DNA from: Sphaerobacter thermophilus DSM 20745
GTDB taxonomy: Bacteria; Chloroflexota; Chloroflexia; Thermomicrobiales; Thermomicrobiaceae
Reading direction: 5' to 3'
Assembly: GCF_000024985.1 (NCBI RefSeq)
Contig: NC_013523.1
Coordinates: 2,046,001 to 2,110,000 of the forward strand
Length of the DNA: 64,000 bases
Shown one piece after another: positions 1 to 64,000 of this stretch (position 1 is the first letter of the stretch; every line of letters starts with the position of its first letter). The notes under the pieces are model-generated. The model was not told the origin of the DNA and searched no databases. It was given only the letters and a program-made list of their open reading frames with translations. A program made the position numbers and the translations under genes.

Positions 1-1724
1 TTTCCCGGCTTGTGATCGGACTCGCCCGCCGACAGTGCCGTAACCGGCGGCGCCGGGGTATCCGCCGCGGGCTCAGGGAGTTCGCCGACGACGACCACAT
101 GAGAGCGGGCGCGGGAAAGCGCCACGTACAGCACCGCATCGTAGGTCCCACGCGCCGCGAGACGATCCAGCTCCGCCACCACGACGATCGGGCTTTCCAG
201 GCCCTTGAAGGAGTAGATGGTAGCAACCCGCACCTGATTCGGTCCGGGGTTCGGCTTCCAGGTCAGCTCGACCGTGCCGACCCGCGCACCTTCCTTCAAC
301 GCGCTCTTCGCCTCGCTGTTCGGCGTCAGCACGACGATGTGGTTACGCGGCACGCGTTCTTCGGTCACCAGACGATGGAGTGCGCGGGACAGTCCGACGA
401 GCGGTCGCCCACCCCCATCATCGATGAACTCAATCTCCAGCCCCGGCGGCCCCTGGACCTCCGGCGGGAGCGCGCCTCGGTAGTACCGGATGACCGCCTC
501 ATGGATACGCTGGGTGTTGCGGCAATTGACCGACAGCGAGTAGCGAACCCCATCGAATGGGAAGACGGCCTCCTGCGTGTAGATCCGCTGGTTGTCGTCG
601 AAGAAGATGTAGTAGACGCCCCGGTCTTCATCGCGGAGGAGGTAGAGCAGCGTGACGAACCAATCCGTCTTGAAGTCCTGCCCCTCATCGACGATAACGG
701 CGTCGAACCGCTCCTCGGTGCGTTCGATGGCCTCCAGGAATTTCTCCGGGACAACCTTGCTGAAGTGGTGCTGCGTTCCGTCGTCGGGCACCGGCGGAAT
801 CTGCACACCGGCACGGTCGCACCATCGATACGCAAGACTGTGGTAGTGGTGGACCTCGACGTTGCCGCTGACCTCCGGCGGCTCTCCGCGCAGTTGTTCT
901 CTGATCCACTCGGCCAAGGCCCTGTTGAAGCAGGTGAAGAGGACCCGCGATCCCTCGCGTGCCAGCCGGCGGGCCTTCTCCAGGGCGAGCATCGTCTTCC
1001 CGGAACCGGCGCAGCCGGAGATCAGCGCACGGGTGTTGAGCCGCAAGCCGTCGAGCACGCGATACTGCTGCTCCGTCAGGCGAATGATCTGCTCCTCCGC
1101 CTCAAGGGTTTCAGCGTTCAACCCACGCCGCACGATCTCGCGCACCGGCTTGAACGCATCCACGACCGCGTCAACGGCAGCCTTCGGCAGCGGGGACACC
1201 TCACCGGGCGGGCCCATGACGCGCCGTACCGCGGCTTCGAGTGCGTGCAGATCCGTGGAGTCGATGATCTTCTCACGATGCCCGTAGGCACCGATGCCGT
1301 CGCTGCCGACTGTGACGTCGGGGAGGGCAACGCCATACTCCACGCGATACTCGAAGGGGCGAGTCGCCGGCATCTCCTCTAGCTTGCCGCGGAGCGCGTA
1401 TGCGTTGTGCCTCGCCTGGTCGAACGGACTCCGCTTCAGGACATGCTCCTCGCCGTGGCGATCAACTGTGGACCAGGTGCCGGACTGGTCATCGACGCGG
1501 ACACCGCCACCCTTGACTTCGAGCACCAGGATCCCGAGATCCGGGTGAACAATCAGGAAGTCGGCCTCGCCGTCCCGGTCGAAGCGCTGCTCGCGCACGA
1601 GCCATTTCACGCTGTGCAGGACCACGAAGTCATCCGGCAACTGTGCCTGGAACAGCCGGAACAGTCGCCGCTCTGCCGCGCTCGCGACATCGTCGGGCAA
1701 CGACGTTGGATACATCAACACCAT
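1..1724 (-). CDS. NERD nuclease-domain / UvrD-like superfamily I helicase (3' end cut by window)
   Basis: Reading the minus strand from an ATG at 1724 gives an open frame with no stop to the window edge (about 574 residues). A GGGAGAGGG Shine-Dalgarno lies about 6 nt upstream. The N-terminal ~110 residues look like a NERD (nuclease-related) domain: a FDRDGEADFLIVHP stretch followed by GILVLEVKGG, resembling the D...ExK core of PD-(D/E)xK nucleases. Next comes a UvrD/SF1 helicase core with Walker A GCAGSGKT, Walker B VIVDEGQDF, motif V-like IYSFKGLESPIVVV and motif VI-like ALSRARSH. The family probably combines DNA unwinding with nuclease activity in repair or defence; exact substrates are not known to me. 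Upstream on the same strand is empty, so it appears monocistronic. The C-terminus is missing from this window. Confidence 0.85.
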   Translation of the reverse strand, partial: MVLMYPTSLPDDVASAAERRLFRLFQAQLPDDFVVLHSVKWLVREQRFDRDGEADFLIVHPDLGILVLEVKGGGVRVDDQSGTWSTVDRHGEEHVLKRSPFDQARHNAYALRGKLEEMPATRPFEYRVEYGVALPDVTVGSDGIGAYGHREKIIDSTDLHALEAAVRRVMGPPGEVSPLPKAAVDAVVDAFKPVREIVRRGLNAETLEAEEQIIRLTEQQYRVLDGLRLNTRALISGCAGSGKTMLALEKARRLAREGSRVLFTCFNRALAEWIREQLRGEPPEVSGNVEVHHYHSLAYRWCDRAGVQIPPVPDDGTQHHFSKVVPEKFLEAIERTEERFDAVIVDEGQDFKTDWFVTLLYLLRDEDRGVYYIFFDDNQRIYTQEAVFPFDGVRYSLSVNCRNTQRIHEAVIRYYRGALPPEVQGPPGLEIEFIDDGGGRPLVGLSRALHRLVTEERVPRNHIVVLTPNSEAKSALKEGARVGTVELTWKPNPGPNQVRVATIYSFKGLESPIVVVAELDRLAARGTYDAVLYVALSRARSHVVVVGELPEPAADTPAPPVTALSAGESDHKPG

Positions 1725-2048
1725 CGAGATCCCTCTCCCTGAACCCAGCAGGCTCACTTAGGGAAGCGACAGGAGCCAGTGGAGCACGGCCCGGCCGGCT
1801 CCGCGGACCAACAACAACGCACAAGCCGGCCGCATGCAAACAATGATGCTGAGGTCAAGCGATTGTGTGTACCGGACCCGTTGCGAGCCTAGCCCACGTT
1901 TCGATAAAAGGCAAGATGGTTCGGCCGCCGACGTGCGATCAAGGGGAATGCCTCGTCTACCCCCGCCGCTCCCCGGTGGTGTCAGGCAGCAAGGTCACCC
2001 AACGCCGGGATCGTCATCGTGGCGAGGATGCGAGCGCTGGCCGCGGCT
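1725..2048. other. Intergenic stretch without a recognised gene
   Basis: 324 bp between the helicase start and the stop of the secreted protein, both on the minus strand. Short frames here have no convincing ribosome-binding site or family resemblance. It must contain the helicase promoter, but no confident -35/-10 pair was found. Confidence 0.5.
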
Positions 2049-3512
2049 TCATTGCCCGGTGACGAACAGGCGGTAGCGGACAGCGGTGGGAGGTGGCTTG
2101 TCGATGCTGGTGGTGATAGTGGCACGCGCGCCGGGCTCCAGAGATGGGGGGTCTGCCAGGCCCCAGGTATAGCCGACGATACGGTCGTGCCGGTCGTAGA
2201 GCGCCACGACGTAGGCTGTATAGCGCACGCGGGTCTCCCCGACGTTGCGCACCTCGGCCCGGACGCTGAAGCGGTCGCCGTCGAAGCCGGTGGCCGATTC
2301 ACGCTCGACGACCAGCGTCGGGTGGGCGCGGCGCTCCCCGGGCTGGCCGGTCGCCAGCACCTCGGCCCGCGCGAACGGATCACCGCTGTCCAGCCAAACC
2401 CGGAATGGCAGGGTTTCACCGGGGCCCAGAGGTGCCAGGTCGAGGGGTCCCGTTTGGCTGGCGATCACCTCGCCGTTCTCATCGTAGAGGTTCACCGTGA
2501 CGGCCACGTCGCCGTAGGCGCCGCGGGACAGATTGCGGACGGTGCCAATGAAGACCCACTTCCCGGTCGCATCCGGACGGTAGGCGACGCTGCCGATCCG
2601 CAACGCCGGCTCGCCGCGGTCGTCGAGGTAGCGCCAGGTGTAGTAGTGGCGCCCGACGTTGGCCGACTCCACCTGCCAGCCCGCGGGGTTAGCTGGCGTG
2701 TAGGTCAGGACACGGCGCTCGAACGCCTGGAGCAACACCGGACGCGGCTGGCCGTCGACCTGCACCCAGGCCCAGTAGGCCTCGGAGATCGGAAAGCCGG
2801 TGACGGCGAAGGGGTCCGGGAAAAGCCGCTCATCGCGGAACTCCCACCCGGCCCAGACCGGCCCAGAGGAGTGCAGGTAGTCCCAGAAGACCGACGCTAC
2901 AGTGTGGTTCGTCTCCGGAACCAATACCGCAGCGGTGACGCCATACTCAGCGAGCGCTGGGTCGCTCGTCACACGTCCGGCGCGGTCAACCACCTGGATC
3001 ACGGTCCAGCCGGTCGGAATCGGCTCGTAGCGCAGAAGCGGGGAGAAGGTGGCGTAGGTGGGCGCCCCGGGGTCGGCTATTTCCCCGACAATGGGGATCT
3101 CTGCGGGGCCCACGTCCTGAGTCTCACTGGCGCCGAGCTGGATGCGCCCGGTGATCAACTCGGCCGCCAGGCGGCCGCTCGTGACGGGACCGGGCTCGCC
3201 GTTCGCGCCGTCAGCGACCTCCAGGCGGCCCTTATCGAAGTACTGCACCCAGCGTCGGCCCGCTGCGCTCCCCGCGCGGGCCCCGGCGTATGGCTCCAGC
3301 AGGAGGGGACTGATCGGCTCCGGCCCCCAGACCCAGGCCCGGCTGACCCGCCCCTCGGCGACCGGCCGGTCGAGCCGCGCCCAGACCTGCGCCATCGCAT
3401 AGTTGTCGATCGGCTGCGCCGCGGCGGCCGGCGTCGCCGCCAGCGCGACGGCAAGCAGCGCCGCACACGACACGATGCGCACGATACGCGCGATGCACGC
3501 TCCCGAGCCCAT
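2049..3512 (-). CDS. Secreted protein with 'GFPISE/QAFERR' module and two FxLYD-like domains
   Basis: 487 residues with a clear Sec signal peptide (hydrophobic core residues ~9-27, cleavage after AAAA). Residues ~34-130 contain a VQYFDKGRLEV motif. Residues ~236-295 carry a GFPISE...LLQAFERR...TPANP...VGRHYYTW module that resembles the repeats of the L,D-transpeptidase at 17.2-18.3 kb. Residues ~306-380 and ~400-487 look like two beta-rich FxLYD-type domains (IGTVRNLSRGAYGDVAVTVNLYD; RAEVRNVGETRVRYTAYVVALYD). No enzymatic motif is seen. Start: ATG 3512 has GGGGGA 5 nt upstream. It is transcribed divergently from the NfeD gene. An extracytoplasmic envelope role is inferred; the function is unknown. 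Confidence 0.75.
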   Translation of the reverse strand: MGSGACIARIVRIVSCAALLAVALAATPAAAAQPIDNYAMAQVWARLDRPVAEGRVSRAWVWGPEPISPLLLEPYAGARAGSAAGRRWVQYFDKGRLEVADGANGEPGPVTSGRLAAELITGRIQLGASETQDVGPAEIPIVGEIADPGAPTYATFSPLLRYEPIPTGWTVIQVVDRAGRVTSDPALAEYGVTAAVLVPETNHTVASVFWDYLHSSGPVWAGWEFRDERLFPDPFAVTGFPISEAYWAWVQVDGQPRPVLLQAFERRVLTYTPANPAGWQVESANVGRHYYTWRYLDDRGEPALRIGSVAYRPDATGKWVFIGTVRNLSRGAYGDVAVTVNLYDENGEVIASQTGPLDLAPLGPGETLPFRVWLDSGDPFARAEVLATGQPGERRAHPTLVVERESATGFDGDRFSVRAEVRNVGETRVRYTAYVVALYDRHDRIVGYTWGLADPPSLEPGARATITTSIDKPPPTAVRYRLFVTGQ

Positions 3513-3655
3513 TCTCGTCCCCCGCGCTCCCAGTTTCCCCGGACGGCCCTAAAGCCTCCTCTGCCACCAGGGTAGCGCGCGGAAACGGCGGCGACAGCAG
3601 CCCATTCCTCCCAAAACATAACGGCGCAATGCCCGCCAGCGCGCGAAACATTTCG

Positions 3656-3661
3656 TATAAT
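3656..3661 (+). promoter_or_regulatory. Perfect -10 hexamer for the NfeD-SPFH operon
   Basis: TATAAT at 3656-3661, with no good -35 in front. A transcript from here would start near 3668, before the AGGAG at 3672-3676. That rules out the ATG at 3660 and selects ATG 3687 as the start of the NfeD gene. Confidence 0.6.
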
Positions 3662-3686
3662 GAGAGTGGACAGGAGCGCCGACACC

Positions 3687-5057
3687 ATGACTTATCCCCA
3701 GCCGCGAATCCCAACCCACCGCCTCACAATCCTCATCACCGCCGTGCTGTTGGCGCTAGCGTCGATGATCGCGCCCGGCGTGCAGGCCGCGACCCCGAGC
3801 GTCATGCTGCTCGATATCGATGGTGCCATCACCCCGGTAGTCGCCAACTATGTCGAGCGGGGCCTGCGGGACGCCGAGCGCGTCGGTGCATCGGCGGTCG
3901 TCCTGCGGATGAACACACCCGGCGGGCTGAGCAGCGCAATGAACGACATCACGACAGACATTTTCGCCAGCCCGGTCCCGGTGATCGTCTACGTCGCGCC
4001 GTCGGGCGCACGAGCGGGATCGGCCGGGGTCTACATCACCTACGCCGCCCACGTCGCCGCCATGGCGCCGTCCACCAACATCGGTTCGGCCACTCCCGTC
4101 TTCCTGGACGACAGCGGCCAGCCGCAGGATGCCGACGACGCGATGACCCAGAAGGTCGTCAACGACGCCGTGGCGCAGATTCGTGGGTTCGCCGAGGCCC
4201 GCGGGCGTAACGCCGACTGGGCAGAGCAGGCCGTGCGTGAGGCTGCGAACATCACCGCCCAGCAGGCGCTCGAGTTGAACGTGATCGACCTCATCGCGCC
4301 CGACCTGCCGACGCTCCTCGATCAGGTGGATGGCCGCACGGTGGAGACAGCCGCGGGCCCGGTCACACTGCAGACCCGCGGTGCCGAAATTCGCACCGAG
4401 GGCATGGGACTCGGTGAGCAGTTCTTCCAGTTGATCAGCGACCCGAGCATCGCGTACATCCTGCTGAGCCTGGGAATGCTCGGCATCTTTCTGGAGCTAG
4501 CCAACCCCGGGTCGATCCTGCCGGGGGTGCTGGGCGGCATCTTCGTCCTGCTGGCGCTCTTCTCGCTCGGGAGTCTGGACGTCAACTGGGCCGGCGTGCT
4601 CCTCATGGGCTTCGGGTTCCTGCTCTTTGTCGCCGATGTCTACGTGACGAGCCATGGCGTGCTCACTATCGGCGGCATCGCCGCCTTTGCCCTCGGCTCG
4701 ATTATGCTGATGAACTCGACCACGGTCCCGGCGATGCAGATCTCCAAGCTGGTGGTGGCCGTCGTGACCATCCTGGTGGCGGGGTTCTTCATGTTCATCG
4801 TCGGGGCCGTGGCCAAGGCACGGCTGCGCCGCGCATCGACCGGCCGCGAGGGGTTGATCGGCGCGATCGGCACCGTGCGACAGCCACTTGCGCCGGAGGG
4901 CTACGTCTTCGTCGAAGGCGAGCTCTGGCGCGCGACGAGCCCCGCGGGGCCGCTCGAGCCGGGCACGTCTGTGCGTGTGATCGCGGTCAACGGTCTCACG
5001 CTCACGGTGATGCCGGCCGAGTCAGAGCAAGCCCTTGCCGCCGGGCAGGGCGCTTAG
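3687..5057 (+). CDS. nfeD: NfeD-family membrane serine protease (ClpP class)
   Basis: 456 residues. N-terminal signal/anchor at residues ~10-34. A ClpP/SppA-like protease domain follows, with NTPGGLSSAM (oxyanion region), Ser112 in GARAGSAG and Lys156 in MTQKVV, spaced as in the Ser-Lys dyad of archaeal PH1510-type NfeD. After it come about four membrane helices (~residues 245-390) and a C-terminal OB-like NfeD domain (~395-450). Family knowledge: long NfeD proteins cleave the hydrophobic C-terminus of the partner stomatin, and the next gene is exactly such a partner. Start chosen at ATG 3687 because AGGAG lies 10 nt upstream; an in-frame ATG at 3660 overlaps the -10. Likely co-transcribed with the SPFH gene 72 bp downstream. 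Confidence 0.9.
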   Translation: MTYPQPRIPTHRLTILITAVLLALASMIAPGVQAATPSVMLLDIDGAITPVVANYVERGLRDAERVGASAVVLRMNTPGGLSSAMNDITTDIFASPVPVIVYVAPSGARAGSAGVYITYAAHVAAMAPSTNIGSATPVFLDDSGQPQDADDAMTQKVVNDAVAQIRGFAEARGRNADWAEQAVREAANITAQQALELNVIDLIAPDLPTLLDQVDGRTVETAAGPVTLQTRGAEIRTEGMGLGEQFFQLISDPSIAYILLSLGMLGIFLELANPGSILPGVLGGIFVLLALFSLGSLDVNWAGVLLMGFGFLLFVADVYVTSHGVLTIGGIAAFALGSIMLMNSTTVPAMQISKLVVAVVTILVAGFFMFIVGAVAKARLRRASTGREGLIGAIGTVRQPLAPEGYVFVEGELWRATSPAGPLEPGTSVRVIAVNGLTLTVMPAESEQALAAGQGA

Positions 5058-5129
5058 GCGCGAACCCGTGCGGGGAATCCTCCCCCGCGCCGTTGATATC
5101 CGCTGGAGGAGAATGATGAGGAGCAGCGC

Positions 5130-5918
5130 ATGAGCCCAACTTTTGTCGTGACCGTCGTCGTCGTCCTGTTCGTTCTCATCGTCCTGACGTCGGCCATCAA
5201 GGTCGTGCAGGAGTACGAGCGGGGCGTCGTCTTCCGCCTCGGGCGTCTCGTTGGCGCCCGCGGCCCCGGCATCATCCTGCTCATCCCGTTCGTTGAACGG
5301 ATGGTGAAGGTCGATCTCCGCACCGTGACAATGGATATCCCGGTTCAGGAGGTCATCACCCGCGACAACGTCACGATCCGCGTGAACGCCGTCGCCTACT
5401 TCCGGGTGATGGACCCGAACGCGGCCATCGTCAACGTGGCCGACTACATCCGCGCCACGTCGCAGATCGCGCAGACGACGCTGCGGAGCGTGCTTGGTCA
5501 GGCCGAGCTGGACGAACTGCTGGCTGAGCGGGAGAAGATCAACCACACGCTGCAGACAATCATCGACGAGCAGACCGAGCCCTGGGGCATCAAGGTGAGC
5601 ATCGTCGAGGTCAAGGACGTCGAGCTGCCCGACATCATGCAGCGGGCGATGGCCCGCCAGGCCGAGGCCGAGCGGGAGAAGCGGGCGAAGATCATCCACG
5701 CCGAGGGCGAGTACGCTGCCGCCCGGCAGCTCGCCGATGCGGCAGCCGTCATCACCTCACAGCCCGGCGCTCTCCAGCTTCGCTTCCTCCAGACGCTGAC
5801 CGAGGTCTCCTCGGAGCGTAACAGCACCATCCTCTTCCCGGTCCCGATCGACTTGCTTGCCCCCTTCCTCGATAAGGTGGGTTCGGTCAAGGCCGTCGGA
5901 CAGGGCAGCAACGACTAA
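5130..5918 (+). CDS. SPFH/Band 7 (stomatin-like, slipin) protein
   Basis: 262 residues. One N-terminal membrane helix (residues ~3-22) is followed by [26 protein letters not shown] and [21 protein letters not shown], all hallmark slipin sequence. Then comes a charged coiled-coil rich in Glu/Ala/Arg ([20 protein letters not shown]) typical of oligomerising SPFH proteins. Stomatins form membrane microdomain scaffolds, and bacterial slipins are regularly paired with NfeD proteases as here. GAGGAG 6 nt before ATG 5130 supports the start. A GC hairpin at 5934-5961 follows the stop. Confidence 0.93.
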
Positions 5919-5933
5919 CGCGTACGTCGCAGC

Positions 5934-5961
5934 GCCCCGGTCGCCCGTTGGGTGCCGGGGC
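5934..5961 (+). terminator. Hairpin after the SPFH gene
   Basis: GCCCCGG (5934-5940) pairs with CCGGGGC (5955-5961) over a 14-nt loop. There is no U-run, so it may attenuate rather than stop transcription into the next gene. Confidence 0.35.
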
Positions 5962-6029
5962 ACTGCTCTGCCTGCGGGAACGGATCGCCGGGCGCATCAC
6001 CGCCCCGGTCGTGAGGTGAGAGGAAACAC

Positions 6030-6374
6030 ATGGCCCAGCGTGGTCAGGACCCGGTCGAAGAGCTGATCGAGTTCCTCGAACCCTACATCGCGCCCCTGAT
6101 CCAGCGCATCAACGTGGATGAGTTCACCACCGTCGAGTTCATCGAGGCGATGCAGATGGACGAGCCGACACGCCAGGCCTACGAGGCCGCGGTGCAACGC
6201 TGGCCGGAGGGCGAACACCGCGCGCGCATGGTGATCCACGGGCAGGTGATCCCGGTCGCGCTCCGCCGCAGCGGCCTGGTCGAGTGGGCCGGCTACGCCT
6301 ACGGCGAAGAGGACCCATATGCGGTCCCGGCCTGGTGGCGCAAGATCGAGCCCGGTGAGGGGAAGGGTTCGTAA
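6030..6374 (+). CDS. Small conserved-looking hypothetical protein downstream of nfeD-SPFH
   Basis: 114 residues, acidic, no signal peptide or membrane helix. The start ATG 6030 is preceded by GAGAGG at good spacing. Sequence features are an amphipathic N-terminus (VEELIEFLEPYIAPLIQRI) and an aromatic-rich end (WAGYAYGEED...VPAWWRKIEPG). I do not recognise the family. It lies about 110 bp behind the SPFH gene on the same strand and may belong to that transcription unit. Codon use and GC resemble its neighbours. Confidence 0.65.
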   Translation: MAQRGQDPVEELIEFLEPYIAPLIQRINVDEFTTVEFIEAMQMDEPTRQAYEAAVQRWPEGEHRARMVIHGQVIPVALRRSGLVEWAGYAYGEEDPYAVPAWWRKIEPGEGKGS

Positions 6375-6378
6375 GGGC

Positions 6379-6477
6379 GTATTGCGTATTACGTCCTTGA
6401 TCGCATCGCGTCGTCCTCGATCAGCCCCGTCCACAACTCCGCTCTCCCAAGGTTGGGAGAGGGGTCGGGGTGAGGGT
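6379..6477 (+). repeat. Dispersed CTCTCCC-hairpin repeat, copy 1
   Basis: Between two convergent genes. CTCTCCCA (6442-6449) pairs with TGGGAGAG (6454-6461), followed by GGGTCGGGGTGAGGG to 6476. About 50 bp before the hairpin is GTATTGCGTATT (6379-6390), which also occurs next to copy 4 (55932-55943) in the same relative orientation. The hairpin could double as a bidirectional terminator. Confidence 0.75.
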
Positions 6478-6513
6478 CACCCTTACGAGAACCGGGCACA
6501 AGGGCTCGCTTTC

Positions 6514-7743
6514 CTACACCCGCGCCGGGCCGAGATCCGTGGTCTCCTCGACGGCATCCGCGATCAGCTCCGCGATGGCGAGCGACGAGGTCGCTGCGGG
6601 AGAGGGCGCGTTGCGCACGTGGAGCGCGCCCTCTTGCCGATCCACCACGAAGTCGTCGACGAGGGACCCGTCCGGTGCGAGCGCCTGCGCCCGCACCCCC
6701 GACGGCCCCGGCAGGAGGTCGTCGGGCCGCAGGTCGGGCATATAGCGCTGCAGCTCCTTGAGGAAGCTGCGTTTGCTCAGGTCGCGGTACATCTCGGCGC
6801 CCCCGGTCCGCCAGTAGCGCCGGGCCAGTTTGCGGAAGCCCGGGAACGCCAGGGTCTCCTTCAGGTCGCGGAGGTTGACGTCCCGGAAGCGGTAGCCCTC
6901 GCGGGAGAAGGCCAGCACCGCGTTCGGTCCCAGCCAGACGCTCCCGTCGATCCGGCGCGTGAAGTGGACCCCGAGGAAGGGGAAGCGGGGGTCAGGCACG
7001 GGGTAGATCAGGCTCCGCACCATCCCGGCGCGTTCCGGGCGTAGCACGTAGTAGTCGCCGCGGAAGGGGACGATCTTCGGGGACTCCGGCGCGCCGGTCA
7101 GGCGCGCAACGCGGTCGGCGTAGACCCCGGCGCAGGTGATCACGACCCGCGCCTCGATCGTCCCGACCGGGGTGACCAACTGGCGGAGCCCGTCCCGCTG
7201 GGTGATGGCGATGACCTCGTGGCCGGTCAGGATGGTGCCGCCCCGCGCCTGAACTTCGTCAGCACACGCGTGCGCGACCCTGCCGAAGTCGACGATGCCG
7301 GTCGTGGGCGAGTAGAGCGCCTGGATGCCCTCGACGTGCGGCTCGAGCTCCCGCAGCCGCCTCGGGCCGATCAACTCCAGGCCCGGCACGCCGTTGGCCT
7401 GCCCACGCTTGTAGAGCTCGTGCAGGCGCGGCAACTCCGACTCCTCCGTCGCCACGATGACCTTGCCGCACAGCTCGTATGGGATGCGGTGCTCTTCGCA
7501 GAAGCGGATCAGCTTCGCCTTGCCGGCGACGCAGGCACGAGCCTTGAGCGAGCCGGGGGCGTAGTAGACCCCGGCGTGGATCACGCCGCTGTTGTGGCCG
7601 GTCTGGTGCTGGGCGATGGCCGGTTCCTTGTCGAGGACACCCACGCGGAGCCCGGGCCGGCGCGTGAGCAACTCCCTGGCCGTGGCCAGGCCCACGATCC
7701 CGGCACCCACGATCGCAATGTCGAATCGCTCGTCTGCCACCAT
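6514..7743 (-). CDS. lhgO: L-2-hydroxyglutarate oxidase (FAD-dependent)
   Basis: 409 residues, normal length for LhgO. Dinucleotide-binding motif IVGAGIVGLATARELL at the N-terminus, the family signature HQTGHNSGVIHAGVYY, and the substrate-domain stretch HFTRRIDGSVWLGPNAVLAF. The enzyme oxidises L-2-hydroxyglutarate to 2-oxoglutarate, passing electrons to the membrane pool or oxygen. ATG 7743 has GAGGG close upstream. It lies 62 bp behind the regulatory kinase gene on the same strand, so co-transcription is possible. It converges with the small gene at 6030 across a dispersed hairpin repeat. Confidence 0.92.
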   Translation of the reverse strand: MVADERFDIAIVGAGIVGLATARELLTRRPGLRVGVLDKEPAIAQHQTGHNSGVIHAGVYYAPGSLKARACVAGKAKLIRFCEEHRIPYELCGKVIVATEESELPRLHELYKRGQANGVPGLELIGPRRLRELEPHVEGIQALYSPTTGIVDFGRVAHACADEVQARGGTILTGHEVIAITQRDGLRQLVTPVGTIEARVVITCAGVYADRVARLTGAPESPKIVPFRGDYYVLRPERAGMVRSLIYPVPDPRFPFLGVHFTRRIDGSVWLGPNAVLAFSREGYRFRDVNLRDLKETLAFPGFRKLARRYWRTGGAEMYRDLSKRSFLKELQRYMPDLRPDDLLPGPSGVRAQALAPDGSLVDDFVVDRQEGALHVRNAPSPAATSSLAIAELIADAVEETTDLGPARV

Positions 7744-7805
7744 CCCGCCCTCTCGTCCTCAAGGCGTGCCGATACGTCCCCTCCGGCTCCCACGCTCCGG
7801 CCGCG

Positions 7806-8699
7806 TCAGTCCTCCCAGCCCCCGTCGGTCCAGGGATCGGCGTCGACACCGAGGCGTTCGCTCAGCGCGGCACGCAGGCGCTGGCTCTCCACCAGCGAGA
7901 TAACCTCCTTCGCCGCCTCCTCGATCGACTTGCCCGTGATGTCGACCGTGGGCCAGGGATAGCCCCGCCGGACGATACGCCGGCAGTAGGCCAGCTCCTC
8001 GGCGACCTTCTCCGGATCAGCGTAGTCGCCGTCCTCATCGGCCCCAAGCGAGCGCACCCGGTGCTGCCGGATGCGGACCAGCTCGTCCTTGTCGATGGTG
8101 AGGGCGACGATGCGGGTCTGATCGATCTGATCGAGCTTGGCAGGCGGCTCCACCCCCAGCACGATCGGGATGTTCGCCACCTTCCAGCCGCGCATCGAGA
8201 GGTAGATGCTGAGCGGGGTCTTCGAGGAGCGCGAGACGCCGACCAGCACGATGTCGGCCTCGTGCAGGCTGTCGATTCCCTGACCGTCGTCGTGCTGCAC
8301 GGTGAACTGGATCGCGTCGATGCGGCGGAAGTATTCGTCGCTCAACCCGCGCGACACGCCCGGCCGCAGCAGCGGGCGCATGCCGACGTGCTGGGAGATC
8401 TGCCCGAGCAGCGGTCCGGTCAGGTCCACATGGTCGATCACCCGCTGACGGCACTCACGCAGCAGCAGACGGCGGATCTCGGTGATGACGATGGTATGGA
8501 CGATGATGCCGTTGTTGCGGGCCGCCTCTTGCACCACCGCCAGCACCTGCTCGCGGGTCCGCACGCCGGGGTGGCGCTCGATGGTGAAATCGACACCGGG
8601 GAATTGAACGGTGACGGCATCGACCACGGCTTCGGCCGTGGCCCCGCCGCCGTCGGAGACGACGTAGATCGTGCAGCGTCGCGGCTGGTTGCGCTCCAT
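7806..8699 (-). CDS. Bifunctional kinase/pyrophosphorylase regulating PEP synthase or PPDK (DUF299)
   Basis: 297 residues. Begins CTIYVVSDGGGATAEAVVDA, typical of the DUF299/PpsR-RP1 family, and has the ADP-binding P-loop GVSRSSKT at residues 154-161, plus QFTVQHDDG. These enzymes inactivate phosphoenolpyruvate synthase or pyruvate phosphate dikinase by ADP-dependent threonine phosphorylation and reactivate them by phosphorolysis. No target dikinase gene is in this window, so PEP synthase versus PPDK cannot be decided. Divergent from the Agl23-like gene. Confidence 0.9.
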   Translation of the reverse strand: MERNQPRRCTIYVVSDGGGATAEAVVDAVTVQFPGVDFTIERHPGVRTREQVLAVVQEAARNNGIIVHTIVITEIRRLLLRECRQRVIDHVDLTGPLLGQISQHVGMRPLLRPGVSRGLSDEYFRRIDAIQFTVQHDDGQGIDSLHEADIVLVGVSRSSKTPLSIYLSMRGWKVANIPIVLGVEPPAKLDQIDQTRIVALTIDKDELVRIRQHRVRSLGADEDGDYADPEKVAEELAYCRRIVRRGYPWPTVDITGKSIEEAAKEVISLVESQRLRAALSERLGVDADPWTDGGWED

Positions 8700-8858
8700 G
8701 GCCCGGCCCTACCATCCTCTGGCGTGCGCTCGCGGGACATCGACGATCGAGCCACCGATACCATACACCCCAGGCCGCCGCAAGGCGCGCCGCGTGCCCG
8801 GCGTTAGCCGGGGCGAAAACCGCGGTGTAGAATCGGCAGCGCGAACGACGGTACCGGA

Positions 8859-11285
8859 TTGGGGCGAGGCGACCTGACCGAACGGGACGATCTGTTGGAG
8901 ACGGACCATCTTCCCTCGCGATCGGCCGCCGCGATGCACCGCGCGCGGCAGATGACCGGTGCGCAGGTCGCCGCGCGACCGCCGCGGCGGGGCGCTGCGG
9001 GCATCCTCCCGACCACCATCTCGCTGGAGACCGCCCTCTACGTTCTCATCTTCCTGGCCGCGGTCCTGACCCGCTTCTGGGATCTCGGCTCCCGCGCACT
9101 GCACCACGACGAGTCGCTCCATACCTACTACTCCTGGATCTACGCCGAGGGCTTCGGCTACCAGCACAACCCGTTGATGCACGGGCCGTTCCTGTTCCAC
9201 GCCAACGCCCTGCTCTACCTGCTCTTCGGCGCGAGCGACTACGTATCGCGGGTCATGCCGGCCGTCGCCGGCGTCATCGTCGTCATGCTGCCCTGGCTGC
9301 TGCGCGGGCCGCGGCTGCTGGGGCGCTGGGGCGCGCTGTTCGCCTCGGCCCTCCTGCTGGTGTCGCCGTCGATCCTCTTCTACTCCCGCTTCATCCGGCA
9401 CGACATCTACTGCCTGCTCGGGACGTTCGCGTTGGCCATCGCCATCGTGCGTTATGTTGAGCGACCCGAGCCGCGCTGGGCGATCCTCGGCGGGCTCGCT
9501 ATTGGCTTCCTGTTCACCACCAAGGAAGTCAGCTTCATCGTGCTGTTCATCTTCGTGACCTTCCTGGCCATTGCCGTGGCCCTGCGCGCCGCGCCCGGCC
9601 TGCTGCTGGTCGCCGCCGGAGCGCTGGTCGCCTTCGGTGCGGCGGCGATGACGTTCAAGGCGCTGGGCGTCGGGCCGCTGCCCGGCATCCCCTGGGACCA
9701 GCCGACGAGCGAACAAATCTGGCGCTTCACTGTCGCACTCTTCCGGCACCCGGTCGTGGTGGCGGCCATCGGCATCGCGCTCCTGGCGTTCGTCGCCGCG
9801 GTGTGGCTGCTCGACCGCCGCCGCGCGGGGGCGGGTTGGATCGAGGGCATCCTCGGCGATGCGGCCGAAGGCTCGACCGCGGCCGCGCTGCGAGCCCTGC
9901 TCACCGAGCGGCACGGCCTGCTGATCGGCGCCGGGCTAGGCACGCTCGTCTTCGTCGTCCTCTACACCAGCGTCTTCTCGAACATGATGGGGCTGGCGAG
10001 CGGCACGTTCGGCGCCCTCGGATACTGGCTGGGACAGCAGGGCGTGCAGCGCGGTGAGCAGCCCTGGTTCTACTACCTGCTGCTGGTGCCCCAGTACGAG
10101 TTCGTCGCCGCCCTGTTCTTCCCGGTGGGCATCGTCTGCCTCGGCCGGCGCTGGCTCCGGGCACGGCGCGGCGGCAGCCCGCTCGGTCATCGCCACTACG
10201 TCCAGGGTTTCCTCATCTACTGGGCGATGCTGATGCTGGGTGTGCTCTCCTGGGCCGGTGAGAAGATGCCCTGGCTGACCGTCCACATCGCGCTGCCGCT
10301 GACGCTTCTGGCGGCCGCGCTGCTGGGCGAAGCCGCCGAATGGCTCGCCCAGGCCTGGCGCGAGTGGACGCCCGCCCGCCGCCGGGAGGCGCTGGCCGCC
10401 GGCGCCGGGGTCGTCGGGCTCGCCGTGGCGTGGTTCCTGGTCATGGCCTGGGCCAGCGCCGGGCCGTACGTGGAGCAGGAGACGACGTTCGGGACCCGCC
10501 TCCAGCGTACGCTTCGGCCCTGGGCCGCCGACCACTGGTGGATCGTCTACATCCCCTGGCTCCTGCTCGCCCTGCTCCTGATCGCGGCCGCGGTCCGGCT
10601 TGGAGTGAGGCAGATGCTCGCCACCCTGGCCCTGGCCGGCACCGTCGCTCTGGCGCTCGGACAGGTGCACGTCGGCTGGCACATGACCTACCGCGCGGGC
10701 GATGTCCCGACCGACATGCTGATCTACGTGCAGACCTCGCCCTACGTGCCCCGCGTGACCCGGGAACTGGAGGCGTTGTCCCAGGAGCTAACCGGCGGGA
10801 TGAACCTGGAGGTCTGGTACGACTCGGGGACGCAGTGGCCGTTCAACTGGTACCTGCGCAACTTCCCCAACCGCCGCTACTTCGGCACCCAACTCACCGA
10901 GACACCCACCGGGCCGGTGGTGCTCGTCTCGCAGGACAACGTCACGCCGCAGTTGGAGCGGCAACTGGAGGACTACGTCTTCCAGCAGTACCCGATGCGC
11001 TGGTGGTTCCCGGAGGAGCAGACCTATCGCCGCTTCGCCTACGCGCCGGAGTTGAAGAACGAGGGCCGCCAGAACTACCAGGACGACCAGGAGCCGCCCT
11101 TCACCCTACTCGATGTCGCCGGGAGCGTCTGGCGCAGCGTCTGGTCGCTCCACGAACCCGAACAGCAGGGGAAGATCTTCCGACTGGTCGCGTTCCGCGA
11201 GTTGCCAGCGCCGATCGGGAGCTACTGGTTCCGTGTCTACGTCCGCGCCGATCTGGTCCCGTACCTGAACGGGCTGCGCTACTAG
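8859..11285 (+). CDS. Agl23/TIGR03663-type polytopic membrane glycosyltransferase-like protein
   Basis: 808 residues, about a dozen membrane helices. The early loop LGSRALHHDESLHTYYSW holds acidic residues in the position of the catalytic loop of GT-C glycosyltransferases (PMT/ArnT type). The region through YQHNPLMHGPFLFHANALLY matches TIGR03663 (flippase activity-associated protein Agl23) as I recall it. The C-terminal extracytoplasmic part contains NWYLRNFPNRRYFGTQL. Likely acts on lipid-linked sugars at the membrane. The start is uncertain: TTG 8859 opens the frame, and ATG 8934 or 8952 would remove up to 31 residues; none has a strong Shine-Dalgarno. It is followed 41 bp later by a related gene. 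Confidence 0.85.
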   Translation: MGRGDLTERDDLLETDHLPSRSAAAMHRARQMTGAQVAARPPRRGAAGILPTTISLETALYVLIFLAAVLTRFWDLGSRALHHDESLHTYYSWIYAEGFGYQHNPLMHGPFLFHANALLYLLFGASDYVSRVMPAVAGVIVVMLPWLLRGPRLLGRWGALFASALLLVSPSILFYSRFIRHDIYCLLGTFALAIAIVRYVERPEPRWAILGGLAIGFLFTTKEVSFIVLFIFVTFLAIAVALRAAPGLLLVAAGALVAFGAAAMTFKALGVGPLPGIPWDQPTSEQIWRFTVALFRHPVVVAAIGIALLAFVAAVWLLDRRRAGAGWIEGILGDAAEGSTAAALRALLTERHGLLIGAGLGTLVFVVLYTSVFSNMMGLASGTFGALGYWLGQQGVQRGEQPWFYYLLLVPQYEFVAALFFPVGIVCLGRRWLRARRGGSPLGHRHYVQGFLIYWAMLMLGVLSWAGEKMPWLTVHIALPLTLLAAALLGEAAEWLAQAWREWTPARRREALAAGAGVVGLAVAWFLVMAWASAGPYVEQETTFGTRLQRTLRPWAADHWWIVYIPWLLLALLLIAAAVRLGVRQMLATLALAGTVALALGQVHVGWHMTYRAGDVPTDMLIYVQTSPYVPRVTRELEALSQELTGGMNLEVWYDSGTQWPFNWYLRNFPNRRYFGTQLTETPTGPVVLVSQDNVTPQLERQLEDYVFQQYPMRWWFPEEQTYRRFAYAPELKNEGRQNYQDDQEPPFTLLDVAGSVWRSVWSLHEPEQQGKIFRLVAFRELPAPIGSYWFRVYVRADLVPYLNGLRY

Positions 11286-11326
11286 CGCCGGATCGCGCCG
11301 GCACCACGCAGAAGGAGAGACGCCCG

Positions 11327-13234
11327 GTGGTGCACCGCCTCTCGGTGTTCGATCAGGCCGACGCCGCGCCCGACGCCCTCGACCGGCGCCTGGACCTCTC
11401 CGCCCTCTCCTGGGAGGGGGTCGGGTGGATCGCGGCCGCCCTCTTGGCGGCGCTCGTGCGGCTCACCCAGCTCACCACCTGGCCGCTCGGGGCGGACGAG
11501 GCGCGCGTCGCGACCGACGGGCTGGCGCTCGCGACCGGCGGGACACTATCGAATGACGCCTGGACGCACCCGCTCGTGGTCGAGGCAGAGGGTCTGGCCA
11601 TGTTCCTCTTCGGGCCGAGCGACGGGGTGGTGCGCCTCGTGCCCGCGCTGGCGGGCCTCGGGGCGATCGCACTGCTCTGGCCGCTGCGGCGCTGGGTTGG
11701 CCGCGGGGCGGCACTCAGTGCAGCCATCCTGCTGGCGCTGTCGCCGACCCTGGCCTTCACCGCCAGGCAGGCGGGAGCCGGGAGCCTGCTCGTCGCCGGG
11801 TCGCTCTTGTTCCTGGCCCTCCTGCTGCACCATCTGAGCCAACCCACGACCCTGTCGGCGGTAGCCACCGGAGCGGCCGCCGGGTTGCTGCTACTGACTG
11901 GCCCGCTCGGCTGGGTGGGACTGCCGCTCACCGCCGGAGCAGGCATCGCCATGGCGGGCGGGCGCCATGCCCGGCTGCGAGATCTCTCCGGCCTGGCAGT
12001 GGGCCTGCTGCTGGTGCTGATCACGCTCTCCACCGTCCTCTTCACGCGGCCCGCGGGCTTCTCGGCATTCATCTCCGGGAGCCTCGGCACTCTCTGGCGC
12101 GAGCACCTTGCCAGCGCAGGCACGCAGTGGTGGATGACCCCACTGGTGCTGGTCGCCGACGAGTTCCTCCTGCTCGTGCTGGCGGTCGTTGCGGTGTGGC
12201 AGGTCCTGGTCAACCGGGAGAAGCTGCCGTTCGGCACCGCTCGTCCGGCGCGGGCGATCCTCGCGTGGGCCGCGGTCGGGACGGTAGTCGCCACGATAGT
12301 CGCCGGCTCCGGCGCGGACCGATACAGCCTGGCAGTGCTGCCGCTGGTTCTGGCTGGCGGTGTGGGGCTCGGCGCGCTGGTCGGGGGGATCGACTGGGCG
12401 GAGGTCTGGAGTGGTCGCGGGCTGGCATTTGTGGTGGCGGTTTTCCTCACCTTCGCCGCGCTGCTCAGCACCTTCAACACGCTCGGAAGCACGCCGGCCA
12501 CGTCCGCGCGCTTCGCCTGGCTGCTGACGCTGGCGATCCTGATCCTGCTGGTGCTGGTGCCGCTCCTGCTGGCGACGGTGTGGCTGGCACGCCGGCTCAA
12601 TCAGCCGGCAACCGGCTTAGTGGGCCTTGCGGCGCTGCTCGTGCTCGGCGGGGTCACGCTGCACACCGGGGTGATGCTCGGCGCCACTAATGTCAACCGG
12701 CCCGGCGAGCCGCTGCTGATCGGCAGCACCGCGCCCGCCGTGGAGCGCTGGATCACCCGCATCGAGAGGTTGAGTGCAGACCTGACCACGTTCACCCAGA
12801 ACGTGCAGGACCCGACCGGCGGCCACGGCTTTACGATCGTGCTCGATGAGGAGATCGCCCAGCCCTTCGCCTGGTACCTGCGCGACTTCCCGAACCTGCG
12901 CGTGGTCGACGCCGACGAGCCGGCGACCGGCACGACGCCGCCCGACGTCGTGATCGCCCTGCCGGAGCACGTGCCCGCGCTGCTCGGAGAACACACCGAC
13001 TACGTCCCACGGCCCTACGCCCTGACGGTACCCGTGCCTCCCAGCTTCGCGCAGCCCGACTGGGGCGCGCTGCTGGCCAGCCTGACCGACCCGGCACAGA
13101 TCCGCCATTTCACGGAATTCCTGATCGACCGGCAGGTCAGCAACCCCGCCGAGCCCCGGGCCTTCGCGCTGGTATTGCGTTCCGACCACGCGGAACGGGT
13201 GTATGGACCGACAACGGAAACGGAATCGCGGTAG
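11327..13234 (+). CDS. Second GT-C/PMT-like membrane glycosyltransferase, paralogue of the upstream gene
   Basis: 635 residues. The start GTG 11327 is chosen because AAGGAGA lies 8 nt upstream; the frame is open much further upstream only as an overlap with the preceding gene. It has an N-terminal helix followed by the acidic loop LTTWPLGADEARVATDG, then about ten hydrophobic segments. The C-terminal soluble domain has AWYLRDFPNLRVVDADE, the same motif as NWYLRNFPNRRYF in its neighbour, indicating paralogy. Probably co-expressed with the Agl23-like gene and acting on the same glycan or lipid carrier. The substrate is unknown. Confidence 0.8.
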   Translation: MVHRLSVFDQADAAPDALDRRLDLSALSWEGVGWIAAALLAALVRLTQLTTWPLGADEARVATDGLALATGGTLSNDAWTHPLVVEAEGLAMFLFGPSDGVVRLVPALAGLGAIALLWPLRRWVGRGAALSAAILLALSPTLAFTARQAGAGSLLVAGSLLFLALLLHHLSQPTTLSAVATGAAAGLLLLTGPLGWVGLPLTAGAGIAMAGGRHARLRDLSGLAVGLLLVLITLSTVLFTRPAGFSAFISGSLGTLWREHLASAGTQWWMTPLVLVADEFLLLVLAVVAVWQVLVNREKLPFGTARPARAILAWAAVGTVVATIVAGSGADRYSLAVLPLVLAGGVGLGALVGGIDWAEVWSGRGLAFVVAVFLTFAALLSTFNTLGSTPATSARFAWLLTLAILILLVLVPLLLATVWLARRLNQPATGLVGLAALLVLGGVTLHTGVMLGATNVNRPGEPLLIGSTAPAVERWITRIERLSADLTTFTQNVQDPTGGHGFTIVLDEEIAQPFAWYLRDFPNLRVVDADEPATGTTPPDVVIALPEHVPALLGEHTDYVPRPYALTVPVPPSFAQPDWGALLASLTDPAQIRHFTEFLIDRQVSNPAEPRAFALVLRSDHAERVYGPTTETESR

Positions 13235-13239
13235 GGGAG

Positions 13240-13267
13240 GATGCCCGCCCCCCATCCGGCGGGCATC
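13240..13267. terminator. Bidirectional hairpin between convergent genes
   Basis: GATGCCCGCC (13240-13249) and GGCGGGCATC (13258-13267) form a perfect 10-bp stem with an 8-nt loop, placed between the glycosyltransferase stop and the response-regulator stop. Confidence 0.65.
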
Positions 13268-13281
13268 GTCATCGGGCAATA

Positions 13282-13689
13282 TCAGTCGTGGAGGGAGCGC
13301 TCCGCCGCGCCGTCGCGCCCGAGGAGACGCTCGACGGTAACGAAGAACTCATCGAGATCGAAGGGCTTCTGGAGGCATGCATCCGCGCCGCTGGCGCGGG
13401 CCTGCTCACGCGCCCGCGGGTGCGCGGACATGACCACGGTCGGGATGTCGTCGTGGTCAGTGTGCCGCCGGATCGCACGGACGAGGTCGGAACCCAGCCC
13501 GTCCGGCAGCAGGAAGTCCACCACCACCAGATCCGGCGCCGCCTGCTCCCAGAGCCGCAGCGCCTCGGCCACGCTGGGCGCGGTATGCACTACAAACCCA
13601 GCATCGTCGAGCGCCCAGGCAATCAATTCCGCTATTGAGGGATCATCCTCCACCACAAGTATCGTCTGAGTCAGTTGCCTGGTCGCCAT
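13282..13689 (-). CDS. Single-domain response regulator (CheY-like receiver)
   Basis: 135 residues, only a receiver domain. Acidic pair Asp15-Asp16, phospho-acceptor Asp58 in LVVVDFLLPDG, Ser/Thr switch in VVMSAH and Lys108 in LQKPF. There is no output domain and no histidine kinase in the window, so it probably works as a diffusible phospho-relay or in a chemotaxis/motility-like context. ATG 13689 was chosen because GAGGA sits 6 nt before it; a start at 13713 would lack a good ribosome site. Confidence 0.9.
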   Translation of the reverse strand: MATRQLTQTILVVEDDPSIAELIAWALDDAGFVVHTAPSVAEALRLWEQAAPDLVVVDFLLPDGLGSDLVRAIRRHTDHDDIPTVVMSAHPRAREQARASGADACLQKPFDLDEFFVTVERLLGRDGAAERSLHD

Positions 13690-13977
13690 CCATATCCTCA
13701 GATCGCCGAGCACGGCGTCGTGCCACGCCTACAACTCGCCCCGCTGATGCTTCTCACGCAGAAGCACCAAACCCGGCTTATGGCTACGCATGTTGCATGC
13801 CAACCTCGCTCGCTGTCCGTACGCCTACCAGTGGCGCAATCCTGCTCATCGCGTAATGTTCACGAACGCGGTACTCCGCTTACGGCCGGTGACTATGCCG
13901 GATGTCGCGCAACTGACGGCCCAATCCGCTGCGATATCAGGGGATCCGTACCCGTCGGCGCTCCGTGTCCGCGCATA

Positions 13978-14019
13978 TGACAACGTTCAGGTAACATTGG
14001 CGCGATCCGAACGTTGTCA
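13978..14019. promoter_or_regulatory. Perfect 11-bp inverted repeat, possible operator upstream of dxs
   Basis: TGACAACGTTC (13978-13988) and GAACGTTGTCA (14009-14019) are exact reverse complements separated by 20 bp. Each arm contains the palindrome AACGTT, the two centres being 28 bp apart. It lies about 60 bp upstream of the dxs -35, compatible with a dimeric regulator or a divergent promoter. Confidence 0.5.
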
Positions 14020-14077
14020 GAATTGGCAGGACGCCAGACGTTTGCGGCACGGATCGTGCCTCCCGCCCGGCGGGCGT

Positions 14078-14107
14078 TTGACGCCATATTTCGGCCCCTG
14101 ATAGGAT
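14078..14107 (+). promoter_or_regulatory. dxs promoter with extended -10
   Basis: TTGACG (14078-14083), 18-bp spacer, then TAGGAT (14102-14107) preceded by TGA, giving an extended -10. Predicted start near 14114, about 50 nt before the dxs start codon. Confidence 0.6.
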
Positions 14108-14162
14108 CACCGGAGCGTTCGCCCCGAAGGCGGGCGATCCTAACGCGATGGAGGACGATCCC

Positions 14163-16052
14163 ATGCTGCTGGAGCGAGTCGACAGCCCTGAGGATCTCAA
14201 GGCCCTCTCCCTGCGCGAGCTGGAGCAACTGGCTGCTGAGATCCGCCAGACGATCCTCGACATCATCGTCGGGAAGACCGGGGGCCACTTCGCATCCAAC
14301 CTCGGTTCGGTCGAGTTAGCCATTGCCCTGCACTACGTCTTCAACTCCCCTCAGGACAAGATCGTGTGGGACGTCGGCCACCAGGCATACCCGCACAAGC
14401 TCATCACCGGCCGGCGTGATCGCTTCCACACCATCCGCCAGCCCGGAGGGCTCAGCGGCTTCCTGCAGCGCGAGGAGAGCCCGCACGACCACTTCGGCGC
14501 CGGGCACGCCAGCACGTCGATCTCCGCGGCCCTCGGTATGGCGGTCGCCGGCCGGCTGAAGGGCGAGCGCTTCCACACCGTCGCCGTGATCGGCGACGGC
14601 GCGCTCACCGGGGGCATGGCCTACGAGGCACTCAACAACGCCGGGAGCCTGCAGGTCCCGCTGATCGTCGTGCTCAACGACAACGAGATGTCGATCGCCC
14701 CCAACGTCGGGGCGCTTCCCAAGTACCTGAGTCGTATTAGGACCGACGAGCGGTACACCCAGGCCAAGATCGAGGTGGAACGCCTGCTCCACCGCATGCC
14801 CCAGGGCGACTGGCTCCTGGAGCTGGGCAAGCGCATGAAGGACGGCCTGAAAGAGGTCGTCTACCACACCATGATCTGGGAAGAGCTGGGCTTCACCTAC
14901 GTCGGACCGGTCGACGGCCACAACCTGCGCGACCTGATCGAGACCCTCCAGCAGGTGCGGGAGATCGACGGCCCGGTCTTCGTCCACGCGGTGACGGTCA
15001 AGGGGAAAGGCTACGAGCCGGCCGAGAACGACCCCTTCAAGCACCACGCCGCGTCGATCAAGATCCCCGGCGCACCGCCCAGCCCGCCGAAGTACCAGGA
15101 CGTCTTCGGTGAGACGCTGACCGCGCTGGCGCGCGAGGACGAGCGCATCGTCGCCATCACGGCGGCCATGCCGGACGGCACCGGGCTGCTGCCCTTTGCC
15201 AAGGAGCACCCGAAGCGCTTCTTCGACGTCGGCATCGCCGAGCAGCACGCAGTCACCTTCGCCGCCGGCCTCGCCACCCAAGGGCTGCGGCCCGTGGCAG
15301 CCATCTACTCGACCTTCCTCCAGCGGGCCTTCGACCAGGTGGTGCACGACGTCTGCATCCAGAAACTGCCGGTGGTCCTCGCCATGGACCGCGCAGGCTT
15401 CGCTGGGGAGGACGGGCGAACCCACCACGGCCTCTTCGACATCGCCTACCTGCGCTGCCTGCCGAACATGGTCTTGATGGCGCCGAAGGACGAAAACGAG
15501 CTGCGCCACATGCTCAAGACCGCCATCCTCTACGAGGATGGACCGATTGCACTGCGCTACCCGCGCGGCGCCGGGGTCGGCGTGCCGCTTACCGGGGAGC
15601 CACACCCGCTGCCGATCGGCCGGGGTGAAGTGCTGCGAGAGGGCGACGACATCACCATCGTCGCGCTCGGCACCATGGTCCTGCCCGCGGAGCGCGCGGC
15701 GGACATTCTGGCCGAGCAGGGGATCCACGCGACCGTCATCAATGCCCGCTTCGTCAAGCCACTGGACGAGGAGCTGATCCTCTCCAGCGCGCAGCGCACG
15801 GGCCACCTGCTCACCGTCGAGGAAGCCATGCTCGCAGGTGGCTTCGGCAGCGCCGTGTTGGAGCTCCTCGCCCGCGAGGGGCTGCGGCTACCGGTGACGA
15901 CCCTCGGCGTGCCGGACCGGATTTTCGACCACGCGCCCCAGGGCGTGCTGCGCAAGCAGGCGGGCCTCGACGCCGAGACCATCGCCGCCCGCGCCGCGGC
16001 ACTCCTCGGCGCCCGCCCGGCCGACGTTCCGGTCGCAGGCGGTGGTGCGTAG
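14163..16052 (+). CDS. dxs: 1-deoxy-D-xylulose-5-phosphate synthase
   Basis: 629 residues, normal for Dxs. The first enzyme of the MEP isoprenoid pathway, condensing pyruvate and glyceraldehyde 3-phosphate with thiamine diphosphate. Seen: [21 protein letters not shown], the thiamine-diphosphate motif [16 protein letters not shown], and in the transketolase C-terminal half [18 protein letters not shown] and RYPRGAG. Start ATG 14163 is favoured over ATG 14148 because GGAGGA (14150-14155) overlaps the earlier codon and lies 7 nt before the later one. A promoter lies upstream. rsmG follows after about 280 bp with two hairpins between. Confidence 0.97.
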
Positions 16053-16098
16053 AGCTGAGAGGCGGCTCCGTCTCACGGCGTGTATGCGGTCGGCACCT

Positions 16099-16148
16099 GC
16101 CCGGGGGGAAACCCCCGGGCTGACAGCGCAAGCCCGCTAAGGCGGGCT
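16099..16148 (+). repeat. Double-hairpin REP-like element after dxs
   Basis: GCCCGGGGG (16099-16107)/CCCCCGGGC (16112-16120) with a GAAA tetraloop, then AGCCCGC (16131-16137)/GCGGGCT (16142-16148) with a TAAG loop. GC-rich imperfect repeats of similar flavour continue to ~16275. No U-run, so it is more REP-like than a classical terminator, though it could stabilise or end the dxs message. Confidence 0.6.
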
Positions 16149-16336
16149 GGGGATGCGTCAGTGGACATGCCGGATTCTCTCGTTGAAGGGCATGAGCGGC
16201 CGGAACCCCCAGCCGGCTCTAGGCGGCTTCGCCGTGTCAGCGCGGCGGCTTCAGCCCCGCGCCCCGACCGGGTTCGGTATCACTCCACCACCCCGCGGCG
16301 GAGCACAAGCGTCGGATCGCCCACGGGACACAGCAC

Positions 16337-17068
16337 ATGACCGCACTCCCGACTCTCACCAGACTTGCCGAGGCACTGGGCGTGGCGCTCGACGCCACGG
16401 CGCTCGACCGCTTCGCCCGATACCGGGATCTCTTGCTCGACTGGAACCGGCGGATCAACCTGACGCGGGTCACGGAGCCGACCGAGGTCGAGATCCGCCT
16501 CTTCGCCGACTCGCTGCTCCTCATCCCCTATCTGCGCCGCTTCCGTGAGGCGAATCCCGACAACCCTCCGCGGCTGGCAGATGTCGGCGCGGGGGGCGGG
16601 TTCCCCGGACTTCCGCTCAAGATCGCCATGCCCGACCTCGACCTGACGCTGATCGAGGCCACGGGCAAGAAGGTCGCCTTCCTCGACGCCGCCATTGCGG
16701 CGCTCGACCTAGCCGGCGCCCGCGCCGTGCACGGCCGTGCCGAGGAACTCGCGCACCTCCCGGACTACCGCGGTCGCTTCGACGTGGTGACAGCGCGGGC
16801 GGTGGCCCGGATGCCGACCCTGCTGGAGTACTGCCTGCCGTTGCTGCGTCCGGGTGGCTGGGGGTTGTTTCCCAAGGGTCGCGATGCGCAAGACGAGGCG
16901 GCCGAGGCCGCGAATGCGCTGGCGACCCTCCACGCGCGCCTGCTCGCGATCGACCCGGCGCCCGTGCCGGAGCTGGCCGGCACCGCGATCGTCGTGGTGG
17001 AGCAGATCAAACCCGTCCCGCCGAAGTACCCCCGCCGCGCCGGCCTACCCGCCAAGCGCCCGCTATAG
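16337..17068 (+). CDS. rsmG: 16S rRNA (guanine527-N7)-methyltransferase
   Basis: 243 residues. The N-terminal helical part has RYRDLLLDWNRRINLT, the classic GidB/RsmG signature, followed by the SAM-binding DVGAGGGFPGLPLKIAMP and ATGKKVAFLDAA. Methylates G527 of 16S rRNA in the 530 loop. The C-terminus ends with KYPRRAGLPAKRPL, typical of the family. The gene stands between dxs and a convergent L,D-transpeptidase. ATG 16337 gives a normal-length product; no strong Shine-Dalgarno is seen. Confidence 0.95.
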   Translation: MTALPTLTRLAEALGVALDATALDRFARYRDLLLDWNRRINLTRVTEPTEVEIRLFADSLLLIPYLRRFREANPDNPPRLADVGAGGGFPGLPLKIAMPDLDLTLIEATGKKVAFLDAAIAALDLAGARAVHGRAEELAHLPDYRGRFDVVTARAVARMPTLLEYCLPLLRPGGWGLFPKGRDAQDEAAEAANALATLHARLLAIDPAPVPELAGTAIVVVEQIKPVPPKYPRRAGLPAKRPL

Positions 17069-17128
17069 AGGCACCACACTCGTTCTCAGCAGCCCAGGCG
17101 GCCTTTCCCGGCCCACTCACATCGCTCC

Positions 17129-17166
17129 CCTCTCCCAGAATTGGGAGAGGGACCGGGGGTGAGGGC
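17129..17166 (+). repeat. Dispersed CTCTCCC-hairpin repeat, copy 2
   Basis: CTCTCCCA (17130-17137)/TGGGAGAG (17142-17149) followed by GGACCGGGGGTGAGGG, between convergent rsmG and the L,D-transpeptidase gene. Confidence 0.75.
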
Positions 17167-17190
17167 CGCGCCCCTTGGGGCTTGATACGA

Positions 17191-17220
17191 CTCGGGGCGG
17201 GGACCTGTCCCCGCCCCGAG
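17191..17220. terminator. Strong bidirectional hairpin terminator candidate
   Basis: CTCGGGGCGGGGA (17191-17203) and TCCCCGCCCCGAG (17208-17220) form a perfect 13-bp stem with a CCTG loop, immediately after the L,D-transpeptidase stop on the minus strand and after rsmG on the plus strand. There is no T-run. Confidence 0.55.
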
Positions 17221-17237
17221 CGAGCGTTGCCGAAGAC

Positions 17238-18308
17238 CTAGTAGTGGATCCAGATCGGCGTTCCGGGCGGCGCCCAGTTGTAGAGCCAGCCGGCGGCGTC
17301 GATCGGCAGGTTGACGCAGCCACGGCTCCGTGGGTAGCCGAAGTCCGAGTGCCAGTACGTCCCGTGGATGGCATAGCCGCCGGTGTAGAAGTACATCACG
17401 TACGGCACATCCGGCAGGTAGTAGTACTCGGGAGTCCCGGCGAGCCCGCCGGTCATGTCGTCGTAGCGCAGCTTCCACTGCACGGTGAACGTTCCGACCG
17501 GCGTCGGGTACTGCGGCAGCCCGCCGGACATCGGCGACGAGAAGACGGGCGTGTTCCCCTCCCAGGCCGTCAGCCGCTGGGGCACGCTCAGATTGACCTC
17601 GATCCACTTATCCGGCAGCCGGGTAATGTGCGGGAAGACCCCGGAGTCCGGTCGCTGCCCGATGCCGGCCGTGTTTACGCCCCGGGATTCCGCTACCTGA
17701 CGGCCGAGCAGGCCGAGCTGGACCTCATAGCGCGTGCCGCGGTGCTCCGGGTGCCACTCGAAACGCGCACGCTCGAAGTACTGGACCGTGTGGCCGTTCT
17801 CGGTGAACTCCTCACTGATCGGGTAGCCGAAGATGTCCAGCCCGCCGTTCGCCAGCCAGAAGTTCTTGAAGCCGAAGCTGAGGAAGTGGCCGGTCTCTGG
17901 GAAGTACCAGTGCGCGTCGTTGTTCTGATAGGGCTGATCAAGCCGGATCGGCGTGAACGCCGGATGGTCCCGTCCGGCGGTTACCTGCCGTCCTACCAAC
18001 CCGAGCTGCACCCGAAAGTTCTCCGGGTTTTCGGGGTGCCACTCGAACCGCGCGCGCTCAAAGTACTGCACGCGCAGCCCGTCCTCACCAATCTCCTCGG
18101 TGATCGGGAACCCGAAGATGTCGACCCCGCCGTGACTCCACCAGAAGTGTAGGAACTCGGTCTGCGCATGATGGCCCGTCTGGGGGAAGTAGACGACCCG
18201 TTCCAGTTGCTGCAGCGGCGGCGCAGCTGCGCTCACAGGAGTGCTACCCACTGGCAGGAAGACCAGCGAGAGCACCAGCGCAGTGGCCAACGAAACTAGA
18301 CGGCGCAT
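17238..18308 (-). CDS. Secreted L,D-transpeptidase (YkuD) with two N-terminal repeat modules
   Basis: 356 residues. Signal peptide residues 1-28. Two ~70-residue repeats (~40-110 and ~135-206) share YFPxTGH...GGxDIFGxPIxEE...VQYFERARFEWHPE...VQLGLxGRQV. The C-terminal YkuD domain (~235-356) has His315 in AIHGTYWH and catalytic Cys331 in SRGCVNLP. YkuD enzymes form 3-3 peptidoglycan crosslinks or attach proteins to stem peptides; the repeats probably bind cell envelope. Similar modules occur in the secreted protein at 2.0-3.5 kb. Start ATG 18308 directly precedes the signal peptide. A 569-bp intergenic region lies upstream. Confidence 0.9.
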   Translation of the reverse strand: MRRLVSLATALVLSLVFLPVGSTPVSAAAPPLQQLERVVYFPQTGHHAQTEFLHFWWSHGGVDIFGFPITEEIGEDGLRVQYFERARFEWHPENPENFRVQLGLVGRQVTAGRDHPAFTPIRLDQPYQNNDAHWYFPETGHFLSFGFKNFWLANGGLDIFGYPISEEFTENGHTVQYFERARFEWHPEHRGTRYEVQLGLLGRQVAESRGVNTAGIGQRPDSGVFPHITRLPDKWIEVNLSVPQRLTAWEGNTPVFSSPMSGGLPQYPTPVGTFTVQWKLRYDDMTGGLAGTPEYYYLPDVPYVMYFYTGGYAIHGTYWHSDFGYPRSRGCVNLPIDAAGWLYNWAPPGTPIWIHY

Positions 18309-18533
18309 TGCGTCAACTCCCTCCCAACGGACGCCGCGACCCGCGCCGCCGCGGGTCGTGCACGACCGGCCTTATCCCTCATAGGGTATAACGCACGAAG
18401 CGTTGGGGTGATACATAGTATTTCAGCGCTAGCCCGGACTAGCCCGATTACCCCAGTACCGGCTCCACTCAACGCGCGATGACCTTTGAGGAAATCACCC
18501 GGTATGCCCGCCAGTAGCACGCTCCACAAGCCC

Positions 18534-18564
18534 TGTCATCATGAGCGAATCGAAGGATCTCGCG
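18534..18564 (+). repeat. Dispersed TGTCATCCTGAGCG repeat, copy 1
   Basis: A 31-bp sequence matching 33842-33872 at 26 of 31 positions, including the shared AAGGATCTCGCG end. Confidence 0.65.
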
Positions 18565-18731
18565 TCGGACCAGCCACGCGCCGAATCGCTCCTCCGGCTC
18601 GGAGGGAGTCGCCGGAACCGGCTGGGCACTGCCTCCGCCTTCGCTCAGGAGGACAGCGAACGGGCGATGGTGGCGGTTCTACCGTGGCCGGCTCCGGCAT
18701 ACCACGGAACTTCGTCAAGTCCCGTGACGCG

Positions 18732-18760
18732 TTGACGCGCACCCGGCTGCGTGCTAATAT
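18732..18760 (+). promoter_or_regulatory. rpsP operon promoter
   Basis: TTGACG (18732-18737), 17-bp spacer, TAATAT (18755-18760) with an extended TGC in front. Transcription would start near 18767. The leader carries a CCCGGGG/CCCCGGG hairpin (18770-18786) before the GTG start of rpsP, a possible site for ribosomal-protein or growth-rate control. Confidence 0.75.
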
Positions 18761-18877
18761 CCTGGAGTCCCCGGGGTTGCCCCGGGCTGATCATGTGTGC
18801 CTTGTGGATCGTGCTAGTCCATCGGCACGCCGGACACCGCGGACGAAAGAGAAGACCAGGAAAGGGAGCAGCGAAGC

Positions 18878-19201
18878 GTGATCAAGCTGCGGCTGCGGCG
18901 CATGGGAGCGAAGAAACAGCCACACTACCGGATTGTGGCCGCAGAGGCGCGGTCTCCCCGCGACGGCCGCTTCATCGAGGTGGTCGGCTACTATAACCCG
19001 AAGACGAACCCCGCAACCGTGAAGGTGAATGCGGAGCGCGCGAAGTACTGGCTCGACCACGGCGCCCAGCCGACCGAGACGGTCCGCACCCTGCTCGTCC
19101 GCACCGGCGTCCTCCCCGGCAGGGTCAATGGCGCGCCCGCGCCGGCCGAGGAGAGCCCGGCCGAGACGAGCACGACCGAAGAGAGCGCGACCGAGGAGTA
19201 G
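18878..19201 (+). CDS. rpsP: 30S ribosomal protein S16
   Basis: 107 residues. [20 protein letters not shown] and [13 protein letters not shown] are diagnostic. The last ~20 residues are a low-complexity Ala/Glu/Thr/Ser tail longer than in many S16 proteins. It uses a GTG start at 18878, with GGGAG 9 nt upstream. First gene of rpsP-khpA-rimM. The trmD and rplS genes that often follow rimM are absent here. Confidence 0.97.
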
Positions 19202-19243
19202 GCCGCGCGACGGTCGAGACACCAGCAAACCGGGGAGGTCGCC

Positions 19244-19507
19244 GTGCCGGGGCGAAACAGAGACGGGATGGGCGAACTGCAGGCGCTGGTCGAGTACATC
19301 GCCCGGGGTCTGGTTGATGACCCCGCGTCAGTCCGCGTCCAGGCCCGGCGTCGCGGCCCGAACGTCATCATCGACCTGCGCGTTCCCGCTGCCGAGATGG
19401 GCAAGGTGATCGGCCGCCAGGGCCGCATCGCGCGCGCAATGCGCACCCTTTTGACTATCGCTGCGGCCCGCAACGGACTCCGTGCCAGCCTGGACATTCA
19501 TGAGTGA
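19244..19507 (+). CDS. khpA: KH-domain RNA-binding protein KhpA
   Basis: 87 residues, one KH domain with the GxxG loop in KVIGRQGRIARAMRTLL. In Firmicutes KhpA pairs with KhpB (Jag/EloR) and affects cell division and elongation; the conserved position between rpsP and rimM supports the assignment. GTG 19244 with GGGGAGG 5 nt upstream is used. A start at ATG 19268 (MGELQALVEYIARGLV) would match family N-termini better and cannot be excluded. The 3' end overlaps rimM. Confidence 0.9.
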   Translation: MPGRNRDGMGELQALVEYIARGLVDDPASVRVQARRRGPNVIIDLRVPAAEMGKVIGRQGRIARAMRTLLTIAAARNGLRASLDIHE

Positions 19508-20036
19508 GCCAAACTGGCAAACCCCTCCCGATCAGGTCCGCCTCGCGATCGGCGTGATCGTCGCACCTCAGGGAATCAGCGGCGAAGTCCGGATGAACAT
19601 CTGGACGCACTTCCCGGAGCGCATCCCGGACCTCACCGAGGTCTATCTCGATGACGAAGCCCAGCCGCGCCGCCTCCTCACGGCGCGGCTCCACAAAGGG
19701 GTGGCCATCCTCCGCATCGAGGGGGTCGAGACGCGCGACGAGGCCGAGGATCTGCGCGGCACGGTCGTGCGCATCGGCCCGGACCAGGCCGCGCCGCTCG
19801 GCGAGGACGAGTACTACCACTTCCAACTGATCGGCCTGACGGTGGTGGATGAAGCGGGGAACCCGCTCGGCACCCTGACCGATATCCTTGAGACGGGCGC
19901 CAACGATGTCTACATCGTGCGCGACGAGGCTGGCAAGGAGACGCTCCTCCCCGCGCTCCGGGACGTCGTGCTCGACATCGACCTCGAGTGCGGACGGATG
20001 ACGGTCCGGCCTCTCCGCTACGCCGACGAAGACTGA
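19500..20036 (+). CDS. rimM: Ribosome maturation factor RimM
   Basis: 178 residues. N-terminal RimM beta-barrel (LAIGVIVAPQGISGEVRMNIWT) and C-terminal PRC-barrel (YYHFQLIGLTVVDEAGNPLGTLTDI...NDVYIV). Assists 30S head assembly through protein S19. ATG 19500 overlaps the khpA stop (ATGAGTGA), indicating translational coupling; an in-frame GTG at 19482 is less likely. The gene's 3' end overlaps the convergent hisIE by 19 bp, an unusual tail-to-tail overlap. Confidence 0.95.
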   Translation: MSEPNWQTPPDQVRLAIGVIVAPQGISGEVRMNIWTHFPERIPDLTEVYLDDEAQPRRLLTARLHKGVAILRIEGVETRDEAEDLRGTVVRIGPDQAAPLGEDEYYHFQLIGLTVVDEAGNPLGTLTDILETGANDVYIVRDEAGKETLLPALRDVVLDIDLECGRMTVRPLRYADED

Positions 20037-20686
20037 TCCGCCGCCGGTCGGCCCCGTCGCGTGCGCAGCACCGCCCACACGCGCTCGGTGGGCACGTCGC
20101 TCGCCTCCAGCAGCACCAGCAGGTGGTAGATCAGGTCGGCAGCTTCGTTGGCGAGGTTCTCCGGATCGGCATTCTTGGCGGCGATGATGACCTCGGCTGC
20201 CTCCTCGCCGATCTTCTTCCCAATCTTGTCGATCCCCGTCGTCAGCAGGTAGGTCGTGTAGGAGCCCTCGACCGGGTGAGCGCGCCGCTCGGCGACCACG
20301 CGGGCCACCTCATCCACGACGCTACTCGTCGGCGGCACGGCCGCCTCGCCCACCATCAGCGGCGGCTGGGCGAAACACGTGTCGGTCCCCAGGTGGCAGG
20401 TGGGGCCCGCGGGAACCACCCGGACCAGCAGGGCGTCGCCGTCGCAATCGGGCCGGATCTCCACCACCTCGTGGACGTTGCCCGAAGTCTCCCCCTTCAT
20501 CCAGAGCTTGCCCCGGCTGCGGCTCCAGAAATGGAGCCGTCGCGTGGCGATGGTCCGCTCCAGTGCCTCGCGGTTCATGTAGCCGAGCATGCGCACTTGA
20601 CCGGTGGCTGCGTCCTGCACCAACGCCGGCACCAGCCCACGCTCATCGAAGCGTACGGCATCAACGGGGGAGGTGGGTGTGTCCAT
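20018..20686 (-). CDS. hisIE: Bifunctional phosphoribosyl-AMP cyclohydrolase / phosphoribosyl-ATP pyrophosphatase
   Basis: 222 residues. HisI part: ALVQDAATGQVRMLGYMNREAL, FWSRSRGKLWMKGETSGN and the Zn/Mg-ligand region PAGPTCHLGTDTCF. HisE part: YTTYLLTTGIDKIGKKIGEE AAEVIIAAKN with EExxE-type metal ligands. Catalyses steps 2 and 3 of histidine synthesis. ATG 20686 is chosen because GAGAGG lies 6 nt before it; upstream in-frame codons lack a ribosome site. It is the last gene of the trp/aro run, 78 bp behind aroF with a CTCTCCC hairpin repeat just upstream, which might reduce read-through. Confidence 0.94.
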   Translation of the reverse strand: MDTPTSPVDAVRFDERGLVPALVQDAATGQVRMLGYMNREALERTIATRRLHFWSRSRGKLWMKGETSGNVHEVVEIRPDCDGDALLVRVVPAGPTCHLGTDTCFAQPPLMVGEAAVPPTSSVVDEVARVVAERRAHPVEGSYTTYLLTTGIDKIGKKIGEEAAEVIIAAKNADPENLANEAADLIYHLLVLLEASDVPTERVWAVLRTRRGRPAADQSSSA

Positions 20687-20713
20687 GGGATCCTCTCGCT
20701 GCATTCCCAAGAA

Positions 20714-20755
20714 CTCCCCCTCTCCCACAAGGGGAGAGGGGGTCGGGGGTGAGGG
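20714..20755 (+). repeat. Dispersed CTCTCCC-hairpin repeat, copy 3
   Basis: CCCCTCTCCC (20717-20726) pairs with GGGAGAGGGG (20732-20741), followed by GGTCGGGGGTGAGGGG. It lies between aroF and hisIE inside the presumed operon, opposite to transcription. Confidence 0.75.
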
Positions 20756-20764
20756 GCGACGCTG

Positions 20765-21811
20765 CTAGTCCGCCGCCATCTCCATCTGCGGTGCCCGCAC
20801 GGTCCGGCCGACGGCTTCCGCGACTCGTGCCAACTTGGGCATGGCCGCGCTGAAGTTCTCGAATGTCAGCGACTGGCTGCCGTCGGAGAGGGCGTGGTCG
20901 GGGTTGGGGTGGACCTCGACGATCAGCCCGTCGGCACCGCTAGCGACCGCCGCCAGCATCATCGACGGGACGAGGTACCACTTCCCGGTCCCGTGGCTCG
21001 GGTCCACGATGATCGGCAGGTGGCTGAGGCGCTTGACAACCGGAACGGCCGACAGGTCGAGCGTGTTGCGAGTGATCGTCTCGAAAGTGCGGATGCCGCG
21101 CTCGCAGAGCATGACTTGCTCGTTGCCCTGCGCCATGATGTACTCCGCCGCCAGCAGCCACTCCTCGATCTGGGTGGACATGCCGCGCTTGAGCAACACC
21201 GGCTTCTGCGTCTTGCCGACCGCCTCCAGCAGCAGGAAGTTCTGCGTGTTGCGGGCGCCGATCTGGAGCACGTCCGCGTACTCGGCCACCATGTCGAGAT
21301 CGGCAACGCTGAGAACCTCGGTCACGATCGGCAGGCCCGTTTCAGCCCGGGCCTTGGCCAGGAGCCGCAGCCCCTCTTCCCCCAGGCCGCGGAAGTCGTA
21401 GGGCGAGGTGCGCGGCTTGAAGGCGCCGCCGCGCAGCATGCTCGCGCCCGCCGCCTTGACCGCGTGCGCGGTCTGGATGATCTGCGCCTCGCTCTCAACC
21501 GAGCAGGGGCCGGCGATCACGACGACCTCGTTGCCGCCCACCGCCACGTCCCCGACGTGGATGACCGTGTCGTCCGGGTGGAACTCGCGGCTGGCAAGCT
21601 TGTAGCGCTTGGTGATCCGGACGACCTCTTCCACGCCCGGCATCCGCTCCAGCGCCTCCTGCAGCGAGTCGGGCAGCGGCGCGCCGAGCACGCTCACCGT
21701 CGCGCGCTCGGAACCGACGATGCTGCGCGTGGCAAAGCCGAATTGCTCGATGCGCGCGATCACCTCCTGGAGGTCCCGCTCGCTGGCGGAGGTCTTCATG
21801 ACGACGATCAT
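20765..21811 (-). CDS. aroF: 3-deoxy-7-phosphoheptulonate synthase (DAHP synthase, type I-beta)
   Basis: 348 residues. An N-terminal ferredoxin-like/ACT-type regulatory extension ([20 protein letters not shown]..., ~75 residues) precedes the barrel with [48 protein letters not shown] and [11 protein letters not shown]. Condenses PEP with erythrose 4-phosphate, the first shikimate step. The N-terminal extension is typical of the feedback-sensitive Thermotoga-type enzyme. GGGAG is 7 nt before ATG 21811. It lies 127 bp behind aroH in the trp transcription unit, so T-box control may extend to aromatic pathway entry. Confidence 0.96.
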
Positions 21812-21938
21812 CAGCCCGCTCCCTGCTCTCCCTGACTCTCGTCTGATGGTACAGACGCGGGCAACCCGCGCCGCGCTCTATCCGGCGCCGTGCCGGAGCA
21901 TCCTATGCGCCGCAACGGTGCGGCGGCAGCCGGTGCCG

Positions 21939-22325
21939 TCAGACAGACCGGCCGTTCGGTTCGTAGGCCCACTCTGGCCGCAGTTCCCGCGCGCGCCGCA
22001 GGTACACGTGCCTGATCTCGCTGGGAGACTTCTCGGTGTTGACGTGCATCAGGATACGGACGACGTGGTCGAGCGCGCCCGGCACGTCCATCTCGTGGGT
22101 GCACAGCAACGGCACCATGTCCCAGCCGTAGTCGCGCGCGGCAATCGCCGGGAACGTCGCGTTGAGATCCGGCGTGGTGGTAAAGATGATGCTCGCCACA
22201 TCCTCTGCGGCGATGTCGTTGGCCTCGATCATGGTCGCCAGCAACTCCCGCGTCGCCTCCAGGATGTCCTCGGCCGTATTCCGGTCGGCCGTGGTCGCTC
22301 CGCGGATACCCCGGCATCTCAACAT
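21939..22325 (-). CDS. aroH: Chorismate mutase, AroH class
   Basis: 128 residues, the size of the trimeric B. subtilis-type enzyme. RCRGIRGATTADRNTAEDI carries the conserved N-terminal Arg; TTTPDLNATFPAIAAR and THEMDVPGALDHVVRILMHV are family hallmarks. Converts chorismate to prephenate for Phe/Tyr. Start ATG 22325 with GGAGG upstream; the frame continues further but that part overlaps a hairpin. It sits in the trp cluster, whereas prephenate dehydratase pheA is at 37 kb. Confidence 0.93.
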   Translation of the reverse strand: MLRCRGIRGATTADRNTAEDILEATRELLATMIEANDIAAEDVASIIFTTTPDLNATFPAIAARDYGWDMVPLLCTHEMDVPGALDHVVRILMHVNTEKSPSEIRHVYLRRARELRPEWAYEPNGRSV

Positions 22326-22365
22326 GCCCGCGCTACCTCCCACGTCGCCTAAGCGACGCGCCCAT

Positions 22366-22403
22366 CCGGTGCCTCCGGCCCTGCGCGGCCCCGGAGGCAC
22401 CGG
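22366..22403 (-). terminator. Strong intercistronic hairpin between trpA and aroH
   Basis: CCGGTGCCTCCGG (22366-22378) and CCGGAGGCACCGG (22391-22403) form a perfect 13-bp stem with a 12-nt loop. No T-run follows, so it is probably a partial terminator or an RNA-stability element separating trp from aro genes. Confidence 0.55.
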
Positions 22404-22409
22404 GGCGGC

Positions 22410-23213
22410 TCAGGCGCCGCGGAGGTATCGGATGAACGCCTCCATCTCGTCGGGCTGGCGCTCACGTGGCGTCTCGCCCAGCCGCTTGATCACAGCGCTC
22501 CCGACGGCCACCGCCTCTGCCAGCTTCCCGGCCTCCGCCACGTGCTCCGGCGTCGAGATGCCGAAGCCGACAACGAGCGGAAGGTCGGTATGCTGGCGTA
22601 CGCGCGAAATGAACCCCGGCAGTTGCTGCGACAAGCGATCACGCGCCCCGGTGACCCCGGTGAGCGAGACGCAGTAGACGAAGCCGCTGGCCTGCCGGGC
22701 GACCGCCGCGATTTGCGCATCGGTGCTCGTCGGAGCGAGCATAAAGATGAGGTCCAGCCCGTGCCGCTGCAGCGCCTCCCGCAGGTCCCCGCTCTCGTCC
22801 GGAGGCAGGTCCGGCACGATGACCCCATCAGCCCCTGCTTCAGCACATGCCGCGGCGAACCGCTCAAGACCGTAGCTGAGCAGGGGGTTGAAGTATCCCA
22901 TGAAGATCAAGGGCACGTCAACGCCCTTGTGACGTAGATCACGAGCCGCTTCAAGGCAGGTCGCCACCGTGACCCCGTTGGTCAGCGCCACGTGGCTCGA
23001 GTGCTGAACGGTCGCGCCGTCGGCCAGGGGGTCGGAGAAGGGGATGCCCAGCTCGATCATGGCCGCGCCCCCGGCCACCAGCGCCGGCCCGACCCGGCCG
23101 ACGGTGTCCAGCTCCGGGTAACCGACCGTCACATACGGGCAGACGCCGGTTTCCCCAGCCTCCCGCAGCCGTGCGAACGTCGCCGCGATCCGGCTCCCTG
23201 TCTTCGTCTCCAT
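22410..23213 (-). CDS. trpA: Tryptophan synthase alpha chain
   Basis: 267 residues. Catalytic Glu in MIELGIPFSDPLADGATVQ, Asp-containing loop FMGYFNPLLSYG, and GVIVPDLPPDES. Cleaves indole-3-glycerol phosphate to indole, which is channelled to TrpB. Its start ATG overlaps the trpB stop by one base (TAATG), showing translational coupling. Confidence 0.97.
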   Translation of the reverse strand: METKTGSRIAATFARLREAGETGVCPYVTVGYPELDTVGRVGPALVAGGAAMIELGIPFSDPLADGATVQHSSHVALTNGVTVATCLEAARDLRHKGVDVPLIFMGYFNPLLSYGLERFAAACAEAGADGVIVPDLPPDESGDLREALQRHGLDLIFMLAPTSTDAQIAAVARQASGFVYCVSLTGVTGARDRLSQQLPGFISRVRQHTDLPLVVGFGISTPEHVAEAGKLAEAVAVGSAVIKRLGETPRERQPDEMEAFIRYLRGA

Positions 23214-24436
23214 TACAGCGCCACTCCCAGTGCCTCGGCGAGGGTGTGCATGTCCTTGTCGCCCCGACCCGACAGGTTGATCACGATGATGTCGTCCGGC
23301 GAACGGTCCGCCGCCAGCCGCGCGCCGAGCGCCACGGCGTGCGCCGACTCCAGCGCCGGGATGATCCCCTCAGTGCGGCAGAGCAGCTTGAAGCCCTCCA
23401 GCGCCTCGGCGTCGGTTATCGGGTGGTACGTGGCCCGCCCGGTGTCTTTGAGATAGCTGTGCTCTGGGCCGACACCAGGGTAGTCAAGCCCGGCGGCGAT
23501 GCTGTGGGCCTCGATGATCTGCCCGTCATCGTCCTGAAGGACGTAGGAGCGCGAGCCGTGGAGCACGCCGACCCGCCCGGCGCTCAGGGTGGCGGCGTGC
23601 TTGCCGCTCTCGATCCCCAGCCCGGCCGCCTCAGCGCCGTGGAGCTCGACGCCGGGGTCGTCGACGAAGGGGTGGAAGATCCCCATCGCGTTCGAACCGC
23701 CGCCGACGCAGGCCACGACCGCGTTCGGCAGCCGCCCTGCCTGCTCGAGGATCTGTCGCCGGGTCTCGCGGCCGATCACGGACTGAAAGTCCCGCACCAT
23801 CAAAGGGTAGGGGTGCATGCCGGCCACCGAGCCGATGAGGTAGTAGGTGGTCTCGACGTTGGTGACCCAGTCGCGGATCGCCTCGTTCATGGCGTCCTTG
23901 AGCGTGCGGCTGCCGGTCCCGACCGGCCGCACCTCGGCGCCGAGGAGCTTCATGCGGAAGACGTTGAGCGACTGCCGCGCGATGTCCACCTCGCCCATGT
24001 AGACGACGCACTCCAGCCCGAGCATGGCGCAGACGGTGGCGGTCGCCACCCCGTGCTGACCGGCGCCGGTCTCGGCGATGACGCGCGGCTTGCCCATGCG
24101 CTTGGCCAGCAGGCCCTGGCCGAGCGCGTTGTTGATCTTGTGGGCACCGGTGTGCGCCAGATCCTCCCGCTTGAGGTAGATCTGCGCCCCGCCGATCTCC
24201 CGGCTCAACGACTCGGCGTAGTAGAGCGCCGTCGGTCGGCCGACATAGGTCGCCAAGAGGCGCTCCAGCTCAGCCTGGAATTCCGGGTCACGCCGCGCGG
24301 CGTCGTAGGCCTCGCGCAGTTCCTCGATGGCGGGCAATAGCGTAACCGGCGCGTACGTGCCGCCGAACTGGCCGAAGCGGCCCCGCTCGTCCGGCAGCGC
24401 GGCGGCCGGTGGCCGCCCGGTGGTCATGCTCGTCAT
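23213..24436 (-). CDS. trpB: Tryptophan synthase beta chain
   Basis: 407 residues, TrpB1 type. PLP lysine in [13 protein letters not shown], with LKREDL before it, phosphate-binding loop [10 protein letters not shown], and the terminal GRGDKD. Makes tryptophan from indole and serine. GAGGAG is 5 nt before ATG 24436; the start overlaps the trpF stop (ATGA). Confidence 0.98.
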
Positions 24437-25227
24437 GATCGCTCCTCGATTCCCATGCTGCGGTCGATCTTCCGTGTCTCCTTCAGGAGCGCAACAGTGC
24501 TCCCGTCGCTCCGGTCCGCTCGGGTAGCGACGACGGGGTCGGGCGCAGACGCGCGCTGTTCGGCTTCGAACGCCGCGCGGGCGGCAGCAGCGAAGGCATG
24601 GATGCGCGCGTGGTCCTTGACGCCCACGGCGCCGGGAACTTCGACCCCGCTCGACACGTCGACCCCCAGTGGCCGGACGGCGCGGATGGCGTCCGCGACG
24701 TTCTCCGGCCGCAGGCCGCCGGCGAGGATCACCGGATATTCGGCGGCAAGCACCGCCGCCAGGCTCCAGTCGGCCACGTGCCCGGTCCCTCCTGGGGCGC
24801 CGGGGATCCAGCCCTCGACGATCAGCGCGACCGGCGGCACGGGCGCGGCAAGGTACTGCTCGGCCAGTCGCCGTGCGTCGGCGGGGTTGGTGCCCGGCCG
24901 CAGGCGCAGCGTCTTGATCACCGGTCGGGATAGCGCCGCGATCGCCTCCGGCGGCTCCTCGCCGCTCAACTGCACCAGGTCGAGGTCGAGCCGTTCTGCC
25001 AGCGCGTTCATCCGGTCCGGCGCCTCGTTGACGAAGACTCCAACGGCCTGCGGGGCTGCATCGGGGCCTTCCCGCAGCGCCGCGACGATCGCCTCGGCGA
25101 CCTCGGGCGTGATCTGGCGACGGGCCGGGGCGAAGATCATCCCGGCGAGATCGACCCCTGCGGCGCGCGCCGCCCGCGCGTCCTCCGGTCGCCCCAGGCT
25201 ACAGATCTTGACCAGCCCCCGTTTCAC
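24433..25227 (-). CDS. trpF: Phosphoribosylanthranilate isomerase, with C-terminal extension
   Basis: 264 residues, about 50 longer than usual TrpF. Catalytic Cys in [22 protein letters not shown], and the phosphate-binding end [21 protein letters not shown]. The extra tail after the barrel (from about residue 215) is charged and low-complexity and has no recognised domain. GTG start overlaps the trpC stop (GTGA), and the stop overlaps the trpB start (ATGA). The tail could be a real extension or reflect loss of an earlier stop. Confidence 0.93.
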
Positions 25228-26027
25228 GCCAGCAGCCCTCGCAACGCGGCCTGCCGATCGGCCGCCACCATCAACGACTCGCCGACGAGCACCGCGTGGG
25301 CCCCGGCCGCCGCGAGGCGCCGCACATCGCCCGGCCCGTGGATGCCGCTCTCGGCCACGATGACCCGGTCGCGCGGGATGCGCGGCGCAAGGCGCTCGGT
25401 CGTGCCCAGGTCGACGGTGAAGTTCCGAAGATCGCGATTATTGATCCCAATGATCCGCGCGCCGGCCGCGAGTGCCACGTCCAACTCCGCTTCGTCGTGG
25501 ACCTCGACCAGCGCCTGCATCCCCTGGGCATGAACCGCGTCCAGCATTTCGGGCAGCGACGCGCCGCCCAGCACGGCAACGATGAGCAGTACGGCATCGG
25601 CGCCGTACGCCCGTGCCTCGACCACCTGATACGGGTCGAGCAGGAAGTCCTTGCGCAGCACCGGACGTGGCGTCGGGTCGGCATGCGCCAGCTCGGCCAC
25701 CAGCGCCAGGTCCTCCAGGCTGCCCTGGAAGAAGGGTGCGTCGGTGAGCACCGAGATGGCGGCCGCGCCCGCGGCGAGGTAGTCCCGCGCCACGGCGCGG
25801 GCGTCGACGCCCGCCGCCAGCGCCCCCTTCGAGGGCGAGGCGCGCTTCACCTCAGCGATGACGCGGGTCGTGGTCCCCCGTAGCGCTGCATCGAGCGGGA
25901 GTGGGGCCGGCATCGCCCGCGCCATCGCTTCGAGATCCGCCAGCGGCCGGGTCGCCCGGCGCTCCGCCAGGTCGGCCGCCGTCCGCTCGGCGATCCGGTC
26001 CAGGATCGTGCCCGTTTCGGTCCCCAT
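25224..26027 (-). CDS. trpC: Indole-3-glycerol phosphate synthase
   Basis: 267 residues. Catalytic lysine region VIAEVKRASPSKGAL, then APFFQGSLEDL, RKDFLLDPYQVVEARAYGADAVLLI and GINNRDLRNFTVDL, all classic. Start ATG 26027 preferred: GGAGG lies 4 nt upstream and the codon overlaps the trpD stop (TGATG). A GTG at 26030 would sit too close to the ribosome site. Confidence 0.97.
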   Translation of the reverse strand: MGTETGTILDRIAERTAADLAERRATRPLADLEAMARAMPAPLPLDAALRGTTTRVIAEVKRASPSKGALAAGVDARAVARDYLAAGAAAISVLTDAPFFQGSLEDLALVAELAHADPTPRPVLRKDFLLDPYQVVEARAYGADAVLLIVAVLGGASLPEMLDAVHAQGMQALVEVHDEAELDVALAAGARIIGINNRDLRNFTVDLGTTERLAPRIPRDRVIVAESGIHGPGDVRRLAAAGAHAVLVGESLMVAADRQAALRGLLA

Positions 26028-27064
26028 CACGCCTCCGCCAGCCGGTGACTCAGCGCCGCCAGTTCCGTCAACTTGGCCGCGGCCGCGCCGGAGTCGATCG
26101 ACTCGGCCGCCGCCTGAACGCCCTCGGCGATCGAGCCGACGGCGTCGGCCGCGTAGAGGGCCGCCGCGGCGTTGAGGAGCGTGATCGCCCGTGCCGCGCC
26201 GTTCCCGCCGCCGAGCACGTGGCGGATGATGGCGACGTTGTCCTCGACGTCGCCGCCGCGGACCGCTGACAGCGGCGCGGTCGGCAGCCCGACCTCCTCC
26301 GGCACAAGCTCGTAGCGGCGAACCTCGACCCCACCGTTCACGCGCACCTCGCTCACCTGGGTGGGTGCCGAGATGCTTAGTTCATCCAGCCCGTCGCGGG
26401 AGTGAACCACCAGCGCGTGCCGCGTCCCGAGCAAGCCGAGCACGCGGGCCAGCTTGTCCGCCACCGCGGCATCGGCGACGCCCACGATCTGATGCTGAGC
26501 GGCCGCCGGGTTGGTCAGCGGGCCAAGCAAGTTGAACACAGTGCGGATGCCGATCTCCTTGCGCGCCGGCCCGGCATGGCGCATCGCCGGGTGGAAGACC
26601 GGCGCGTACATGAAGCCGATGCCGACCTCGTCGATGCAGCGCGCGACCGCCTCCGGCGTCAGGTCGACGCGCACGCCCAGGCCCTCCAGCACATCGGCCG
26701 AGCCGCAACGGCTGGTCATGGCGCGGTTGCCGTGCTTGGCCACCCGCACCCCGGCCCCGGCCACGACGAAGGCGGCTGCGGTGGAGATGTTGAAGGTGTG
26801 CGCGCCGTCACCACCCGTGCCGCAGGTGTCGACCAGCGCATCGGACGTGGCGCGCGGCACTGGCAGCGCGTGTCGTCGCATCGACTCCGCGAAACCGGCG
26901 ATCTCCTCCTCGGTCTCGCCGCGCATCCGGAGCGCCGTGACCAGCGCGCCGATCTGCGCGCCGCTCGCCTCGCCGGTCATGATCGCGTCCATTGCCGCGG
27001 CCGCCTCTTCGCGCGTCAACGTCCCGCCGTCGACGACTTTCTGGATCGCCGCTCTGACGCTCAT
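26027..27064 (-). CDS. trpD: Anthranilate phosphoribosyltransferase
   Basis: 345 residues. PRPP-binding [17 protein letters not shown], anthranilate-site [21 protein letters not shown] and [11 protein letters not shown]. Transfers phosphoribose to anthranilate. The start ATG overlaps the trpG stop (ATGA). Confidence 0.97.
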
Positions 27065-27702
27065 CGCTCCCCTCCGTCCATCGCGCCGACCGCGCCAACT
27101 ACGCTGGTCGCACCGCCCACCGCGGAAACCGCAGCCGGCGTCACGCTCAGGAAGTTGGCAAGCAGGTCCTTGCCCGCCTCGGTCAGGATCGACTCCGGGT
27201 GGAACTGAACCCCCTCCACCGGGTAGCGCCGGTGGCGGAGCCCCATGATGACCCCGTCCTCGCTGCGCGCCGACACCTCCAGATCGGCCGGGAGGCTCGC
27301 CTCGTCCACCATCAGTGAGTGGTAGCGTGTGGCGACGAACGGGTTCGGCAGGCCGGTGAAGACCCCGCGCCCGTCGTGGCTGATCCGCGACGTCTTGCCG
27401 TGCATCAGCCGCGGTGCGCGGACCACCTGGCCCCCGAACGCCACCCCGATCGCCTGGTGCCCCAGGCAGACGCCGAGGATTGGCACCTCACCCGCCAGCT
27501 CGCGGATCAAGTCGACCGAGATGCCCGCCTCGGCCGGCGTGCAGGGGCCGGGCGAGATGACGACGCGTTCCGGGCCGAGTGCCCGCACGTCGGCCACCGT
27601 CAGCGCATCGTTGCGCCGCACCACCACCTCGGCTCCCAGCTCGCACAGGTACTGATAAAGGTTGAAGGTGAAGGAGTCGTAGTTGTCGATCAGCAGGATC
27701 AC
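27061..27702 (-). CDS. trpG: Anthranilate synthase component II (glutamine amidotransferase)
   Basis: 213 residues from GTG 27702, which has GGAGG 7 nt upstream and overlaps the trpE stop (GTGA). Begins [19 protein letters not shown]; nucleophile Cys in VCLGHQAIG, and His-Glu of the triad in [13 protein letters not shown]. Supplies ammonia to TrpE. An open frame extends upstream only as overlap with trpE. It may also serve para-aminobenzoate synthesis, as in some bacteria. Confidence 0.97.
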
Positions 27703-29285
27703 CGGACGCCCTCCTTCTGCTCCGCCAGGCCAGCGCCGGCGCCCCGCACGCTGTACTCCATCTGCTCGGCCAGCTCGATCGCCCGCACCAGCGCCTGCAT
27801 CTTCTGCAGCGACTCGCGGTACTCCCCCTCCGGCGTGCTGTCGGCCACGATGCCGCCGCCGGCCTGGAGGTAGACCACCCCGTCGCGGACGACCATCGTG
27901 CGCAGCGTGATCGCGGCGTCGAGGTTCCCGCTGAAGCTGACGTAGCCGACCGCGCCGGAGTAGGGTCCGCGCTGCTCCGGCTCGAGTTCGGCGATGATCT
28001 CCATGGCGCGGATCTTCGGCGCCCCGCTGACCGTTCCGGCCGGGAAGCACGAGCGCAGCGCGTCGACCCCGACGAGCCCGTCGGCGATCTCACCCTCGAC
28101 GTGGCTGACCAGGTGCATGATGTGGCTGTAGCGCTCGATCTCCATCAACTGCGGCACTCGCACCGTCCCCGGGCGGGCCACCCGGCCGATGTCGTTGCGC
28201 CCGAGGTCGACGAGCATGATGTGCTCGGCGTTCTCCTTCTCGTCGGCCGCCAGCTCGGCCGCCAGCGCGTCGTCCTCCGCCGGGGTAGCGCCGCGCGGCC
28301 GCGTCCCCGCGATCGGGTGCGTCGTCAGCGTTCGGCCGTCGAGCCGGACCAGCATCTCCGGCGAGGCGCCCACAATCTGCGCATCGTCGATGTTGAGGTA
28401 GTACATGTACGGAGAGGGGTTGATCTTGCGCAGCGCACGGTAGATCGTGAACGGATGCGCCGCGCTCGGGACCGCCAGCCGCTGGGAGAGGACGACTTGG
28501 ATGATGTCCCCGGCCGAGATGTACTCCTTGGCGCGCTCGACCATCCCCAGGTACGCCTCGCGCTCCATGTTGGGCCGAATGCGCTCGGACACCGGCCGCT
28601 CGTCCAGCGGCTCAGTGCCCAGCGGCAGGCTAGGCTCCCCACCGAGCCGCGCGACCAGCCGATCGATCCGCTCCACCGCCTGGGCGTAGGACTGCTCCAG
28701 CGGGGTGTGTTCGTCGACATGGACGTGGCTGACGACCTTGATCGTGCGCTCCAGGTGGTCGAAGACCAGCATGGTGTCGACGAACATGAAGAACGCATCG
28801 GGGAAGCCGAGTGGGTCGGCCGTAGCCACCGGCAGCCGCTCGAAATAACGCACCGCTTCGTAGCTCAGGTAGCCGACCGCACCGCCGAGGAAGCGCGGCA
28901 GGCCGGGGAGCGCCACCGTGCGATATGGCTCCAGGTAGGACTGCAGCGCCACCAGCGGGTCGTCGAAGCGGCTGGTCTGCTTGTAGCCCTGGAGCGTGGC
29001 GTGAGCCACGCCATCATCCAGGCACAGGGTCAGGTACGGGTCCGTCCCAATGAAGGAGTAGCGCGCCAGGCGCTCCCCGCCTTCAACGCTCTCCAGCAGG
29101 AACGAGTACCTACCTGTCGCTACCTTTAGATATGCCGAAACCGGCGTCTCAAGGTCGGCCATGATCTCCCGGTAGACCGGGATGATGTTCCCCTGTTCGC
29201 TCAGCGCGGCGACCTCTTCCAGCGTCGGGCGGTAGCGCCCGGCGCTGGTCGCCGCTCCGTTGGGGTGCGGACGCAGATCGAGCAT
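27699..29285 (-). CDS. trpE: Anthranilate synthase component I
   Basis: 528 residues. The N-terminal domain carries [19 protein letters not shown], where LLES is the known tryptophan feedback site; the chorismate-binding core has [27 protein letters not shown], and [18 protein letters not shown]. Commits chorismate to tryptophan, and the feedback motif implies allosteric inhibition besides T-box control. AAGGG lies 9 nt before ATG 29285. First gene of a ten-gene minus-strand run. Confidence 0.97.
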
Positions 29286-29354
29286 CCTTCATAACCCTTC
29301 ACCGACCCGCCTCGCTGGCGGCGGCCGGGAGTCGCGCGGGTCGAACCCGCCAAC

Positions 29355-29388
29355 AAAAAAACCTCCGTCCCCGAAAGGGACGGAGGTT
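29355..29388 (-). terminator. T-box intrinsic terminator
   Basis: In transcript sense CCTCCGTCCC / GGGACGGAGG (arms at 29386-29377 and 29371-29362) with a 5-nt loop, followed by seven T residues (29361-29355). A textbook rho-independent terminator. Confidence 0.93.
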
Positions 29389-29676
29389 GAGTGCTCAACT
29401 CCGCGGTGCCACCCTTGTTGGACGCCGCTCACGCAAGCGCCCCACTCTACGAGTACGGGACCGATCCAAGCCGATCCGATACCCAGCTCCCAGATAACGG
29501 TGGAGTCTCCGGCGCCGCCTACTGGCTGCGGGCTCACCCGCAGCGTTCGGGACGCAACTCCCGGATCCATTCCGCGCCAGCGCTAGCGCCGGTCTCACAC
29601 CACCCGCCGGCTCTCTGGGCTCCGCTTCGGCGCGTACTAGTTCCGATCGTCGTCGTTGCCGCTTTTTGGTTGTCTG
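29355..29676 (-). promoter_or_regulatory. T-box riboswitch leader (tRNA-Trp) of the trp operon
   Basis: On the minus strand the T-box sequence GGGTGGCACCGCGG is at 29414-29401. Stem I contains AGAGAGCCGG and GGTGTGAGACCGG of the distal arm, then GAATGGATCC with the specifier triplet TGG at 29569-29567, the Trp codon. The leader ends in an intrinsic terminator whose 5' arm can alternatively pair with the T-box. Uncharged tRNA-Trp should therefore stabilise the antiterminator and switch on trpEGDCFBA and the genes behind it. Confidence 0.93.
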
Positions 29677-29682
29677 ACGCGC

Positions 29683-29711
29683 AGCCTAGCAGAAGGGACC
29701 GGGGTTGTCAA
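29683..29711 (-). promoter_or_regulatory. trp operon promoter
   Basis: Minus strand TTGACA (29711-29706), 17-bp spacer, TAGGCT (29688-29683) with extended TGC. Start predicted near 29676, placing the whole T-box leader on the RNA. Confidence 0.75.
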
Positions 29712-29756
29712 GATCCGTACCGGTTACTGCATACACGACACACGGTCGTTGCGCGT

Positions 29757-29785
29757 TTGACGAGCACCGCAGGATGTGCTAGTCT
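29757..29785 (+). promoter_or_regulatory. Promoter of the first peptide ABC cassette
   Basis: TTGACG (29757-29762), 17-bp spacer, TAGTCT (29780-29785) with extended TGC. It lies 46 bp from the divergent trp -35, so both operons share one control region. The leader to the ATG at 29950 is ~155 nt with no obvious structure. Confidence 0.65.
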
Positions 29786-29949
29786 AACCGCCGGCCATGC
29801 AACAGACCCCGATGAACTGCTGAGACGAGTAGCAGTTCATCCTATCCCAGCCAACAACCAGACGGGAGCAACGGTACCGCGCTGCAACGCAGCAGGGAGC
29901 GGTTGATACGTTTGCGAGTCGTTTCGCAAGGAGGAGGAGTTCAGCATCC

Positions 29950-31668
29950 ATGGCTGGGGATCTCAGATCGACTCAGCTCTCCTACTGGCTGCGTCGTCCG
30001 GTCAACCGGCGTGCGCTGCTGCGCGGGTCGCTCACGCTGGCAGGCGGGGCAGCCATGGCGGGCATCCTGGCCGCCTGCGGCGGTGAGTCGTCCTCAGGGG
30101 GCGACACCGGGACCGGGGGCGGGAGCACGACTGGCGGCGCAACGCCGGGCGCCAGCCCGACTGCCGGCCAGTTCCGGCCCGTCCAGACGCAGGTGACGGC
30201 CGAGGGTAAGTTTGGCGGCGTGCTACGTGTCGCCATCGTGGGCGAGCCGCCGGCTTTCGACCCGACCTTCACCACCGCGACGGTCACCCACAACTGCGCC
30301 TGGCACGTTTTCGAGACCCTCTGGGCGCCCGACGCTAACTTCGCGCCCAAGGAGCTGCTGCTCGAGAGCTATGAGGTCCAGGACGACGGCAAGGTCTTTA
30401 TCCTGAAGCTGCGCGACGGCGTCCTGTTCCACAACGGCAAGAAGATGGGCGCCGACGACGTCATCGCCTCGCTCGAGCGCTACAGCGTGCTCTCCGGTCG
30501 CGGCAAGACGCTGTTCCAGCGCGTCGAGGGCCTCGACAAGGTCGACGATCTGACTGTCCGCCTCGCCTTCAACGAGCCGACCGGTATCCTACCGGTCTTC
30601 CTGTCGGAGACCGACGCCATCATCATCCCCAAGGAGATCGCGGACGCGTCCCACGACGGCGAGATGGGCGAGTTCATCGGCACCGGCCCGTACATGCTCA
30701 AGGAGCGGCTGCCGGACCGCTACATCAGCATCGTGCGGTTTGAGGACTACCAGCCGCTGGAGGGCGGGCCCGACGGCTACGGCGGCACCAAGATCGCCTA
30801 CTTCGACGAGATCCGCTTCATCCCGGTGCCGGAGGTCGCGGTGCGCGGCGACGGACTCATCACCGACGAATTCGACTTCGCCGACACGCTGAGCACCGAC
30901 AACTACGACGCGCTTGCCGCCGAGCCGGACCTGACCACGCAGGTCGTGCTGCCCTACTACTTCTATGGGGCTCACTTCAACAAGTCCCAAGAGAGCATCA
31001 TGAGCAACCGCGACCTGCGCATGGCGCTGCTGACCGCCTGCGATTTGGACGCGGCTGCCGCGGCGGGCTTCGGCCGGCCGGAGTTCTACCGCCTGGGTCC
31101 GGAGATGGCCGCGCCGGAGACGGCCTGGTATACCGACGCCGGCAAGGAGTTCTACAACCTCAAGGATCCCGACAAGGCGCGGGAGATGCTCCAGGCCGCC
31201 GGCTATGACGGCACGCCGATCCGCTGGATCGCCACCAAGGAGTACGCCTACAACTACAACATGGCCGTCGTGCTCAAGGAGCAGATGGAGAAGGCCGGCG
31301 CGGTCATCGACCTTCAGGTGATGGACTGGGCCACGCTGGTCGCGACGCGCAGCCAGCGGGATGCCTGGGACATCTTCATCACCGGGCATGAGAGCTACTC
31401 GCACCCGGTCCTGCAGCCGTTCATGAGCGAGTCCTGGCCCGGCTTCTGGTCCAGCCCGACCAAGGATGATCTGGTCAACAAGATCATCGCGGAGCCCGAC
31501 CCCGACAAGCAGATGGAGTACATCGAACAGCTCCAGTACCACTGGTGGGAGGAAGCCGCGTACATCAAGGTCTGCGAGGGGGCGACCCTGCGAGCCTACC
31601 GGAACCGGGTGAAGGGCTACGTCAACCCGGCGGACTGGTTCTTCTGGAACGTCTGGTTCGAGGAGTAG
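29950..31668 (+). CDS. Peptide/nickel-type ABC transporter substrate-binding lipoprotein (SBP family 5)
   Basis: 572 residues. Twin-arginine-like NRRALLRGSLTLAG (Arg20-Arg21) and a lipobox ending at Cys43 (ILAAC), then a Ser/Gly/Thr-rich linker. The mature part has GVLRVAIVGEPPAFDPTF, DGVLFHNGKKMGADDVIASLERY and GTGPYMLKERLP, typical of DppA/OppA-like receptors. It is anchored outside the membrane and binds oligopeptides or other small solutes. GGAGGAGGAGT precedes ATG 29950. Followed by two permease genes; no ATPase gene is present. Confidence 0.92.
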   Translation: MAGDLRSTQLSYWLRRPVNRRALLRGSLTLAGGAAMAGILAACGGESSSGGDTGTGGGSTTGGATPGASPTAGQFRPVQTQVTAEGKFGGVLRVAIVGEPPAFDPTFTTATVTHNCAWHVFETLWAPDANFAPKELLLESYEVQDDGKVFILKLRDGVLFHNGKKMGADDVIASLERYSVLSGRGKTLFQRVEGLDKVDDLTVRLAFNEPTGILPVFLSETDAIIIPKEIADASHDGEMGEFIGTGPYMLKERLPDRYISIVRFEDYQPLEGGPDGYGGTKIAYFDEIRFIPVPEVAVRGDGLITDEFDFADTLSTDNYDALAAEPDLTTQVVLPYYFYGAHFNKSQESIMSNRDLRMALLTACDLDAAAAAGFGRPEFYRLGPEMAAPETAWYTDAGKEFYNLKDPDKAREMLQAAGYDGTPIRWIATKEYAYNYNMAVVLKEQMEKAGAVIDLQVMDWATLVATRSQRDAWDIFITGHESYSHPVLQPFMSESWPGFWSSPTKDDLVNKIIAEPDPDKQMEYIEQLQYHWWEEAAYIKVCEGATLRAYRNRVKGYVNPADWFFWNVWFEE

Positions 31669-31683
31669 GGGAGACCGAGGCCG

Positions 31684-32628
31684 ATGACCGCGTACATCGT
31701 CCGGCGACTTCTGCTCATGATCCCGGTGCTGCTGCTCGTCGCCATCACGATCTTCTTCCTGCTGCACATGTCGCCGGGCGACCCGGTCGCCGTGCTCCTC
31801 GGGCCGGATGCCACGACCGAACAGGTCGAGCAGGTACGGGAGGCGCTGGGGCTGAACGAACCGCTTCCGCTCCAGCTCCTCCACTGGTTCCAGGGCCTGC
31901 TCCGCGGTGACCTGGGCACGAGCATCTTCCTGAACAAGCCCGTCACCGAGGCGATCCTGGAGCGTGCCGAGCCGACTATCCTGCTCACCATCGGTGCGTC
32001 CCTGGTCGCGATCCTGATCGGCGTCCCGCTCGGCGTCCTCTCGGCGGTCCGGCGCGGGTCGCTGATCGACACCGGGTCGATGCTGGTGGCGATGCTCGGC
32101 ATCTCGATGCCGACCTTCTGGATCGGCCTGAACCTGATCTTGATCTTCGCCGTGACGCTGCGCTGGCTCCCCGCACAGGGGTACCAGTCGATTGGCGAGG
32201 GGGGCTTGGCCACGCTCAAATACCTCCTGCTCCCCTCCATCACCCTCGGCGCGGCCCAGGCCGCGCTGCTGGCCCGCATGACCCGTTCGATGATGCTGGA
32301 GGTGCTGAGCGAGGACTACATCCGCACCGCGCGGGCGAAAGGGGTGTTTGAACGCCGTGTCGTCTTCCGCCACGCGCTCCACAACGCGTTCATCCCCCTC
32401 GTCACGGTCATCGGGCTGACCTTCGCCGTGCTCATGGGGGGCGCGGTGATCACCGAGCAGGTGTTCAACATCCCGGGCGTCGGGCGACTCCTCGTCCAGG
32501 CCGTGCTGCGCCGGGACTTCCCGCTCGTCCAGGGGATCGTGCTGACGATCGCGTTCCTGTACGTCGTGATCAACTTGCTGGTGGATGTGCTGTATGTCTT
32601 CCTCGACCCGCGCATCCGCTACAGCTAG
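31684..32628 (+). CDS. ABC transporter permease, DppB/OppB type
   Basis: 314 residues, six membrane helices. Begins MTAYIVRRLLLMIPVLLLV, with MSPGDPVAVLLGP after the first helix. Cytoplasmic EAA-type loop DYIRTARAKGVFERRVVFRHALHNAFIPLV, which docks the ATPase. Starts 15 bp after the receptor gene with GGGGAG upstream. Confidence 0.94.
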   Translation: MTAYIVRRLLLMIPVLLLVAITIFFLLHMSPGDPVAVLLGPDATTEQVEQVREALGLNEPLPLQLLHWFQGLLRGDLGTSIFLNKPVTEAILERAEPTILLTIGASLVAILIGVPLGVLSAVRRGSLIDTGSMLVAMLGISMPTFWIGLNLILIFAVTLRWLPAQGYQSIGEGGLATLKYLLLPSITLGAAQAALLARMTRSMMLEVLSEDYIRTARAKGVFERRVVFRHALHNAFIPLVTVIGLTFAVLMGGAVITEQVFNIPGVGRLLVQAVLRRDFPLVQGIVLTIAFLYVVINLLVDVLYVFLDPRIRYS

Positions 32629-32673
32629 GCGGGCGGGCGTTCTGAGGGCCCGCCAACGCACCGCAGAGGGCTC

Positions 32674-33576
32674 ATGCGCATGGTGGTTGGACAGTCACAG
32701 GCACTGAGTCGCGCCAGTAAGCGCCCGGAACGGAGCTTCTTCCAGCGGGCCCGCTACCTGGCCGCCCGTCACACCAGCGGCGTGATCGGGGCGGTGGGTC
32801 TGCTCATCGTCGTCCTCGTCGCCCTGCTGGCCGGTGTCCTCGCTACGCACAGCCCGACGGAGACCGACGCCGTGAACCGCCTGCTTGGCGTCGGCGCCGA
32901 GGGACACCTCTTCGGCACCGACAACCTGGGGCGGGATGTCTACAGCCGCACCGTGTACGGTACCCGCGTCTCACTCATCGTCGGCGTCGGCGTCAGCCTG
33001 GTGGCGGTCGTGGTCGGCGTCGCGGTCGGACTGATCGCCGGATACTACCGCCGAGTCGACAGCGCGCTCATGCGCCTGATGGACGCGCTGATGGCCTTCC
33101 CCGGGATCGTGCTGGCCATCGGCATCATGGCGATGCTCGGTCAGAGCCTGCTGAACGTGATCATCGCGCTCGGTGTCGTCTACATGCCGCGCGTCGCCCG
33201 CCTGGTCCGGAGCGTCGTCCTCGGCCTGCGGGAGCGCCAGTTCGTCGAAGCGGCGCAGGCCACGGGTCTGGCCGACATCCACATCCTGCTGCGCCACATC
33301 CTGCCCAACATCTGGTCCCCGGTGATCGTCCAGGCGACCTTCATCTTCGCCGAGGGCGTGCTCGGCGAGGCCGGGCTGAGCTTCCTGGGGATCGGGCCGC
33401 CGCCGACGATCCCGAGTTGGGGCAACATGCTGGGCGAGGCGCGTCAGTTCATCCGGGAGGCGCCGCTCCTGATGGTCTTCCCCGGCGCTGCGTTGACGCT
33501 CATGGTGCTGAGCCTCAACCTGGTCGGCGACGGCATCCGCGACCTCCTCGACCCGCGCCTGCGCCGCCGCCAGTGA
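32674..33576 (+). CDS. ABC transporter permease, DppC/OppC type
   Basis: 300 residues. FGTDNLGRDVYSRTVYGTRVSL and EAA loop QFVEAAQATGLADIHILLRHILPNIWSPVIVQ, ending with GDGIRDLLDPRLRRR, all DppC hallmarks. Last gene of the cassette; a GC hairpin follows at 33643. The ATP-binding subunits must be encoded elsewhere. Confidence 0.94.
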   Translation: MRMVVGQSQALSRASKRPERSFFQRARYLAARHTSGVIGAVGLLIVVLVALLAGVLATHSPTETDAVNRLLGVGAEGHLFGTDNLGRDVYSRTVYGTRVSLIVGVGVSLVAVVVGVAVGLIAGYYRRVDSALMRLMDALMAFPGIVLAIGIMAMLGQSLLNVIIALGVVYMPRVARLVRSVVLGLRERQFVEAAQATGLADIHILLRHILPNIWSPVIVQATFIFAEGVLGEAGLSFLGIGPPPTIPSWGNMLGEARQFIREAPLLMVFPGAALTLMVLSLNLVGDGIRDLLDPRLRRRQ

Positions 33577-33642
33577 TGGCCCTCTCCGGCACACGAGAGT
33601 CGGGGAGACGCTGGAGCACAACCGCAGAGATCCTTCGGTTCC

Positions 33643-33669
33643 GCCGCCCGCCGTCCCATGGCGGGCGGC
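33643..33669 (+). terminator. Terminator-like hairpin after the first ABC cassette
   Basis: GCCGCCCGCC (33643-33652) pairs with GGCGGGCGGC (33660-33669), loop of 7, followed by TCCGTTTC. Confidence 0.6.
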
Positions 33670-33841
33670 TCCGTTTCGGAGGGCAGGTCATCTGGACCGC
33701 GTATCCCCTACTCATGTCTCGGATATCCCCACCACTCGTCACCGAGGTGGCTAGGGCACCCAGCGGCAACGACGGCACACCCGGCTGCCCGGCCCCGACC
33801 GACTCCGCTTGGCACAAATTCATGGCGAATGCTGGAAGGGA

Positions 33842-33961
33842 TGTCGTCCTGAGCGGAGCAAAGGATCTCGCGCCGGAACCACCACCCGGCGGGGAACTCA
33901 TTCGACTCGAACGGAGCCGCCGTCCATGGCTCACGCCGCGGACGGCTCCGCTCAGGATGGC
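33842..33961 (+). repeat. Inverted-repeat-bounded repeat element, copy 2 of the TGTCATCCTGAGCG family
   Basis: The left end TGTCGTCCTGAGCGGAGCAA AGGATCTCGCG matches 18534-18564. TCCTGAGCGGAGC (33847-33859) recurs as its exact reverse complement GCTCCGCTCAGGA (33945-33957), bounding ~111 bp. The structure resembles a small non-autonomous (MITE/REP-like) element. Confidence 0.6.
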
Positions 33962-34053
33962 CCGCGAATGAGAGATGTCATCAATTACTGGATAGGCCCG
34001 TCGCCCTGACAGGCAACTCGGCCAGTGACGACCACGACCGGATCACACGATAA

Positions 34054-34088
34054 GCGGGTGCCCGGCGGCTTTCGCCATGGGCACCCGC
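34054..34088 (-). terminator. Terminator-like hairpin after the LiaF-like gene
   Basis: GCGGGTGCCC (34054-34063) and GGGCACCCGC (34079-34088) form a perfect 10-bp stem with a 15-nt loop, 36 bp past the stop at 34124; followed in the minus direction by TTATCG. Confidence 0.6.
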
Positions 34089-34123
34089 CGCCGTTGGCGA
34101 TCCCCGCTACCGTCGGGCACGGC

Positions 34124-34936
34124 CTACCCCGCGTTGCCGGTGGGAAGCGCCTGCGTGGGAGTGGTCTGACGCAGCCGGAGCGCCCCGAGAGCGACCTCGG
34201 CCTTGATGGTCAGGACCGGCTTGCCGCCTGCCACGGCCGCGGCGGTCCAGAAGGCCCCTTCTTGCTTGGTGAACCCGTCGCCCACATCGATCGTCCCGAG
34301 CATCGTCTCGGCTTCCACCTTCGCCGCCGTGTTGCTGGGGATCGCAATAGTCACCGTGGACACGCCGGTCGACAGCTTCACCTCCGCCGGGCGTACCAGA
34401 TTCCCGCCGAAGTCGAGGGTGTAGGACGAGGCACCGCCGTCGACCTCCATCTCGCGGAAGTTAGCGTTTGCCAGGTTCCGCAGCTCCAGGCCGAACGCGC
34501 CGCCGTCGATGTCCAGCTCATCCATCATGACCGGGTTCGGCGCCGAGAAGTCGATCTCATACTTGCCGGCACCCTGGCGCAGTTCCAGGTCCGTTATCGG
34601 GAGCCCGCCCAGGTCGAGCGTGCTCTCTGTGGCTCCGCCCTCCAACACCAGGCGGTACGGCTTCGCCGTGCCCAGCGTCAGCTCCAGCGTGGGCACACCG
34701 CTGAAAACACCCGTCAAGCTTGAGACGTTCAGCCCCTGGGTGATTTCCAGGGTACTGCCGTCCTCCACCACCCGGCAGGGGAGCGTGCCGGTCGGGTCGT
34801 GGTAGGTGCCGGTCACCCAGCGGTCGCCCCCACCCGGGCGCACCCGCAGGCGGCAGCCGCCGACTCGGATGCGGAGTCGCAGCTTCTCCCCCTCCGGAAA
34901 GCCGACATCGATCGTCTGGTTGATCGCATTGCTCAC
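34124..34936 (-). CDS. Beta-rich LiaF/DUF4097 'toastrack'-like protein
   Basis: 270 residues, no signal peptide or membrane helix. Repeating beta strands with pattern LxLxxGxxxxxLDLGGLPITDLELRQGAGKYEIDFS, DIDGGAFGLELRNLANANF and EVDGGASSYTLDF are typical of adhesin-like toastrack domains found with LiaF/LiaI and PspC envelope-stress proteins. GTG 34936 with AAAGGGG 8 nt upstream. It follows a small two-helix membrane protein; the pairing suggests an envelope-associated complex, but the role is inferred. Confidence 0.65.
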   Translation of the reverse strand: MSNAINQTIDVGFPEGEKLRLRIRVGGCRLRVRPGGGDRWVTGTYHDPTGTLPCRVVEDGSTLEITQGLNVSSLTGVFSGVPTLELTLGTAKPYRLVLEGGATESTLDLGGLPITDLELRQGAGKYEIDFSAPNPVMMDELDIDGGAFGLELRNLANANFREMEVDGGASSYTLDFGGNLVRPAEVKLSTGVSTVTIAIPSNTAAKVEAETMLGTIDVGDGFTKQEGAFWTAAAVAGGKPVLTIKAEVALGALRLRQTTPTQALPTGNAG

Positions 34937-34988
34937 GCGGCAACCCCTTTCACCGTGGCGCGCGGCCAGGCATCGGCCGGCCCGGCGC

Positions 34989-35198
34989 TCAACCGAACAC
35001 GCCCTTGACGATCAGCGCCAGGCCGAGGATCAACAGCGGCACGCCGACGATCGCCCCGATCCCGGTCAGCGTCAGCAGCGTGCCGACCACCAGGAAAACG
35101 AAGCCGATCACGACGGCGAGCAGCCGCCCGACCGCCTCGACGATCAGGCGCGTCAGGCGCCAGATCAGCATAAGGGGAAACGCCAGGATGCGCGCCAC
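34989..35198 (-). CDS. Small two-helix membrane protein
   Basis: 69 residues, almost entirely hydrophobic: helix ~22-47 (LLAVVIGFVFLVVGTLLTLTG) and helix ~48-66, with basic residues at the N-terminus. GTG 35198 with GGAGG 7 nt upstream supports translation. 52 bp before the toastrack gene, likely the same message. Family not recognised; PspC/LiaI-like by context only. Confidence 0.65.
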   Translation of the reverse strand: MARILAFPLMLIWRLTRLIVEAVGRLLAVVIGFVFLVVGTLLTLTGIGAIVGVPLLILGLALIVKGVFG

Positions 35199-35312
35199 CG
35201 TGGTCCTCCCTGCCCTGCTCAGCCCTGCGCCAGCGACGGCCGCCGGCGTCGCTGCCGCAATTCCACGGCCGCCACAGAGCTGCTATCCACGGACGCGCCG
35301 TGAAGGACGGTC

Positions 35313-35798
35313 CTACCGGGAGGTCACGGCGGACTTGACGTGCTTGATGCGCTCGAGATCCTCTTCGAGGACAGCTTCCAGCTCGCTGAGCAGCCGGAGC
35401 GCGTAGCCGTCCACCTCGCCCATCGAGCGCTTGGCATTGTCCTTGGCCTGGCGCAGGATCTCCTCAGCGCGCGCCTTGGCCTCATTGATGAGCCCCTGCT
35501 CGGCCATCAGGTACTCGGCTCGCTCCTTGGCGACCGCCAGGATCTTGTCCGCCTCCGCCTGGGCGTCGGTGATGATCTTCTGCCGCTCCTGCACCACCCG
35601 GCGCGCCAGCTTGATCTCTTGCGGCAGCGCCAGGCGCAATTGATCGATGAGGGCGAGGGCGTCTTCCTCCTCGATCATCACCCGGCTGCTCAGCGGCACC
35701 CGCATCCCGTTGCTGATCAGATCCTCCAAGCGGTCGAGCAGCATGAGGATGTCGACCGGTTGACTGGGCTGTCCGTGTCCCCCACGACCGTCTTGCAC
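35313..35798 (-). CDS. Coiled-coil protein next to coaD (SepIVA/DivIVA-like)
   Basis: 161 residues. The N-terminal segment DILMLLDRLEDLISNGMRVPLSS precedes a long charged coiled coil (~55-150: ERQKIITDAQAEADKILAVAKERAEYL). Proteins of this kind commonly sit beside coaD in Actinobacteria and Chloroflexota and are related to SepIVA/DivIVA-like division or envelope-growth scaffolds; this link is inference. A GTG start at 35798 is used; a shorter start at ATG 35744 is possible. 23 bp after coaD. Confidence 0.75.
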   Translation of the reverse strand: MQDGRGGHGQPSQPVDILMLLDRLEDLISNGMRVPLSSRVMIEEEDALALIDQLRLALPQEIKLARRVVQERQKIITDAQAEADKILAVAKERAEYLMAEQGLINEAKARAEEILRQAKDNAKRSMGEVDGYALRLLSELEAVLEEDLERIKHVKSAVTSR

Positions 35799-35821
35799 CG
35801 CGACGCTTCCATCTCTAGTCG

Positions 35822-36328
35822 TTATTCACGCACGACCGCACCGAACTTCCGTGCCAGCGCCTCGGCTACGTGGTCGGGGACCAGCCCCTGGACATTCCCA
35901 CCGAGCGAGGCGACCTGCTTGATAAGACTCGAGCTGACGAACGAGTGCTGCGAACTCGTCATCAAGCAGACGACATCGACGTCCGGCGCCATGTGCCGGT
36001 TCATATGTGCCAACTTGAATTCATACTCGAAGTCGGAGACAGCCCGCAGACCGCGAACTATTACTTGTGCACCTACGGATCGTGCATAGTTTACGGTCAG
36101 TCCGCGATATGTGTCAACGCGCAAATTTGGCGCCAAGCCGGCGAGCGCCTGCTCCGCCATCGCTCGCCGCTCCTCCACCGAGAAGAGGGCCCGCTTGTCG
36201 TGCAGCTCGTCGCCCTCGTAGATCGCGACGATCAACTCGTCGAACAGCCGCGCGGCGCGGCACGCGACGTCAATGTGCCCGTTGGTGATCGGGTCGAAGG
36301 ATCCCGGGTAGAGCGCGATATGCGTCAC
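35822..36328 (-). CDS. coaD: Phosphopantetheine adenylyltransferase
   Basis: 168 residues. HIALYPGSFDPITNGHID contains the nucleotidyltransferase (T/S)xGH-type motif; VRGLRAVSDFEYEFKLAHMNRHM and SSSLIKQVASLGGNV complete the active site. Fourth step of CoA synthesis. GTG 36328, one base after the rsmD stop, has GGAGG 6 nt upstream; the frame extends upstream only inside rsmD. Confidence 0.97.
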   Translation of the reverse strand: MTHIALYPGSFDPITNGHIDVACRAARLFDELIVAIYEGDELHDKRALFSVEERRAMAEQALAGLAPNLRVDTYRGLTVNYARSVGAQVIVRGLRAVSDFEYEFKLAHMNRHMAPDVDVVCLMTSSQHSFVSSSLIKQVASLGGNVQGLVPDHVAEALARKFGAVVRE

Positions 36329-36329
36329 C

Positions 36330-36914
36330 TCATCCCTCCGTCGCTTCGCCGTCTGCCGCTCCCGGCGGCGTGACAACTTCGTAGATCGAGAAGCAGCTAT
36401 CGCCGTGGCAGCGCCGCCGGATCTGCCGCAACGGGCCGATCTCCTCCGGCAACTCTAGCCGCGGCCAGTGGCCGAGTGCCAGTATGGTCCCCTCAGCCAC
36501 CGCACCCGACTCCGCCACCCGCTGCATCGTCTGGAGAATGTGCGGGTCGGCGTACGGCGGATCCATCACCACCAGATCGTACGGCTCCAGGGGCCGAGAC
36601 AGGAAGGACTGCACGGTCGTCTGATGCACCGCGGCACGATCGGTGAAACGGGTGCTCGCCAGGTTATCACGGATGACGGCACACGCCGCCGGGTTCTGCT
36701 CGACAAAGTCGCACCACTCGGCGCCGCGCGACAGCGCCTCGATGCCGATCCCGCCGCTCCCGGCGTACAGGTCGAGCACCCGTCGCGGCCGCACCCCCAG
36801 CGTGTGCAGCACCATAAAAAGCGCCTCGCGCACGCGCTGCGACATCGGGCGGGTCCGGCGAGTGCGCGGCACCTTGAGCTGGTGCCCCTTCATCGTGCCG
36901 GCGATCACCCGCAT
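36330..36914 (-). CDS. rsmD: 16S rRNA (guanine966-N2)-methyltransferase
   Basis: 194 residues. MRVIAGTMKGHQLKVP start, VLDLYAGSGGIGIEALSRGA (SAM site) and catalytic DPPYADP. The rsmD-coaD pair is widely conserved. It lies 31 bp behind pheA and runs directly into coaD. Confidence 0.96.
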   Translation of the reverse strand: MRVIAGTMKGHQLKVPRTRRTRPMSQRVREALFMVLHTLGVRPRRVLDLYAGSGGIGIEALSRGAEWCDFVEQNPAACAVIRDNLASTRFTDRAAVHQTTVQSFLSRPLEPYDLVVMDPPYADPHILQTMQRVAESGAVAEGTILALGHWPRLELPEEIGPLRQIRRRCHGDSCFSIYEVVTPPGAADGEATEG

Positions 36915-36945
36915 CGCATCCCTCCCGGCCGTGGCCCGCGCCCGG

Positions 36946-37806
36946 CTACGCGCCGGCTCGCGACTTCGTGGGCGCCGGCACCGGACTGGCCGGATAGGAC
37001 CCGAAGACCTTCAACTCGGCGACAACCTCCGCCATCTGATCCAGCGCGGCGCGGATCGGCGGATCCTCGCGGTGCCCCTCGATATCCACCAGGAAATAGT
37101 AGTCGCCCAGCTTGGATTTCTTCGGACGGCTCTCCACCTTGGTCATCTGGATCTGCGCGGCCGCCAGGACGCCCAGCACCTCATAGAGCGCCCCCGGCAC
37201 ATTGGCCTTCACGCTGAAGCAGAGCGAGGTCTTGTCCTGCCCGGTCGGCGGCGCGTCCGCTTCCGCCAGCACGACGAACCGCGTAACGTTGTTGTCGAAG
37301 TCCTGAATATCGGCCGCGAGGATCTCGGCGCCGTACAGCTCGGCCGCCCGACGGGTTCCGATCGCCACCTGCGACCGGTCGCCCGCTTCCATTACCCCGG
37401 CGACGGCCGCCGCCGTGCTCAGCGCCGCCACCTGCCCGGCGCCCGGCAGCGCACGCTCGAGAAACCGCCGGCACTGCCCGAGCGCCTGCGGGTGCGACGT
37501 CACCGTACGCACCTCAGCGAGCGTCGTGCCCGGCACCCCGACCAAGAAGTGCCGAACCGGCAGCACCAGCTCACCGCAGAGCTTCAGATCCGTCTCATGG
37601 ATCAGCAGGTCAACCGTGCCGCTGACCGAGCCCTCCAGTGAGTTCTCGATGGGGAGCATTGCCTGCTCGGCCAGCCCCGCCTCGACCGCGTTCACCAGCG
37701 CCGGAAACGAGGAGAAGGGGACAACCTCCGCCCCGCGCGGCGTGGCCCAGGCCAGCGCCGCCTCCTCGCTGAAGGTCCCCTCCGGCCCGAGGTACGCGAT
37801 GCGCAT
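36946..37806 (-). CDS. pheA: Prephenate dehydratase with C-terminal ACT domain
   Basis: 286 residues. MRIAYLGPEGTFSEEAAL, MLPIENSLEGSVSGTVDLL, TSHPQALGQC and ATRFVVL-like TRFVVLAEAD form the dehydratase; the C-terminal ~90 residues (TSLCFSVKANVPGALYEVLG...KVESRPKK) are the phenylalanine-sensing ACT domain. Converts prephenate to phenylpyruvate. Start ATG 37806 has AAGGGA 6 nt upstream; longer frames start upstream of the promoter and are excluded. Confidence 0.96.
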   Translation of the reverse strand: MRIAYLGPEGTFSEEAALAWATPRGAEVVPFSSFPALVNAVEAGLAEQAMLPIENSLEGSVSGTVDLLIHETDLKLCGELVLPVRHFLVGVPGTTLAEVRTVTSHPQALGQCRRFLERALPGAGQVAALSTAAAVAGVMEAGDRSQVAIGTRRAAELYGAEILAADIQDFDNNVTRFVVLAEADAPPTGQDKTSLCFSVKANVPGALYEVLGVLAAAQIQMTKVESRPKKSKLGDYYFLVDIEGHREDPPIRAALDQMAEVVAELKVFGSYPASPVPAPTKSRAGA

Positions 37807-37842
37807 ACCGATTCCCTTCGCCGAACCGCCGTCGCCCGCCAG

Positions 37843-37872
37843 AGTATAGGCGCCCCTCCACAACCCGGTCAA
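37843..37872 (-). promoter_or_regulatory. pheA promoter
   Basis: Minus strand TTGACC (37872-37867), 18-bp spacer, TATACT (37848-37843). Transcription near 37836 gives a ~30-nt leader to pheA and probably serves pheA-rsmD-coaD. Confidence 0.7.
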
Positions 37873-37926
37873 CGCGGGGGGTGGCGGCACAACGGGACGG
37901 ATCAGGTTATCATCGGCAGCTCGCGT

Positions 37927-40900
37927 TCAGTTGGGCTGGAACCCCTGTGCTCTTGCTCTAACAAGTGCGCTCGGGTCCTCCGAGAGAACGGCCCGCAGGT
38001 GGTCGTGGAGTTTGGGATCGAGCTGAGCCAGACGTGGAAGACTATCGGCGATGACGAGCCGGGTCCGACGGTCCGAATCGCGCACGAACCACTCTCCCAA
38101 GTCCGGGGCAGAAGTCGGTTCTTCCAACCACAAGCGCGCCGCAAGACTCCGAACCCAGGGCGAGGTGTGCGTACTCAATAGATACAGGTCGACACTAGGG
38201 CGCATCGACCGCTCCAGAGCCAGCAGGGCACTTCCAGCAGCGGCGATTGCCTTCTCATCGCCGGTATGGAACGTTTCGTAAACCACTCTACGAAGCTGCT
38301 GCGCCTGATCAGCCGAGACCGCTAGTTGTCCAGCGGTTTCAATCGCCGTACGCCAGAGACTCCCTACACCGAAATCAAGTCGGACTCGACTGAGCGGATG
38401 CAACATGGCGCGCAATGTGACATCGGCGAGACTCACGGGCGTGTCGGGGTTAGCTAACCGAAACGCAGACTCAAACAACTCTCCGCGCACTTGGGAGGAC
38501 AGCGTGTTAGCGAGTACAGAAACTCCATTCAACGCTGAGTTCCGGAAGAATTCAGGCGAACCGACATCCTCGACAAGAGCCATGAGATGCCGAGCGACTT
38601 CCTCGCGGGTTTGTATTGGTAGCAGGCGGACGAACACCGCGGCGTCTTCAAACCCCAGGGTTAGGGACCAGGACTTGCGGGCCTGTCCCGGCTGATAAGA
38701 CATTATCCGCTTAGCAAGTGAGTTTGCTTCCTCCGCTGCTCTTTCGTGATGTATCTCAGCGAGTGCCAACACTTCGAGCGCCACGCGGTTCCCGCCATCG
38801 GCTTCGCTCATCAGAGCTTGCCGGATGTGCTCGTCGAGATCGACCGCGACGACCAAATAGTCACGGAGTCGCCAAGCGAGGTCTTCGTGATTCAAACTCC
38901 GAGCGATCAATGTACGAGCGAGATGCCGCAGCGATGGTCGTGTGTAATGGAACCGCCCCAACAGAGTTCCGACATAATTACCTATTAGACGATCGTGGCC
39001 TGGCTCTCTCGAAAGCAGCGACTCTATACGGTACAACACAGCCTCACAGGCGTCGCTCGACAATTGGTACGCTACACCGGCGAGGGCGGCCCATGCCGCT
39101 CGCACGACCTTCCGTCCCATAGGAGATTGATCCGCGCCGTCCGTGAGTTCGACAAGACGTGACTCGATACGATGGACCCAATCGGGAGGCAGTACATCGC
39201 CTTGTTCAGCGATCTCCGCTAGAGCTGTAACTTGCACCCAGGGTGTTTCTCGCCACAGGTCGGCTGAAACGTCCACGGGCTTGCCACAGCGACGTACGGT
39301 CTCCGTCACCTTCTCGGTACACCCTGCACGAATATAGTTCGCCACCGCCGCAGCGAACTCACCGGCTTCAACATAGAGGTCACCGATTAGCTCGCGAGCC
39401 TCAAGCTCTGTGCTCAAGTGTCCGGACAGTCGGCTTTCCCATAGATATCGACGCAGGCTCTGATGTGCATCAGGCAACCGCCCGGCATGAAGGGCCCGCA
39501 GAGCAGCGGCTCGGGAGTCACGGTTCCTTGTTAACCGAGTCACCTTGTCAGGAATCGCACGGGCCAGCGTATGGACCTCACCTGCCCCCGTAAAGTCGGT
39601 TCCGTACGTGAACTGGAGCTTCGAAATTGCATACAGCGATTGGGCTACATCTCCGTACAGGTCAGTCTGCGTCAGCTTCTCGATCGCTCGCCGGTACTCG
39701 TCAATCGCTTCGCTCCATTGCGCAGCCAAACCGAGCTCTCGGCCGTATCGGGCAAAGACCAGACCAGCATCCTTGGGCCCGAGACGCGCTGACGATGCCT
39801 CACGCAAGAGCTCTGTCCAGTCACCTCCGAACTCGGCCAGTGCCAGGCGCAACCTCACCACGACCGCTTCGTCGGACCTTGCCCCAAATCGTTCAAGCAC
39901 CTCTTTGCAGACAGCGGTTACCTCTTCGTGGTCCAGCTCATCAACCAGTGTCGCTTCCGCCAACCACAGTGCCGCATCTGGTGCCCAGGGATCGTCTTCT
40001 CCCAAAAGGCTGGTTACGGCGTCTCGCAGCAACTTGATCCCGGCCTCCGGGTTCTCGAACCAGGTATCCAGTCCTTTGAGGGCCACGAACCGCGCTGCCA
40101 GCGCGGGACGGACCTTGTCCCGATGATCCTCGAGCCTCTGCGAACACGTTGGCGCAACTAACAGCGCTCCTGTGTGGACCTCGTCCTTCAGTAGGGCTAA
40201 CCATGTGAGGTATGCGGCCTCGATCTCACCGCTAACCAGGAGAGCATCCCCTTGGCGCTGTCGGATTAGTCGAGCAGGCAGACCCCAACCGCGGTGTTCG
40301 AGCTCCTCAGCCACCCGTCCATAGATCTGGGCGGCGGCTGCGCGATCAGACAAGCTATCGGCCCTTTTGAGATCCCCGGCAAGGCCCAGGGCCGCCACGG
40401 GGCCTCGAAGGAGCATGTCTGCGGTTATCTTGCGTGGGGAATCTGGGTCTTGCCGAAACGTCTCCGGCGAACCCACAACGCAGAAATGATCTCGCCAAGG
40501 CTTCCCGAAGAAATCATCAACGATGTCGGGCTGATTCTTTAGCAGCGTGGAAAGGCGTTCTTGATCGTAAAGCACTATCTCTAGGTCTGAGTACCTGTTC
40601 CTCAGCTCAGACAACGCCTCTTGCACTTCGGTCGAGCTCCCGGACGCAGCAACGCACAGGACAAACCTCCTTGGGGAAAATGGACGCTTCCCTTCAGCGA
40701 AATCGATAACTGCGCTCTTCAAGGCTCGATCTGTGAGCTTGCCAATGTTCCGAACCTGATACACGACAGATGTGCCGTTTGCAGTAGTGCCCCACAGGTC
40801 GATTCCGTGTTGACTCTGGCCGCTTGTACCATACAGCCGGGGATCTCTGATCCTATCAACGCGCTCGGCAACCCTGAGGCATAGACGCTCAAAGTTCTTC

Positions 40901-41004
40901 CACGTTAGCTGGTCGAACGGGAGGAGCTGTGCTCGTGTCGACACCGGTGGCGGCGGTGTAGGGTCGGGTTGTTCAAAGAGATATGGAGGCAGCGAGTCGT
41001 TCAC
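37927..41004 (-). CDS. Restriction-endonuclease-like domain fused to long TPR/HEAT alpha-solenoid
   Basis: 1025 residues, one gene. A Pro-rich N-terminus is followed by a nuclease-like domain (~27-170): LPFDQLTWKNFERLCLRVA (Glu39), GTSGQSQHGIDLWG (Asp69), VVYQVRN (Gln83, Arg85 where relatives usually have Lys), and IVDDFFGKPW. This layout resembles the Mrr/PD-(D/E)xK-like domain heading many large defence proteins. Residues ~180-560 read as TPR-like helices; ~570-1025 as HEAT-like repeats. No P-loop, transmembrane helix or signal peptide. GTG 41004 has GGAGG 8 nt upstream; the GTG at 41013 overlaps it. Base composition is clearly lower in GC than neighbours (32 of 60 G/C in 38461-38520 versus 45 of 60 in 41941-42000), suggesting transfer. 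A nuclease effector with a solenoid sensor is inferred. Confidence 0.75.
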   Translation of the reverse strand: MNDSLPPYLFEQPDPTPPPPVSTRAQLLPFDQLTWKNFERLCLRVAERVDRIRDPRLYGTSGQSQHGIDLWGTTANGTSVVYQVRNIGKLTDRALKSAVIDFAEGKRPFSPRRFVLCVAASGSSTEVQEALSELRNRYSDLEIVLYDQERLSTLLKNQPDIVDDFFGKPWRDHFCVVGSPETFRQDPDSPRKITADMLLRGPVAALGLAGDLKRADSLSDRAAAAQIYGRVAEELEHRGWGLPARLIRQRQGDALLVSGEIEAAYLTWLALLKDEVHTGALLVAPTCSQRLEDHRDKVRPALAARFVALKGLDTWFENPEAGIKLLRDAVTSLLGEDDPWAPDAALWLAEATLVDELDHEEVTAVCKEVLERFGARSDEAVVVRLRLALAEFGGDWTELLREASSARLGPKDAGLVFARYGRELGLAAQWSEAIDEYRRAIEKLTQTDLYGDVAQSLYAISKLQFTYGTDFTGAGEVHTLARAIPDKVTRLTRNRDSRAAALRALHAGRLPDAHQSLRRYLWESRLSGHLSTELEARELIGDLYVEAGEFAAAVANYIRAGCTEKVTETVRRCGKPVDVSADLWRETPWVQVTALAEIAEQGDVLPPDWVHRIESRLVELTDGADQSPMGRKVVRAAWAALAGVAYQLSSDACEAVLYRIESLLSREPGHDRLIGNYVGTLLGRFHYTRPSLRHLARTLIARSLNHEDLAWRLRDYLVVAVDLDEHIRQALMSEADGGNRVALEVLALAEIHHERAAEEANSLAKRIMSYQPGQARKSWSLTLGFEDAAVFVRLLPIQTREEVARHLMALVEDVGSPEFFRNSALNGVSVLANTLSSQVRGELFESAFRLANPDTPVSLADVTLRAMLHPLSRVRLDFGVGSLWRTAIETAGQLAVSADQAQQLRRVVYETFHTGDEKAIAAAGSALLALERSMRPSVDLYLLSTHTSPWVRSLAARLWLEEPTSAPDLGEWFVRDSDRRTRLVIADSLPRLAQLDPKLHDHLRAVLSEDPSALVRARAQGFQPN

Positions 41005-41419
41005 TGAATCCACCTCCTGATACGGCCGTCATATGGGCGACATGCCTGTACGACTAAGAAGCACAATAGGCAGCCGACCTTTTCCAACCATGTTACGCTG
41101 TACGGTCAAGCTTACTATGGACGATTCCGGCGACGTAGGGACAAGCGAAAACCTACGAGAAACCCCGTTTTCGACGGGCAATCGCCCGTACCTGTGAGCA
41201 GAAAAGCGGATCGATATTCCGGGCCGCTACGTTTGGGCGTCTCATCACCGGCATCCTCTGCCCAACTTTACCCCGCCACACCCACTCGACGGCGCGGTCC
41301 GATTGGAGTCATACTGGCCGCACGCCTTGCAGCCAATGCGGGGCACTGGTGAGCCGCGGTGCGGTGGCACTGCGCTCCACGCCTAACACCGCGGGAAGCG
41401 CTCCCGTCTGGAGGTGCGG
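41005..41419. other. Low-GC intergenic region upstream of the endonuclease-like gene
   Basis: 415 bp, lower in GC than the flanks up to about 41250. It contains the promoters of two divergent genes; on the minus strand a TTGACC at 41110-41105 has no clear -10 partner. No gene, attachment site or direct repeat flanking the island was recognised. Confidence 0.5.
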
Positions 41420-42646
41420 ATGATCCCACGAGGAAAGCCGGATATCGGCTGGGCGGATCTGGCCGTCGCGGCGGCGCGGTGCCTGCGGCCGGGCGACCGC
41501 GCTGCGGCACAGCGGCGGGTCGAGGCGGCGTGGTCGCCGGAAGGTGAGGCACTGGCCTGCCTGTCGGTGCGCAGCGGGTTCGACCTGCTCCTCCAGGCGC
41601 TGGCGCTCCCGGCCGGGAGCGAGATCCTGGTGTCGGCCATCACGATCCGGGACATGACCCGGATCATCGAGCACCACGGTCTGGTGCCGGTGCCGGTAGA
41701 TCTCGATATGGCGACGCTCTCGGTTCCGGTCGCGAACCTGGAGCGGGCGTGGACGCCGCGGACGCGTGCGATCCTGGTGGCCCACCTGTTCGGGAGCCGG
41801 ATGCCGCTGGACGACATCGCCCGCTTCGCCCGGGAGCGCGGGCTGCTCCTGATCGAGGACTGCGCCCAGGCGTTCACCGGGCCGGACTACCGGGGGCACC
41901 CCGCGAGCGACGTCTGCCTCTTCAGCTTCGGCCCGATCAAGACGGCGACGGCGCTGGGCGGCGGGATCGTGACGGTGCGCGACGGGATGATTCGGGAGCG
42001 GATGCGCGCGATCCAGGCGGGGTACCCGGTGCAGAGCCGCCGGCGCTACCTGAAGCGGGTGCTCACCTTCGGCGTCTTCAAGCTGCTGGCCGCGCCGACC
42101 CCGTACCGGGCCTTCACCGCCGCGTGCCGCGCGCTGGGGCGGGAGCACGACGCTGTGATCAGCGGCGCCCTGCGCGGGTTCCCGGGCGCGGGGCTGATGG
42201 CCAAGATCCGGCAGCAGCCGTCCGCCCCGCTCCTGGCCCTGCTCGCCCGGCGGGTGACGCGGTTCGACCCGCGCCGGGTCGCGCGGCGGACGCAGGTGGC
42301 CCGCACGGCGATTGCCCTCATGCCCGGCGTGGACCGACCCGGCACCCGCGCCGCTGAGCACAGCTACTGGGTCTTCCCGATCCAGGCCGCGGACCCGGAC
42401 GGTCTGGTGCGGCGACTCTGGCGCCACGGCTTCGACGCGACGCGCGGTGCCTCCAGCATGTCGGTCGTGGACCGGCCTCCGGATCGACCGGAGCTGGAGC
42501 CGCGGGAGGCACGGCGGGTCATGGACCAGGTGCTCTACCTCCCGGTGTACCCCGGCATCGCGGACCACGACCTCGCCCGGCTTGCACGCGCGGCTGCGGC
42601 GCCGCGCCCGGCGGAGGCCGCTCCGGTCGCCCACGAGACCGGCTAG
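41420..42646 (+). CDS. DegT/DnrJ/EryC1/StrS-family PLP aminotransferase
   Basis: 408 residues. LSVRSGFDLLLQAL (phosphate region), LIEDCAQAF (PLP-binding Asp) and FGPIKTATALGGGIV (PLP-binding Lys), then EHSYWVFPIQA. Family members aminate keto sugars in nucleotide-sugar or glycan synthesis; the fairly basic middle and absence of sugar genes nearby leave the substrate open. ATG 41420 with GGAGG 5 nt upstream was chosen over the GTG at 41414 that overlaps the ribosome site. Apparently monocistronic. Confidence 0.85.
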   Translation: MIPRGKPDIGWADLAVAAARCLRPGDRAAAQRRVEAAWSPEGEALACLSVRSGFDLLLQALALPAGSEILVSAITIRDMTRIIEHHGLVPVPVDLDMATLSVPVANLERAWTPRTRAILVAHLFGSRMPLDDIARFARERGLLLIEDCAQAFTGPDYRGHPASDVCLFSFGPIKTATALGGGIVTVRDGMIRERMRAIQAGYPVQSRRRYLKRVLTFGVFKLLAAPTPYRAFTAACRALGREHDAVISGALRGFPGAGLMAKIRQQPSAPLLALLARRVTRFDPRRVARRTQVARTAIALMPGVDRPGTRAAEHSYWVFPIQAADPDGLVRRLWRHGFDATRGASSMSVVDRPPDRPELEPREARRVMDQVLYLPVYPGIADHDLARLARAAAAPRPAEAAPVAHETG

Positions 42647-42739
42647 GCGCAACTACCCCGCCGCAGGGTCTTCGTCTCAATGAAGGCGGCGCACACAGCA
42701 TCCACCACGCCATACAGAAGCCGTTGCCGACGTTTTTTC

Positions 42740-42768
42740 TGTCATCCTTCGCTGCGCTCAGGATGACA
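42740..42768. repeat. Hairpin copy 3 of the TGTCATCCTGAGCG repeat family
   Basis: TGTCATCCT (42740-42748) and AGGATGACA (42760-42768) are perfect arms around TCGCTGCGCTC. Read on the minus strand it is TGTCATCCTGAGCGCAGCGAAGGAT, matching the other copies. Lies in the 267-bp gap between convergent genes and could terminate both. Confidence 0.65.
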
Positions 42769-42913
42769 TCATCGCGGGAGCGGGGTGCGGGCGGATATGC
42801 CACGGTAATTCGTCGACGTTCATAGATGACACGAGCGCGGGAACGGACGGCCGGCGGGTCATTGGTCTTGTTCCTCAAGGACAACCGCCACCGGCCGCCA
42901 CACCGCGACAACG

Positions 42914-43864
42914 TCACTTACTCAACGGGAGCCGCACGGCGTTGCGCGCGAAGAAGAGAAGGTTGGCCGGGCGCTCCGCCAGCCGGCGCATCAGGTACGG
43001 GTACCAGCCGGTTCCGTGATTCGTGGAGATGAGCACCGTGTAGCCACGCCGGAGGAGCTGGAGCTGCAGGTCCGTCGCGATGCCATAGAGCATCTGGAAC
43101 TCGAAGCGGTCCCGGGGGATCTTGTTGGCGATCGCGAAGTCGATGATGTGCTCGATGATCCTTCGGTCGTGCGTGGCGATCGCCGTGTAGCCGTCGGCGG
43201 TGAGCGCGCGTTCGGCCAGCCGGATGTAGGCGCGATCGACGTCGGCCTTGCTCGGGTAGGCGATGTCGGGCGGCTCGAGATAGGCGCCCTTGACGATCCG
43301 GATGTTGGGCGCGTAGGGGAGCAGCGACTCGAGGTCCACCTCGCTGCGATAGAGATAGGCCTGGAGGACGACCCCGGTGTTGTCCAGGCCCGCCTCGCGT
43401 AGGTCCCGGTAGATCCCAAGCGTGCCGTCGACCCACGGCGAGTCTTCCATGTCCATGCGGACGAAGGTGCCGACCTTCGCGCCGTGCTCGACGACCCGGC
43501 GGATGTTACGGTAGCCGACTTCCCGGCTCACGCTCAGGCCCAGGTGGGTCGGCTTGAGCGCGATGTTGGTGCGCAACCCCTCGGCCTTGAGACGATCGAT
43601 CACCCGGATGTACTCGTCGGCGACCGCGTCGGCAGTCGCCTCGTCGAAAACGTGCTCGCCGAAGATGGTGGTGTTGGTCTTGAAGCCCATGTCTTCGAGG
43701 CGACGCAGCGCCTGGATCGCTTGGTCCAGGCTCTCACCGGCGACGAAGCGCGCCGCGCCGAGCTGCATGCCGTAGCGCTCAACCGTGCGCCGCACCACCG
43801 GGTTCGTCGTCGCGTGGAGGATACCGTTCCGGAAGACCCGGTTCACTGCGTCCGACAGGCCCAT
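42914..43864 (-). CDS. Proline dehydrogenase (monofunctional)
   Basis: 316 residues, the size of PRODH from Thermus/Deinococcus/Chloroflexota. ALKPTHLGLSV, FVRMDMEDSPWVDGTL, VVLQAYLYRSEVD, RIVKGAYLEPPDIAYP and FEFQMLYGIA are characteristic; the beta/alpha barrel binds FAD. Oxidises proline to pyrroline-5-carboxylate. The partner P5C dehydrogenase is not in the window. ATG 43864 precedes a short N-terminal helix. Start context is acceptable (GAGGTGATGGCGAGCC). Confidence 0.93.
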   Translation of the reverse strand: MGLSDAVNRVFRNGILHATTNPVVRRTVERYGMQLGAARFVAGESLDQAIQALRRLEDMGFKTNTTIFGEHVFDEATADAVADEYIRVIDRLKAEGLRTNIALKPTHLGLSVSREVGYRNIRRVVEHGAKVGTFVRMDMEDSPWVDGTLGIYRDLREAGLDNTGVVLQAYLYRSEVDLESLLPYAPNIRIVKGAYLEPPDIAYPSKADVDRAYIRLAERALTADGYTAIATHDRRIIEHIIDFAIANKIPRDRFEFQMLYGIATDLQLQLLRRGYTVLISTNHGTGWYPYLMRRLAERPANLLFFARNAVRLPLSK

Positions 43865-44315
43865 GGCTCGCCATCACCTCCGCATGTCCAGCCGCGGCCG
43901 CACCCTGGCCCCGGCGCACGAAGAGTCCCCGTCTCGCCCGACCTCACCCGCATTGTAGCGGCATCCAACCCGAACGCCGCGGCAGCCCGGCGCCCCTGAT
44001 GCCCCTTGTAGCTGCCCCACGCCTGCAGCGAGGCACGCCGAGTCCGGTCCGGTAGACCGCCCTTCACAACACCCGCTCAGGCGCATGCCACTATTACACA
44101 GCCGCTGTTGACACCGTTGCGACTGTCTGATAGTAGTGTGATGAATAGCACCACCGGTGTGATTATCGACGTACTGCAAGCGTTCTCCTGAGCCGAACCC
44201 GACGGCAGACCCGCTCTTCGGGACTTGCCTGGAGTGGCACTACCCGATCCCACACATGGACGTCTCCACCCCTCGCGGGCGTGTGGTTGGCCATGTTTGA
44301 TGCAGAGGAGGAGTC
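43865..44315. other. Divergent intergenic region
   Basis: 451 bp. It contains the promoter of the second ABC cassette (44108-44136) and, on the minus strand, a TACAAT at 43957-43952 that may be the proline dehydrogenase -10. No gene recognised. Confidence 0.5.
44108..44136 (+). promoter_or_regulatory. Promoter of the second peptide ABC cassette
   Basis: TTGACA (44108-44113), 17-bp spacer, TAGTAG (44131-44136) with extended TGA. Confidence 0.55.
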
Positions 44316-46085
44316 ATGAACGAGCAGCGTGACCGTGAGTTGGACGAACTCGCCGCTGCGGAGGCAGGCCAGATCAGCCGGCGCACCCTGCTCCGCCGGG
44401 CTGCCGCGATCGGCCTGAGCACGCCGGTCATCGCCGGGCTCCTCGCAGCTTGCGGTGGTGGCGACGACGGCGATACGGAACCGACCAGCCCGGCGGGCGA
44501 GGAGCCCGGCACCACCGCGACCGCTGAACCCGGCGAGACTCCTGGGGGAGAAGCACCGTCGGGTGATCGGCCGGTGCTCCGCTACGCGCTCGACGCGGCG
44601 GACCTCGGCACCCTGGACCCACACTACGCGTCGAGCACTCCTGACCGCACCGTGGTCGACATGATCTTCAACGCCCTGGTGCGCTACAAGCCGGGCGACA
44701 GCTCCCAGTTCGAGCCGGACCTGGCCACCGAGATCCCGGAGCCGGAGATCGTGGACGGCAAGCAGGTCTGGACCTTCACCCTACGCCAGGGGGTCATGTG
44801 GCATCCCGGTCCGCAGACGGAGTCGTACGAGCTGACGGCGGACGACGTCATCTTTTCGCTCCAGAAGTCAGCCAACCCCGACACCTCGGCCTATGCGGCA
44901 GAGTACACCGGCATGACGTTTGAGAAGGTCGACGACTACACCGTCCGGATCACGCTCGACACGCCGCTCTCGCCCCTTCTGTTCCTGCCCAAGATCGCGA
45001 ACTACTCGGGCGGGTTCATCATGAGCCAGCGGGCGGTCGAGGCGATGGGGCCCGACGCCATCAAGACCCACCCGGTCGGCACCGGGCCGTTCATGTTCCA
45101 GAACTACACGCCGCAGAACGCGATCGAGCTGGTCGCCTGGGACAACTACTTCCGCGGCGCGCCCAAGCTGGCGGGCGTCACCCTGCGCTTCATGCCCGAC
45201 CCCTCTAGCCGCGAGCTCGCCCTGCAGTCGGGCGAGATGGACGTGGTGGATGGCATCTCCGAGGCACGCTGGGTCGAGAAGATCAACGCGATCGACGGGC
45301 TCACGGCCGATGTCTTCGGCGTCGGCGAGGTCACCTTCGTCAACTTCGACATGAGCCGGGAGCCGCTGTCGGACGTGCGAGTGCGTCAGGCGCTGGCCTA
45401 TGCCATGAACCGTGAGGAGCACCTGGCGCTGTTCGGCGAGCCGGTGGCGCAGAGCGTCTACTCCGTCGCCCCGGCCGAGCTGATGGCCGGCGGGTTGACG
45501 CGCGAGGAGGCGGAGGAGGCAGGCGTCGCCTACCACTACGATCCCGAGCGCGCCCAGCAGCTTCTAGCCGAGGCCGGCGTGCAGAACCTGACGTTCGAGG
45601 TGGTCACGTCGGAGCTGGAGAGCTACCGCAAGCACTACGAAGCGCTCCAGGCACAGCTCGCCCAAATCGGCGTCACGCTCACGGTCAACGTGGTCGACCA
45701 CCCCACGTTCCACAGCCTGATCCGGGAGAACGTCAACCCGATCGTGATCTACATCGCCTTCCGGCCCAACCCGGACACCTACTTCTCCCAGTTCTTCCAC
45801 TCCGATGCCATCGTGGTGACGGGGCCCAGGCCGAACACGAACTTCTCGCACTACGACCAGGTGGACGACCTGATCGAGGAGGCGCGGGCCGAGACGGACC
45901 CCGACCGGCAGGTGGAGCTCTGGAAGGAGATCAACATCCGGATCCTGCAGGATATGGCGGCCATGCCGCTCCTGTACATCAACCAGGTCTACGGTCGATC
46001 CGAACGGGTTGACTACGGGCATGAGCTGAAGTCGTCACTGGCCCTCTACCCGCAGATCACCGAGTTGACGACCATCTCCGGGTAG
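44316..46085 (+). CDS. Peptide-type ABC transporter substrate-binding lipoprotein (SBP family 5)
   Basis: 589 residues. Tat-like SRRTLLRRAAAIG (Arg22-Arg23), lipobox ending at Cys46, then an acidic Thr/Glu-rich linker. The mature domain has LRYALDAADLGTLDPHYA, SYELTADDVIFSLQKSA, GTGPFMFQNYTP and NRSEHLALFG-type helix. Receptor of an oligopeptide/nickel-like importer. GAGGAGGAG precedes ATG 44316. Distinct in sequence from the other two receptors in the window. Confidence 0.92.
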   Translation: MNEQRDRELDELAAAEAGQISRRTLLRRAAAIGLSTPVIAGLLAACGGGDDGDTEPTSPAGEEPGTTATAEPGETPGGEAPSGDRPVLRYALDAADLGTLDPHYASSTPDRTVVDMIFNALVRYKPGDSSQFEPDLATEIPEPEIVDGKQVWTFTLRQGVMWHPGPQTESYELTADDVIFSLQKSANPDTSAYAAEYTGMTFEKVDDYTVRITLDTPLSPLLFLPKIANYSGGFIMSQRAVEAMGPDAIKTHPVGTGPFMFQNYTPQNAIELVAWDNYFRGAPKLAGVTLRFMPDPSSRELALQSGEMDVVDGISEARWVEKINAIDGLTADVFGVGEVTFVNFDMSREPLSDVRVRQALAYAMNREEHLALFGEPVAQSVYSVAPAELMAGGLTREEAEEAGVAYHYDPERAQQLLAEAGVQNLTFEVVTSELESYRKHYEALQAQLAQIGVTLTVNVVDHPTFHSLIRENVNPIVIYIAFRPNPDTYFSQFFHSDAIVVTGPRPNTNFSHYDQVDDLIEEARAETDPDRQVELWKEINIRILQDMAAMPLLYINQVYGRSERVDYGHELKSSLALYPQITELTTISG

Positions 46086-46154
46086 CGTGTACACGCGGCC
46101 CGCTCGGGTCCTCCCTGGTCCCGGGTGGGCCGTGCTCTAGGATGGGTGACGCCT

Positions 46155-47096
46155 GTGGCTGTCTATGCGCTCAAGCGCATCCTCCTTGCAGTGCCGACAC
46201 TCCTGGCGGTGCTGACGCTCATCTTCATCATCGTGCGCGTCGTGCCGGGCGACCCGGCCACGGCCGCGCTCGGCGACTACGCCTCGAAGGAGGCGGTCGA
46301 GGCCCTGCGCCAGCGCATGGGCCTCGACAAGCCGCTCTACATCCAATACGTCGACTTCTTGAGCGGCCTGCTCCGCGGCGACCTCGGCCGTTCGCTGATC
46401 AGCAGCCAGCCGGTAATCGATCAGATCCGCTTCGCGCTGCCGCACACGATCGAACTCGCCCTCGCCGCGATCCTCATCGGGCTGGTCCTCGGCATCCCCG
46501 TCGGGATCATCACCGCCGTCCGCCGCAACACGATGATCGACTACTTCGGGCGGGTTCTGTCGCTGGCGGGACTGTCCTTCCCGGCGTTCTATCTCGGCAT
46601 CCTGCTCTTGTACTTCTTCTCGGTGCGCTGGCGCCTCTTCCCGACCCTCGGAGCCGGGGACTTCTCGGACCCGCTGGCCAACCTCCACCACCTGGCGCTG
46701 CCGGCCATCAGCCTCGGGCTGATCGAGACGGCCTACATCGGGCGCATGACCCGCTCGGTGATGATCAACGTCCTTGGCGACGACTACGTGCGAACGGCGC
46801 GAGCGAAGGGGCTGAGCAACTGGGTCGTCCTGCTGCGCCATGGCTTCCGCGCGGCCTTGATCCCTATCGTCTCGCTCGTCGGCATCTTCGCCATCTCGCT
46901 GATCGGCAGTTCGGTTCTGACGGAGATCGTCTTCTCGCGGCCGGGGCTGGGACGGTTGATGGTCGGGGCGATCCGCCAGCGCGACTACACGACCGTGCAG
47001 TCGATCATGGTCGTCTACGCGTTGTTCATCGTCATCATCAACCTGATCACTGATCTCGTATACGGACTGGTCGATCCTCGCGTAAGGTACGATTAG
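46155..47096 (+). CDS. ABC transporter permease, DppB type
   Basis: 313 residues. GTG 46155 is chosen because VAVYALKRILLAVP then aligns with the first residues of the two other DppB-type permeases here (MTAYIVRRLL, MSQYILRRLF); GGTGA lies 5 nt upstream. In-frame earlier starts at 46125 and 46146 are less likely. EAA loop DYVRTARAKGLSNWVVLLRHGFRAALIPIV. An imperfect hairpin between receptor and permease genes may set unequal expression. Confidence 0.92.
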   Translation: MAVYALKRILLAVPTLLAVLTLIFIIVRVVPGDPATAALGDYASKEAVEALRQRMGLDKPLYIQYVDFLSGLLRGDLGRSLISSQPVIDQIRFALPHTIELALAAILIGLVLGIPVGIITAVRRNTMIDYFGRVLSLAGLSFPAFYLGILLLYFFSVRWRLFPTLGAGDFSDPLANLHHLALPAISLGLIETAYIGRMTRSVMINVLGDDYVRTARAKGLSNWVVLLRHGFRAALIPIVSLVGIFAISLIGSSVLTEIVFSRPGLGRLMVGAIRQRDYTTVQSIMVVYALFIVIINLITDLVYGLVDPRVRYD

Positions 47097-47975
47097 GTGG
47101 CACAGGCCGAAGCAACACTCCCATCTGTCAGGTACGTCTCGCAGCGGAGGCGCATCTGGCGCACCTTCTCCCAGAATCGGGCCGCCCTGTTGGGCCTCGC
47201 CATGGTGGCGATCATCGTCTTCGTGGCACTGGCCGCTCCGCTGCTGGCACCGCATGACCCACTCGCGCAGAGCGTGGTCAACCGCCTCACCCCACCCGGC
47301 GAGGGCTATCCCCTGGGCCGGGACGACTACGGGCGTGACATCCTCTCGCGCATCATCTACGGCGCCCGCGCCGCGCTCCTGGTCGGCATCCTCTCGGTCG
47401 CCTTCGGCGGCCTGCTCGGCACGGCGATGGGCACCATCGCAGGGTTCCGCGGTGGTCGGGTGGAGACGACCATCATGCGGGTCGTCGACGTCATGCTCGC
47501 CTTCCCGGACCTCATCACCGGGCTGCTCGTGGCCGCGGTGCTCGGCGGGGGCATGACCAACCTGGTTCTGGCCATCGGGCTGACCATCGCTCCACGCTTC
47601 GCCCGCGTGGCCCACGGCCCGACGCTATCGCTCAAGAACAAGGATTTCGTCGAAGCCGCCCGTGCCCTGGGCGCCCGCGACGGCCGGCTCCTACTGGTGC
47701 ACATCGTGCCCAATGTCGCCGGCGAGTTGCTGGTGCTTGCCAGCCTCTGGACCGCCTCAGCCATCCGGCTGGAGGCCAGCCTGAGCTTCATCGGCCTGGG
47801 TGTGCAGCCGCCGACGCCGAGCTGGGGCCAGATGATCCGCGACGGGACGCTCCACCTGACGGACGTGCCGCTCTTCTCCCTCGCCCCGGGGATCGCTCTG
47901 CTGCTGACGGTGCTCGCCTTCAACCTCCTGGGCGACGGCCTTCGCGACGCGCTTGACCCCAGGGCGCAGGCGTGA
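47097..47975 (+). CDS. ABC transporter permease, DppC type
   Basis: 292 residues from a GTG that directly follows the upstream stop codon. PLGRDDYGRDILSRIIYGARAALL, EAA loop DFVEAARALGARDGRLLLVHIVPNVAGELLV and terminal GDGLRDALDPRAQ. Closes the second cassette; again no ATPase gene. Confidence 0.93.
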   Translation: MAQAEATLPSVRYVSQRRRIWRTFSQNRAALLGLAMVAIIVFVALAAPLLAPHDPLAQSVVNRLTPPGEGYPLGRDDYGRDILSRIIYGARAALLVGILSVAFGGLLGTAMGTIAGFRGGRVETTIMRVVDVMLAFPDLITGLLVAAVLGGGMTNLVLAIGLTIAPRFARVAHGPTLSLKNKDFVEAARALGARDGRLLLVHIVPNVAGELLVLASLWTASAIRLEASLSFIGLGVQPPTPSWGQMIRDGTLHLTDVPLFSLAPGIALLLTVLAFNLLGDGLRDALDPRAQA

Positions 47976-47996
47976 CGCATCTTGCTTCCCACTCCC

Positions 47997-48028
47997 GAGC
48001 GGGCCCCAACTCCAGCGGGAGCCCGCTC
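47997..48028 (+). terminator. Terminator-like hairpin after the second ABC cassette
   Basis: 8-bp perfect stem GAGCGGGC/GCCCGCTC with a 16-nt loop, 22 bp past the permease stop; no T-run. Confidence 0.45.
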
Positions 48029-48242
48029 CATGCGGCATGTCTGGGATGTCTGACACCTCACTGATGACGTCCCGCCTCCGTCGGATTCGGGACACAGAAT
48101 CGGCCACAGCGTGCCGGATACAACCGCCTGCGGGAACCCGGTGAATGATATCTTGCATCTTCCCGCTCGGCGGTCCCGATTCTGCGCGTTCGGCATCCCA
48201 CGACCTGAACGGCTACCACGACACGCGTCCTTACGGGACTTA

Positions 48243-48271
48243 TTGACACGTCCGCACGCCGGTGATACGGT
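48243..48271 (+). promoter_or_regulatory. Promoter of the third peptide ABC cassette
   Basis: TTGACA (48243-48248), 17-bp spacer, TACGGT (48266-48271) with extended TGA. The leader to the first permease is about 115 nt. Confidence 0.6.
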
Positions 48272-48393
48272 AATCACGCATTCGTAGCGAGACCGACAAA
48301 AGGCAGCGGCCGCGGACCGCCGTTCCCCGGCGGGCCCCGGGGCAATTCCCAGTACCCGGCGCCGCCGTGGGGACGACCTAGAGGGGATGGGAG

Positions 48394-49326
48394 ATGAGTC
48401 AGTATATCCTGCGCCGCCTCTTCTGGCTGGTGCCAACCATGCTGGCAATCTCACTTGTGACGTTTGTAGTCATGCACGCCACACCCGGCTCACCCCTGCA
48501 ACCCGACGCACCCAACGCCAACCCGCTGCCCCCCGCCGCCCAGCAGAACCTCGCCCGCAAGTGGGGTCTGGATAAGCCCTTGCACATCCAGTACATGACC
48601 TTCCTGAAGAACGCCCTGCGAGGCGACTTCGGCACCTCCTACGTCCACAAGACCAGCACCGTCATGGAGATCCTCCAGCGCACCTTCCCGGTGTCGCTGC
48701 ACCTCGGCACCATGGCGCTCCTGCTCGCGATCTTCGTCGGCATCCCGCTCGGCGTCCTGGCCGCGGTCAACCAGAACGGCCCGATCGACTACGTGTGTAG
48801 CTTCATCGCGACGCTGGGCGTCGCCGTGCCGAACTTCGTCCTGGCCATCTTCCTGATCGTCGTCTTCGTGCTCGGGCTGGGCGTCATCCCACGCACCGGC
48901 GGCTGGACCAGCCCAGTCGATTGGATCCTGCCGACCATCGCACTCGGGCTCGGCCCGCTGGGCATTCTGGCCCGCTACACCCGCTCCAGCATGGTCGAGG
49001 TGATGCGCCAGGACTACATGCGGACCGCCCAGGCGAAGGGGTTGTCGCAGCGCGCGGTGGTCCTCGGGCACGCGGTCAAGAACGGCCTGCTGCCCCCCTT
49101 GACCATCCTCGGCCCGATGTTCGCCGCTGTCGGCACCGGGTCCTTCTTCGTCGAGACCCTGTTCCGCGTGCCCGGGATGGGCCGCTTCTTCGTCGACAGC
49201 ATGATCGCCCGCGACTACCCGCTGATCATGGCGATCATCCTCCTCTACGGGATCTTCCTGGCGATCATGAACCTGGTCGTGGACATCCTCTACAGTGTGG
49301 TGGATCCACGCATTCGGCTGGCCTGA
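48394..49326 (+). CDS. ABC transporter permease, OppB/DppB type
   Basis: 310 residues. MSQYILRRLFWLVPTMLAI, HATPGSPLQP, then six helices with EAA loop DYMRTAQAKGLSQRAVVLGHAVKNGLLPPL and the closing SVVDPRIRLA. First gene of a cassette in the order permease-permease-receptor, unlike the other two. GGGAG lies just before ATG 48394. Confidence 0.94.
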   Translation: MSQYILRRLFWLVPTMLAISLVTFVVMHATPGSPLQPDAPNANPLPPAAQQNLARKWGLDKPLHIQYMTFLKNALRGDFGTSYVHKTSTVMEILQRTFPVSLHLGTMALLLAIFVGIPLGVLAAVNQNGPIDYVCSFIATLGVAVPNFVLAIFLIVVFVLGLGVIPRTGGWTSPVDWILPTIALGLGPLGILARYTRSSMVEVMRQDYMRTAQAKGLSQRAVVLGHAVKNGLLPPLTILGPMFAAVGTGSFFVETLFRVPGMGRFFVDSMIARDYPLIMAIILLYGIFLAIMNLVVDILYSVVDPRIRLA

Positions 49327-49341
49327 GGAGGGGGAAACGTC

Positions 49342-50286
49342 ATGGATGCGCTCGGCTCGCGTCGTGAAGAGACGCTGGCACCGTCGACTACCGAGGGCGG
49401 CCGCCAGGCTTCAAAGACATTAGCCAGCCTTGCCCGTCCGCACCGCACCCTGTGGCAGGACGCAATGAGGCGACTGATCGCCAACCGCCTGGCACTGGCC
49501 GGGGGGATCATCATCCTGCTCATCGCGCTGATGGCGATCTTCGCGCCCCTGATCGCGCCCTACCCATACGACAAGCCCAACTATAGCGCCATTTCGCAGT
49601 TCCCCAGCCGGGATTTCCCGATGGGTACTGACCTGACCGGGCGCGACATGCTGAGCCGCATGATCTACGGCGCCCAGGTGTCGATGCTGGTCGGCATCGG
49701 CGCTCAGGTGATCGTCTTCCTGATCGGCGTCCCGATTGGAGCAATCGCCGGGTACGCCGCCGGTAAGACCGACACCATCCTGATGCGCTTCGTCGACGTG
49801 ATGTACGCCTTCCCCCAACTCTTGTTCGTGATCTTGATCATGGCCGCGCTCGGGCGGGGCCTGCAGAACATTTTCATTGCCATCGGTATCACCGGCTGGG
49901 TTACCATCGCCCGGCTGACCCGCGCCGAGTTCCTGTCGATGCGTGAGAAGGACTTTATCCAGGCGGCGCGCGCCGCCGGGGCCGGGCCCTGGCGGCTGAT
50001 TACCCGCCACATGCTGCCGAATGCGCTGACCCCCATCGTCGTGGCGCTCACCTTCGGCGTGCCGGAGGCCATCTTCACCGAGGCAAGCCTGAGCTTCATC
50101 GGCGTGGGCATCAACCCGCCGCGCCCGAGCTGGGGGCAGATGGTTGGTGAGTATTTCCCGTACCTGCAGTCGTACTGGTTCCTCGCGCTCTTCCCGGCGA
50201 TAGCGATCGCGGTGGTCATGATGTCCTTCACCTTCTTCGGCAACGGCCTGCGCGACGCGCTCGACCCACGCATGCAGCAGAAGTAG
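49342..50286 (+). CDS. ABC transporter permease, OppC/DppC type
   Basis: 314 residues. MGTDLTGRDMLSRMIYGAQVSML, EAA loop DFIQAARAAGAGPWRLITRHMLPNALTPIV and GNGLRDALDPRMQQK. The N-terminal ~45 residues are cytoplasmic and polar, typical of OppC. GAGGAGGGGG before ATG 49342, 15 bp after the upstream gene. Confidence 0.94.
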   Translation: MDALGSRREETLAPSTTEGGRQASKTLASLARPHRTLWQDAMRRLIANRLALAGGIIILLIALMAIFAPLIAPYPYDKPNYSAISQFPSRDFPMGTDLTGRDMLSRMIYGAQVSMLVGIGAQVIVFLIGVPIGAIAGYAAGKTDTILMRFVDVMYAFPQLLFVILIMAALGRGLQNIFIAIGITGWVTIARLTRAEFLSMREKDFIQAARAAGAGPWRLITRHMLPNALTPIVVALTFGVPEAIFTEASLSFIGVGINPPRPSWGQMVGEYFPYLQSYWFLALFPAIAIAVVMMSFTFFGNGLRDALDPRMQQK

Positions 50287-50304
50287 CCGGAGTGCGAGGA
50301 TCCA

Positions 50305-50323
50305 CCGGCCGGGCCTCGGCCGG
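50305..50323 (+). terminator. Short hairpin between permease and receptor genes
   Basis: CCGGCCG (50305-50311)/CGGCCGG (50317-50323) with a 5-nt loop. Probably an mRNA-processing or partial-termination element that allows different receptor levels. Confidence 0.35.
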
Positions 50324-50415
50324 ACGCTCCTCTCCACGGTGTAGGGACTGAACGGTAACGGAAACACAATGGATTAGCCGAGCCGCGGTGAACGCGGCGC
50401 GAGAGGAGGAGACTG

Positions 50416-52212
50416 ATGGATAAGCTTCGGTGGTGGGAAGATCCAGAACAGTTGCGGCTGTTGCACAAACGCTTTGAAGCCGTGCGCGCCGACCGGCGCC
50501 AGTTCCTGGCCATCGTCGGCGCCGCCGGGGGCACCGCTGCCGTGTCGCTCGCCCTGGCTGCCTGCGGCGGCTCCGAGGGAGAGGAAGGCGGCGGGACCAC
50601 CGACGAGACCCAGAGCACCGACGCGCCCGCCACGAGCCAGCCCGGCCAGGCGGAAGGGGAGCTGGCCGAGGAGCAGGTCTTCCGCGTCAACTTCGAGAGA
50701 GACCCGACGAGCCACGACTTCAACCGGGACCTCTACAGCGGCGGCGAGGAATCCCTCTTCGCCCAGCTCGGCCAGTTCGACGAGAACCTGCAGGTCCAGC
50801 CGGACATCGCCGAGCGCTGGGAGGCCAACGAGGACGCCTCGGTCTGGACCTTCTATCTCCGGAAAGACAGCTATTGGAGCAACGGCGACCCGGTGACCGC
50901 GCACGACTACGAGTGGTCCTGGAAGCGCCAGCTCGACCCGGAGACCGCCGCTCCGTACGCCGGCTTCCTCTACGACCTGAAGAACGCCGAGCCGTTCAAC
51001 CTGGGAGAGGGCAACTTCACCCGCGACGACATCGGCGTCAAGGCGGTCGACGACTACACCCTCGTCTGCACGCTGGAAGGCCCGCGCGGGTACTTCCCGG
51101 TGCTGGCCTCCTACATTGCCGCGGCGCCCTCTCACCGTCCGTCGGTCGAGAAGTACGGCGACAAGTGGACCGAAGCCGGCAACTGCGTCTCCAACGGCCC
51201 GTTCAAGCTGGTGGAGTGGCGCCACGACGAGATCGTCATCTGCGAGAAGAATGAGGGCTACTGGAACGCGGCGAACATCACCCTCCAGCGGATCGAGCGC
51301 CCGATCATCGCGTCGGATGCCTCCCAGCTCGCCTATGAGAACAACGAGATCGACTGGCACTACCGCGGGCAGCTCGGGCAGCTCGAACGGGTCCAGAATG
51401 ACCCCACGCTGTCCCAGGAGATGATCAAGTACAACCTGTACGGCACATGGTACCTGGCCCCGCACTTCGGCATGCCGCCCTTCGACGTGCGGGAAGTGCG
51501 CCTGGCGATGTCCCACGCCATCGACCGGGACGTCATCGTCAACAACGTGCTCAAGGGGCTCGGCACCCCGGCCTACACCATGACCCCGCCGGGCATGCCG
51601 GGGTACAACCCGAATAAGTACGAGGAGTACACCGCCTTCGACCCGGAGAAGGCCATGGCCCTGCTCAAGGGCACCCCGTATGAGGGCGGGAAGAACTGGC
51701 CGCCGATCACCCTGACCCAGCGAGAAGAGGGCGACGCGCCGAAGGCCGCCGCCGAGGCGATCATTCAGATGCTCAAAGAGCATCTGGGCATGGACATCAA
51801 GCACGAGATCGGCGAGCAGCGCGAGGTCTACGACCGGGCCTACAAGCACGAACTGCAGCTCTGGTGGGTCCGCTGGTACATCGACTACCCCGACCCCAAC
51901 AACACCCAGTATCTGGTTTGGTACTCCAAGTTCCCCACCGGCTCGCGCCACACCTGGCAGAACGAGGAGTATGACCGGCTGGTGAGCGAGGCGGCCGGGG
52001 AAAAGGACGAAGAGAAGCGGATGGAGATGTACCGGCAGGCCGACGAGCTGATGCTCAAGGACGGCGCCGCGATCTTCGTCTACAACCCGTACAACTACGG
52101 CCTGCTCAAGCCCTGGGTCGCCAACTTCCCGCGCAACTCCCAGGGTGAGCTGGTCCCGACCTGGAATGTGTTCGTGCGTATGTACGACCGGATCAAGATC
52201 CTGAAGCACTAG
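50416..52212 (+). CDS. Oligopeptide-type ABC transporter substrate-binding lipoprotein (OppA-like)
   Basis: 598 residues. DRRQFLAIVGAAGG (Arg27-Arg28) looks like a Tat signal, with lipobox ending at Cys50 (LALAAC). The mature part has SYWSNGDPVTAHDYEWSWKRQLDP, YAGFLYDLKNAEPFN and VSNGPFKLVEW, which are OppA/MppA signatures rather than DppA. Likely binds oligopeptides. GAGAGGAGGAG before ATG 50416. Last gene of the cassette, followed by a strong hairpin. Confidence 0.93.
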   Translation: MDKLRWWEDPEQLRLLHKRFEAVRADRRQFLAIVGAAGGTAAVSLALAACGGSEGEEGGGTTDETQSTDAPATSQPGQAEGELAEEQVFRVNFERDPTSHDFNRDLYSGGEESLFAQLGQFDENLQVQPDIAERWEANEDASVWTFYLRKDSYWSNGDPVTAHDYEWSWKRQLDPETAAPYAGFLYDLKNAEPFNLGEGNFTRDDIGVKAVDDYTLVCTLEGPRGYFPVLASYIAAAPSHRPSVEKYGDKWTEAGNCVSNGPFKLVEWRHDEIVICEKNEGYWNAANITLQRIERPIIASDASQLAYENNEIDWHYRGQLGQLERVQNDPTLSQEMIKYNLYGTWYLAPHFGMPPFDVREVRLAMSHAIDRDVIVNNVLKGLGTPAYTMTPPGMPGYNPNKYEEYTAFDPEKAMALLKGTPYEGGKNWPPITLTQREEGDAPKAAAEAIIQMLKEHLGMDIKHEIGEQREVYDRAYKHELQLWWVRWYIDYPDPNNTQYLVWYSKFPTGSRHTWQNEEYDRLVSEAAGEKDEEKRMEMYRQADELMLKDGAAIFVYNPYNYGLLKPWVANFPRNSQGELVPTWNVFVRMYDRIKILKH

Positions 52213-52244
52213 GATCCGGCCACGACCCAGGAGCCTTGCTGCGC

Positions 52245-52278
52245 GACCGGGCGGCGCTCACTTCGGTGCCGCCCGGTC
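52245..52278 (+). terminator. Terminator-like hairpin after the third ABC cassette
   Basis: GACCGGGCGGC (52245-52255) pairs perfectly with GCCGCCCGGTC (52268-52278), 33 bp after the receptor stop; followed by GTGCGTCCCCCTCCCC. Confidence 0.65.
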
Positions 52279-52361
52279 GTGCGTCCCCCTCCCCTTTGCC
52301 AGACTCCCGCGCCGCCAACCCTGGGGACGCCATTCCCCGTCCCGGCACTGCCCTAGCACCT

Positions 52362-52391
52362 TATGTCACATATGTCATATGGTGTGTCACA
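52362..52391. promoter_or_regulatory. Three iterated TGTCAnA boxes upstream of the bactofilin-like gene
   Basis: TATGTCACA (52362-52370), TATGTCATA (52371-52379) and TGTGTCACA (52383-52391): two abutting 9-mers and a third 12 bp further. About 100 bp upstream of the ATG at 52491, in an AT-rich patch unlike its surroundings. A regulator-binding array is inferred. Confidence 0.5.
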
Positions 52392-52490
52392 CAGCTGCAA
52401 CCGTGGGCCGGCTCGTGCGACGACTTCGCAAGCACAGGCGCGCTACCGTGATTCGCGTGACAGTTGCACGCGCCGGAAAGGAGCACCCAG

Positions 52491-53417
52491 ATGAAACGCT
52501 GGATCTTGCTCGTGCTCGTCACGGCGATGCTCGCCCTCCTGCCGGGCGTTGCCCTCGCCCAGGAACCGGGCGACGACGACTTCCTCCTCCGCGTCAACAG
52601 CCCGCTCACGGTTCCCCCAGACGACACCGTCGAGACGGTCATGGTCATCAACGCGCAGGGCACCTTTGACGGGGTCATCGAAAACTCGGCCGTCGTCATC
52701 AACGGCAACGCCGTCGTGAACGGCGTGATCAACGGCGACCTGACGGTCATCAACGGTCAGGCCGACCTCCGGGACGGCGCGCGCGTTCGCAACGTGGCCC
52801 TGGTCAACAGCACCATCAACCAGGCGCCCGGCGCACAAGTCACGGGGCAGGTGACCCGCACCACGGCGACCTTTAACCCGTGGGACTTCACGGCCGCCTG
52901 GCTCGTCCTCTGGCTCGGGATGACCCTGCTGGTCGTGATCGGGGGCCTGATCTTCGCCGCGATCGGCGGTCGTCAACTGAGCGCCGCCGGTGAGTTCCTC
53001 GCAACCCGCCCGGGCCCGGTGATCCTGGCCGCGCTGATCATCGGGATCGGCTTGCCGATCCTCGGCGTCATCGCCTTCCCGACCATCATCGGCATCCCCT
53101 TCGGCATTGCGGTGTTCCTGGTACTGCTGCCGGCCACCTGGGTCATCGGGTACCTGATCGCCGGGACCACCGTTGGCGCCGCGCTTCTCAAGGCCTTCGG
53201 CAACCGCACGTCGGCCGAGCACCCCTACCTCGCGGCAGTGGTCGGGCTCGTGATCCTGCAGATCATCGGCCTGGTGCCGTTCATCGGCGGGCTGATCGTC
53301 GCCCTCGCCGGCATGTACGGCGCAGGCGGCGCCGCGCTCCTGGCCTGGCAGGCCTTCCGCACTCCACGCACCCGCCGCCCCGAGCACCCCGCCGGCGCCC
53401 CGGCCCCGGCGCCGTAG
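52491..53417 (+). CDS. Secreted/membrane protein with bactofilin-like beta-helix and C-terminal membrane domain
   Basis: 308 residues. Signal peptide (1-23, ...GVALAQ). Residues ~45-120 are a short repetitive beta-helix (VINAQGTFDGVIENSAVVINGNAVVNGVINGDLTVINGQADL), the pattern of polymer-forming bactofilins, here on the outer face. Then four to five hydrophobic helices (~140-290) and a Pro/Ala-rich tail. ATG 52491 with AAAGGAG 8 nt upstream. Monocistronic, with an unusual repeat array upstream. Function unknown; an envelope scaffold or sensor is plausible. Confidence 0.75.
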   Translation: MKRWILLVLVTAMLALLPGVALAQEPGDDDFLLRVNSPLTVPPDDTVETVMVINAQGTFDGVIENSAVVINGNAVVNGVINGDLTVINGQADLRDGARVRNVALVNSTINQAPGAQVTGQVTRTTATFNPWDFTAAWLVLWLGMTLLVVIGGLIFAAIGGRQLSAAGEFLATRPGPVILAALIIGIGLPILGVIAFPTIIGIPFGIAVFLVLLPATWVIGYLIAGTTVGAALLKAFGNRTSAEHPYLAAVVGLVILQIIGLVPFIGGLIVALAGMYGAGGAALLAWQAFRTPRTRRPEHPAGAPAPAP

Positions 53418-53528
53418 ATCCTCCCACCCGACCCTACTCGCCCCATCTCCCGGCCCTCCGGGAGGTGGGGCGTCGTCCGTCGTTCCCAGGCATGCGTCAG
53501 CGGAGTGGAGTCGGGAGGGGAAATCGGC

Positions 53529-53534
53529 TATAAT
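53529..53534 (+). promoter_or_regulatory. -10 hexamer before thpR
   Basis: Perfect TATAAT at 53529-53534, about 45 bp before ATG 53580; the -35 region is weak (TGGAGT). It argues against start codons upstream of 53540. Confidence 0.5.
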
Positions 53535-53579
53535 AGCAACGGAATGCCGCGACCATCCGCGGGTGTTGGGGATGCCGCC

Positions 53580-54164
53580 ATGCAGGATGTCTGGCGGCTT
53601 TTTGCCGCCATCGAGATTCCTCCCGAGGTCCGCGACCGCGTCGCCGCCGTCCGTGATCGGCTCCGAGACGCCGGCTGGCGGGCGAAGTGGGTCACCCCCG
53701 AGGGAACCCATCTTACATTGAAGTTCTATGGCAATGTGCCGGTCGATGACATCCCGGCGCTGGGAGCAGCATTGCGCCCGGCGGTGGCAACCGCCCGGCC
53801 GTTCACGATCGAGGCGGCGGGGGCCGGGGCCTTCCCCAACCCGCGGCGCCCACGGGTGCTGTGGCTGGGCGTCGCTGGCGATGTCCGTCGGCTGGGCGCA
53901 CTGCAGCGGTCCGTCGAGCAGGCCAGCGCGGCGCAGGGTTACCCACCGGAGGAGCGCGCGTTCCATCCGCACCTGACGGTGGCGCGCGTCCGGCCGGAGG
54001 ACCTGGGGAGCCTCCGGGATGTCGAGCGCCGGCTGGCGGAGATCGCTGCGCTGCCGCCGCTGCCGATCCCGGTCGACCGGGTGACGCTGTTCCGCAGCGA
54101 GCTGCGGCGCACGGGAGCGGTCTACACCGTTGTCGACGAGTTCCCGCTGGGGGGTGCCGGGTGA
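53580..54164 (+). CDS. thpR: RNA 2',3'-cyclic phosphodiesterase (2H family)
   Basis: 194 residues. Two HxT motifs: HLTLKFYGNV and HPHLTVARV, the twin-histidine catalytic site of LigT/ThpR. RLFAAIEIPPEV at the N-terminus is also typical. Hydrolyses 2',3'-cyclic phosphates on RNA. ATG 53580 chosen because a TATAAT lies at 53529. The stop overlaps the next start (GTGA). Confidence 0.93.
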   Translation: MQDVWRLFAAIEIPPEVRDRVAAVRDRLRDAGWRAKWVTPEGTHLTLKFYGNVPVDDIPALGAALRPAVATARPFTIEAAGAGAFPNPRRPRVLWLGVAGDVRRLGALQRSVEQASAAQGYPPEERAFHPHLTVARVRPEDLGSLRDVERRLAEIAALPPLPIPVDRVTLFRSELRRTGAVYTVVDEFPLGGAG

Positions 54165-54688
54165 TCGCCGTCTGCGGGCCGAACGAGGCGACCGACGAGG
54201 AGATCCGCTGGGCCGAGGAGGTCGGTGAGCGGATCGCGCTCGCCGGGCACGCACTAGTGTGCGGGGGGCGTGACGGCGTCATGGCCGCCGCCTGCCGCGG
54301 AGCGCGGCGGGCCGGCGGCGCGACGATCGGCATCTTGCCCGGCACTGACCGCCGCGAGGCCAATGAGTGGGTCGAGCACGTGATCTGCACCGGGCTGGGC
54401 AACGCGCGCAACGCCGTAGTCGTTGCCTCGGGCGAGGCGGTCATCGCGATCGGCGGCGGCTTCGGGACACTCTCCGAGATCGCGCTGGCATTGAAGATGG
54501 GGAAGCACGTCATCGGACTCGGGAGCTGGGATCTCGATGCTGCGCGGCTGGTACGCTTCGGTGGGGAGGGGCGCTACCACCGCGCTGAGGATCCCGCACA
54601 GGCGGTCGCGCTGGCGCTCGACGCCATTGCACACACGTCCGCGGTGCGAGCACGGAGATTGGAGGAGCCTCCGTCCAGCCACGGTTAG
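54161..54688 (+). CDS. TIGR00725/LOG-like Rossmann nucleotide-binding protein
   Basis: 175 residues from GTG 54161, which overlaps the thpR stop. [21 protein letters not shown] and [16 protein letters not shown] are the PGGxGTxxE-type motifs of the lysine-decarboxylase-like/LOG superfamily. Some relatives release cytokinin-like bases from nucleotides; the actual substrate is unknown. Translationally coupled to thpR; prfA follows 61 bp later. Confidence 0.88.
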
Positions 54689-54749
54689 CAGCCCCACCGC
54701 GCCCGAACGACACGACGACGAAGACATCGCGGCGGACGGAGGAGACACG

Positions 54750-55835
54750 ATGACGATACTGACCAGCAAACTTGACCAACTGGAAGCGCGCTTCGAGGAA
54801 CTGGATCGGCTGCTCGCCGATCCGGAGGTCGTGACCAACCCGGAGAAGCTCGCCGAGTACGGGCGAGAGCGGGCCGACCTGGAAGAGGTCGTCACCACCT
54901 ACCGCACGCGCAAGCGCGTCGACGCGGAGATCGCGGAGGCAGAATCGCTGCTCCGCAGCGGCGACCCCGACCTGGAGGAGCTGGCCGAGGAGGAGCTGAA
55001 GCGACTCCGGGAAGAGCGGGAGCGGCTGGACAACGAGATCCGGATGTTGCTGGTGCCCAAGGATCCCAACGACGAGAAGAACGTCATCGTCGAGATCCGG
55101 GCCGGCACCGGCGGCGAGGAGGCGGCGCTGTTCGCCGCCGACCTGTTCCGCATGTACTCCCAGTACGCCGAGAAGCGCGGCTGGAAGATCGACGTGATGT
55201 CGGCCAACGAGACCGGCATCGGTGGCTTCAAGGAGATCATCTTCGAGGTTCGCGGCCGCGGCGCGTACAGCGAACTGAAGTACGAGTCGGGCGTCCACCG
55301 GGTGCAGCGCGTGCCGGTCACCGAGTCGGGTGGGCGCATCCACACCTCCACCGCCACTGTCGCGGTGCTGCCGGAGGCCGAGGAGGTCGATATCCAGATC
55401 AACGAGGAGGATCTGCGCATCGACGTCTTCCGCTCCACCGGGCACGGCGGCCAGAGCGTGAACACCACCGACTCGGCGGTGCGCATCACCCACCTGCCGA
55501 CCGGACTGGTCGTGACCTGCCAGGACGAGAAGTCGCAGATCAAGAACCGGGCGAAGGCAATGGCGGTGCTCCGCGCACGGCTGTACGACCTGGAGCAGCG
55601 GCGACTGCACGAGGAGCGCTCGGGCATGCGGCGCTCGCAGGTAGGTACCGGCGAGCGGGCGGAGAAGATCCGCACGTATAACTTCCCGCAGGACCGTGTG
55701 ACCGACCACCGACTGAAGCTCAGCCTGGGCAACCTGCCCGAGATCCTCAACGGCGAGATCGACACCTTCATCCGCGAACTTCGCGCCGCCGACCAGGCCG
55801 AGCGCCTGAAGGCCGCCGGGCTGAACGGGGCGTAG
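54750..55835 (+). CDS. prfA: Peptide chain release factor 1
   Basis: 361 residues. Codon-recognition region and catalytic GGQ in [43 protein letters not shown] is characteristic. Terminates translation at UAA/UAG. ATG 54750 with GGAGGA upstream; an open frame continues upstream within the previous gene but starts in a different context. Followed by prmC, which methylates this GGQ glutamine. Confidence 0.98.
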
Positions 55836-55853
55836 GACGTGGGGCGTGGTTCG

Positions 55854-55977
55854 TCATGCGTCATACGTCCTCCGTCATGCGTCGTGCGTCCCCGTCACCC
55901 CCACCCCCTCTCCCACCAGGGGAGAGGGGAAAATACGCAATACCCGTGACGCATGACGCGTGACGTATGACGCATGA
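55854..55977. repeat. Nested inverted-repeat element containing CTCTCCC-hairpin copy 4
   Basis: Outer arms TCATGCGTCATACGTC (55854-55869) and its exact reverse complement (55962-55977); inner arms CGTCATGCGTC (55874-55884) and GACGCATGACG (55948-55958); core hairpin CCCCTCTCCC (55905-55914)/GGGAGAGGGG (55920-55929). The core belongs to the dispersed CTCTCCC family, here on the minus strand. The right outer arm includes the prmC start codon. Confidence 0.85.
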
Positions 55978-56821
55978 TCCTCCCACCCTCCGCCAACTCC
56001 TCCATGACGGCCGCCAGCAGCTCGAGCAGGCGGGCGACGAGACGGCTCGGCTCGACGCCGAGGTGCTGTTGCGGCACCTGCTCTCCATCGACCGCGCGAC
56101 GCTCTACGCGCGACTACCGGACCCCGCGCCACCCGATACCGTCGAGCGGTACCGCGACCTGATCGCGCGGCGCGCCGCCGGGGAGCCGGTGGCCTACATC
56201 ACCGGCCATCGGGAGTTCATGGGGCTCGACTTCCTGGTCGACCGGCGCGTGCTCATCCCCCGGCCGGAGACGGAGTATCTGGTCGAGTGGGCCCTCGCGT
56301 GGTTACGCGAACGGGGCGGGGATCGCCTCGTGGTCGACGTGGGGACCGGCAGCGGCGCGATCGCCGTCAGCCTTGCCGCCCACGCGGACGACCCGGCCTT
56401 GCGCGTGGTCGGCAGCGATCGCTCCCTCGACGCCCTGCGTGTCGCCGCCATCAACCGTGACCGGCTCGCGCCGGGCCGTGTGGCACTGGTGGCGGGGGAT
56501 CTCCTCTCCTGGTGCCGTCCCGGCATCGACCTGGTGCTCGCCAACCTCCCCTATCTGCGCCCCGACCAGGCCCACGCCGGGATCGCCTGGGAGCCGGCGG
56601 TGGCACTCTACGCCGGGGAGACCGGGTTCGGGCTCTACGAGCAACTCCTGCCGCAGGTGGCCCAGCGTCTGCGCCCCCGTGGCGCCGTGGGCTGCGAGAT
56701 CGACCCCAGCCAGCGCGCCATTGCCCTCGCCACCGCCCGCTCACACTTCCCCACCGCCCGTATCACCGTCCGCCCCGACCTCGCCGGCCTCGACCGTTAC
56801 CTCATCATCGAGACGGATTGA
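55967..56821 (+). CDS. prmC: Release factor glutamine N5-methyltransferase
   Basis: 284 residues. N-terminal helical domain (TLRQLLHDGRQQLEQAG), GREFMGLDFLVDRRVLIPRPETE and SAM motif VVDVGTGSGAIAVSLA. The catalytic NPPY motif reads NLPY (VLANLPYLRP). Methylates the GGQ glutamine of RF1/RF2. ATG 55967 is the first possible in-frame start after a stop at 55961. It lies inside a repeat arm and has no Shine-Dalgarno, so translation initiation may be weak or leaderless. Confidence 0.92.
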   Translation: MTHDPPTLRQLLHDGRQQLEQAGDETARLDAEVLLRHLLSIDRATLYARLPDPAPPDTVERYRDLIARRAAGEPVAYITGHREFMGLDFLVDRRVLIPRPETEYLVEWALAWLRERGGDRLVVDVGTGSGAIAVSLAAHADDPALRVVGSDRSLDALRVAAINRDRLAPGRVALVAGDLLSWCRPGIDLVLANLPYLRPDQAHAGIAWEPAVALYAGETGFGLYEQLLPQVAQRLRPRGAVGCEIDPSQRAIALATARSHFPTARITVRPDLAGLDRYLIIETD

Positions 56822-57172
56822 TGCCGCGGCCTGGTCATGGCCCGGCGCCAGAGCTGCCGCTTTGGCATGGCGCGGAATCGGGAAGCTACACGTGGCCCAT
56901 CCAAGGTACCGTCGGTAGTGAGTGGATCCCCGCCGTGGAATGTGCCCGGCGGCCCTAGCCCCGGACACGTGCCGAGCGTCGGGGTACTCTCGCCACCCAC
57001 CGCGGACACGGGTCGCCAGCCCGCGCGCTCCTTGCGGATGAAGCACGACAACCCCGCACCGCGCACTACCCAGTACGGAGTACGCAACACGCACCGCGCC
57101 ACACACAACACGATGAGCGCACCCCGGTGACCCGTGGGTGCGCGGAATCGACGAGTTGGTTTAGACTGACTG
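56822..57172. other. Intergenic region between convergent prmC and rpmB
   Basis: 351 bp. It contains a low-complexity tract with GTAC/CGCAACACGCA-type motifs (57060-57105) resembling the flanks of the dispersed repeats, and a GCGCACCC (57117-57124)/GGGTGCGC (57136-57143) hairpin that may end rpmB. No gene recognised. Confidence 0.5.
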
Positions 57173-57367
57173 CTACGCCATCCGGGCCGGCTTGGTCAGC
57201 GTGCGCAGGCAGCGGGTGCAGATATTCACCCGGCGCGGCTGGCCATTCTGATAAATGGTCGCGCGCTGAATATTCAGGCGGAACATGCGGTTGGTTCGGC
57301 GCTTAGAATGGCTTACATTATGGCCGAAACCCGGTGTTCGATGGCAAATGTCGCACTTCCCGGCCAA
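57173..57367 (-). CDS. rpmB: 50S ribosomal protein L28
   Basis: 64 residues from TTG 57367, preceded by AAGGGGG at 6 nt. This gives the normal L28 beginning (AGKCDICHRTPGFGHNVSHS). A longer frame from TTG 57400 lacks a ribosome site. KRRTNRMFRLNIQRATI and CTRCLRTL follow; the two CxxC pairs make it the zinc-binding form. Monocistronic, divergent from fakA. Confidence 0.95.
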   Translation of the reverse strand: MAGKCDICHRTPGFGHNVSHSKRRTNRMFRLNIQRATIYQNGQPRRVNICTRCLRTLTKPARMA

Positions 57368-57618
57368 GTCGGCCCCCTTTACCTGGTATGGTTTCAGCAA
57401 TTAGTATTGGCGCCGAGAAGAGCACTCAGGTGATCTGAGTCGAGTGCGCCCACAACCGGAGAGCATAGCACACAGCCATCTGCCACGACAAGCACCGTAC
57501 GGCGCCAGGGGGACGGCGCGGCGCGGGAAGCGTCGGCCGGGTGGCGGTCGACTGACTGTGCAATGGTGGCCTTGGGAGCGGTCAGCGACCATTCGCAAAG
57601 GAGCGAAAGAGGACTATC
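57368..57618. promoter_or_regulatory. Divergent region between rpmB and fakA with a palindrome
   Basis: 251 bp. ACTCAG (57423-57428) and CTGAGT (57434-57439) form an inverted repeat around GTGAT. Promoters for both genes must lie here; none matches the consensus well. Confidence 0.35.
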
Positions 57619-59343
57619 ATGACCCGGGAGGGAGCACGCGGCGTGGAGCACCCGGCTCGCGGGGAGGAAGTTGATAGGGAGCGACGGTGGTCGGGGGCGA
57701 CGTTGATCGGCGCGCTGGAAACCGCCGTGGCGCACTTCGAGCCGCATGTGACCGCAGTCAACGCGCTCAACGTCTTCCCAGTCCCGGATGGGGATACCGG
57801 CACCAACATGTTCCTGACTATCCAGGCAGCCGTGCGCGAGGCACAGCGGCTCAACCACGGTAGCCAAGCCCGGGCCGATGAGGTGCTGGCCGGTGCGGCG
57901 CACGGCGCACTGATGGGCGCGCGGGGAAATTCCGGCGTCATCCTCTACCAGATCTTCGCAGGCATTGCAGAGAGCTGCCAGGGCGCCGCCCACCTCGACG
58001 GCCGTGTCTTGGCCGCCGGGCTGCGGCGTGCAGCCGACCTCGCCTACCGGGCGGTCGTCAACCCGGTCGAGGGGACCATGCTGACCGTGATCCGGGCCGC
58101 GGCCGAGGCGGCCGAGATCGCCGCGGCCAAGGACAGCTCGCTGAGCACCGTGCTGGCGGCCGCGCTCGACACCGCGGAGGACACCGTCCGGCGGACGCCG
58201 GAACTGCTCGACATCCTGCGCCAGGCCGGCGTCGTCGATGCCGGGGGCCAGGGGCTGGCCATCCTCCTCGCCGGGCTCCAGCGCTTTGCCGAGGGGACGA
58301 CGCTCTCAATCCCGTCCGACGAAACGGTCCCCGTCTCGACCGCTCCCGCCGCGGAGATGGACTTCCTCGATCACCTCGATGAGCTGCATGACGCCGAGGA
58401 GTTCGGCTACTGCACCAACTTCCTGCTCACGGGGGACAACCTGCCGGTGGAGGAGGTACGCCGCCGCATGACCGAGCTGGGTACCTCCGCGGTCGTGGTG
58501 GGCGACAAGACGATGCTCAAGATCCACGTCCACAGCGAGCACCCCGGCACCATCCTCGAGATTGCGCTCGGCTACGGTGAGCTGCACCAGGTGCGGATCG
58601 ACAACATGACCGCCCAGACCCGCGCGCTCCTGGAAGATCGGCACGCGGCTCACCCGACAGCCGTTGCGCCATCCACGGCGGACACGACAGACATCGCCCT
58701 GGTGGCCGTGGCGAGCGGCGATGGGCTGACCGACGCGCTCCGCGGCATGGGCGCCACCGCGGTGGTGCCCGGGGGGCCGACCGTCAACCCCAGCACCGAG
58801 GAGATCCTGCGCGTCATCGCGGCGCTCCCCCAGCGCCAGGTCATCCTGTTGCCCAACGACAGCAACGTCATCCCCACTGCACGGCAGGTGGAACGCCTCA
58901 CCGATCGGACCATCCGGGTGGTGCCCTCCCGCTCGGTGCCGCAGGGCATCAGTGCCCTGGCCGCCTTCAACTTCGACTCCGACCTGGAGGAGAACGTCGC
59001 CTCCATGACCGAAGCGCTCGGCATGGTCCGCTCCCTGGCACTGACCCGCGCCACGCGCTCGGCCGAGATCGACGGCGTGCGCGTCGAGCAGGGGCAGTTC
59101 ATCGGCCTCCTCGATGACCGCTTGCGCGCGGGTGGGGAGGACCCGGTAGAGGTCGTCCTCGCCGTGCTGGCCGAGGCTGACCCGGATCAGGCAGAACTGC
59201 TGACCGTCTTCGTCGGGGAACCCGCCAGCCCCGACCTGGCCGGGCGCGTCGCCGAGGCGATCGGGGATGCCTACCCCAACCTGACCATCGAGGTCGCCGC
59301 CGGAGACCAGCCCCATTACGACTTGATAATTGCCCTCGAGTAA
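57619..59343 (+). CDS. fakA: Fatty acid kinase subunit A (DhaL/DAK2 domain, YloV family)
   Basis: 574 residues. DhaL/DAK2 domain (~28-200) with VNALNVFPVPDGDTGTNM and AHGALMGARGNSGVILYQIF, the Mg/ATP site; a middle domain (~235-340) and a C-terminal EDD/DegV-like domain (~355-574). FakA phosphorylates fatty acids bound to FakB (DegV) proteins for phospholipid synthesis, and two such genes follow directly. The N-terminal ~25 residues before the domain are poorly conserved; ATG 57619 follows GAAAGAGG. Confidence 0.92.
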   Translation: MTREGARGVEHPARGEEVDRERRWSGATLIGALETAVAHFEPHVTAVNALNVFPVPDGDTGTNMFLTIQAAVREAQRLNHGSQARADEVLAGAAHGALMGARGNSGVILYQIFAGIAESCQGAAHLDGRVLAAGLRRAADLAYRAVVNPVEGTMLTVIRAAAEAAEIAAAKDSSLSTVLAAALDTAEDTVRRTPELLDILRQAGVVDAGGQGLAILLAGLQRFAEGTTLSIPSDETVPVSTAPAAEMDFLDHLDELHDAEEFGYCTNFLLTGDNLPVEEVRRRMTELGTSAVVVGDKTMLKIHVHSEHPGTILEIALGYGELHQVRIDNMTAQTRALLEDRHAAHPTAVAPSTADTTDIALVAVASGDGLTDALRGMGATAVVPGGPTVNPSTEEILRVIAALPQRQVILLPNDSNVIPTARQVERLTDRTIRVVPSRSVPQGISALAAFNFDSDLEENVASMTEALGMVRSLALTRATRSAEIDGVRVEQGQFIGLLDDRLRAGGEDPVEVVLAVLAEADPDQAELLTVFVGEPASPDLAGRVAEAIGDAYPNLTIEVAAGDQPHYDLIIALE

Positions 59344-59358
59344 AGAGGAGGAGGTACC

Positions 59359-60228
59359 ATGCCCCGAGTCGCGGTGGTCACGGACAGCACCGCGGACCTT
59401 CCGCGCGAGATGATCGAGGCGTACGACATCCACGTCGTGCCGCTCACGGTCCACATCGACGGCGAAGTGTTCGAGGATGGCGTTTCCATCACCCCAGCCG
59501 AGTTCATGCGACGGCTGACCACGACCACCACCTTCCCCACCACATCTCAGCCCTCCGTCGGCCGGTTCCAGGAGGTGTTCAACCGCCTGGCGGAGGAGTA
59601 CGACGCCATCATCTCGATCCACATCTCCAGCCGCCTCAGCGGTACGTATCAGAGCGCGCTGTTGGCACGCGATACGATCAACGGGCGCCTGCCGATCTCG
59701 GTGATCGACTCCCGCTCCACCTCGATGGGGCTGGGCTTCCCGGTGCTCCGCGCAGCCAAGCTGGCCCAGGCCGGCTACGATCTGGATACAATCGACCGTG
59801 CGACCCGGCAGGCCATCGAGTCGACCCACGCCGTCTTCCTGGTCGACACCCTGGAGTACCTGCGCCGCGGCGGGCGGATCGGCCGCGCCGCCGAGATCGT
59901 CGGCACTGTCCTGCAGCTCAAGCCGATCCTGCGGCTGGAGGAAGGCGTCGTCGTCCCCCACGCCCGCACCCGCACCCGCCCAAAGGCCACCGCCGGACTG
60001 ATTGAGCTGGTGCGAGACTTTCCCCGGATCGACCAACTTGCGATACTGACCACGAACGGAAGCAGCGATGCCGAGCGGGTGGCCGACGCGCTGGCCGATC
60101 GCTGCCCGCGCGAGCGCATGATCTTCGCCGAGTTATCACCGGTCCTGGCTGCCCACGTGGGCCCCGGCGCGCTCGGAGTCGTCGTCTACGAGGGCGATGC
60201 GCCGCTGTCAATCGAGGAGGTGCCATGA
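59359..60228 (+). CDS. DegV family fatty-acid-binding protein (FakB-like), copy 1
   Basis: 289 residues. VVTDSTADLPREM, TTSQPSVGRFQEVF, ISIHISSRLSGTYQSA and VDTLEYLRRGGRIGRAAEIVG are DegV/FakB signatures. Binds a fatty acid as substrate for FakA. 15 bp after fakA with AGGAGGAGG before the start; overlaps the second copy by four bases (ATGA). Confidence 0.93.
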   Translation: MPRVAVVTDSTADLPREMIEAYDIHVVPLTVHIDGEVFEDGVSITPAEFMRRLTTTTTFPTTSQPSVGRFQEVFNRLAEEYDAIISIHISSRLSGTYQSALLARDTINGRLPISVIDSRSTSMGLGFPVLRAAKLAQAGYDLDTIDRATRQAIESTHAVFLVDTLEYLRRGGRIGRAAEIVGTVLQLKPILRLEEGVVVPHARTRTRPKATAGLIELVRDFPRIDQLAILTTNGSSDAERVADALADRCPRERMIFAELSPVLAAHVGPGALGVVVYEGDAPLSIEEVP

Positions 60229-61103
60229 GCGACGCCCCCTCACGCCCGGTCTATGTCGTTACCGACAGCACTGCCGATATCCCGCCCGAGATGATCGGCG
60301 ACCGGCCCCTCACCGTCGTCCCTCTCATCGTCGAGATCGCTGGGCAGAGCTACCGCGACGGGATCGATCTGAGCCGGGACCAGTTCCTCGCCTCGCTGCG
60401 TGAGGGGCACTTCCCGCGCACATCCCAGCCGTCAATCGGCACCTTCCAGGAGGTCTACCAGGAGCGAATCGACCGCGGCTACGACATCGTCTCCATCCAC
60501 ATTTCTTCTGCCCTCTCCGGCACCTACAACTCCGCTCACGCCGCGGCTCAGGCCGTCGCGCCCGAGCGCATCCGCCTGATCGATAGCCACTCCGTCTCGA
60601 TAACGTTCGGCTGGATCGTGCTGGAGGCGGCCGACCTGGCGGCAGCCGGGAAGTCGTTGGACGAAGTCGCGGCCCACGCCGAGCGCCGTACCGGGGATCA
60701 GCGGCTCTACGCCGTTCTCGAGACGCTCGAGTACCTCCACCGGGGCGGGCGGATCGGCCGCTCCGCGCTGCTGCTCGGCTCGGCCCTGCAGATCAAGCCG
60801 ATCGTGCAGGTGCGTGACGGCACGGTGGAACCGCTGGAGCGCGTGCGCACGATGCGCCGTGCGATCGACCGCCTGGTGACACTGGTGACGGAGCAGTGCC
60901 CCTGGGACCATGCCGCAGTTTTTCACTTCGTCAACCCGGACGCGGCCGAGGCGGTCGCTGCCCGCCTGCGTGAAGCCCAGCCGGACATCAACGTGATCAC
61001 CGGCCAGATCGGCACGGTGGTCGCCACCTACGGCGGACCAGGGCTGGTCGGTGTGGGCGGATTGGTGCGGCCGCGCGCGGTGGAGGGCGGCGACCCGGCT
61101 TGA
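60225..61103 (+). CDS. DegV family fatty-acid-binding protein (FakB-like), copy 2
   Basis: 292 residues. VVTDSTADIPPEM, TSQPSIGTFQEVY, VSIHISSALSGTYNSAHAA and LETLEYLHRGGRIGRSALLLG. Paralogue of the preceding gene and coupled to it. Two FakB proteins with one FakA is the known arrangement for handling different acyl chains (saturated versus unsaturated). The stop overlaps the TTG start proposed for recG. Confidence 0.93.
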   Translation: MSDAPSRPVYVVTDSTADIPPEMIGDRPLTVVPLIVEIAGQSYRDGIDLSRDQFLASLREGHFPRTSQPSIGTFQEVYQERIDRGYDIVSIHISSALSGTYNSAHAAAQAVAPERIRLIDSHSVSITFGWIVLEAADLAAAGKSLDEVAAHAERRTGDQRLYAVLETLEYLHRGGRIGRSALLLGSALQIKPIVQVRDGTVEPLERVRTMRRAIDRLVTLVTEQCPWDHAAVFHFVNPDAAEAVAARLREAQPDINVITGQIGTVVATYGGPGLVGVGGLVRPRAVEGGDPA

Positions 61104-63610
61104 CAGCCGGCCGAACGGCGGCGTTCACTTCCCGCATGAGCAGGGGAACGACGCGCGGCTCCGGCGACCCGCTAGGGCTGCTCAGGAAGATCTTGGCGCT
61201 CGAAGACCGCAAGGGGTACCAGGACACCGCCGTAGCGGGCGGGCTGGCAAACTTCGTTGCGGTTCAGGCACGAGCCCACCGACCAGGCAGCGGTGACGGC
61301 CACGCGGCCGAGACGCTGGCGGCGCTGGTACGCCTCTTTCGCGACTACGACCAGCTCTCGACCGAGGAGCGCCGCGAGCGCGTGGCCCAGGCCGGGCGTC
61401 TGCTCCAGCGCGCCGCAGCCCGACCGCCGCGGGCGGCCGCGCCGGCGCCGCCCGCCCCCAGCAGGGATGTCCAGACTCCGCGTATCGAGCGGCCCCGCGT
61501 GCCGCCGCGCGCCGCGGCTCCCCGGCGGCTCACGCGCCAGGTCCGGGTCAGCGCGCTGACCGACCCGGTCACCACCCTGCCCGGAGTCGGTGCGCAGCGC
61601 GCGAAGCAGTTGGAGGCGCTCGGGGTCCGCACCGTCGAGGACCTGCTCTACCTGACTCCTCGCCGCCACAAAGACTACTCCCGGATCGAGCCCATCGGCT
61701 CCAGCCTCTTCTTCAATCGCGAGTGCACCATCAAGGGGACGGTCGTCTCCATCGACCAGCAGCGCACGCGCACCGGCAAGACGATGGTCGTGGCCGAGAT
61801 CGCCGACGACACCGGGAGTGTCCAGGCCATCTGGTTCAACCCGTACCTGGCGCGCCAGTTGCACCCAGGCCTGCCGATCGCCGTCAGCGGCCGCATCGAG
61901 CGCCAGCGGGGCACGCTCGTCCTCCGAAATCCGGAGTGGGAGCTGCTCGACGCGGAGATGCTTCACACCGGCCGGCTGGTGCCGATCTACCCGCTGACAC
62001 GCGGGCTCTACCAGAAGCAGGTGCGCACTCTGACCCGGATGGCGCTCGACGCCGCCGCGCACCTCATCGCCGACCCGCTGCCAGAAGAGATCCGCCAACG
62101 ACACGGGTTGCTGCCGCTGGCCCAGGCACTGGAGGCGGTTCACTACCCCGACTCTGAGGCGGACGAACGGGCAGCCCGCCGTCGCCTCGCCTTCGACGAG
62201 TTCCTGGTGCTCCAGATCGGCCTGGTGCAGCGCAAGGTGGAGTGGCAGGCGCAGACCGGACACGCCTTCCGCATTGACGAGGAACTGCTGGCCACCTTCG
62301 AAGACCGGCTGCCCTTCACCCTGACCGCCGCGCAGTCGCGCGCCCTGGGCGAGATCCTGGCCGACATGGCCTCCCCGCGCCCGGCCAGCCGCCTGCTCCA
62401 GGGCGACGTCGGCTCGGGCAAGACGGTCGTCGCGGCCGCCGCCGCGCTGGTCGCAGTCGCCGATGGGTTCCAGGCGGCCATCCTGGCGCCGACCGAGATC
62501 CTTGCCGAGCAGCACGCCCGCAACTTCGCCTCGCTCTACGACGTGCTGCCCGAGGAGCGTCGCCCGCGGCTCGCCCTGCTGACCGGCAGCACCCCCGCCG
62601 GCGAGCGGGAGGAGATCGACGCCGGGCTGCGCTCCGGCACGATCGATATCCTGATAGGCACGCACGCCATCCTGGAAGAGCGAGTGGAGTTTGCCCGACT
62701 GGGACTGGCGGTGATCGACGAGCAGCACCGTTTCGGCGTCGTCCAGCGTGCCCGGCTGCGGGCGAAGGGCTACAACCCGGACGTGCTGGTCATGACCGCC
62801 ACCCCGATCCCCCGCAGCCTGGCGCTGGTCCTCCACGGCGACCTCGATGTCTCGATCATCGACGAGTTGCCGCCCGGCCGACAGAAGATCGCAACCCACT
62901 GGATCGAGGGTGACCGGCGCCCCGACGCCTATCGCTTCATTCGCAAGGAGGTCGAGGCCGGACGCCAGGCGTTCATCATCTACCCGCTGGTGGAGGAGTC
63001 GGAGGCGATCGACGCCCGGGCCGCCACCGCCGAGTACGAGCGCCTCTCGACCGAGGTCTTCCCCGACCTGCGCCTCGGACTGCTCCACGGCCGAATGCGC
63101 CCGGCCGAGAAGGACGCCATCATGACCGCGTTCCGCGACCACGAGATCGACATCCTCGTCTCCACCTCGGTTGTCGAGGTGGGGATCGACGTGCCGAACG
63201 CGACGGTCATGCTGATCGAGGGCGCCGACCGCTTCGGTTTGGCGCAGCTCCACCAGTTCCGCGGCCGCGTGGGGCGTGGTGCGGCTCGCTCGGTCTGCAT
63301 CCTGGTCGCCGACGACGTGAGCGAGGAGGGCCAGCGGCGACTCAACGCGCTCGTCGAGACGCAGGACGGCTTCCGCCTCGCCGAGATCGACCTGGAGATC
63401 CGCGGCCCCGGCGAATTCTTCGGCACCCGCCAGAGCGGACTGCCCGATCTCCGCTTCGCCTCCCTGGGCGACCTGGGAACGCTCCAGCGCGCGCGGGAGG
63501 AGGCACACCGCATCCTGTCCGCAGACCCGACGCTCTCCCAGCCGATCCACCGGGCGCTGCGCGAGCGCGTCGACCGCTTCTGGATCCCCGGCGCGGGCGA
63601 TCTGAGCTAG
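61100..63610 (+). CDS. recG: ATP-dependent DNA helicase RecG
   Basis: 836 residues. Wedge/OB domain from about residue 155 (TLPGVGAQRAKQLEALGVRT), P-loop GDVGSGKT, DExH-type VIDEQHRFGVVQRARL, motif ATPIPRSLALVLHGDLD, QFRGRVGRG and terminal FGTRQSGLPDLRFA. Remodels stalled forks and branched DNA. An N-terminal extension of ~150 residues (helical ~20-110, then a Pro/Ala linker) precedes the wedge. The TTG start overlaps the previous stop; ATG 61136 (12 residues shorter) is an alternative, and neither has a strong ribosome site. Confidence 0.95.
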   Translation: MTAGRTAAFTSRMSRGTTRGSGDPLGLLRKILALEDRKGYQDTAVAGGLANFVAVQARAHRPGSGDGHAAETLAALVRLFRDYDQLSTEERRERVAQAGRLLQRAAARPPRAAAPAPPAPSRDVQTPRIERPRVPPRAAAPRRLTRQVRVSALTDPVTTLPGVGAQRAKQLEALGVRTVEDLLYLTPRRHKDYSRIEPIGSSLFFNRECTIKGTVVSIDQQRTRTGKTMVVAEIADDTGSVQAIWFNPYLARQLHPGLPIAVSGRIERQRGTLVLRNPEWELLDAEMLHTGRLVPIYPLTRGLYQKQVRTLTRMALDAAAHLIADPLPEEIRQRHGLLPLAQALEAVHYPDSEADERAARRRLAFDEFLVLQIGLVQRKVEWQAQTGHAFRIDEELLATFEDRLPFTLTAAQSRALGEILADMASPRPASRLLQGDVGSGKTVVAAAAALVAVADGFQAAILAPTEILAEQHARNFASLYDVLPEERRPRLALLTGSTPAGEREEIDAGLRSGTIDILIGTHAILEERVEFARLGLAVIDEQHRFGVVQRARLRAKGYNPDVLVMTATPIPRSLALVLHGDLDVSIIDELPPGRQKIATHWIEGDRRPDAYRFIRKEVEAGRQAFIIYPLVEESEAIDARAATAEYERLSTEVFPDLRLGLLHGRMRPAEKDAIMTAFRDHEIDILVSTSVVEVGIDVPNATVMLIEGADRFGLAQLHQFRGRVGRGAARSVCILVADDVSEEGQRRLNALVETQDGFRLAEIDLEIRGPGEFFGTRQSGLPDLRFASLGDLGTLQRAREEAHRILSADPTLSQPIHRALRERVDRFWIPGAGDLS

Positions 63611-63646
63611 CGCGCCGCCTGCCGCGTGGGCGTCCAGCGTCCCCGA

Positions 63647-64000
63647 TCAGGCGACGCGGCTGTAGCGGTACCGGAGCTCATACCGGCTGTCCTGGTCGTC
63701 GCTGACGTACTCGCGGACCTCCACATACTCGAGTGGACGCTTCACGGGTGGGATCGACGTGTTCACATTGACGACGATGTCGTCCTCGGTGGTAAAGCTC
63801 GAGGAGCCAGGCGGCGGCGCGTCGGCGCTGGTCAGCCACGCCAGATCCGTGATCGACAGTCCGATAGTGTCGAAGATGATGGGATCGGCCGGCGCCCAGA
63901 GGGCGATGATCGCATCGACGCCGATTGTGATGCCGGCCGCAATCAGGACAGCAATCGCGCCAAGTTTCCCGAGCTTCGCGAGCGCGCCGCCTCCCCCAAG
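63647..64000 (-). CDS. Hypothetical membrane protein (5' end beyond window)
   Basis: The last 117 codons and TGA stop (63649-63647) of a minus-strand gene continuing past the window. It has a Gly/Lys-rich stretch, then a hydrophobic segment (IAVLIAAGITIGVDAIIALW), an acidic region and a charged C-terminus (EYVEVREYVSDDQDSRYELRYRYS). No family recognised. Converges with recG over a 36-bp gap. Confidence 0.6.
   Translation of the reverse strand, partial: LGGGGALAKLGKLGAIAVLIAAGITIGVDAIIALWAPADPIIFDTIGLSITDLAWLTSADAPPPGSSSFTTEDDIVVNVNTSIPPVKRPLEYVEVREYVSDDQDSRYELRYRYSRVA

Follow-up and report, generated by a model that had tools for sequence, protein, structure and literature searches.

A Sphaerobacter repeat of head-to-head heptad arrays, probably represented at the prfA-prmC junction of Sphaerobacter thermophilus

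The inverted-repeat feature at the start of prmC in Sphaerobacter thermophilus is probably one copy of a Sphaerobacter-specific intergenic repeat, in which two arrays of xxACGxx heptads face each other head-to-head around a spacer, usually a G/C-rich triplex-type hairpin. As part of the same reading, we regard slippage and exchange among copies as the probable origin of the arrays, the palindrome as a by-product, and the spacer as prone to inversion. The feature was studied in a window of 64,000 nucleotides (C1:2046001-2110000) of a genome of 3,993,764 bp in two contigs.

Heptad arrays at the prfA-prmC junction

The repeat sits at the junction between prfA (release factor 1), whose ORF ends at 55835, and prmC (release factor glutamine methyltransferase, 55967-56821, plus strand). 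A 16-bp perfect inverted repeat pairs 55854-55869 with 55962-55977, a 12-bp repeat pairs 55852-55863 with 55947-55958, and an 11-bp repeat pairs 55873-55883 with 55948-55958. Among 2000 dinucleotide-shuffled versions of the 145-bp junction region the longest inverted repeat was 12 bp, reached once, and a 16-bp repeat was attained in 1 of 875 segments of 145 bp across the 64 kb. The inverted repeats and the CTCTCCC hairpin at prmC are far above the chance level. An earlier note on this DNA had described 16-bp and 11-bp inverted repeats nested around the hairpin. These are present, but there is no unique nested palindrome: Tandem Repeats Finder resolves the "arms" into period-7 arrays at 55852-55890 and 55947-55977.

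The heptad consensus is TGACGYA, always of the form xxACGxx, and the left and right arrays stand head-to-head around a core. On the left (55831-55893), CGT recurs in phase every 7 bp, up to 55889, in nine units (CGTAGGA, CGTGGGG, CGTGGTT, CGTCATG, CGTCATA, CGTCCTC, CGTCATG, CGTCGTG and CGTCCCC), which are TGACG-type heptads when read from the minus strand. The TAG stop codon of prfA (55833-55835, plus strand) falls within CGTAGGA, the first in-phase unit. The right array (55933-55977, plus strand) consists of ATACGCA, ATACCCG, TGACGCA, TGACGCG, TGACGTA, TGACGCA and a final TGA; between 55935 and 55970 its ACG recurs at 7-bp intervals, one unit being degenerate. The core (55890-55929) has the form of an intrastrand triplex-type motif, reading CCCCTCTCCCC-TGGT-GGGAGAGGGGG-T-GGGGGTGACGGGG on the minus strand, and a perfect 10-bp hairpin with a 5-nt loop pairs 55905-55914 (CCCCTCTCCC) with 55920-55929 (GGGAGAGGGG). 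An Rfam scan at gathering thresholds gave zero matches across the window. Elsewhere in the window we observed a single-sided ACG-phase stretch, CAGTACGGAGTACGCAACACGCACCGCG, downstream of prmC (57050-57103), short CGT-type heptads, GCGTATTGCGTATTACGTCC, at 6378-6400, and three triplex-type hairpins at 6442, 17129 and 20719.

A large family of intergenic heptad pairs

The 30-base right array matches 45 places in the genome with at most three mismatches, the heptad triplet pattern 354, and the CTCTCCC hairpin occurs in 116 copies; the corresponding controls gave 0 (mirrored), 7 and 0 (mirrored). This bears out the proposal that the repeat is dispersed. Within 257 kb of contiguous sequence there are eight inward-facing array pairs and no outward-facing ones, which extrapolates to ~120 per genome, and we place the number of such loci in the 3.99-Mb genome at about 100-150. 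The genome totals are pattern counts, and the loci studied come from sampled stretches: forty loci were read, and most comparisons use 41 sampled loci picked for strong heptad matches.

Members of the family commonly run from (CGTCATG)n through CCCTCACCCCC-GGCCCCTCTC-loop-GAGAGGGGAG and further heptads (ACACGGA, ATACGCA, CTACGCA) to (TGACGCA)n. TGACGCA and TGACGTA are the most frequent words around ACG, and the asymmetric core occurs in both orientations among the loci read. With genes predicted by a simple codon-usage script, 25 of the 41 sampled elements lie between tandem genes, 15 between convergent genes and 1 between divergent genes, as compared to 132 tandem, 34 convergent and 33 divergent among all neighboring pairs. 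Divergent pairs are therefore rarer (Fisher test, p=0.014) and convergent pairs commoner (p=0.009) at the elements than among all gene pairs. Sampled elements mostly lie within a few bp of the adjoining stop or start codon; one resides between atpD and atpC, as assigned from sequence. At another locus (L007, ~1709-1731), the array GGAGGACGCATG / TGACGGAGGACGCATG appears to be the source of both the Shine-Dalgarno sequence and the start codon of the next gene.

Degenerate 7-bp tandem arrays at more than 100 intergenic sites have been described for the heptads GGGAATC in Xanthomonas and GGGGAYT in Nostoc (Rehm et al. 2015, PMC4692102). The Xanthomonas heptads often occur in pairs that converge as inverted repeats (70 in Xcc and 75 in Xac), lie near stop codons, avoid divergent promoters and are found at the same place in a related species in 83% of cases (PMC4692102). 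The Sphaerobacter arrays resemble them in having at least two degenerate tandem 7-bp units around a fixed core, at many intergenic sites, in inverted pairs, near stop codons and with divergent gene pairs avoided (1/41). They differ in that their word, xxACGxx, is not G-rich and thus gives no G-quadruplex, that the pair encloses a triplex motif, that the spacer is invertible between species, and that an array gives a start codon. As the unit TGACGCA has no G tract for a G-quadruplex, the heptads are the same kind of repeat as those of Rehm et al. but a different family. The TAACTGA heptads of the Beggiatoaceae, which lie a few nt 5' of start codons with few canonical ribosome-binding sites, and for which a translational role has been suggested (MacGregor 2015, PMC4679880), are likewise 7-bp repeats at start codons. 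They are nearly all direct and upstream of the start, whereas the Sphaerobacter arrays form inverted pairs, use another word and overlap the start. The Sphaerobacter heptads add a large family to this class from the Chloroflexota, unusual in that its head-to-head arrays enclose a triplex motif and in the inversion of spacers between species.

The core as a triplex motif

The intrastrand triplex motif TM occurs in many bacterial genomes and is tied to local instability (Holder et al. 2015, PMC4666352). Like TM, the Sphaerobacter core has the three blocks CCCTCTCCC, GGGAGAGGG and GGGTGAGGG. A search for these blocks gave few matches at tight spacing and 66 exact copies of the full motif in the genome at relaxed spacing, with 0 in the controls. 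Going by its letters, the prmC core matches the motif with one mismatch, in the third block (GGGGGTGACGGGG against GGGTGAGGG). Unlike TM as described (PMC4666352), the G blocks are usually longer in Sphaerobacter and the motif is framed by heptad arrays. The family ties heptad arrays to the intrastrand triplex motif; until now these had been treated as separate classes of repeat.

Distribution across genomes

We counted 354 heptad triplets in the genome of the window (G000), 348 and 234 in two further Sphaerobacter genomes (G001 and G002), and 0-2 in other genera of the same family. Some other families of the order also have abundant triplets, though with different variable letters, and the generic ACG heptad pattern is patchy over the phylum. 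The sister species hold arrays at the same sites as S. thermophilus. As far as these genomes indicate, the arrays are a genus-level trait of Sphaerobacter; the CTCTCCC hairpin is spread more widely than the heptads. An exact 26-base heptad sequence was found among GTDB contigs in one Sphaerobacter MAG only, in a scan that possibly did not include the window's own genome records. Five distant Chloroflexota genomes (G022, G093, G202, G225 and G275) carry many 7-bp arrays of other words (GCAGTNN or ACGTTCA, for example), which are missing from most of their relatives and patchy phylum-wide. The papers searched gave no earlier account of heptads in Sphaerobacter or the Chloroflexota.

The start codon of prmC

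The prmC ATG at 55967 lies inside the right arm of the 16-bp repeat (55962-55977) and is the sole in-frame ATG, GTG or TTG near the conserved N-terminus, with an in-frame stop just before it. There is no alternative ATG, GTG or TTG near the conserved TLR motif in S. thermophilus, and the 25 nt 5' of the ATG contain no Shine-Dalgarno-like word. The earlier note was correct on both points, that the right arm supplies the prmC start and that a Shine-Dalgarno sequence is missing. The full ~130-bp element occurs at the prfA-prmC junction in G000 and G001, at the identical place and with the same core orientation, while G002 has the right array only. In all three genomes the prmC ATG is within a heptad and preceded by an in-frame heptad TGA, and the first codons (ATG ACG CAT in G000 and G001, ATG ACG CCT in G002) derive from the array. 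Comparison of the sequences points to the heptad ATG as the one start that prmC can use in each of the three Sphaerobacter species. In outgroups of the same family, a gap of mostly 3-20 nt (33 nt at the longest) separates the prfA stop from the prmC start, as in TGA-GCG-ATG.

We propose that the arrays originated on the stem lineage of Sphaerobacter, grew and turned over through slippage and exchange among copies, and forced apart the once-tight prfA-prmC junction. Each TGACGCA-type heptad brings a TGA and an ATG, and since its length of 7 does not divide by 3, stops and starts come up in all frames along an array. A neighboring ORF may in this way have taken up a heptad ATG, and the old prmC start would have been lost. 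The earlier suggestion that a spreading repeat replaced the native start agrees with the dispersal of the repeat and with the heptad start in three Sphaerobacter species as against tight junctions in outgroup genera that have essentially no heptads; recent mobility is not supported. If a repeat took over this start in all three species, prmC, a core translation gene, would offer a concrete test of repeat co-option.

The palindrome and control of prmC

The arrays could exert translational control. In this proposal, their long stem in the prfA-prmC mRNA hides the prmC start and keeps PrmC low until it is opened by ribosomes, helicases or heat; or else the stem loops out the insert, drawing the prfA stop near the prmC start so that coupling is kept. 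The predicted RNA fold of 55821-56000 is indeed strong (minimum free energy -95 kcal/mol, z = -7.3), the predicted unpaired probability of the start codon is <1% at 55 C in G000, the start has no Shine-Dalgarno sequence, and the outgroups suggest prfA-prmC coupling. The arms, however, are no better matched within an element than between elements: complementarity averages 18.0 within elements and 18.6 in permuted pairs (p=0.84). Element-specific matching, whether from selected structure or from quasipalindrome correction, was rejected on this result. The longest perfect inverted repeats range from 7 to 20 bp over the sampled family, and the 16 bp at prmC is ordinary for it. The start is also partly open in the predicted fold of G001, the right-array-only region of G002 has a different predicted fold, and the element occurs at many unrelated genes and at convergent pairs without any start.

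Arms that match no better within than between elements indicate that the cruciform arises incidentally from words common to both arrays, and the case for control of prmC is the weaker for it. A cruciform selected to control prmC is not supported, and we consider translational control by the stem unlikely. RNA or cruciform control of prmC in S. thermophilus is possible but unsupported. In the preferred reading, that of arrays grown by slippage and exchange, the long palindrome would follow from both arrays drawing on the same words.

Conservation of sites and mobility

A dispersed, palindromic, intergenic element might also be a mobile REP/BIME- or MITE-like unit that a transposase acts on in trans, and the head-to-head arrays do form terminal inverted repeats as in a MITE. 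A candidate enzyme is the Y1_Tnp (RAYT-like) gene, present as a single copy in G000 (C1:86896-87234, L101) and in G001. In G000 this gene sits between two longer genes and has an unrelated family of inverted repeat (AGCCCCTTCAGTGGGCTTCGCCTTGTCAGCCCGGG) on its flanks, and its 3.3-kb locus contains neither heptads nor the CTCTCCC hairpin. As the locus is flanked by another repeat family, we rejected Y1_Tnp as the mobilizer of the heptad elements. Of the comparable sites checked, almost all in G001 and ~19 of 22 in G002 retain heptads, indicating little recent movement, and no target duplication is visible at the sole clean empty site, atpD-atpC in G002. These comparisons of sister genomes give no evidence of recent transposition, contrary to the mobility envisaged in the earlier note. 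We consider a mobile unit quite unlikely. The GTAG and CGTC families of REP/RAYT systems are tagged 20-40-bp stem-loops (PMC3733652); the Sphaerobacter elements resemble them as dispersed intergenic palindromes containing the word CGTC, and differ in having tandem heptads with no tagged stem-loop and a local RAYT-like gene associated with another repeat. By this comparison they do not belong to the REP/RAYT elements.

Spacer inversions between sister species

For 27 loci we traced the flanks in G001 and G002 and then read the orthologous stretches. Only ~20 kb of synteny was alignable for contig C1 of G002, so single-locus orthologues were used. Between G000 and G001 the spacer is inverted at 5 of 21 loci (L002, L020, L022, L034 and L040) and in the same orientation at 16, several of the latter judged visually on their core sequence. 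At L022 and L034 (orthologues L130 and L109 in G001), unique spacers of 86-90 bp align only as the reverse complement between collinear flanks. The sister genome was assembled from short metagenomic reads, so that a single inversion could be an assembly error; the flanks of L022 and L034 are coherent. The inversion breakpoints lie within the arrays.

Loci that differ between sister species with breakpoints in the arrays could be active inversion switches, the arrays serving a dedicated recombinase as its recombination sites, with spacers that flip during growth and give phase variation. We found the spacers in both orientations between species only (5/21 loci). As a control, we compared triplex motifs without heptads in G000 and G001. 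Most single motifs keep their orientation, but a heptad-free motif pair at L036 (~441-571) and one further heptad-free motif site, C1:2171885, are inverted. Flips at heptad-free motif pairs show that inversion is not heptad-specific, which speaks against a heptad-specific enzyme. The target genes are unremarkable (prmC, atpD-atpC), the spacers are mostly hairpins, and the prmC spacer has one orientation common to G000 and G001. We consider such switches very unlikely. In these sequences, inversion seems to go with inverted repeats in general, and the palindromic DNA may make spacers inversion-prone through inverted-repeat recombination or template switching, with no dedicated recombinase.

We found no evidence of regulation by the heptad elements. 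It is highly improbable, as a more far-reaching idea, that the more than 100 head-to-head arrays act as inversion-prone cassettes with stops and starts in all frames, the cassette at prmC providing an essential start, and spacer flipping or array length tuning the methyltransferase supply.

Plastid spacers between short inverted repeats flip among related species, for which a hairpin and recombination have been blamed (Kim and Lee 2005, as cited in PMC12928735). The Sphaerobacter spacers behave alike in flipping between inverted repeats among related species; they differ from the plastid inversions in being bacterial, in occurring at many loci with one word list, and in spanning up to ~130 bp. 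The inverted loci provide comparable cases of small repeat-bounded inversions in a bacterium.
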